Below are positions 1 to 35,230 of a stretch of DNA of 35,230 nucleotides, one piece after another. Made by a program: the position numbers and the translations under genes. Origin of the DNA: Deltaproteobacteria bacterium (lineage in GTDB: Bacteria; Desulfobacterota; Desulfomonilia; UBA1062); NCBI GenBank assembly GCA_011046135.1, contig DSBG01000004.1, positions 1-35,230 on the forward strand, written 5' to 3'. The notes beneath the pieces are model-generated. The model was given only the letters and a program-made list of their open reading frames with translations, was not told the DNA's origin and did not search any database. Positions within the stretch are counted from its first letter, which is position 1; each line of letters starts with the position of its first letter.

Positions 1-80
1 GTGTGGAGGGCATATCCTTCCGGATCAGTGCACACGACAACGGCAAGACTCATCATGATCACGCATATCATTCTCTTCAT
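1..80 (-). CDS. 5' end of a secreted protein (truncated by window edge), MKRMICVIMMSLAVVVCTDPEGYALH...
   Basis: ATG at 80-78 (minus) preceded by AGGAGGT; start overlaps the ankyrin gene stop (ATGA overlap); signal-peptide-like N-terminus. Confidence 0.6.
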   Translation of the reverse strand, partial: MKRMICVIMMSLAVVVCTDPEGYALH

Positions 81-1582
81 TGCGCCGAACCTCCTGCTTC
101 CTGTAAAAGATTCACGATTTCAAAATGCCTGTGGCGAAGTGCAATCATTTCGGCCGTCTCTCCCCGGGAATTGCGTGCCTGCACATCAGCGCCCGCATCG
201 AGAAACAACCGGACCATAGTTAGATTTCCTTGATAACAAGCAGCGATAAGGGCGGTTTCTCCCATTGAATTTGAACCATTCACCTCCGCCCCATGTTCGA
301 GGAGATACCGTACGATTTCTTCGTTTCTGCTCATTGCTGCCTTTATGAGCGCAGTGTTTCCATGGAGTGTCGTTTCATTGATATCCACGCCATACTCAAA
401 CAGCAGTTCGATTGTTTCTCTATATCCCCCTAAGGCAGCAGCGGTTAATGCCTCTGCCCCCCTACTTGATGTGGCATCGACGCCGGATTCGATAAGAAAT
501 TTTACCAGAGCAGGGTTGTATACCGACATATCCAAGGGCGCTCTCCCCTGTGCCCCGTAGTTCACATCCGCTCCGTGAGCAACCAGGGCTTTCACAATCT
601 CGAGGATCTTGTCCTGGTCTTTGTTCTGCGGGTTTTCCAGGGCCTTCAGCATGGCCGACATTCCCCTTTCATCCATTGCATTCGGATCTGCGCCAGCCTC
701 GAGCAGAACGCCCACTGTTTCTGCATGCCCCCGAGCAGCCGCAGCCATGAGGGCCGTCTCTCCCCACAGCGTTGCATAGTTCACCTCTGCGCCGTGTTTC
801 AGGAGAACCTTCACCACATACTGGTGATCGTATTGAGATGCCGAAATCAGAGCGTTCACTCCATTGAACCGGGCATAGTCAAGTTCCGCCCCGGCCTTGA
901 TCAATTGTTCAACCATAGCCTCGTTCCCCTCCCTGGCAGCTGAGATAAGGGCAGTCCTGCCCTGGTATGGCTCCCATTGTTCATTCCTGTTTTCCTTCAG
1001 CACCTCTTTCAACATCTTCATCCCATCCTTCAGAAGTATCCCGCGTGTCTCTTTTTTCAGTTCATCAACGGTGTTGAGTTTCGGCAGCTCAACAATTCCA
1101 CACTGCGCGGGAATCCTCTCTCCTTCCCCGAGAAAACCAAACCTGATACTCGTCGGGTTGCCGAACTGATCTTCCCTGAAGAAGCTTTCCGTGTCATAAA
1201 ACAGAAGTTTTCCTCCCACACCGACACTGTCGATGAACCTCTTGTAGCCTGGCCTGTAGATGTACAGTTTCACCGGCATTTCCGATGCATTCGGCCCCAT
1301 GATCGAGAAAAAAGGAGCTATCCTGAATTCGCCGCGCTCATCGGTGATGGTTTCCCGAACGCCGACCACCGTAGCATTCCCGCCTGCAGGCCCTGTGATG
1401 ATGGGATACTTTTCGTAGACGACGCTCACTACGGCGCCAACAATGGGTTCTTTCGTGTCCATATCGATCACGCAGCCCCTGTAGGCTGGCTTGCTGTAGA
1501 AGATCCAGCCTGCCTGTGTCACGCTCGAGACGAGCACGACTGCAGCAGCGAGTATGCACACCCTCCGGAAATGTGTTCCCAT
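77..1582 (-). CDS. Exported ankyrin-repeat protein with N-terminal carboxypeptidase-regulatory-like segment
   Basis: Signal peptide MGTHFRRVCILAAAVVLVSSVTQA; many ankyrin motifs (e.g. GETALMAAAARGHAETVGVLLEAGADPNA). Confidence 0.9.
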   Translation of the reverse strand: MGTHFRRVCILAAAVVLVSSVTQAGWIFYSKPAYRGCVIDMDTKEPIVGAVVSVVYEKYPIITGPAGGNATVVGVRETITDERGEFRIAPFFSIMGPNASEMPVKLYIYRPGYKRFIDSVGVGGKLLFYDTESFFREDQFGNPTSIRFGFLGEGERIPAQCGIVELPKLNTVDELKKETRGILLKDGMKMLKEVLKENRNEQWEPYQGRTALISAAREGNEAMVEQLIKAGAELDYARFNGVNALISASQYDHQYVVKVLLKHGAEVNYATLWGETALMAAAARGHAETVGVLLEAGADPNAMDERGMSAMLKALENPQNKDQDKILEIVKALVAHGADVNYGAQGRAPLDMSVYNPALVKFLIESGVDATSSRGAEALTAAALGGYRETIELLFEYGVDINETTLHGNTALIKAAMSRNEEIVRYLLEHGAEVNGSNSMGETALIAACYQGNLTMVRLFLDAGADVQARNSRGETAEMIALRHRHFEIVNLLQEAGGSAQ

Positions 1583-1595
1583 GTGTCGTTCCCCC

Positions 1596-4500
1596 TCAGA
1601 AAAAATCGATCTTCCACAACCCGTCTGAATCCATGATGAACCTCACGAGGAAAGAAGAACTCTCTCCACCCTGTTCAGCCCACATTTCATATTCGGCGAC
1701 CCCGTCCGAGACCCCGACCATCCGGATATCGCCCATCGAGGCAACGATATCGGGCAGGTGCTCCTGCATGAGCGTGAAGTTCTGCTCAAACATCTGCCTG
1801 GATCGGGGCGAGAAACACTCCATGGCCCCGGCAATCTCGGCACGATCAAGGTGTTCTTTCATGGCACGCCACTTTGCCTGGATGAGTTCATCGATATCGA
1901 ATGCGTTCAGAACGACCACACCGATGGTGTCGGTGTACACCTCGCCATCTATCACGTGTGCGGTGATGAAGTAGATACCCTCCTGCTCCATGGTAACATC
2001 ACACGTGTCACCATCTTCCTGCGCGTAGACTACCGGACCCGGACCGGAATCCGTGATCGTCAGACTTCCTTCAGGAAAGAGCGATTCGACCTTGAGCCGT
2101 GTCTGGAACACGGGGGTGCCCGATGATTCAAGGGTATCGAGGGTTATGTACGGCCGGTTGACGCCGGCCTGGATGGTGACGGAGGCCTCACCTGCTTCGC
2201 CTCCTGAACTCGACAGGAGCGCCGAGATGGTGTTCTGACCCGTTGTGAGGGGTACATGGTTCACCACGAAGCTGTTCCCAAAGACAAGGGCGGGTATTCC
2301 ATTGACCGTGACACCGAATTCTCCACACAATAAGTGGCGAACCCTGCCTGTGACCATGGTGTCCGGCCTCCAGATCGCGCTGCCCTCAACAGGAGAAGTA
2401 ATAGTGATCAGCGGCTCGACGACTTCCAGGGTCACGGATGCCTGCGTCGTTCCACCCGGCCCCTGGGCGGTCAGGGTATAGATGGTGCTGGTTCCGGGAG
2501 AAACCTCCGTGTTTCCACAGGTCGGCACAGAGCCCACTGAGGGGTCGATGCGGGCAAGGCGCGCATCCGTACAGGCCCAGGAAAGAAGACTTGCCTCCCC
2601 GGCATCGATGGTGGAAGGCTGCGCCGAGAACTCCACCACCGGAGGCTCAAAGACCGTGACCACGGCACTGCAGCTGATCGTGCCGCCAGGACCTGCCGCA
2701 GTGACGGTGTAGGTGGTTGTGGTATCCGGATACACCCACAGTGATCCACTGGGCTCCACCTGGCCGAGATCATGGTCGATGACCACGGAATCGGCAGCGG
2801 AGGATGACCAGGAGAGCACGGCGCCGCCACCGAGCGGTAGTTCCGGCGGGTCTGCAGAGATGGTGACAGCAGGCTTTTCAATGACGGTCACGGCAGCGGC
2901 TCTGGTGGCTGTGCCTCCGGGACCCGTGGCCGTAATGCAGTAGGTGAGGCTTGCTTCAGGATAGACCACCAGGGAACCGTTGAGGGGAACCGATCCGATC
3001 CCCTGATCGATGGAGAGGCTCTGGGCATGGGCAGAGGTCCACTCGAGCAGTGCCGAGTCCCCGCGGACAATGGTTTCCGGAACAATGGTGAACACAACGT
3101 CAGGGGGCTGAATCACGACAACGGCAGTGCTCGAGCTCACGCTCACCCCGGTCGGGTGCGTTGCTACAATCGTATAGTGTGATGTCTCTGTCGGCCAGAT
3201 CTCGAGATCGCCGGCGGGTCCGACATCTCCGATCCCGCTGTCGATGATTGCCTGGGAGGCATTGTATGTTGTCCAGGAAAGGAGCGTTGACGTACCAAGA
3301 TCGATGGCTGAAGGCTCAGCCGAGATGGTTACCGAGACGAGAACCTCCATGTCAGGGGCGTGAACATCACCACCTGAAGCGCTCACAGCCACTTCCTGTG
3401 GAGTAAACGCATACCCCTGCTTTTCTGCGGTGATGACATACTCCCCGGCAGGAACATGAAACAGGTAGATGCCCTGAGCATCGGTCAGGGTGATCCGCTG
3501 CATCGAGCCGTCGGAGAGAAAGACGCGCACTCCAGCACAGGGTTCTCCCCCGGAAAGCACGCGGCCCGAGATCCTGGAACTGCTCACCGCGATGAACGAT
3601 CCACAGGTAAAGGGCATGTCGAAGTCGCCGCCCACGACATGATCCGTGTCGCCGGTCGCCGCATCGATGAGATACACGGCATCTTCAAACAGCTCGGGCA
3701 CATAGAGCGTTTCCCCGCCGGGATCAAGGCAGAGGTCTGACATGCCGTATCCCATGGGAATCAGACGTTCCACGGTATCGGTGGCTGTATCGATCACCAC
3801 GATGTCGCCATCCTGACAGGTCACATAGGCTCGGCTGCCGTCGTGGCTTATGACAAGATACATGGGAAACGGGCTGATTTCAGGGATTCGAAAGATCTCG
3901 ATATCGTGCATGAGTGTGTGGTTCTGTGCATCGATCACCTTCACGGTGCCGTCATTGCCGGAGGTCACATAGGCCTTTGTCCCATCAGGCGTGATCTCGA
4001 TGTCCAGCGGTGTTGCCCAGAACACCAGCTCAATGGAATCAACAACCGTCATGGACGCACTGTCGATGACATCTACGGACGCATCGTCGAAGCACGCAAC
4101 ATACACCTTGGAATCATCCGGGCTGATCGCGAGCCCGTGAGCCCCTCTCCCCACGGACACAGACCCCATGGGGGCGAAATCCGAGGTGCTGAACTTTGTG
4201 ACAACGCTTTCCTGGAGGGACACGACATAGAGCACCGAGCCGTCCCGGCTCACGGCAAGGCAGAGAGCATCCACATCGAGGGATGCGATCACGCTGCGGG
4301 TGGCCGTGTCGATCACGGATACCGTGTGATCCCAGGAAGAAACATAGACCCGCCTCCCGTCGGGGCTCACTGCCACGCCATAGGGTTCGAACCCCACGGT
4401 GATCCGGTCCACCACGGTCCTGGTGGACAGATCGATGACCGAGACATCGTTCGAGGCATTGTTCGTGATGTAGGCGTGCGCACTGCCCTGCTGGAGCGGC

Positions 4501-6854
4501 TCATCGACCACCACGATGACGCTGTCACTCGCCGCTCCCCCGGGGCCTGTTGCCGTGGCCGTATAGGTGGTCGTTTCCGTCGGGCTCACGAGGAGTGAAC
4601 CCTCCAGGGCTACCTCGCCAAGAGCCTGATCGAGGACGACCGTGTCCGCATGCTCAGAAGTCCAGCTCAGGAAGGTGGCTTCTCCTGAAACAATGGGGTT
4701 TGGCTGGGCAGAAATGCCGACCCGGGGAGGAACGAGCACATCGATGCACACGCTGTCCGCGGCAGAGCCACCAGGGCCCTGCACAGAGATGGAGTACGTC
4801 GTGGACGACCCGGGAGCCACCTCGAGAGATCCTGTACAGGCAACCTCGCCTATACCCTGGTCGAGGGTTGCCGCATCGGCGTGTTCAGATTCCCAGCTCA
4901 GGGTGGATGTTTCTCCGGCAATGATGGGATTGGGGTGTGCTGAAAGTGTGACGGCAGGCACCTGAATCACAACGATCTCGGCGCTGTCTTCAGCCACACC
5001 CCCCTCTCCGCTGACCGATATGGTGTAGCGCGTTGTTTCCGGTGGCCACACCTGCACGGACCCGTTGGGAAGAACCTCGCCGATGCCGTGGTCGATGATG
5101 CCCGTTATTGCGTTGATGGAACTCCAGCGCAGGACAGCGCCTTGGCCGGCGATGATCTGTTCCGGCAGAGCATCAAGGGTGACGGAGGGAACCTGGCACA
5201 CCGCCACGGTTGCACTGCCTGACGCACTCCCACCCGGCCCCTGAGCGGTTATGGTATAGGTCGTGGTGATCTCCGGCGACACCAGGGTGTGGCCTGAAGG
5301 ATCCACCGTTCCGATTCCCTGGTCGATCACCAGGGAATCGGCATGGTACGACTCCCAGCTCAGACGTGCCTGCTGCCCTGAAACGATGCTGCCCGGCTCG
5401 GCGATCATCTGTACTGACGGAGGGTGGAGCACGGTAAGGGTTGCCTGATCAGCCACAATGCAATCCGGGCCTGCCCCGGTAATCGTGTACGTGGTGCTCT
5501 GCTGCGGCGACACCACCATGCTTCCCTGAGGTGCGACCACTCCGATGTCCTGGTCGATGGCAACGGGGTCGGCATCATGGGATTCCCAGGTCAACAGGGA
5601 TGATTCGCCTGCGATGATGACAGGAGGTTCCGCCGTGATGCTCACAATCGGTACAGGGCACACGATGAGCGTCGCTTCATCCGAAGCGGATCCTCCAGGC
5701 CCTGTTGCCAGCAGGGAATAGGTGGTGGTTGCGTCGGGACAGATCACGGTTGATCCCTCGCCGTTCGCATCCACGTTGCCCACCCCCGGTTCAATGATCA
5801 CGGTATCAGCGTTGGACGAGTTCCACACGAGCGTGGCACTGCTCCCCCGGGTGATGGTTACCGGGTGTACGGCAATTTCTGCGGTTGGTCCGGGCAAGAC
5901 CGGGGGAGACTGGCTGAGCGCCTCAACCGTGATGGTGAAGATCTGCGTGTCGGCGCCTCCTCTGCCATCGGAGATTCCGACAACACAATAAACGTCCCCG
6001 GATGTTTCGGGCACCCAGGAGATGCGACCGTCTTCCGGATCGATGTCCATGCCACCAGGGGCATCGACGAGGAGGTAGGTTATCGAATCGGTATTCGGGT
6101 CGGTGGCATTGACATCATAGGTGTACACAATGCCGGCAAATGCCCGGGTGATCGGCGGGGAGTAGATCCTCGGGTCGTAGTTCACCAGTGAGCGCGTGCG
6201 GACAGCCGTGGGGTGTGCGCTTGACACCTGCGAGTAGCACCACCCTCCCTGGCCGAGGGCACCCACGAGGTAGAGGTACGTGCACTCGTTTTCCGGGGGA
6301 TAGTCGAGGTACGAGGCATAGCTCGACGTTGTCTCCCCGATTTTCTCGAAGGTGAAGGGATCTGCCTCGTGGGCCCGGTATACATCATAGCGCCCGGTCC
6401 CCTCCAGGTGTGTCCAGGAAAGCTGGACCTTGTCGTTCTTTGCCCTGGCAACGAGGGGGAAGCAGGGCACTACCGAAACAACGGCTGTGTCCGGTTCGGA
6501 AACGCCTGACCCGCACCCTGCGATGAGGGAAACCGTGTAGTCTCCTTCGGGAATGGTTACCAGGGGAGATGCCCCGTGCATGTTCCCGAAGGGACCATAC
6601 CATGAATACTCGAGAACCTCCCCCGGACCAGGGGGAGTCGCCGATCCATGGAGAACTAGGCTGCTCCCCAGCGGGAGATTTTTCACCACGGCGACATCTT
6701 CACCTGCATCTGCCGTGGAAACGATCTCCTGAGCACTGGCACCGCTGGAGACCAGAAGACAGAACACGACAAACCAGATGAATCCCACCGAGGCGTTTAC
6801 CACCGATCTGCCCACTCCGGGCGCACAAGGAACATCCTTGGACGTGTTGTTCAT
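1596..6854 (-). CDS. Giant secreted multidomain protein: ten ~80-aa Ig-like repeats, YVTN-type beta-propeller, carboxypeptidase-regulatory-like domain, distinct C-terminal domain
   Basis: Repeats of type ...ISAEPxxIxxGExxLLSWxSxxADxVxIDQGIGxVxPxGSLxVxPxxTTTYTITAxGPGGxA...; propeller blades such as AYITNNASNDVSVIDLSTRTVVDRITVGFEPYGVAVSPDGRRVYV; start refined to MNNTSKDVP after GAGGAG. Confidence 0.9.
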   Translation of the reverse strand: MNNTSKDVPCAPGVGRSVVNASVGFIWFVVFCLLVSSGASAQEIVSTADAGEDVAVVKNLPLGSSLVLHGSATPPGPGEVLEYSWYGPFGNMHGASPLVTIPEGDYTVSLIAGCGSGVSEPDTAVVSVVPCFPLVARAKNDKVQLSWTHLEGTGRYDVYRAHEADPFTFEKIGETTSSYASYLDYPPENECTYLYLVGALGQGGWCYSQVSSAHPTAVRTRSLVNYDPRIYSPPITRAFAGIVYTYDVNATDPNTDSITYLLVDAPGGMDIDPEDGRISWVPETSGDVYCVVGISDGRGGADTQIFTITVEALSQSPPVLPGPTAEIAVHPVTITRGSSATLVWNSSNADTVIIEPGVGNVDANGEGSTVICPDATTTYSLLATGPGGSASDEATLIVCPVPIVSITAEPPVIIAGESSLLTWESHDADPVAIDQDIGVVAPQGSMVVSPQQSTTYTITGAGPDCIVADQATLTVLHPPSVQMIAEPGSIVSGQQARLSWESYHADSLVIDQGIGTVDPSGHTLVSPEITTTYTITAQGPGGSASGSATVAVCQVPSVTLDALPEQIIAGQGAVLRWSSINAITGIIDHGIGEVLPNGSVQVWPPETTRYTISVSGEGGVAEDSAEIVVIQVPAVTLSAHPNPIIAGETSTLSWESEHADAATLDQGIGEVACTGSLEVAPGSSTTYSISVQGPGGSAADSVCIDVLVPPRVGISAQPNPIVSGEATFLSWTSEHADTVVLDQALGEVALEGSLLVSPTETTTYTATATGPGGAASDSVIVVVDEPLQQGSAHAYITNNASNDVSVIDLSTRTVVDRITVGFEPYGVAVSPDGRRVYVSSWDHTVSVIDTATRSVIASLDVDALCLAVSRDGSVLYVVSLQESVVTKFSTSDFAPMGSVSVGRGAHGLAISPDDSKVYVACFDDASVDVIDSASMTVVDSIELVFWATPLDIEITPDGTKAYVTSGNDGTVKVIDAQNHTLMHDIEIFRIPEISPFPMYLVISHDGSRAYVTCQDGDIVVIDTATDTVERLIPMGYGMSDLCLDPGGETLYVPELFEDAVYLIDAATGDTDHVVGGDFDMPFTCGSFIAVSSSRISGRVLSGGEPCAGVRVFLSDGSMQRITLTDAQGIYLFHVPAGEYVITAEKQGYAFTPQEVAVSASGGDVHAPDMEVLVSVTISAEPSAIDLGTSTLLSWTTYNASQAIIDSGIGDVGPAGDLEIWPTETSHYTIVATHPTGVSVSSSTAVVVIQPPDVVFTIVPETIVRGDSALLEWTSAHAQSLSIDQGIGSVPLNGSLVVYPEASLTYCITATGPGGTATRAAAVTVIEKPAVTISADPPELPLGGGAVLSWSSSAADSVVIDHDLGQVEPSGSLWVYPDTTTTYTVTAAGPGGTISCSAVVTVFEPPVVEFSAQPSTIDAGEASLLSWACTDARLARIDPSVGSVPTCGNTEVSPGTSTIYTLTAQGPGGTTQASVTLEVVEPLITITSPVEGSAIWRPDTMVTGRVRHLLCGEFGVTVNGIPALVFGNSFVVNHVPLTTGQNTISALLSSSGGEAGEASVTIQAGVNRPYITLDTLESSGTPVFQTRLKVESLFPEGSLTITDSGPGPVVYAQEDGDTCDVTMEQEGIYFITAHVIDGEVYTDTIGVVVLNAFDIDELIQAKWRAMKEHLDRAEIAGAMECFSPRSRQMFEQNFTLMQEHLPDIVASMGDIRMVGVSDGVAEYEMWAEQGGESSSFLVRFIMDSDGLWKIDFF

Positions 6855-6986
6855 TGGAAAATCCTCCTCATTCTCGCTTCTTTGCTCAGCGAGGGTACAC
6901 CATAGCAATGCAATCAGTGTTTCTGTGTTCTGTTCATAATGGGTAACGAGTTCTCCGGAGATTTCAAGGGGGGAGCACACATTTTT

Positions 6987-7688
6987 TTACCCATTCGAGC
7001 GCCTGCGTTTTCGTGTGAAGGTTTCAGCAAGGATCACTCCCGTTCCGAAGAGCAGCAGCGTGGCTGGTTCCGCCACCGGTGCAGGAGCGGCACGGGTCTC
7101 GAGGGTGGAAGTAAGGTAGATCGCCCTCGAGGAATCGGCATCTATCTGGGCCAGGGTGAACCCCGAAGAGGGTGTATCTTCGGACAGGACAAGGGTGATG
7201 AACACCGATTCTCCGGCGAGAAGGAACCGCTGCCAGCCGATAGCCATGGAGACGTCGTCTTCTGATCCCTGAACAAGATCACAGGAGTTTTCGAGCCACC
7301 CACCCAGGACATGGTCGTAGATATCTCCCCGGGTATAACCCGGCTCATCGATCTCCCAGATGAGACCCTCTGGAGGTTCCCCTGAAAAAGAACCATACTC
7401 GTTCCAGAACAGGTCAGCCGTTTCATCGATCTCATGATCGAAGAAAAAGATGAAGAAACACGCTCCGGGTTCTGCGGCTTCATAGGACAGGGTGATAGTC
7501 CCGAGCCCCTGGTCCCAGTCAAAACCCGAAGCATCCATCGAGCCCGTTACAGGATCACCGGAAAAAGCATCGACGATCTCACCGTTGATCGTGAACAGCC
7601 AGTCATACAGGATGGGGGCGGCGGTCACCGGCGAACCCAGGAAAACAAGACACACGAATACACTTTGAACAACCAGACATCGTTTCAC
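6987..7688 (-). CDS. PEP-CTERM-type exported protein
   Basis: Signal peptide (MKRCLVVQSVFVCLVFLGSPVTAA) and C-terminal VAEPATLLLFGTGVILAETFTRKRRRSNG; GTG start after GAGGAGGT. Confidence 0.8.
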   Translation of the reverse strand: MKRCLVVQSVFVCLVFLGSPVTAAPILYDWLFTINGEIVDAFSGDPVTGSMDASGFDWDQGLGTITLSYEAAEPGACFFIFFFDHEIDETADLFWNEYGSFSGEPPEGLIWEIDEPGYTRGDIYDHVLGGWLENSCDLVQGSEDDVSMAIGWQRFLLAGESVFITLVLSEDTPSSGFTLAQIDADSSRAIYLTSTLETRAAPAPVAEPATLLLFGTGVILAETFTRKRRRSNG

Positions 7689-8216
7689 TGTTCTGACCTC
7701 CTCTCATTGACTGATGATTTCAGGAGAGGATTACATAGCAATGGCGGCTTCCCATGCAAAATTCATACAATATTATATCATGTGAAAATCCAAGCAATTA
7801 CTTTTTCGGCACGGTCATCTACCTGGGAAAAATGGAAAGAACTTTCTCCCTCAAGTGGAACTTCATTTCCCACAGGGCCTTTCCTGTGAGAATGACTCAC
7901 GAGGTGGGCAGGAGGCAGCTTGGCTGCATCTCCCAATCCTTTCCTGCGAGGGTGCATCGTGAGGGTCTCGCGCCCGTTCCCCTTTCCGGATCAGGCGGAT
8001 GAACCGGTAGACCGGAGAGTTCATGTGCGTCTATTTTTCCTCACAGTTCAGAACGGGGAGGCTGCATCCTCAACGCGTAGTGTTAACTGTCTGTCGTGTT
8101 CAATTGTTCACCGGCTGTACTGCTCATTTGCGTTGATCTTTTTTCACGCTTCTGATTAACTGAGCTTCTCCACGAACATCACCCAGAAAAGAGACTCCCC
8201 AAAGGAGAGGACCATT

Positions 8217-9014
8217 ATGAAGTCACGTGCGCTTTTCGGTGTTCTGCCCATACGACTGTGTGTCATGCTCCCTGCTGTTCTCATGCTTGTCCCGGCATGC
8301 GCCACGGCGCCCATCACCGGGAGGTCGCAGCTGCTGCTCGTCAGCGAGGCCCAGGAGATCGCACTGGGGATGCAGGCCTATAACCAGTTTCTCTCAGAGG
8401 TCAAGATCTCCCAGGATCCACAGATCACGGCCATGGTGACTCGCGTAGGTACGAGGATCGCCCGGGCAGCGGACAAGCCCGCCTACAACTGGACGTTCAC
8501 GGTGGTGGACGAAGACAAGACCGTCAATGCCTTTGCCCTGCCGGGCGGCAAGATCGTGGTGTACACCGGGATCCTGCCCTACACCAAGGACGAAGCAGGC
8601 ATGGCCTTCCTCATAGGTCACGAGGTCGCCCACGTGATCGCCCGCCACGGGGGCGAACGGATGAGCCAGGCGCTCCTGGTTCAGCTCGGAGAGGAAGGCC
8701 TCAGGGTCGCCCTTTCAAACAAGAGCCCGGAGACCATTCAGGCGATAAGCCTTGGCTACGGCCTGGCCACCACCATCGGCGTGATGCTCCCCTTCAGCAG
8801 GACCCATGAGTACGAGGCAGACCGCATCGGGCTCATCCTCATGGCAAAGGCCGGCTACGATCCGAATGAAGCTCCAGCCTTTTTCGAGCGGATGCTCAAG
8901 GATTCGTCCAAGGCATCCCCTCCGGAGTTTCTCTCCACCCACCCTGCAGATGCTTCACGCATCCGCGAACTCTACGGACTGATCCCGGAGGCACTGCAGT
9001 ACTACAAGAAATAG
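8217..9014 (+). CDS. M48 family metalloprotease, lipoprotein-like
   Basis: HEVAH zinc motif (IGHEVAHVIARH), downstream EYEADRIG, lipobox-like VLMLVPAC; SD AAAGGAGAGG. Confidence 0.92.
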   Translation: MKSRALFGVLPIRLCVMLPAVLMLVPACATAPITGRSQLLLVSEAQEIALGMQAYNQFLSEVKISQDPQITAMVTRVGTRIARAADKPAYNWTFTVVDEDKTVNAFALPGGKIVVYTGILPYTKDEAGMAFLIGHEVAHVIARHGGERMSQALLVQLGEEGLRVALSNKSPETIQAISLGYGLATTIGVMLPFSRTHEYEADRIGLILMAKAGYDPNEAPAFFERMLKDSSKASPPEFLSTHPADASRIRELYGLIPEALQYYKK

Positions 9015-9181
9015 GCTCAGGCCTGTCCCCGCGGGTGCACGACGAACTGCGGCGGACACGATCCCCAGACAGGTCCCGTACCGGGGCCCCGGTCTCGCTG
9101 CCCTGGCATGACCCTCCCGGAGGGATGATCACTCCCGGGCACACCCCCAGACCGAGCATCACCCGCGGTGCAATCTCTCCT

Positions 9182-9210
9182 TTGACAGGCGAACGTGAAT
9201 GTTCTATGGT
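9182..9210 (+). promoter_or_regulatory. Candidate sigma70 promoter of the MerR gene (TTGACA-N17-TATGGT)
   Basis: TTGACA 9182-9187, TATGGT 9205-9210. Confidence 0.6.
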
Positions 9211-9237
9211 AAGGTTATAGTTTCACTTCATGCTTAA
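9209..9237. promoter_or_regulatory. Candidate operator palindrome, site 1
   Basis: gTAAggTTAtAGTTtCACTtCAtgcTTAa; aligns with the sites at 11819-11847 and 14282-14312. Confidence 0.55.
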
Positions 9238-9252
9238 AAGGAGCGCCCCGGT

Positions 9253-9951
9253 ATGCGGCTGAAAATCGGTGAAATCGCGAAGAAGAGCGGGGTTCCCCCC
9301 TCCACCATCCGCTTCTATGTCCGGCAAGGCCTGCTTCCCGAGCCTGACAAGGTGAATAAAAGCATGGCATACTATGATGAGAGCTGCATCGAGAAGGTAC
9401 GAGCGATCAGGCATCTGCAGGAAAAGAAATACTTTCCCCTGGCCGTGATCAAGAACATCCTGAGGAGGATGGATCAGGGCCTCGGACTCGAAGAGGCGGA
9501 GGCCATCGAAAACGCGGTTTTCTGCCCGGAACCCGATCCGGCGGAGAACCTCGTGGACAAAGCTGAATTCCTCAAGCTCACCGGTCTTACCAAGACAGAG
9601 TACACCAGGGCCATGGATCTCGGCCTCCTGATGCCCTATTTCCAGGAAAAGGGGCGTACCCTCTTCAACCCGGAAGACATCCGGTTCGGTCGAGAAGTCC
9701 TCAAGAGGCTCATAGAATTCGGTCATGATCTCAACCTGCTGGACTTTTACGTGGAACTCGGCAGAAAAATTGTCGAACACGAGGTCCGGTTCAGGAAGGA
9801 GGCGGTCAAGGGGAAATCTCAGCAGGAGAACATCCGCATCACCACGGAGATTTCAAAGATGGCGGATTTCCTGAGGAGCTACATCATGAGGCGGCTTTTC
9901 CAGCGCAGGGTGCAGACCACGATCCAGAAAAGCCTCAAGGGCTCCTCCTGA
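9253..9951 (+). CDS. MerR family transcriptional regulator
   Basis: N-terminal MRLKIGEIAKKSGVPPSTIRFYVRQGLLPEPDKVNKSMAYYDE; SD AAAAGGAG. Confidence 0.93.
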   Translation: MRLKIGEIAKKSGVPPSTIRFYVRQGLLPEPDKVNKSMAYYDESCIEKVRAIRHLQEKKYFPLAVIKNILRRMDQGLGLEEAEAIENAVFCPEPDPAENLVDKAEFLKLTGLTKTEYTRAMDLGLLMPYFQEKGRTLFNPEDIRFGREVLKRLIEFGHDLNLLDFYVELGRKIVEHEVRFRKEAVKGKSQQENIRITTEISKMADFLRSYIMRRLFQRRVQTTIQKSLKGSS

Positions 9952-10349
9952 AGAGGGGCACCTGAGGGCAGTTTCTTTCCCCTGAACTGGGAAATACTTT
10001 TCCCGACTATCCGTTGTGTTCCGTGGGTCTTCCGGTAAGGTGCTGAATTTTCTCGGTGCGGATTCGTGCATGGATTTTGCTAGGGTTTCTCCGTCCTGTT
10101 CCGGCGTGACAACTACGGGCGTCGTGGATGAACAGATTGTTCATGAAATTCTGATCGTGATCGTGTATACTGAGTGCGATCCGACGAGGGGGCGATGCTA
10201 CAAAGACGGGGGAAGAACGCGGGAGCACCGCTTCTTTTTTTCGTTCTTCATGCATCCCTCGATGCGTTACGACACGGGCCCCAGGAATGCCGGACGTAGC
10301 CGGCACCTCCGTGCTTGAGGGACCATGGGTCCCCGGGGAGGACGTGAAC

Positions 10350-11552
10350 ATGAAACAGCTTTCTGGGCACAAGACGCTCACCACTACCCTGATCACGGCA
10401 CTCTTCCTGGTCGCTGCGCTGGGAATAGCCGGCTGCGACAGGGACCACGGTGGCCCCCCTCACAACGCCAAGGAAGGGTTTTTCATCGATGGGGCGTTGG
10501 CAGGCGTTGAGGGGATGGAGTATGTCACGGTGGTCTGGAGCGGGATCACGGACAGACATGGCAGGTTTTACTATCAGGAGGGCGAGAACATCACGTTTTC
10601 CATCGGCGATGTCGTTTTCGACCGCACCCGTGCCCGATCCATCCTCACCACGGTGGACATCGTGGGCGGGTCCGCAACATCGAAGCACCCGAGGGTGCTC
10701 AACATGTCGCGGCTCCTGCAGTCCCTGGATTACGACGGCGACCCCGCAAATGGCATCACCATCGAAGATTCCTTCAGGGGAGCCCTCTCAGGCATCAGCG
10801 TCGACTTCAGCGACCCGGACTTTGCCGATTCCCGGAACGTCAAATTTATCTTCGCCACGCTGAATTCGTTGGGGCTGTTTCCCGACGCGGAAGAACGGGG
10901 CCTCGTGTCGGCAGAAGAAGCCCAGATAAACCTTGAAGAGACGCTGGCCTACTTCGAGGAACTGAAAAGTCGCGAACCCGAGCCGGTTCCCTTTGCCGGG
11001 TGTATCCTCGCTCCGCTGGGTAACGTCGTCATGTTCGAGGGTCAGTCCATAAACTTTCAGGCCTCGGTATCCGGAGGTGAACCCCCGTATAACTACCAGT
11101 GGAAGTTAGGTGACGGGAAAACGTCCCTGGAAAAAGACCCGGGGTTTCTCAAATTTTCCCCGGGGACGCACACCGTGGAGTTCCTGGCACTCGATGGAGA
11201 AGGGGCAATGGCAAGCGACGTGAGGAAGGTGACGGTGCTCTTCCGCGAACTCGACCAGGGAGTTCCCTTTCCTGATCGACGGGATGAAACCGCCATCGTC
11301 TTCATCACCTCTCCTCCGAAAAACACGACTATCTCTGCAGGAGACAGGCTGAACCTGAAGGCAGAGATCAGCATGGGAAACCCTCCCTTCAGGTACTACT
11401 GGGTGATCGATGGACAGAGGAACTTCACCTATCTCCTGGACCAGAAAAACGTGGAATTTCCAACATCGGGAGAATACACCATCAGTATCTTCCTCAGGGA
11501 CACCAACGGGGATGACTGGGTGGATCGTGTCAAGGTCACGGTGACCGAGTAG
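10350..11552 (+). CDS. Lipoprotein with PKD-like domains
   Basis: Lipobox AALGIAGC; PKD-like GGEPPYNYQWKLGDGKTSLEKDPGFLKFSPGTHTVEFLALDGEGA and a second similar segment; start refined to MKQLSG after GGGGAGG. Confidence 0.8.
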   Translation: MKQLSGHKTLTTTLITALFLVAALGIAGCDRDHGGPPHNAKEGFFIDGALAGVEGMEYVTVVWSGITDRHGRFYYQEGENITFSIGDVVFDRTRARSILTTVDIVGGSATSKHPRVLNMSRLLQSLDYDGDPANGITIEDSFRGALSGISVDFSDPDFADSRNVKFIFATLNSLGLFPDAEERGLVSAEEAQINLEETLAYFEELKSREPEPVPFAGCILAPLGNVVMFEGQSINFQASVSGGEPPYNYQWKLGDGKTSLEKDPGFLKFSPGTHTVEFLALDGEGAMASDVRKVTVLFRELDQGVPFPDRRDETAIVFITSPPKNTTISAGDRLNLKAEISMGNPPFRYYWVIDGQRNFTYLLDQKNVEFPTSGEYTISIFLRDTNGDDWVDRVKVTVTE

Positions 11553-11555
11553 CGG

Positions 11556-11711
11556 GAGAGTTGAGACAGTGCCGTGGAACGCATACCGGACCGCTCCTTG
11601 CAGAGTATTTCCAAGAGAGGTGATCATGGCCACGGCGGTACGCATCCGGGGCAGCTCCCTACAGAGTACTACCAAGAGAGGTGATCATGGCCACGGCGGT
11701 ACGCATCCCGG
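11556..11711. repeat. 61-bp direct repeat, two good copies plus a degenerate upstream copy
   Basis: CCAAGAGAGGTGATCATGGCCACGGCGGTACGCATCC starts at 11611 and, 61 bp later, at 11672. Confidence 0.85.
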
Positions 11712-11793
11712 GTCGTTCTTCCGGGAGGCACTCGTGCATGACCGCGGTTTCCCGTGGTGCAGGGACAACCGGGTTTCAGCGGGTTAATATTTC

Positions 11794-11822
11794 TTGACAA
11801 GAAAACAAGTGTTTTTTATAAA
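11794..11822 (+). promoter_or_regulatory. Near-consensus sigma70 promoter TTGACA-N17-TATAAA upstream of NMO paralog 1
   Basis: TTGACA 11794-11799; TATAAA 11817-11822. Confidence 0.75.
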
Positions 11823-11847
11823 CCTTATAGTTTAACTTTAATCTTTA
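11819..11847. promoter_or_regulatory. Candidate operator palindrome, site 2
   Basis: TAAAccTTAtAGTTtAACTtTAAtcTTTA, symmetric about 11833. Confidence 0.65.
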
Positions 11848-11905
11848 ATTTTGGTTCGGGCGGCAGCGTTGAAAGTGCTCTCCCATATCCGAAAAGGAGT
11901 CATGT

Positions 11906-13117
11906 ATGAAGACACGCATTACCGAGCTCTTTGGCATTCAGCACCCCATAATCCTTCCCGGCATGAGCTGGATCAGCACACCGAAGATGGTTGCAGCAGT
12001 CTCCAGTGCCGGAGGGCTGGGCATCCTCGCTACCGGGCCACTCGATGCCGAGCAGACCAGGGCTGCCATCAGGGAGATCCGATCGCTCACCGACAAGCCC
12101 TTTGGCGTGAACGCATCGCTCCTCTTTCCCGGGGCAGCGGAGAATGCCAAGGTGGCGCTGGAGGAAAAGGTGCCGGTGATCAATTTCTCGCTCGGCAAGG
12201 GTGACTGGATCGTGAAGGCAGCCCATGCATACGGCGGAAAGGTCGTGGCCACCGTGGTGAACTACCGGCACGCCAAGAGGGCACAGGACTACGGCTGCGA
12301 TGCCGTGCAGGTGACCGGCCACGAGGCTGCTGCCCATGGCGGAGACGCGACCACGTTCTGTCTCGTCCCGAGCCTGGCGAGCAAACTGAACATCCCCATT
12401 ATCGTGGCCGGCGGCGTTGCGGACGGCAGGGGTCTCGCCGGAGCAATCGCCCTGGGTGCGGACGCGGCCGCCATGGGAACCAGGCTCATGTCCACCAAGG
12501 AGAGCCCACTCCACGACAACTTCAAGAAGCTCTCCGTGGAAAAAGATATCTACGACACGGTCTATTCCACCCGTTTCGACGGACTCGGGTGCAGAGTGCT
12601 CAATACGTCTGCGGCCCGGGATGCCATCAGACAGGGGCTCAACCTGAGGAAAATGCTGGAGGCCCTGCCGAATTCGATGGAAATTTCCAAACAGCTCCAC
12701 CTCCCCTACATCAAGCTCTTCATCGGGGTGCTCCTCTCCGGGTGGAAGAACGCCAGGCAGCTCGCCTTCATGGCAAACGCGTTCAAATCCATTCGCGCGG
12801 CCACTGAAGACGGTGACGTCTCCAGGGGTGTCCTCACGGTGGGTCAGGCAACCGGTCTCATCCACGACATCCCCACGGTGGCAGAACTCATCGATCGGAC
12901 CGTCACGGATGCCGAGACCATCATGAAAGACCTTACCAGAATGGTGGACGGCAGGAAGTCGCTGACCCCGAAGAAAGAAGTGAAAAAAGCCGCGGGAAGA
13001 CCGAAGAAGACGGCAAAACCTGCAGATCAGACCGCCACTGCACCGAAGAAAAAGGACGTGACACAGAAAGAAAAACCTTCAAGGAAGAGAGGCAGGAAGA
13101 AAGTCGAAAAGAGCTGA
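11906..13117 (+). CDS. Nitronate monooxygenase / 2-nitropropane dioxygenase family protein with Lys-rich C-terminal tail
   Basis: TIM-barrel NMO pattern: GIQHPIILPGMSWISTPKMVAAVSSAGGLGILATG, VTGHEAAAHGG, PIIVAGGVADGRGLAGAIALGADAAAMGTRL. Confidence 0.92.
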   Translation: MKTRITELFGIQHPIILPGMSWISTPKMVAAVSSAGGLGILATGPLDAEQTRAAIREIRSLTDKPFGVNASLLFPGAAENAKVALEEKVPVINFSLGKGDWIVKAAHAYGGKVVATVVNYRHAKRAQDYGCDAVQVTGHEAAAHGGDATTFCLVPSLASKLNIPIIVAGGVADGRGLAGAIALGADAAAMGTRLMSTKESPLHDNFKKLSVEKDIYDTVYSTRFDGLGCRVLNTSAARDAIRQGLNLRKMLEALPNSMEISKQLHLPYIKLFIGVLLSGWKNARQLAFMANAFKSIRAATEDGDVSRGVLTVGQATGLIHDIPTVAELIDRTVTDAETIMKDLTRMVDGRKSLTPKKEVKKAAGRPKKTAKPADQTATAPKKKDVTQKEKPSRKRGRKKVEKS

Positions 13118-13145
13118 AAAACAACGCACCAGATCAAGAACAAAC

Positions 13146-13183
13146 AAGAGCGGTTGCATCGCGAATGCGGTGCAACCGCTCTT
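13146..13183. terminator. Hairpin terminator between convergent genes
   Basis: Perfect 13-bp inverted repeat AAGAGCGGTTGCA / TGCAACCGCTCTT with 12-nt loop, short T run on the plus strand. Confidence 0.8.
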
Positions 13184-13184
13184 T

Positions 13185-13240
13185 TCATGTCATGGCTGTT
13201 CGTGTACCGATCTCATGTCACGATGGTTCGTGTGCCGGCA
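13185..13240. repeat. Short degenerate 28-bp tandem duplication
   Basis: TCATGTCATGGCTGTTCGTGTACC (13185) vs TCATGTCACGATGGTTCGTGTGCC (13213). Confidence 0.5.
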
Positions 13241-13267
13241 TTGACGACACGTGACGGCGAGGCCATA

Positions 13268-14257
13268 CTAGTGAATGAGACTGCTTGCCTTTTTCAGGTG
13301 AGCGAGCGCGTCGTCGTGCATCTTTTCCAGGAGATCTCTGACACCCACTATTTCATGGATGTGGCCGATGGACTGACCGACCATGAGGGGTGCATCATCC
13401 ACGCTTCCATCCTCCCAGGCATTCTTGATCCGCTGGCCGGCGATCATGGGGATAATGGCCTCGATCCCCTCACCTTTCTGTTCCGCCTCAAGCACCTCAC
13501 AGATGATCCTGTTCTTCAGGGCCCTCCCCTGAAGACCCAGCGTCTTGCAGATCATGGTCGTGTCGTTTTCGTGTCTGTCGATGAGTTCCTGCTTGATCTT
13601 CTCGTGGACATCGCACTCCCTGGTGGCAATGAACCTGCTCGCCATCATGACGCCCTGGGCCCCGAGGGTCAGCGCAGCAGCGAGGGACCTGCCGTCGGCG
13701 ATCCCTCCCACGGTCACCACAGGGATCTTCACGGAATCCACGATCCTGGGTGTGAGCACCATGGTGGTGACATCGTCATCGAGGGGGTGGCCGCCCTCTT
13801 CAAACCCCGCAGCATAGATGCCGTCGTACCCGACTTTTTCCGCGTGCACGGCATGACGAACGGAACCGACCTTGTGAAAGAGCTTCACCCCGGCATTCTT
13901 CAGCGCTTCCAGGTTCTTCATGCCCAGCGCCTTGTCCAGGGGGCTGCCCGAAACCTCGATGCCGGAGACACGCTCTTCTGCGCAGACGCGCACGTACATT
14001 TCATGATGCTCTTTGGTGATGCGCACCGAGGGCAGGATCGTAATGCCCACCATGAAGGGCTTGTCCGTCAGCTTCCTGACCTCCCTGATGGCGTTCCTGA
14101 ACTCGTCTTCCGTCTCATAGTTGCCGGCGGTCAGATTCCCCAGTGCCCCTGCATTGGAAATCGCGGCACACAACTCCGGTTTGCAGAGCCACATCATGGC
14201 GCCGCAGATCACGGGATACTCGATACCAAACATCTCGGTGATGGCTGTCTTGATCAT
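13268..14257 (-). CDS. Nitronate monooxygenase family protein (paralog 2)
   Basis: MFGIEYPVICGAMMWLCKPELCAAISNAGALGNLTAGNY, GFEEGGHPLDDD, PVVTVGGIADGRSLAAALTLGAQGVMMASRF. Confidence 0.93.
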   Translation of the reverse strand: MIKTAITEMFGIEYPVICGAMMWLCKPELCAAISNAGALGNLTAGNYETEDEFRNAIREVRKLTDKPFMVGITILPSVRITKEHHEMYVRVCAEERVSGIEVSGSPLDKALGMKNLEALKNAGVKLFHKVGSVRHAVHAEKVGYDGIYAAGFEEGGHPLDDDVTTMVLTPRIVDSVKIPVVTVGGIADGRSLAAALTLGAQGVMMASRFIATRECDVHEKIKQELIDRHENDTTMICKTLGLQGRALKNRIICEVLEAEQKGEGIEAIIPMIAGQRIKNAWEDGSVDDAPLMVGQSIGHIHEIVGVRDLLEKMHDDALAHLKKASSLIH

Positions 14258-14281
14258 GTCTTCCTCCCCCTGTCCGTTTCA

Positions 14282-14312
14282 GTAAAGTTTAAAGTTGAAC
14301 TTAATACTTTAC
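14282..14312. promoter_or_regulatory. Candidate operator palindrome, site 3 (best symmetry)
   Basis: GTAAAGTtTAAAGTTgAACTTaATACTTTAC, 31 bp, symmetric about 14297. Confidence 0.7.
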
Positions 14313-14315
14313 AAC

Positions 14316-14344
14316 TGCCTACCCTGCTCCCGGTTTTCTGTCAA
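14316..14344 (-). promoter_or_regulatory. Candidate promoter of NMO paralog 2 (TTGACA-N17-TAGGCA)
   Basis: Minus-strand TTGACA at 14344-14339, weak -10 TAGGCA at 14321-14316. Confidence 0.45.
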
Positions 14345-14446
14345 GCCTTTCCTTCTGAACAGATCTCTTTTCACGACCGAGAGGGAGAGCCCGGAGGCGC
14401 GCCGCAGAAGACAGAGGCCCGGCACAGTCTCCTGACCAGCTGCATC

Positions 14447-14475
14447 TTGTCCTTTGAGCAGCCCTGTGCTAGGCT
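14447..14475 (+). promoter_or_regulatory. Candidate ftsY promoter TTGTCC-N17-TAGGCT
   Basis: Spacing and position 35 bp upstream of the TTG start. Confidence 0.4.
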
Positions 14476-14509
14476 TTCGTGCAGGCACTACGCATCGAGG
14501 AGGTATCTG

Positions 14510-15709
14510 TTGAACTATCGATTTTCAGGATACGACTACGTCATCTTCGGCTTCAGCTATGTCTTCTTCTTCCTGTTCGTCTCAGACGCATACGGCACCC
14601 TTCCGTTCACCCTGCCTGCCGAGCTCCCTGCATGGATCTTCCTCGTCCTGGCTGTTTTGTGCAACCTGTGGGTGCTGCCGATCCCGGGTATCCACCCAAG
14701 GAGGCCTCCCGCCCCCGAGATTTCCGGGGTTCCCGGTCCGGCAAAGGAGCTTCCCGAGGGTGAAGCAGCACTGCCGGCCGAAAAGAAACCCCTCGCAAAA
14801 ACCCCCAGGGAAAAACTCGAGCAGGGACTCGTCAAGACGCACAAGGGCTTTGTGGAGAGGCTCTCCTCGGTGTTCAAGCGTTCCAGCAGGGTGGACGAAG
14901 TTCTGCCGGAGCTGGAGGAGACCCTCGTGGGCACCGACATCGGGGTGAAGACGGCATACGCGCTCTTTGACTATGTGAAAAAGCACGCCGGCGATCTCTC
15001 CGGAACCGAAGCGATGCTCAAAGCGATCAAACAGCAGATTTTCTCCATCCTGGAACAACGCCAGGAGCCCCTGGATATTTCCGATGAAAAGAAACCCTTC
15101 GTGATCATGGTGACGGGGGTGAACGGCTCGGGCAAGACAACGACCATTGCAAAAATCGCCTACCGGCTGAAAAACGAGGGAAAATCAGTGATCATCGCAT
15201 CGGGGGACACCTTTCGGGCGGCAGCCATCGAGCAGCTCGAGCATTGGGCTACCAGGGTTAATGCCGACTTCATCAAGGCACACCAGGGCGCAGACCCTTC
15301 GGCAGTGGCCTTTGACGGTCTGCAGGCAGCCATCTCCAGGAATCACGATGTGCTCATCATCGATACCGCGGGCAGACTCCACACCAAGGAGAACCTCATG
15401 GAAGAGCTGAAAAAGACCAAGCGCGTCCTCGACAAGAAGCTCCCCGGTGCACCCCACGAAATCCTGCTCGTACTCGATGCCACCATCGGCCAGAACGCCA
15501 TCGAGCAGACCCGGCAGTTCAACAACGCGCTGGGTATCACGGGCATCGCCATCACGAAACTCGACGGGTCATCCAAGGGTGGCGTGATCGTGGGGATCGC
15601 CAACGAATTTTCCATCCCCATCAGGTTCATCGGTGTGGGGGAAGACATGGACGATCTCCAGTCCTTCCAGGCCGAATCGTTCGTGAACGCCCTTTTTATT
15701 GACAACTGA
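14510..15709 (+). CDS. ftsY: Signal recognition particle receptor FtsY with hydrophobic N-terminal extension
   Basis: SRP GTPase motifs GVNGSGKTTTIAKIA, SGDTFRAAAIEQL, DTAGRLHTKENLMEEL, TKLDGSSKGG; TTG start 5 nt after GAGGAGGT. Confidence 0.93.
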   Translation: MNYRFSGYDYVIFGFSYVFFFLFVSDAYGTLPFTLPAELPAWIFLVLAVLCNLWVLPIPGIHPRRPPAPEISGVPGPAKELPEGEAALPAEKKPLAKTPREKLEQGLVKTHKGFVERLSSVFKRSSRVDEVLPELEETLVGTDIGVKTAYALFDYVKKHAGDLSGTEAMLKAIKQQIFSILEQRQEPLDISDEKKPFVIMVTGVNGSGKTTTIAKIAYRLKNEGKSVIIASGDTFRAAAIEQLEHWATRVNADFIKAHQGADPSAVAFDGLQAAISRNHDVLIIDTAGRLHTKENLMEELKKTKRVLDKKLPGAPHEILLVLDATIGQNAIEQTRQFNNALGITGIAITKLDGSSKGGVIVGIANEFSIPIRFIGVGEDMDDLQSFQAESFVNALFIDN

Positions 15710-15733
15710 AGGTGATTCTTCAATAGTGGTGCG

Positions 15734-16732
15734 ATGCTCAGAATTGAAAAGAACCGTCTGAAGCGGATCTTCGAGGCCATGAGGTCCAGGTCCATCTTGG
15801 TCATCGGTGATCTCATGCTCGATCAGTACATCTGGGGGCGGGTGGAACGCATCTCGCCCGAAGCCCCAGTGCCTGTGGTGGAAGTTCAGGAAGAACGCTT
15901 CAAGCTGGGCGGAGCGGGCAATGTCGCCAACAACCTGCTCAGTCTGGGTGCTGCGGTTCGTATCGCTGCGGTCACGGGCAGCGATACGAACGCTGAAACC
16001 CTGCTGGGCATCCTGAAGGATCTCTGCATCCCGACAGACTACCTGCTGCCCGACCCGACACGGAAGACCACGGTAAAAACCCGCATCATTGCCCAGACCC
16101 AGCAGGTTGCACGAATTGACAGGGAAGAACGGGCCCTGGTCTCCGGTGCCCTCGGGGAACAGATCATCTCCTGCCTGAAGGATTCACTCCATGACATCGA
16201 TGCAGTCATCATTTCAGACTACGGCAAGGGGGTGGTGAGCAAGAATCTCATCAGGGATGCGGTGAAGCTCGCCCGGTCCCGGAAGCTGCCCCTGTCCGTC
16301 GATCCCAAGGAGAGGAACATCGCCTTCTACCAGAATGTGAGCGTGATTACCCCCAACGTCCGAGAACTGAGCTTCGGGGCGGGTATCAAGATCGAGGAAG
16401 AACACCACCTCCGCGAAGCCGCACTGAAGGTAAAGGCACTGCTGGGGTGCGACATGGTGCTCGTCACCCGGGGCGAGCACGGGATGAGCCTCTTTGAAAA
16501 AGACGGCAGCAGCACCGACATCCCCACCACGGCAAAGGCGGTCTTCGATGTCACCGGCGCGGGAGACACCGTGATCTCGTGCTTCACGCTGGCATGGGCC
16601 TCGGGAGCTACCCCCATCGAGGCCGCCGGCATCGCGAACATCGCTGCCGGCCTCGTGGTAGCCGAGGTCGGTGCAGCAAGTGTTTCGCGGGAACGCCTCT
16701 ATGACGTCTGCAGGGAGGAACTCTGTGGCTGA
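15734..16732 (+). CDS. D-glycero-beta-D-manno-heptose-7-phosphate kinase (RfaE1/HldE kinase domain)
   Basis: PfkB family: ILVIGDLMLDQYIWGRVERISPEAPVPVVEV, GGAGNVANNL, DVTGAGDTVISCF. Confidence 0.88.
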   Translation: MLRIEKNRLKRIFEAMRSRSILVIGDLMLDQYIWGRVERISPEAPVPVVEVQEERFKLGGAGNVANNLLSLGAAVRIAAVTGSDTNAETLLGILKDLCIPTDYLLPDPTRKTTVKTRIIAQTQQVARIDREERALVSGALGEQIISCLKDSLHDIDAVIISDYGKGVVSKNLIRDAVKLARSRKLPLSVDPKERNIAFYQNVSVITPNVRELSFGAGIKIEEEHHLREAALKVKALLGCDMVLVTRGEHGMSLFEKDGSSTDIPTTAKAVFDVTGAGDTVISCFTLAWASGATPIEAAGIANIAAGLVVAEVGAASVSRERLYDVCREELCG

Positions 16733-17258
16733 GGCTGCTGTACCGAAAGAGGTCATGCTCTTCTGCAGTGTTCTCTACAACACCAGGGCCCCGGTGGAAG
16801 ACGGCCTCGCATCCCTTGAGCAGCACTTCGGCCAGAGCATTTTTTCCGGTGATCCCCTCCCCTTTCCCTTTACCACGTACTATGAACCCGAGATGGGCGC
16901 CCCGCTTTCCAGGAGAATGATCGCCTTCAGGAGGCTCGTACCCAGGGACGCGCTGCCCAGGATCAAGCACATCGCCATGTCCATCGAGGACACGTTCCGG
17001 GAACGCGGGAACAGAACCATGAATCTCGACCCGGGGATCCTCAGCATGGAAAACATCTGCCTGGCAACCACGAAACCCTACAGCCACAGGATCTATCTGG
17101 CCGACGGCATCTGGGCGGAGATCACGCTCATGTACCGGAACCAATCATACACGCCCCTGGAGTGGACCTACCCGGATTATGCATCCAGGGAGATGATCGA
17201 GATGTTCAACACCATTCGGGAACACTACAAGAGGACCCTTCAATGCCACGAAGCATGA
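16725..17258 (+). CDS. DUF4416 family protein
   Basis: KEVMLFCSVLYNT...TTYYEPEMG...LDPGILSMENICLATTKPYSHRIYL; GTG start overlapping the upstream stop. Confidence 0.75.
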   Translation: MAEAAVPKEVMLFCSVLYNTRAPVEDGLASLEQHFGQSIFSGDPLPFPFTTYYEPEMGAPLSRRMIAFRRLVPRDALPRIKHIAMSIEDTFRERGNRTMNLDPGILSMENICLATTKPYSHRIYLADGIWAEITLMYRNQSYTPLEWTYPDYASREMIEMFNTIREHYKRTLQCHEA

Positions 17259-18103
17259 CAGGATTCGGTCAGGCCAACGACCACGGATACCACGTGGAGA
17301 TCAAGGGGGTGAATCACCGCTACCGCGATATCAGGGTGCGACTCCCGAAGGACCTCTCCTCCCTCGAGATTCCGGCCAGAGACCTGATCAGCAAAGCGGT
17401 CTCCAGGGGAAAAGTGGAGGTGAGCGTAAACCGCGACGCACGCCAGACGGCCCAGGAAAAAATGGAGATCAACTGGGAACTTGCCCGGAGCTACTTCCAG
17501 GATCTCTCACGCCTTGCAGAGGATTTCGGAGGAGAGGTGTGTTTCCGCGATCTCACCGTCATTCCGGGTGTCTTTTCAGAATCACAGAGAACCGTGGAAG
17601 AGCAGTGGCCGCTTCTGGAACAGACCCTGTCCCAGGCACTCGATGCCTTCAGCAGGTCGAAAGAAGCAGAGGGAGCGAGCCTGTATACCGACATTGCTTC
17701 CAGGGTCGATATCCTGGTCAGACTGAAAGAGGAGATGGAACGGGAGGCCCACACCATGGTGTCCCTGTACCGTGACCGTCTCAAGGAACGCCTGGACCAG
17801 CTCCTTGGTCAGAACACGGTGATCCTCGACGATATCCGTCTCGAGCAGGAGATCGCCCTCATGGCGGACAGGAGCGACATCACCGAAGAACTGGTCAGGC
17901 TCGAGGGCCATCTGACATCACTGCGCACGACACTGGACTCGTCGGATTCCATCGGCAGGCGCCTTGATTTCATTCTCCAGGAGATCAACCGGGAGATCAA
18001 CACCATCGGGTCCAAGGGCCAGGTGATGGTATTGAGCCACGCCGTGATCGAGGCGAAAACAGAAATTGAAAAAATTCGCGAACAGGTTCAGAATATCGAA
18101 TAA
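17243..18103 (+). CDS. YicC family endoribonuclease-like protein
   Basis: MPRSMTGFGQA N-terminus; conserved C-terminus GRRLDFILQEINREINTIGSK. Confidence 0.92.
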   Translation: MPRSMTGFGQANDHGYHVEIKGVNHRYRDIRVRLPKDLSSLEIPARDLISKAVSRGKVEVSVNRDARQTAQEKMEINWELARSYFQDLSRLAEDFGGEVCFRDLTVIPGVFSESQRTVEEQWPLLEQTLSQALDAFSRSKEAEGASLYTDIASRVDILVRLKEEMEREAHTMVSLYRDRLKERLDQLLGQNTVILDDIRLEQEIALMADRSDITEELVRLEGHLTSLRTTLDSSDSIGRRLDFILQEINREINTIGSKGQVMVLSHAVIEAKTEIEKIREQVQNIE

Positions 18104-18136
18104 CCAGGGGATATCGTTCCCCAAAGGAGTGAGGTA

Positions 18137-18430
18137 ATGGGCAAACAGGATACAAAGCTGCTGAACATCGGGTTTAACAATGGAGTTGTTGCCTCCAGAA
18201 TCATCGCCATCGTCAATCCATCATCGTCACCCATGAAGCGCATGAGGGAAGAAGCCAGGGAGAAAGGCCTGCTCATCGATGCAACCCAGGGACGGAAAAC
18301 CAGGTCCATCATTATTACCGACAGCTCGCACGTCATCCTGAGTGCCATACAGGCCGAGACCATTTCCAACCGTCTTTCCGATGGGGCGGCATTGAAAGAG
18401 GTTGCAAGGGAGATCAGGGAGCAAGGGTGA
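18137..18430 (+). CDS. DUF370/RemA family regulator
   Basis: [53 protein letters not shown]. Confidence 0.92.
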
Positions 18431-19023
18431 GAATTTTCATATCCGGGCCATCCGGGGTGGGAAAATCCACCATTATCGCTGAAGTTCTCAAGCATAATCC
18501 AGATTTCATTCTCTCCATATCGTATACAACCCGACTTCCGCGGCCGGGTGAGCGTGACGGCAGAGACTACTTCTTCGTTCCCCGGGAAACCTTCGAAGAG
18601 ATGCGCGCACATGGTGCGTTCCTCGAGTGGGCCGAGGTGCACGCTCATCTCTACGGAACCTCCCTCGAATGGGTGGATTCCCGGGAACGTGAAGGCCTCA
18701 ACGTGCTCTTTGACATCGATGTACAGGGTGTCTCCCAGGCACTGGCAAAGGGATCTCCAGGACGATCCGTCCTGATCGTGCCTCCCCGGTGGGAAGACCT
18801 CTCGCGCAGGCTGGAAAACCGGGGGACAGAGGCTCCCGAATCGCTCTCCCTTCGCCTTGAAAACGCAAAGCAGGAACTCCTGCAGTGGCCGCTGTTCGAT
18901 TACCTGGTCATCAACGAAACCGTTGCGCACGCAACGCACACGATCAACGCCATTATCCATGCCTGCAGAAACGAGAGGGATGAAACCATAAGGAGGTTGC
19001 CATGGCTTTCCGGGATCGCATAA
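18427..19023 (+). CDS. gmk: Guanylate kinase
   Basis: [13 protein letters not shown]-loop, [23 protein letters not shown] start overlapping the upstream stop. Confidence 0.92.
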
Positions 19024-19721
19024 TCTTTGCCCTCGATGTCGGTGATCTGCCCTCTGCACGAAGATGGGTCCAGAAGCTCCGTACCCACGTCGGGTGGTTC
19101 AAGGTTGGCATGGAACTCTTTACCGCCACAGGGCCCGACATCATCTCGCTGGTCAAGGAGGGCGGGCTCAAGTGTTTCCTTGACCTCAAGTTTCACGATA
19201 TCCCCAACACCGTCTCAGGCGCGGTCCGATCCGCCACGAGGATCGGTGCAGACATGGTGACCATCCACATCTCCGGTGGCAGGGACATGATCACCGCCGC
19301 CATGGACGCTGCCATCGATGAAGCGAAAAAGACCGGCACTCAGCGTCCGAACGTGGTGGGAGTGAGTGTCCTCACGTCGCTCAACGGGGGAGACCTGAGA
19401 GAGATCGGCATTGAGAGGCCGCCGGGCGAACAGACCATGCACCTGGCAAAACTTGCCTCGACCTTCGGTATCGACGGTCTCGTCTGCTCTGCCGATGACC
19501 TCAGGGACCTCAGGAACACCGTTCCCGAAGGATTTACCCTCATCACGCCGGGAATACGTCCCGCGTGGTCCCTCCAGGGGGATCAGAAGAGGATCGCCAC
19601 CCCGAAGATGGCAATCGATGCGGGGGCAGATCTCCTGGTCATTGGAAGACCCATAAGCCAGGCACCCGATCCTGTCGAGGCAGTACAGAGGATCGTTGCA
19701 GAGATGGAAACAGGACAGTAG
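19002..19721 (+). CDS. pyrF: Orotidine 5'-phosphate decarboxylase
   Basis: IFALDV, DLKFHDIPNTV, VGRPISQAPDPVEA-type ends. Confidence 0.95.
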   Translation: MAFRDRIIFALDVGDLPSARRWVQKLRTHVGWFKVGMELFTATGPDIISLVKEGGLKCFLDLKFHDIPNTVSGAVRSATRIGADMVTIHISGGRDMITAAMDAAIDEAKKTGTQRPNVVGVSVLTSLNGGDLREIGIERPPGEQTMHLAKLASTFGIDGLVCSADDLRDLRNTVPEGFTLITPGIRPAWSLQGDQKRIATPKMAIDAGADLLVIGRPISQAPDPVEAVQRIVAEMETGQ

Positions 19722-19822
19722 TGCAAAGCCGGCCGCATGTCCAGCTCACGTGTGGGCGTACACCGGTCCCGGCAGATGACGGTGGGTAGTGTCCGGAGAA
19801 AATGTTCTCAAGGTGATGTGTC

Positions 19823-20467
19823 ATGAGAATCGGATTCGTCAGTTCGCTCATGTTCTCGCTGGGGTTCCACCTGATGATACTCACCAGCATGCCTGACCAT
19901 CCCTGGATCCAGGACCATACGTCACCTCCGCCCAGCACCCTGTCAATAAGCATCGGTGCACTGCCCCTGGAGGAAGTCCTGACCCCTGTGGCACCGGAGA
20001 ACCCTCGCGAGGCTGCATTTCCGCAAGAAGTGCTCAGCCGCGTCGATCAACCCACCCCGCTGCCCGAGACAACGGACCTCCCTGTCCAGCCCGAGAATCC
20101 TCCCGAGCGTGTGGAAACACACCCGAGCACAACGGAAGAATACCAGGTGGTGGCTGAACACACGACCGGGCACAGCTCTGAGGAAGACGTCTTCTCCCAG
20201 GCCATGCCCCTGAACAGGAAGATCCCCGATTACCCTCGATACAGCAACCTTCACCGCCACCAGGGTGAGGTTGTCGTTGCCTACAAGGTAGATACCAAGG
20301 GACTGGCCTTCGACATCACCATCAGGAAGTCTTCAGGCCACGCACGTCTCGACAGGGCCGCGGTCGAGGCCGTACGGCAAACACGCTTTGCTCCTGCCAG
20401 AAAAAATGGTGACCCCGTCGTCTCAGAGCGTGAGGACCTCTTCACGTTCATCCATCCCGGGGCATAG
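19823..20467 (+). CDS. TonB-like energy transducer
   Basis: Pro/Glu-rich linker and C-terminal PDYPRYSNLHRHQGEVVVAYKVDTKGLAFDITIRKSSGHARLDRAAVEAVRQTRFAPA. Confidence 0.85.
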   Translation: MRIGFVSSLMFSLGFHLMILTSMPDHPWIQDHTSPPPSTLSISIGALPLEEVLTPVAPENPREAAFPQEVLSRVDQPTPLPETTDLPVQPENPPERVETHPSTTEEYQVVAEHTTGHSSEEDVFSQAMPLNRKIPDYPRYSNLHRHQGEVVVAYKVDTKGLAFDITIRKSSGHARLDRAAVEAVRQTRFAPARKNGDPVVSEREDLFTFIHPGA

Positions 20468-20545
20468 CGTGAAGCGAGACCTCTCTTTGCGATGACGCAC
20501 CTTTCCCGGCAGGGAGGGCATCTCGACACCCGTGAGCCTCTCATG

Positions 20546-20575
20546 TTGACCGGGATGCCTGTACGCTTGTATGGT
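20546..20575 (+). promoter_or_regulatory. Candidate rsmD promoter TTGACC-N18-TATGGT
   Basis: -10 ends 7 nt before ATG 20583. Confidence 0.5.
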
Positions 20576-20582
20576 GCTGTCC

Positions 20583-21113
20583 ATGACCATCAGAATCTGC
20601 GGCGGTCTCTACCGGTCGATCCGACTCGATTGCCCCGCACGGGGGGTGAGACCTACGACCGAGAAGGTGAAGGAAGCCATCTTTTCAGTGCTGGGAGCGG
20701 AACTGGTGGACAAGACCGTGCTCGATCTCTTTGCCGGGTGCGGGTCTCTGGGTATCGAAGCCCTGAGCCGCGGCGCTCGGCAGGCTCACTTTGTGGAACA
20801 CTCACGCCACGGTGTTGACGTCATCATCAAGAACCTCACGAAGGTTGGCATACGCGAAAAGGCGCGTGTTACCAGGGCCGACGTACGATCCTTCATCAGA
20901 ACCCCGTCTCTGGCATTCGACCTCATTTTCATGGACCCTCCGTACAACAAAGGCCTTGCCTCTGAACTGACCCCTCGTGTATATAGGCTGCTGAACACGG
21001 GAGGTATCCTGGTGGTGGAACATGCCCCGACAGAGCCCATCGAGAGTGCGGTATGGAAATCCAAACGCTATGGGGACACGGCGGTTTCTTTCCTTGTCCG
21101 GGGTGAGCCATGA
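20583..21113 (+). CDS. rsmD: 16S rRNA m2G966 methyltransferase RsmD
   Basis: RPTTEKVKEAIFSVLG, DLFAGCGSLGIEALSRGA, DLIFMDPPYNKG. Confidence 0.92.
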   Translation: MTIRICGGLYRSIRLDCPARGVRPTTEKVKEAIFSVLGAELVDKTVLDLFAGCGSLGIEALSRGARQAHFVEHSRHGVDVIIKNLTKVGIREKARVTRADVRSFIRTPSLAFDLIFMDPPYNKGLASELTPRVYRLLNTGGILVVEHAPTEPIESAVWKSKRYGDTAVSFLVRGEP

Positions 21114-21604
21114 CTAAGCTCGCGGTCTGTCCCGGATCATTCGACCCCATTACCAACGGGCACCTCGACATTGTGAGGCGGGGCCTGTGCGTGTTCGACA
21201 AGGTGATCATCGCGGTGGGCCACAACCCGCTCAAACCCGATCTCTTCACCACGGAAGAAAAACTCGAGATGATCAGGAAATCCGTTGAAGGGCATCCGCA
21301 CATCAGCGTGGACAGCTTCGAGGGACTGCTGGTGAACTATATCGAGCGCATCGGCGCATGTGCCATCCTGCGAGGCCTGCGCGTCATATCCGACTTTGAG
21401 CTCGAACTCCAGCTAGCCCTCATGAACAGGCGCCTGTGCGACCGAATCGAGACCTTCTTTCTCATGACCGACTTCAACAATCTCTTCGTCAGTTCCACCA
21501 TAATCAAGGCCACGGCCTCTGCAGGTGGCTCTGTCAAGGGACTGGTCCCCGAACCTGTTCTGGAAAAACTCAAAGAAAAGTTCCCCTCCATGAGCATCCA
21601 ATAA
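21110..21604 (+). CDS. coaD: Phosphopantetheine adenylyltransferase
   Basis: AVCPGSFDPITNGHLDIVRRG; RGLRVISDFELELQLALMNR. Confidence 0.97.
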   Translation: MTKLAVCPGSFDPITNGHLDIVRRGLCVFDKVIIAVGHNPLKPDLFTTEEKLEMIRKSVEGHPHISVDSFEGLLVNYIERIGACAILRGLRVISDFELELQLALMNRRLCDRIETFFLMTDFNNLFVSSTIIKATASAGGSVKGLVPEPVLEKLKEKFPSMSIQ

Positions 21605-21624
21605 TCCCCCAAGGGAGGACACCC

Positions 21625-22794
21625 ATGAAGATTTCCCGACTCGTTTCCCGGATACCCGCTTCTTCGACTCTGGCCATCGATGCAAAGGTCAAGGAGCTCA
21701 AGGCCCAGAGCAGAGATGTAATTGGGTTCGGAGCAGGAGAACCAGACTTCGACACCCCGGAGAACATAAAGAACTCGGCCATCGAAGCACTGCGGAAGGG
21801 GCGCACGAAATACACCCCTGTAGGCGGGACCCCGGAGCTCAAAGAGGCGATCTGTGCCACCGTGCACAAGGACTACGGGCTCACCGTGGCACCTGACAAC
21901 GTCATCGTATCATGCGGTGCAAAACACAGCCTCTACAACCTCTTCCTTTCCCTGTTCGAGGCTGGAGACGAAGTCATCTGTCCCGCGCCCTACTGGGTTT
22001 CCTACCCGCCCATGATCGAGATTGCCGGTGCAACCCCGGTGATCGTGGACACCAGGCCCACCGGCATGAAGCTGCTCGCTTCCCTGGCGGAAGAGGCCAT
22101 TACCAGGAACACCAGGGGAATCGTGATCAATTCACCGTCTAATCCCACGGGAATGGTCTATGCCCGGGAGGAACTGGAGAAGATAGCCGACCTCTGCGTG
22201 AAGCACGACATCATCATCATATCCGACGACATCTACCAGAAGATTCTCTTCGACGGAGCGGAGTTCTTCAGCCTTGCCACCCTCTCGCCGGAGGTTGCCC
22301 GGCGGACCTTCATCATCAACGGGGCATCCAAGACCTATGCCATGACAGGCTGGCGCATCGGATACTGCGTGGGGGATGCGAGCGTCATAAAGGCAATGAC
22401 ACGCCTGCAGAGCCAGAGCACCTCGAACCCCACGACATTTGCCCAAGATGGCGCTCTCACCTCGCTGACAAGCGACCAGTCCCTCGTCGAGGAGCGTTGC
22501 AGAATTTTTCAGAAGCGCAGAGACCTCATGGTTACGAAGATTCGCGAGATCCCGGGATTCGGCATCACCCCGCCCGAGGGGGCCTTCTACGCCTTTCCGA
22601 GCATCGACGGGCACATGGACCGTTTCGGCGGTGCCACTGCGTTTGCAGAGTTTCTCCTGGACAAGGCCCTGGTGGCGGTTGTTCCCGGGGAAGGGTTCGG
22701 TGCCCAGAACCACGTGCGTGTATCCTTTGCCACTTCCGAAGAAACCATCGTCACGGGGCTCGCCAGAATCAGGGATGCTGTCTCCTCCCTGTAG
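21625..22794 (+). CDS. Pyridoxal-phosphate aspartate aminotransferase (class I/II)
   Basis: GAGEPDFDTPENI, NSPSNPTG, GASKTYAMTGWRIGY; SD GGGAGG. Confidence 0.95.
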   Translation: MKISRLVSRIPASSTLAIDAKVKELKAQSRDVIGFGAGEPDFDTPENIKNSAIEALRKGRTKYTPVGGTPELKEAICATVHKDYGLTVAPDNVIVSCGAKHSLYNLFLSLFEAGDEVICPAPYWVSYPPMIEIAGATPVIVDTRPTGMKLLASLAEEAITRNTRGIVINSPSNPTGMVYAREELEKIADLCVKHDIIIISDDIYQKILFDGAEFFSLATLSPEVARRTFIINGASKTYAMTGWRIGYCVGDASVIKAMTRLQSQSTSNPTTFAQDGALTSLTSDQSLVEERCRIFQKRRDLMVTKIREIPGFGITPPEGAFYAFPSIDGHMDRFGGATAFAEFLLDKALVAVVPGEGFGAQNHVRVSFATSEETIVTGLARIRDAVSSL

Positions 22795-22996
22795 ATGGCT
22801 CACTCGAGCTGCGTGTCTCGGTGAGGTCTCGGAAAAGAGACGGTACGCCTCAAAGGGGGTCCTCGTCGCTCCACAAGCCAGTCAGGCGGTTCGAGGTTCT
22901 CTCCGGGAACGCATGCCGGGGGAAGAGCCTCCTGATATGCGGTATTCTCCTTCCTGCCCCGAGAATACAGGTTCCTGGAAGCGAGGCAACCGTGAT

Positions 22997-23023
22997 TCAA
23001 GAAAAAAGTTGCTTCACCGATAG
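22997..23023 (+). promoter_or_regulatory. Candidate sigma28 (FliA) promoter upstream of fliS
   Basis: TCAAGAAA-N11-ACCGATAG resembles TAAAGTTT-N11-GCCGATAA. Confidence 0.45.
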
Positions 23024-23056
23024 ATGAAGTAGCATCCGATATGGGGAGGATCAGGA

Positions 23057-23434
23057 ATGACCATGAATTCGGCAGGCTTCCAGGCTTACAGGAAAACACA
23101 GATCCAGACGGCTGACCAGGGAAGCCTCATTCTCATGTGCTACGACGGCGCCATCAGGTTCCTCAAGCAGGCACAGTCCGCACACAGCACGGGAGACCAC
23201 CAGAAACTGAACCTCTGCTGTACCAAGGCCTCCAATGTCCTGTGGGAGCTTGCCAACAGCATCAACCTAGAGGCCGGAGCGGTTGCCGTCAATCTCCAGT
23301 CGCTCTACAACTACATGATCAGACGGATCGTCGATGCCCAGTATCATGGCAGAATCGAGGCCATGGACGAGGTGATCGCATACCTCAAGGAACTCAGGGA
23401 CTCATGGGAACAGATCATAAAAAAACAGAACTGA
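23057..23434 (+). CDS. fliS: Flagellar export chaperone FliS
   Basis: YRKTQIQTADQGSLILMCYDGAIRFLKQA...LYNYMIRRIVDA. Confidence 0.93.
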   Translation: MTMNSAGFQAYRKTQIQTADQGSLILMCYDGAIRFLKQAQSAHSTGDHQKLNLCCTKASNVLWELANSINLEAGAVAVNLQSLYNYMIRRIVDAQYHGRIEAMDEVIAYLKELRDSWEQIIKKQN

Positions 23435-23775
23435 TGTCCTGCCTGAGATCGTGGCGTCAGATCATCAGGAAACAGGCTCGCTCTGTGGAGGCAACCAGCC
23501 TCGACGAACTCAGAGACCTCACCAGCCAGGCCTCCATCCTTCAGGCCCGCATCGAGGAGATCATCGGCACCAGCGCTCCCGGAACCATTGGGGAAGAAGC
23601 CATCACCCTCCTGGGTGACATTTCCGCCGAACACGCCGAATGTCTCCGCATGCTCCAGCAGGGAACCGACAAGCTCAAGAGCGACCTTTCTCGGCTGAAA
23701 AAGAACAGGGCATCGCTCAACGGCTACAAGCAGCAGCCTTCACGTCAACCCCGCATCATGAGCAAGCTCACATAG
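23434..23775 (+). CDS. Small helical protein, possible FliT/FlgN-type chaperone
   Basis: TGATG stop/start overlap with fliS; helical 113-aa product; genomic position. Confidence 0.55.
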   Translation: MSCLRSWRQIIRKQARSVEATSLDELRDLTSQASILQARIEEIIGTSAPGTIGEEAITLLGDISAEHAECLRMLQQGTDKLKSDLSRLKKNRASLNGYKQQPSRQPRIMSKLT

Positions 23776-23795
23776 GGTTTCCCGGTCCTGACGAG

Positions 23796-23824
23796 TTGAC
23801 AGAACAGCCCTTTTCACCTACTGT
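23796..23824 (+). promoter_or_regulatory. Candidate maf promoter TTGACA-N17-TACTGT
   Basis: -10 ends 6 nt before the ATG. Confidence 0.6.
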
Positions 23825-23830
23825 GCTGCC

Positions 23831-24421
23831 ATGCACATACTCCTTTCGTCAGGGTCCCCGCGCAGAAAAGAACTCCTCGAGCTCATGGGTCTTTCCTTCG
23901 AGGTGAGGATTCCCACAACCCCTGAAGTGCAGCTCGCCGGAGAACGTCCTTCAGACTTCTGTGCGCGGGTCAGCGAAGAAAAGGCCCGGGAAGCCTCCCG
24001 GGAGCACCTCGACTCCCTGGTGATCGGCGCGGACACGGTGGTAGTACAGGGGGGAGAGATCCTGGGAAAACCCCGCGACCACGACGAGGCACGGAGGTAC
24101 CTGGTGCAGCTTCAGGACAGCCGTCATGACGTGCTTACCGGGTATACCATCACGTACCGGAGAGAGTCCGTAACACGGGTGATCACGACAGCGGTGCACT
24201 TCAGGGCCATGACCGATGACGAGATCTCCTGGTACATCGCCACCGGGGAACCCATGGACAAGGCTGGAGCCTATGCGCTCCAGGGTGCGGGATCACTCTT
24301 CATCGACCGGATCAAAGGTTCATACACCAATGTCATCGGGCTTCCGGTATCAGAGCTGTACCAGGATCTGAAGGGCTTTGGCCTCAGTGTAGATCATATG
24401 AGGGGAGGAATGTTTGCATGA
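23831..24421 (+). CDS. Maf family nucleotide pyrophosphatase
   Basis: ILLSSGSPRRKELLELMGLSFEV, VIGADTVV, DKAGAYALQGAGSLFIDRIKGSYTNVIGLP. Confidence 0.95.
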   Translation: MHILLSSGSPRRKELLELMGLSFEVRIPTTPEVQLAGERPSDFCARVSEEKAREASREHLDSLVIGADTVVVQGGEILGKPRDHDEARRYLVQLQDSRHDVLTGYTITYRRESVTRVITTAVHFRAMTDDEISWYIATGEPMDKAGAYALQGAGSLFIDRIKGSYTNVIGLPVSELYQDLKGFGLSVDHMRGGMFA

Positions 24422-25905
24422 GCAGGTACATCATGGCAATCGATCAGGGTACGACCGGAACCCGCATCATGATCGTGGACAGGGATGGCCTCACAAAGGC
24501 AATGGTCTATTCGGAATTTCCCCAGATCTATCCGCGCCCATCCTGGGTTGAACACGATCCCGAGGTCATCTGGAACACGACGCGGACCGTGATGGCAAAG
24601 GCCCTGAAAACTGCCGGGGCTGATATCGGAGACATCGCGGGAATCGGCATCACCAATCAGAGGGAAACTACCGTTGTGTGGGACAGAGCCACACTCAAGC
24701 CCGTCTATAATGCCATTGTCTGGCAGTGCAGGAGGAGCGCACCAATCTGCGATGAACTGAAAAATCAGGGCTATGAAGACCTGTTCCGGTCAAAGACAGG
24801 GCTCGTGCTCGATGCCTATTTTTCCGGGACCAAGGTGAAGTGGCTCCTCGATGAAATCCCGGGACTGCGAGAGCGTGCCCGCCGAAACGAACTCGCCTTC
24901 GGAACCATCGACAGCTGGCTCATCGCACAGCTCACCGGGGGGACAGTTCACGCAACGGATTACACCAACGCCTCCCGAACCCTGCTGTACAATATTCATG
25001 AAAAGACCTGGGATGACGAACTCCTCGAGATCCTGGACATCCCCAGGGAACTGCTCCCACGGGTGGTACCTTCAGCCGGCATCTTAGGCGGGACCGATGC
25101 GGGCATCCTCGGCGCCTCTGTTCCCATCGCCGGGATCGCCGGGGACCAGCAGGCAGCATTGTTCGGCCAGGGATGCTTCGATCCGGGGCAGGCAAAAAAC
25201 ACCTATGGAACCGGATGTTTTCTCCTGCTGAACACGGGAGACGAAAACGTGCTGCCGGGCAACGGCCTCATCCAGACCCTTGCCTGTACCGGGGAGGGAA
25301 CACCCTGCTATGCCCTCGAAGGATCGGTGTTCATCGCAGGGGCCGTCATCCAGTGGCTTCGTGATGGTCTGGGCCTGATCACGGATGCATCTGAAACCCA
25401 GGCCCTCGCACAGAGCGTGAGCGATTCCCATGGAGTGTACCTGGTTCCCGCCTTTGCGGGGCTCGGGGCTCCCCACTGGGACATGTACGCACGGGGCGCC
25501 ATTCTCGGCCTCACCAGGAGCACTACGAGGGCACACATCGTCCGTGCGGCCCTGGAGGGAATCGCTTACCAGATCCAGGATCTCACCGGCGCCTTCGAGG
25601 AATCCACCGCCACGGCATTCACCGAACTGAAGGCGGATGGCGGAGCGAGCAGAAACGATTTTCTCATGCAGTTCCAGGCAGATGTGCTCGGATACCCGGT
25701 CGACCGCTCGGCCTCCATCGAGTCCACCGGCATGGGGGCAGCCTTCCTGGCTGGCATAGCAACAGGCATGTGGTCGCCCGGCGATCAGCTCCGGGACTTG
25801 AGAAAATCAGACAGGATCTTCCTTCCCACCCTGAGCCAGGAGAACAGGCGAGCTCTCTATGCAGGATGGAAAGAAGCCGTGGCCCGAGTGAAAACGGATT
25901 CCTAG
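24418..25905 (+). CDS. glpK: Glycerol kinase
   Basis: IMAIDQGTTGTR, GITNQRETTVVWD, AGDQQAALFGQGCF, KADGGASRNDFLMQFQAD. Confidence 0.96.
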   Translation: MSRYIMAIDQGTTGTRIMIVDRDGLTKAMVYSEFPQIYPRPSWVEHDPEVIWNTTRTVMAKALKTAGADIGDIAGIGITNQRETTVVWDRATLKPVYNAIVWQCRRSAPICDELKNQGYEDLFRSKTGLVLDAYFSGTKVKWLLDEIPGLRERARRNELAFGTIDSWLIAQLTGGTVHATDYTNASRTLLYNIHEKTWDDELLEILDIPRELLPRVVPSAGILGGTDAGILGASVPIAGIAGDQQAALFGQGCFDPGQAKNTYGTGCFLLLNTGDENVLPGNGLIQTLACTGEGTPCYALEGSVFIAGAVIQWLRDGLGLITDASETQALAQSVSDSHGVYLVPAFAGLGAPHWDMYARGAILGLTRSTTRAHIVRAALEGIAYQIQDLTGAFEESTATAFTELKADGGASRNDFLMQFQADVLGYPVDRSASIESTGMGAAFLAGIATGMWSPGDQLRDLRKSDRIFLPTLSQENRRALYAGWKEAVARVKTDS

Positions 25906-25908
25906 GGT

Positions 25909-26676
25909 ATGATTTTCTTCGAGTATCTCGGCAGGACCACTCTGAATTTCTTCGAACAGATCGGAGCCCTGTTCCTGTTCTGCTTCCACACACTCACCTG
26001 GATGGTCCGCCCTCCCCTGTACCTCCGCCAGTACGTCAAGCAGATGGAGTACATCGGCGTGAAATCATCAGTGGTGGTTGTGCTCACCGGACTCTTCACC
26101 GGTATGGTGAGTGCGCTGCAGACGTATCACGGGTTCAGCCTCTTCGGAGCGGAATCTCTGGTGGGGTCCACCACGGCCCTCGGCCTCTTCCGTGAACTGG
26201 GACCCGTGCTTGCCGCGCTCATGGTGACCGCCCGGGCGGGATCTGCCATGACCGCTGAAATCGGGACCATGCGCGTAACAGAGCAGATCGACGCTCTGAC
26301 CGTCATGGCGGTGAATCCCTTCCAGTACCTCGTGATTCCCCGGATCATCGCCGCCATCATCATGATGCCCATGCTGACGCTGCTGTTCGACAGTGTCGGG
26401 CTCCTCGGGGCATATTTCGTGGGGGTGGGCCTGCTGGATATCGACAAGGGCGTGTTCCTGGCCCGGATCATGGAGTACGTCCAGTACAAGGATCTCTTTT
26501 CAGGCCTGGCAAAGGCACTCTTCTTCGGAGCGATCCTGTCCATCGTGGGGTGCTACAAGGGATACACCACGACCGGCGGGGCAGAGGGAGTCGGTCGATC
26601 CACCACCTATTCCGTGGTCATCTCCGCTGTGAGCATCCTGATCGCCGACTATATCCTCACGGCCATCATGTTCTGA
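25909..26676 (+). CDS. MlaE/YrbE family ABC transporter permease
   Basis: ELGPVLAALMVTARAGSAMTAEIGTMRVTEQIDAL; hydrophobic throughout. Confidence 0.93.
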   Translation: MIFFEYLGRTTLNFFEQIGALFLFCFHTLTWMVRPPLYLRQYVKQMEYIGVKSSVVVVLTGLFTGMVSALQTYHGFSLFGAESLVGSTTALGLFRELGPVLAALMVTARAGSAMTAEIGTMRVTEQIDALTVMAVNPFQYLVIPRIIAAIIMMPMLTLLFDSVGLLGAYFVGVGLLDIDKGVFLARIMEYVQYKDLFSGLAKALFFGAILSIVGCYKGYTTTGGAEGVGRSTTYSVVISAVSILIADYILTAIMF

Positions 26677-26700
26677 TCAGACAACCCGGGGAAGATCTCC

Positions 26701-27138
26701 TCACCCTGCCTGCGAAGCAGCGTCGGGGACCTGCATGACGATGGCCTCCACCGGGCACTCGAGGGCGCAGAACCCGCACCCGATGCACTCCTTTGCCCTG
26801 GCGAGATACGCGCAGCCGTGCGTGTTCTTCGCATCCCGGGCATCGGACATCGCCAGGCAGTTGACCGGGCAGACATCGATGCAGATGGTGCACGACATAC
26901 AGGTTTTGCTGGATATCATGGGTTTCTTCCAGCGGGACCGTTTCACCATCTGGCACAGGATACCGAACTGGTCGAGAACAGCTCCCTGCGGACAGATGCG
27001 TCCGCACGCACCGCACTCGATGCACAGGGTCTCATCGATCCTGTGGAGCTTCTGTTTTTTTCCGCTGATCGCCGCAACAGGGCAGAGTTTCGTGCACGCC
27101 TGGCAGCCATTACAGGAATCAGTGATAGAAAATGCCAT
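26701..27138 (-). CDS. Ferredoxin-like protein with four CxxCxxCxxxCP motifs
   Basis: CNGCQACTKLCP, CIECGACGRICP, CMSCTICIDVCP, CIGCGFCALECP; start refined to MAFSITDSC. Confidence 0.9.
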   Translation of the reverse strand: MAFSITDSCNGCQACTKLCPVAAISGKKQKLHRIDETLCIECGACGRICPQGAVLDQFGILCQMVKRSRWKKPMISSKTCMSCTICIDVCPVNCLAMSDARDAKNTHGCAYLARAKECIGCGFCALECPVEAIVMQVPDAASQAG

Positions 27139-27157
27139 TGGATCTCCTCCCGTTGCC

Positions 27158-29122
27158 CTAGATGGCGTCGATGCCCAGCCTGACCAGTGTCTGGTCCAAA
27201 GGCCTGCCCGTTTCCGGATCCCAGCCCAACTCTGTCCAATAGTCACGCATCATCTTCTCGATGGCCACGGTCCTCCCCTTGTTGCCGCCCTGGGTCATGG
27301 GCGGCCTTCCCACCGCCCTGTCGGACAGTTTGAAGGACTTCGGATCGATCCCGTGCCTGATGTTGAAGGCCTGTCTGATCGTCTGGATCCGCTGGCCGAT
27401 CTCCAGGTACTGCTCGGGACTCTTGTTCCAACCGGTGACGGCGTTGAGCCAGTCGAAGGTGGGTGTTCTCCTGACGCCCAGGAAGGTCCCGAAGAGGCAG
27501 AGCCCGGAACCATTGACCACGTTCATGTAGCTGCTGCACGCCGCCTCTTCCTGTGCATGCTCCCTGGTTGCGAGAAACTTCCCGTTCTTGTGATAGATCG
27601 CGAACGGCCACTTCCGGGGAAGCCCGGGGACCTTCTTCCAGAGCTGAAACATCTCGTAGTAGAGCTGTGACCCGGTGGTGTGCCGTCCCGGCGTGGGTTC
27701 CACGCTGTAGTGTACGGCAAACCCGGGGTCGCACCTGCCGTCGTGCATGGCGGGCTCCTGTCCGCCAGCATGGATGGCGTATGTGTGCGCTCCCTTCCCG
27801 ATCTTTTCAGCTGCACTTCTGCTGCCGTCCGCGAGGATATCCCCGATACCCTCCCTGTTCACCATCTTATGGATCAACGCGATCATACCGGCGGTATTGC
27901 CCCAGGTGAGATCGATCCCCCCGGTATCGTCCGTGGTGAGGATCCCGTTTTCAAAGCACTCCATGGCAAAGGCAACCGTTGCGCCGGCTGATATGGTGTC
28001 CATGCCGGCACGGTTGAGGTACTCGTTGAGGTAGAAGAGGCTGTCGGTGTCCTCGTTCATGCACAGCCCTCCAAGGGAGAGGACAGACTCGTACTCGGGT
28101 TTGTGCATCCGGGAATACGCTCCTCCGGTAACCGCGCAGATGCCGCCACACCCCAGGGGACATGCATAACAGTGGTACTTCACCACCTCGTGGTTCTTGA
28201 AGATGTCGGGGTCTGCTGACTTCGACTTCTCCATGGGCCAGTCGATATTCGATCCTTTCCAGTTCTTGACGGGTGCGTCCCCCCACTCGGGAGACATCTG
28301 GTTCAGCCCGCTGGTGCCCCACTTTCTCAGGATCAGCTTGTAGATGAAGCCGTCCTGAACCATGGCCGTGGGGAGAATCCGAAGCAGCGCGCCGAGGTAG
28401 CCCATCGTGAACCCCGGACCCAGGGGAACCTCACGCTGGACCCAGGCATTACACTTCCTGCTCAGGGCATTGACTTCTTCCCGGTTGAAGACATTGATAC
28501 GTTTCTTGCCGTCGAGAACCACGGCCTTGAGCCGTTTCGATCCCATGACGGCCCCGAGCCCCGACCTGGCGGCAATGCGCCCCTTGTCGTTGCAGATTCC
28601 CGAAATCAGGGATCGGTTCTCTCCCGCAGGACCGATCACGGCAACCCGCGCGTGGTCTCCTTCGGCGCTGAGGAGCATCTCCTCGGCCTGAACGGTGTCC
28701 TTTCCCCACAGGTGCGAGGCATCCTTGAGCCGGGCCCTTCCGTTCTTCACCAGGAGGTAGACCGGTTTCTCGCTGATGCCAGTGAAAAAAATGCCATCGT
28801 ACCCCGATCGTTTGATTGCGGGAGACAGGCTTCCACCGCAGTTGGCATCGCCCCAGCCACCAGTCAGCGGCGACTTTCCCACAACCATCCACCTGCCCGC
28901 AAACAGGCTTCCGGTTCCCGTCAGCAGGCCGGAGACAAACCCGAGGATATTGTCCGGCCCGAGGGGGTCTGCCTGGGGTGGAATCCTCTGGTAGAGGATC
29001 TGTGCGGCCAGCCCCACACCCGAGAGGTAGTCCTCGTACACCTCGGGTGAAATCGATTCTTCCCGGATCTCACCGGATGTGAGATCCACAAACAGGATCT
29101 TTCCCATGTATCCCCGGCTCAT
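27158..29122 (-). CDS. Aldehyde:ferredoxin oxidoreductase (AOR) family tungsten enzyme
   Basis: GYMGKILFVDLTSGEI, TGTGSLFAGRWMVVGKSPLTGGWGDANCGG, KYHCYACPLGCGGIC; start MSRGYM after AAAGGAGG. Confidence 0.93.
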   Translation of the reverse strand: MSRGYMGKILFVDLTSGEIREESISPEVYEDYLSGVGLAAQILYQRIPPQADPLGPDNILGFVSGLLTGTGSLFAGRWMVVGKSPLTGGWGDANCGGSLSPAIKRSGYDGIFFTGISEKPVYLLVKNGRARLKDASHLWGKDTVQAEEMLLSAEGDHARVAVIGPAGENRSLISGICNDKGRIAARSGLGAVMGSKRLKAVVLDGKKRINVFNREEVNALSRKCNAWVQREVPLGPGFTMGYLGALLRILPTAMVQDGFIYKLILRKWGTSGLNQMSPEWGDAPVKNWKGSNIDWPMEKSKSADPDIFKNHEVVKYHCYACPLGCGGICAVTGGAYSRMHKPEYESVLSLGGLCMNEDTDSLFYLNEYLNRAGMDTISAGATVAFAMECFENGILTTDDTGGIDLTWGNTAGMIALIHKMVNREGIGDILADGSRSAAEKIGKGAHTYAIHAGGQEPAMHDGRCDPGFAVHYSVEPTPGRHTTGSQLYYEMFQLWKKVPGLPRKWPFAIYHKNGKFLATREHAQEEAACSSYMNVVNGSGLCLFGTFLGVRRTPTFDWLNAVTGWNKSPEQYLEIGQRIQTIRQAFNIRHGIDPKSFKLSDRAVGRPPMTQGGNKGRTVAIEKMMRDYWTELGWDPETGRPLDQTLVRLGIDAI

Positions 29123-29368
29123 ACGTCCTCCTTTTGTGTGCAACAACATCAGGCGCGGTGATGCTCGCCCTGTCCTGCGGCACCAGGTGTACGCCCGTTC
29201 AGATCTCCTGCCTCTGTGTAGGAAAACCCTTCACTGAAAAAAATCTCTCGTGCCGGATGGGCTTCCCGCGTCCCGAACCTGACCGCTTCATATCCGTCAG
29301 CATTGAGTGCGCTCCGCACAGGAGTGCACCCATACTGCACTGAAGACCGGCTCTGTTCGGCGAACGCC

Positions 29369-29398
29369 TTGACATTTCCCCTCCTGCAGGACTATCAT
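29369..29398 (+). promoter_or_regulatory. Candidate promoter TTGACA-N18-TATCAT for the activase gene
   Basis: Near-consensus boxes upstream of the ORF. Confidence 0.5.
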
Positions 29399-29475
29399 AC
29401 CACTGTTTTACATTAACACCTTTGTCCAAAAGACAATTGTACGCACTAGGCCACAGGGAGTCAACAGGACATCAC

Positions 29476-30432
29476 ATGCGTTCAGAAAAACCGATGGGAC
29501 TCGCCACAGAAAAACCATCTCAGGACAAAGCCCTGATCTTCGAAATCAAGGGAAACTCGCTGGACGACGGTCCGGGTATCAGGACCGTGGTCTTTTTCAA
29601 GGGCTGCCCATTGAGCTGCTTCTGGTGCCACAATCCCGAGAGCATGAACGCTCGAATCGAACTCTCCTATGACAGGAAAGAATGCATCGGCTGCGATTCA
29701 TGCATCGATGTGTGCGACAAAGGCTCCCTGAGAAGGGACGATCCTTCCTTCATCACCAGGAGTTCCTGCACGCTGTGCATGAAGTGTGTGGAGGTCTGTC
29801 CCGGGGGAGCCCTCTCCCAGGTCGGGAGGTATCTGTCGGTGGAAGAGGTCCTCAAGAAGATCGTCGTGGATCTTCCCTTCTTCACGACCTCGGGAGGAGG
29901 GGTCACCCTTTCCGGCGGGGAACCCACCCTGTACATGCCCTACATCTCGAACCTGATGAGACAACTCCGGCATATGGGGGTCTCGACCCTGATCGAGACG
30001 TGCGGCCTCTTCAATCTCGAGACCTTCATGGAGCTCTGCTACCCCGTGTGTGACCTCATCTACTTCGACATCAAGCTCCTCGACGCCCAGGAGCACAAAA
30101 AGTTCTGTGGAGCCACCAACGACATGATCCTGAAGAATTTCATCCAGCTGAGCCGGACCTGTGCAGAAGAGAAGAAACACCTTCTTCCCCGGGTGCCCCT
30201 GATTCCCGGAATCACGGCAACGGAACGAAACCTCACGGCCATTGCTTCGTTCCTCAGGGAGACGGGACACGAGAAGGTCGAACTCCTGCCGTACAATCCT
30301 TTGTGGAGCGAGAAGCTGGAAAAGATCGGGAGCCGGCGTACCCTGGATGATCATGCTCCCATGAAGACCTGGATGGACCGTGATGACCTGAACCGCTGCA
30401 GGGCCATGTTTTCAGGATTCGAGATCATCTGA
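29476..30432 (+). CDS. Glycyl-radical enzyme activating protein (radical SAM, with ferredoxin insert)
   Basis: GNSLDDGPGIRTVVFFKGCPLSCFWCHNPES, two CxxCxxCxxxC(P/D) motifs, TTSGGGVTLSGGEP; ORF could extend to TTG 29422. Confidence 0.92.
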   Translation: MRSEKPMGLATEKPSQDKALIFEIKGNSLDDGPGIRTVVFFKGCPLSCFWCHNPESMNARIELSYDRKECIGCDSCIDVCDKGSLRRDDPSFITRSSCTLCMKCVEVCPGGALSQVGRYLSVEEVLKKIVVDLPFFTTSGGGVTLSGGEPTLYMPYISNLMRQLRHMGVSTLIETCGLFNLETFMELCYPVCDLIYFDIKLLDAQEHKKFCGATNDMILKNFIQLSRTCAEEKKHLLPRVPLIPGITATERNLTAIASFLRETGHEKVELLPYNPLWSEKLEKIGSRRTLDDHAPMKTWMDRDDLNRCRAMFSGFEII

Positions 30433-30469
30433 GATCATTTTTTCTCCGCAGAGCTCTCACCGCGATGAA

Positions 30470-30640
30470 CCACAGGTTTTTCTTTTATCAGGATTGAGAT
30501 TGGTGGGTCTGCACCTGAAGAACGCCCCCGGCAAAGGGCCACAGGTTCTCCTTTTATCAGAATTGAGATTGATGGGTTTGCACCTGAAGAAAGTTTTTGG
30601 CGAAGAGCCACAGGGTCTCCTTTTATCAGGAGAACGACAC
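30470..30640. repeat. 69-bp tandem repeat, two full copies plus a partial third
   Basis: CCACAGG...CTTTTATCAG...TTGAGATTG.TGGGT.TGCACCTGAAGAA; units begin 30470, 30539, 30608. Confidence 0.9.
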
Positions 30641-30681
30641 ACTTTTTCTCTGGAGGCTCGTGTCGGGAAGCGGGAAAGGAA

Positions 30682-31512
30682 TCAGGCCACCCGGCATGCT
30701 GGCCAGGGATCACGCATCCCGGGACACACCCCTTCCGGGAGGACGACCTCCACGGCAACGGGAAGGTGGTCTGACTGCCGGTAGGGCAGCACCATGGCGT
30801 GTGCGATGTGAATGCTTCGGGAGACCAGAATGTGGTCGAAATGCATCCTCGGACTCCAGCTGGGATAGGTGAGCATGTCCGCAGCAGGCATCTTCAGTTC
30901 GTTCTCGTGGATGAGGAGATTCATCTCCTCGCTGCCTGCGCTGCAGTTGAGGTCACCCATGACGATCACGTGGGGAAGTCCCCTAATGAGCCTGGAGAGA
31001 AACTCCACCTGTCGCATCCTCGCCTTTGCGCTCAACGAGAGGTGCACGAGCAGGAGCACGAGGGGGTCTTCCCTGGTTCCCAGATGGGCCATCAGGGCGC
31101 CGCGACCCGGAACCCGAGACGGGAGGGCATACCTGCTGAGCGAGGTGCAGGGGTATCTGCTGAGAATTCCCATGCTGTGCTGTGCGATCCTGCCCCAGTG
31201 TCTGTTGGTCTGATCATACCAGTGGGGAAATTCCGCCTGCTCGGCGAGGTACTGGGCAAAGTTTACATACCCGCCCCTGTGGCTCCCACTGTCCAGCTCC
31301 TGCAGCCCGACGACATCGAAGGACCTGATGATGTGAGCGATGTTGTTCAGGTTTTTCAGCCTGTGTCTGAAGGGGAGGAAATGCTTCCACCCATGGAGCA
31401 GGTAGTGCCGGTATTTCGAGGCAGCGATGCCCATGTGAACATTGTAGCTGAGAAGCCGCAGTCGTTCACCACCAGTGTCCGACGACCAGGACTGTGGGCC
31501 AACGGTCTTCAT
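30682..31512 (-). CDS. Endonuclease/exonuclease/phosphatase (EEP) family protein
   Basis: LRLLSYNVHMG, VVGLQELD, VIVMGDLNC, HFDHILVS, SDHLPVAVEV. Confidence 0.92.
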   Translation of the reverse strand: MKTVGPQSWSSDTGGERLRLLSYNVHMGIAASKYRHYLLHGWKHFLPFRHRLKNLNNIAHIIRSFDVVGLQELDSGSHRGGYVNFAQYLAEQAEFPHWYDQTNRHWGRIAQHSMGILSRYPCTSLSRYALPSRVPGRGALMAHLGTREDPLVLLLVHLSLSAKARMRQVEFLSRLIRGLPHVIVMGDLNCSAGSEEMNLLIHENELKMPAADMLTYPSWSPRMHFDHILVSRSIHIAHAMVLPYRQSDHLPVAVEVVLPEGVCPGMRDPWPACRVA

Positions 31513-31737
31513 CTCGGGGGGAACGTCCGGTTCATGTGGATCGCGTGCTCTCTCCCGCTGTGTGATCGCTCCGGCAGGGAAAACCCTTCTCTGGAATCCG
31601 GGGGTGCGTGTTCGCTTTTCACAGGATTTCCTTTGTCGTGCAGTCTCGTGTCTCGCCTGCTGGGATCCTAGTCGAAGGACTCTCGAGATGCAAGGGCTTT
31701 CTGATAAAAAACCCCCGGAGGAGGATCGTTTTCCGGA

Positions 31738-32187
31738 TCAGATCACAGACTGGATGTAGCGCTCCAACTCCTGCCTGGAGCGTGCTCCCGTAAGGGAATT
31801 CACCAGGGTTCCATCCTTGAAGAAGAGCAGCGTCGGGATGCTCCTGATGGAAAACCGCGAAGCGGTTTGCGGATTCTCGTCCACATTGATTTTCGCAATC
31901 TTGATTTTCCCGGCGTACGCTTCCGCGAGCTGATCGAGTATCGGGGTCACCGTTCTGCATGGCCCGCACCAGGGGGCCCAGAAATCCACGAGCACAGCCC
32001 CGGGGTATGCAAGCACGTCATCCTTGAATCCGGCATCGGTCACCTCGACGGGACGATGGAACACGCCCGGGGACGTGATCGGCCCGTGACACGTTCCGCA
32101 CCGGGCCTGTTCCCCTGTGCGAGACGCTGGAATCCTGTTCCTGGATTTGCACCTGGGACACTGAACAATGACAGCCTCATGTTTCAT
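31738..32187 (-). CDS. trxC: Thioredoxin with N-terminal zinc ribbon (TrxC/thioredoxin-2 type)
   Basis: CPRC...CGTC ribbon and VDFWAPWCGPCR active site. Confidence 0.92.
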   Translation of the reverse strand: MKHEAVIVQCPRCKSRNRIPASRTGEQARCGTCHGPITSPGVFHRPVEVTDAGFKDDVLAYPGAVLVDFWAPWCGPCRTVTPILDQLAEAYAGKIKIAKINVDENPQTASRFSIRSIPTLLFFKDGTLVNSLTGARSRQELERYIQSVI

Positions 32188-32449
32188 GGGGTAGCCCTCC
32201 CCTTGATTTTCCCCTCAGCATGTCTGAGTGTTTCTTTAATAGGTGCTCATGATCACCTTTCCAAGGGGGAGAGCTGCAACACCTGGTCCCACAATTCGGC
32301 TTCTTTCAGTCGATCTGTATTGACACAAAAATCATGCCCATGATACACGCTCAGTGCATCATTCATTCCCACCAGTCCCAAGGCAGGGTTTGATTGCGAC
32401 ACAGGCACCACCTCACCACAGAACGATGGAACCAGGGAGGCAACCAGAG

Positions 32450-34090
32450 ATGACAACGTTCAGAGGAATATCCATTGGAGACCTTGCCAGGGAAACAGCG
32501 GCGCTCGTTCCGGACAACGACGCCCTGGTGTATCCCGCCGCAGGGCTGAGGCTCACCTACCGCGAACTCCTGAAGAAAACAGAGGAAGTCGCCAAGGGGT
32601 TCATGGCCATCGGCGTAAAAAAAGGCGACCACGTTTCCGTGTGGACCACCAACCTGCCGGAATGGATCTTCCTCCAGCTCGGGCTGGGCATGATCGGGGC
32701 TGTGCTCGTGACGGTGAACACGAACTACAAGTCGAGCGAACTGGAATACATCCTGAACCAGTCAGACTCCACCACCCTGGTGATCATGGATCAGTATCGG
32801 GACACCAGCTTCTACCTCACCGCGAAAGAGGTGCTCCCCGAACTCGATACGAGCGTGAAGGGAAATCTCTCCTCTGAAACGCTACCGTTTTTGAAAAACG
32901 TCGTCTACATCGGAGACAGAGAGGAAACTCCCGGCATGTTCTCCTTCGATGAGGTGCTCGAGCAGGGGAAAACCGTCACGGATGCGGAACTGACCGAGAG
33001 AGAGCGTTCCATCCACTTCCACGACGTGGTCAACATGCAGTACACCTCCGGCACCACGGGATTTCCCAAGGGAGTCATGCTCACGCACTACAACATCATC
33101 AACAATGCGCAGATGGTGGGCGATGTCATGGGAATGACCTCTGATGACCGGCTCCTGATCCAGGTGCCCCTGTTCCACTGCTTCGGGTGTGTGATGAGCT
33201 CGCTCAACTGTGTCGCCCACGGCTCCACCATGGTGCTCGTGGAATACTTCGACCCCCTCAAGGCGCTGACCTCCATCGAGCAGGAGCGCTGCACCGCCAT
33301 CAACGGGGTCCCCACCATGTTCATCGCCCTGCTTTCGCACAAGGAATTCCCACGCTTCGACGTGTCGTCGCTGCGCACCGGCATCATGGCCGGGGCCCCC
33401 TGCCCGGTGGAGACCATGAACCAGGTCAGGGAGATCATGCACTGTCCCGAAATCGTGATCGCATTCGGGCAGACTGAGTGCTCCCCGGTGATGACCATGA
33501 CCAGGAGGGACGATCCGGTGGAGCTCCGCGTGTCAACGGTCGGAAAGCTCCTGCCCGGGATCGAAGGCAGGATCATCGATCCCGAAACTGGAACTGAACT
33601 CCCGGATGATGTGCAGGGCGAGATCGTCACGAGGAGCCCGTGCATCATGAAGGGGTACTACAAGATGCCCGATGACACGAAAAAGGCCATCGATGCCGAC
33701 GGGTGGCTCCACACCGGGGACTTGGGCTCTCGGGATGCGAACGGGTACTTCAAGGTGACCGGCAGGATCAAGGAGATGATCATCCGCGGTGGAGAGAACA
33801 TCTACCCGCGCGAGATCGAGGAATTCCTCCTGAAAAACCCCAAGGTCCGCGAGGTGTTCGTGGTGGGGGTGCCGGACAGGAAATACGGCGAGCAGCTCCT
33901 GGCCGTGGTCATCCTCAAGCAGGACATGGAGGCCAGTGCCGATGAGCTCGTGGAGTTCTGCACCGGGAAGATCGCCCGTCACAAGATACCGAAATACTGG
34001 GAGTTCGTGGACCACGTGCCCATGACCGCCAGCGGCAAGGTGCAGAAGTACAAGATCGTGGAGGAGTACGCCCTGGCATACGCGTCCTGA
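32450..34090 (+). CDS. AMP-dependent (fatty) acyl-CoA synthetase
   Basis: YTSGTTGFPKGVMLTH, GWLHTGDLGSRDANGYFKVTGRIKEMIIRGGENIYPREIE, C-terminal SGKVQKYK; SD AGGGAGG before MTTFRG. Confidence 0.93.
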   Translation: MTTFRGISIGDLARETAALVPDNDALVYPAAGLRLTYRELLKKTEEVAKGFMAIGVKKGDHVSVWTTNLPEWIFLQLGLGMIGAVLVTVNTNYKSSELEYILNQSDSTTLVIMDQYRDTSFYLTAKEVLPELDTSVKGNLSSETLPFLKNVVYIGDREETPGMFSFDEVLEQGKTVTDAELTERERSIHFHDVVNMQYTSGTTGFPKGVMLTHYNIINNAQMVGDVMGMTSDDRLLIQVPLFHCFGCVMSSLNCVAHGSTMVLVEYFDPLKALTSIEQERCTAINGVPTMFIALLSHKEFPRFDVSSLRTGIMAGAPCPVETMNQVREIMHCPEIVIAFGQTECSPVMTMTRRDDPVELRVSTVGKLLPGIEGRIIDPETGTELPDDVQGEIVTRSPCIMKGYYKMPDDTKKAIDADGWLHTGDLGSRDANGYFKVTGRIKEMIIRGGENIYPREIEEFLLKNPKVREVFVVGVPDRKYGEQLLAVVILKQDMEASADELVEFCTGKIARHKIPKYWEFVDHVPMTASGKVQKYKIVEEYALAYAS

Positions 34091-34361
34091 GGGACGGCTC
34101 TTCACGGCACTAGCTTCCCGAAGTGAGCACGCTCCTGGATGTGCCTCCTCAGGACAAGGGATTCGGATCACGCCCCTCATGCTTCAGCAGACTTTGGTCG
34201 CAGGAGATCTTTGAGGATCACCTTCGAATCACGCCCCACGTCCTGTACCCTGCGGGCATCAGTGCCGCATCACTGCGTGCCAGGAGTTCCCGGAGGCCCG
34301 TTTGCCGAAGCCTTGTTCGCTTCTGGGAAACAGCGATGGTATGGGAGAAGGCTCCGTTGGC

Positions 34362-35111
34362 TCAGCCCTGCGCGGCAAGGGTGAATCGCCACGCACAGTA
34401 CCAGTCATCGGGGTGCGGGTCAGGCGGGCACCCGATGCATTCCACAACGATCCTGGGGTCGATTGCCCGGGCAAAGGACCGGTACTCCACAAGTCCTGTC
34501 GATTTGCATGGGTAATCCTGCAACCCCTTCTTCTTCCGGGTCGTCTGCACAATGCACTGGTTCATCTGAAAGACGATGCTCTCAGGCCCCTCGTCATAGA
34601 TGGTCTGGACATTGATCTGGTGATACGGCCTGAATCGCAGGGCAGTCTTGAGGCCCCCCAGACCAGGGTTCTCTCCCAGGCCGAGGAATCTCTTGATGGA
34701 GAATCCCTCGAAGGTGCAGAACCTCATGACACAGCTTGCAGCGCAGCGCTCGGCATCGAGCATGGTGAATGCCCGCTCCACGGCCTGAAACCAGATGCCG
34801 TCGGCTGTCAGCCAGTTGGTTCCCAGCGCCTTGATGAATTGCAGCAGGGTTTCCCGTGGAAGAGACCGCAGAACATCGGGAATACCGTCCTTCTCCTCGA
34901 ATCCAAGGGTCCGTGAGACCCTCCTCATCTGTGCCTGCAGGCTCTTTTTCCAGGCGTCATCGAGAATCTCGAGGGCCCGGTCCATACCGAACTGGTGTTC
35001 TGCTTCCCGGAAATAGAGTGTGTGGTGAACCAGGATCTGATGCATCATCAGGACACAGAGTTCTGCGAGTCTGTCCGTGGTGAGATCTTCGGGTGCAAAT
35101 CCGTCTGTCAT
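34362..35111 (-). CDS. Conserved hypothetical protein (possibly DUF6125-like)
   Basis: Long ORF with Cys/Trp-containing C-terminal region QTTRKKKGLQDYPCKSTGLVEYRSFARAIDPRIVVECIGCPPD. Confidence 0.7.
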   Translation of the reverse strand: MTDGFAPEDLTTDRLAELCVLMMHQILVHHTLYFREAEHQFGMDRALEILDDAWKKSLQAQMRRVSRTLGFEEKDGIPDVLRSLPRETLLQFIKALGTNWLTADGIWFQAVERAFTMLDAERCAASCVMRFCTFEGFSIKRFLGLGENPGLGGLKTALRFRPYHQINVQTIYDEGPESIVFQMNQCIVQTTRKKKGLQDYPCKSTGLVEYRSFARAIDPRIVVECIGCPPDPHPDDWYCAWRFTLAAQG

Positions 35112-35230
35112 ATCGTTGCCTCACAAGCATGTTATCAATTAGGAAATAGCGCTGCAATAAGGGAAGAGATCCTCTCAATTACCCGGGTCCCTGTGATTCA
35201 GCGGATTCCCCTGCGAGTTCCCGTTGTAAC

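Follow-up and report, generated by a model that had tools for sequence, protein, structure and literature searches.

The locus raises a simple question: what is the role of a sequence that recurs at the promoters of a MerR-family regulator gene and of two flavin enzyme genes, and which protein reads it? The window, that is the whole stretch of DNA analysed, comprises positions 1-35,230 of contig DSBG01000004.1, from the 2.92 Mb genome of an uncultured Syntrophales-type bacterium. The MerR-family protein very probably acts here through a common palindromic site, by which it regulates its own gene together with those of three flavin enzymes. We consider it highly likely, from comparative evidence, that the sites are operators of MerR (9253-9951), which would act as an autorepressor and as a repressor of NMO1, NMO2 and a gene resembling old yellow enzyme (OYE)/2,4-dienoyl-CoA reductase located elsewhere in the genome. 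The regulon of merR and both NMO genes predicted by the initial annotation is thereby supported and proves larger than proposed, since the OYE gene joins it and, in relatives, a PDS/FNR gene pair. The features that the argument needs are the following.

9182..9210, plus strand: merR promoter, TTGACA, 17-bp spacer, TATGGT (from sequence; a TTGACA-N17/18-TATA layout is kept 5' of merR in relatives).
9210-9237, plus strand: operator 1, predicted to serve autoregulation, with GTTATAGTTTCACTTCATGCTTAA as its core and the AAAAGGAG ribosome-binding site after it (model R1, E=2.2e-6).
9253..9951, plus strand: merR, 232 aa (Pfam MerR_1, E=4.9e-19; AlphaFold; Foldseek).
11794..11822, plus strand: NMO1 promoter, TTGACA, 17-bp spacer, TATAAA (from sequence).
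11818-11847, plus strand: operator 2, predicted for NMO1, an 11/14 palindrome over the -10 (pattern, symmetry and profile; also 5' of NMO1 in relatives).
11906..13117, plus strand: NMO1, FMN-dependent NMO/FabK-like oxidoreductase with a lysine-rich C-terminal tail (Pfam NMO, E=6.3e-58).
13268..14257, minus strand: NMO2, FMN-dependent NMO/FabK-like oxidoreductase (Pfam NMO, E=5.7e-57).
14282..14312, minus strand: operator 3, predicted for NMO2, a 12/14 palindrome (pattern, symmetry and profile; also 5' of NMO2 in relatives).
14316..14344, minus strand: NMO2 promoter, TTGACA (at 14344), 17-bp spacer, TAGGCA, a weak -10 (from sequence).

All three sequences initially annotated as copies of one palindrome are present, and each sits, as had been proposed, at a TTGACA-N17-(-10) promoter, overlapping the -10 or lying just 3' of the promoter; the word palindrome, however, overstates the first of them. 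When palindromy is scored as complementary pairs among 14 positions per side, over about 70,000 centres in the window, the NMO2 site has 12 pairs, the NMO1 site 11 and the merR site 8, against a background in which 7 centres reach at least 11 pairs and 791 score exactly 8. The two NMO sites are strong palindromes and the symmetry of the merR site is unexceptional. What ties the merR site to the others is shared sequence and strong conservation in relatives, not symmetry. Read in gene direction, the sites have CTTAWAGTTnAACTTYAWnCTTWA in common, from which single sites depart slightly (alignment A1), CTTATAGTTTaACTTcATGCTTAA is conserved 5' of merR orthologues, and the fullest form of the roughly 30-bp palindrome is ATAAAGCTTAAAGTTnAACTTTAAGCTTTAT.

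The genome was scanned by pattern and by profile searches. A 23-bp pattern gives four matches in the window, namely the two NMO sites on both strands, with 0 expected from shuffles. Searched over the 2.92 Mb genome with up to 3 mismatches allowed, a 22-bp pattern matches only both NMO sites and one further place, and its reversed control finds nothing in the whole genome. Profile R1, built from 13 sites (those of the genome itself and merR sites of relatives), recovers all three sites of the window and, as a fourth, that further place, which lies on another contig (C111, locus L007) just 5' of the OYE/2,4-dienoyl-CoA-reductase-like gene. The sites are far beyond chance. Random or unrelated positions had been named in advance as the outcome that would speak against the regulon; the scan returns four places only, all at promoters of MerR or of flavin oxidoreductases. 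Several other NMO-family genes exist in the genome, and the two in the window are the only ones to carry the site.

The sites also recur upstream of merR, NMO1 and NMO2 in relatives, as the regulon predicted. Each of the 21 genomes of the same family has a profile R1 match at E<=1 (best family match 4.5e-7), and in most of them several strong matches line up across the syntenic merR-NMO1-NMO2 region, with others lying at a distance. Maps of open reading frames for 35 regions place the distant sites 5' of OYE, of a gene resembling phytoene desaturase ('PDS', Pfam amine oxidoreductase), which has a flavin/2Fe-2S reductase gene ('FNR') 3' of it, and of a gene of ferredoxin type; the genome of the window has no clear PDS orthologue. 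A systematic upstream comparison in the relatives finds high-scoring sites 5' of merR, NMO1, NMO2, OYE (7/7) and PDS (6/8), while the site is absent 5' of the control genes RfaE and M48 in these genomes, where weight-matrix scores never rise above 7.1. Training of the profile included the merR sites of relatives, so that their NMO, OYE and PDS sites are the independent tests. Elsewhere in the phylum, 21 genomes that lack a clear MerR orthologue give no profile match stronger than E=0.166, which is chance level. Two observations count against this pattern: a few merR genes (L118, L119, L120 and L076) have a degenerate or unrecognisable site at their own promoter, and one genome, G020 (91% complete), keeps one site, 5' of a PDS-like gene (L088), with no MerR orthologue found. 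Sequence comparison demonstrates that the sites exist, that they are specific and conserved, and that they are linked to merR; from this we infer that MerR binds the sites directly and represses. At the fourth site itself, a ferredoxin-domain gene (L007, 1486-2523) diverges from the OYE gene across the site. It is about 28% identical to the site-bearing ferredoxin-type gene of a relative (L079) and may belong to the regulon.

What kind of protein would act at these sites? An AlphaFold model of MerR (mean pLDDT 87.7) shows a MerR winged helix-turn-helix at the N-terminus (1-75), then a second, winged-helix-like domain (about 100-170), with a long helix at the C-terminus. Its assignment to the MerR-family winged helix-turn-helix proteins rests on Pfam MerR_1 at 68.6 bits (cut-off 21.6) and MerR at 45.8 bits (cut-off 28.2), and all 38 aligned members have a Pfam MerR-domain match. 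Among the metal-sensor MerR subfamilies there is no match above cut-off. The nearest architectural relative appears to be Rv1828/FtsR of Actinobacteria, which likewise has an N-terminal MerR domain and a similar length: Foldseek aligns the C-terminal half with the Rv1828 C-terminal domain (5ydd_B, E=0.02, probability 1.00, 123 aligned columns, TM 0.68 on the target, rmsd 4.1, 13% identity), and the FtsR model of NCBIfam (NF050798) matches weakly over most of the length, at 51.2 bits, below its equivalog cut-off of 150. FtsR binds an inverted repeat as a dimer and activates ftsZ (PMC6683498). It differs in being an activator, in its target and in its operator; the targets here are flavin enzymes. 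Two further ideas were set aside. A likeness to the regulatory domain of Rv1264 (TM about 0.42-0.44) is too weak for ligand inference, and a Pfam scan gives it no support. We also do not claim that each monomer carries two helix-turn-helix domains reading four TAAAGYT half-sites, because profile comparison finds no sequence similarity between the two domains, and a single MerR domain plus its wing would suffice for each arm.

Does this protein repress or activate? The best structural matches of the N-terminal part are classical MerR, CueR, CadR, PbrR691, SoxR and BmrR, which have the same DNA-binding domain and a palindromic promoter operator. In the classical activators the operator lies between -35 and -10, with a spacer of 19-20 bp (PMC9909328), whereas nearly all target promoters here have a spacer of 16-18 bp and an operator that lies over the -10 and extends downstream of it; the classical layout is not found at them. 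The position of the operator together with a normal 17-bp spacer therefore indicates repression rather than classical MerR activation, and steric blocking relieved by a ligand is most likely the mode of action. A dimer would bind the roughly 30-bp palindrome spanning the -10 and the start region; RNA polymerase would be blocked because the operator covers both, and a ligand bound at the C-terminal domain would free the repressor and turn the enzymes on. That the protein is instead a classical activator, remodelling its promoters upon ligand binding, is suggested by the fact that most characterised MerR proteins activate, as does FtsR with its similar architecture (PMC6683498). Given the promoter spacing (PMC9909328) and the operators lying over or downstream of the -10, we regard activation as unlikely.

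Sites do not by themselves identify the protein that binds them, and another transcription factor could bind these sites with merR as merely one of its targets; the genome G020, with its site and no MerR orthologue found, fits such a view. Gene order gives the strongest argument that MerR is the probable binder. Smithella-type and other Syntrophales genomes keep merR, NMO2 and NMO1 together in one apparent operon, whose single palindrome sits at the head, directly 3' of merR's TTGACA-N17-TATA promoter, and the NMO genes inside these operons have, as expected, no site of their own. Distant merR paralogues lie in NMO1-merR operons and in one merR-PDS-FNR operon, most of them headed by a palindrome, which is perfect in one of the NMO1-merR operons. 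It follows from these operon orders that the genes with separate operators in the window's family are the neighbours of merR elsewhere. The operators themselves point in the same direction. Their inner AAAGT/ACTTT is constant, as the recognition-helix region of MerR is nearly invariant, and the outer arms are of GCTT type in the window's clade and of ATGTT type in the Smithella clade. Placed on the MerR tree, the outer-arm type requires 3 changes, compared with 12.5 when labels are shuffled, and the residues separating the operator types include, in the DNA-binding domain, residue 25 and residues 36-37 of the wing; with few independent changes, this covariation is suggestive only. Since the sites track merR across genomes, the operator type tracks MerR phylogeny and merR elsewhere shares one operon with the same target genes behind one site, control by another factor is quite improbable. 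At loci L129, L141 and L142, genomes of the window's family carry second MerR paralogues, 49-53% identical and each in an NMO1-merR operon, of which at least two have a head palindrome of another type.

One may further ask whether a protein is needed at all: in merR and OYE the motif lies at the transcript start near the ribosome-binding site, and it might be an RNA structure or an AT-rich element of the leader or promoter. We hold this to be very improbable, as the site lies at distances between 22 and about 83 bp from the start codon, its symmetry is retained in several target classes, the motif is missing from genomes without MerR, and control genes in the same genomes lack it. Chance likeness of the three sites in an AT-rich intergenic background, to which the weak symmetry of site 1 (8/14) might speak, has a negligible probability in view of the zero matches in shuffles and reversed control and is refuted by the deep conservation of the sites. 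The preferred reading, a MerR-family repressor with an autoregulatory site and a few flavin enzyme genes, describes a system that is well conserved but conventional. We found no earlier description of this regulon in the open-access literature, which does not prove that there is none.

What, then, do the target enzymes do? Both window enzymes belong to the NMO/2-nitropropane dioxygenase family (Pfam NMO, 197 and 194 bits, cut-off 28). The best solved-structure matches are FabK-type enoyl reductases for NMO1 and PA1024 for NMO2; against the FabK enoyl-ACP reductase model TIGR03151 both score 241 bits, below the equivalog cut-off of 453.1. Related lineages are thought to be anaerobic, and the name nitronate monooxygenase is for this reason doubtful. 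The OYE gene of the window's own genome is cut by the contig end; full-length counterparts in relatives match 2,4-dienoyl-CoA reductase (1ps9, E=1.4e-120) and NCR (6qkg, E=9e-108), which we take to be 2-naphthoyl-CoA reductase. The OYE target of the relatives thus resembles FadH (2,4-dienoyl-CoA reductase) and NCR. The tail of NMO1 (12950-13117) is lysine-rich, with the AT-hook-like stretches AGRPKK and KRGRKK, which is unusual for an FMN enzyme.

The possible Rv1828 likeness of the C-terminal part, together with a dienoyl-CoA-reductase-like target, makes a lipid or acyl-CoA ligand plausible, and by analogy we infer that the ligand is perhaps a fatty-acid or acyl-CoA-like molecule. MerR-family regulators of fatty acid and branched-chain catabolism, such as LiuR, are known in Proteobacteria as regulators of acyl-CoA metabolism. 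They may offer a parallel to the present protein, as a lead only; a search of the open-access literature turned up no paper on regulators of this type. Fatty acids are listed as the signal of Rv1828 in a review (PMC9909328). Of the conjectural ligands named in the initial annotation (lipids, acyl-CoA or nitronate-like compounds), those resembling fatty acids gain weak support from this likeness to Rv1828. It is possible, and we propose it only tentatively, that the protein represents a previously undescribed lipid-responsive MerR repressor over the oxygen-independent flavin ene-reductases (NMO-type and OYE-type, with desaturase-like enzymes in relatives) of Syntrophales-type bacteria. If so, the 'nitronate monooxygenases' of these anaerobes would belong to unsaturated acyl-CoA or lipid metabolism, not to nitronate oxidation. 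The regulon links genes so named with dienoyl-CoA-reductase-like enzymes, and such co-regulation hints at what the NMO family really does in anaerobes; the interesting part of the system lies in its substrate and ligand. For a syntrophic group known mostly from metagenome-assembled genomes and with few described transcription factors, it offers a specific and testable set of regulator, operator and targets.

Some neighbouring features of the window are recorded here. Between merR and NMO1 lies a PKD/Ig-domain gene (10287-11552), and many relatives have genes with similar domains at this position, without an operator of their own. Between this gene and the NMO1 promoter, at 11560-11710, we find a tandem pair of near-identical copies of roughly 60 bp (...CCAAGAGAGGTGATCATGGCCACGGCGGTACGCATCC...). 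On the minus strand, at 1596-6980, an open frame of 1794 aa contains, as judged by eye only, PKD-like repeats together with a stretch resembling a beta-propeller (YVTN).
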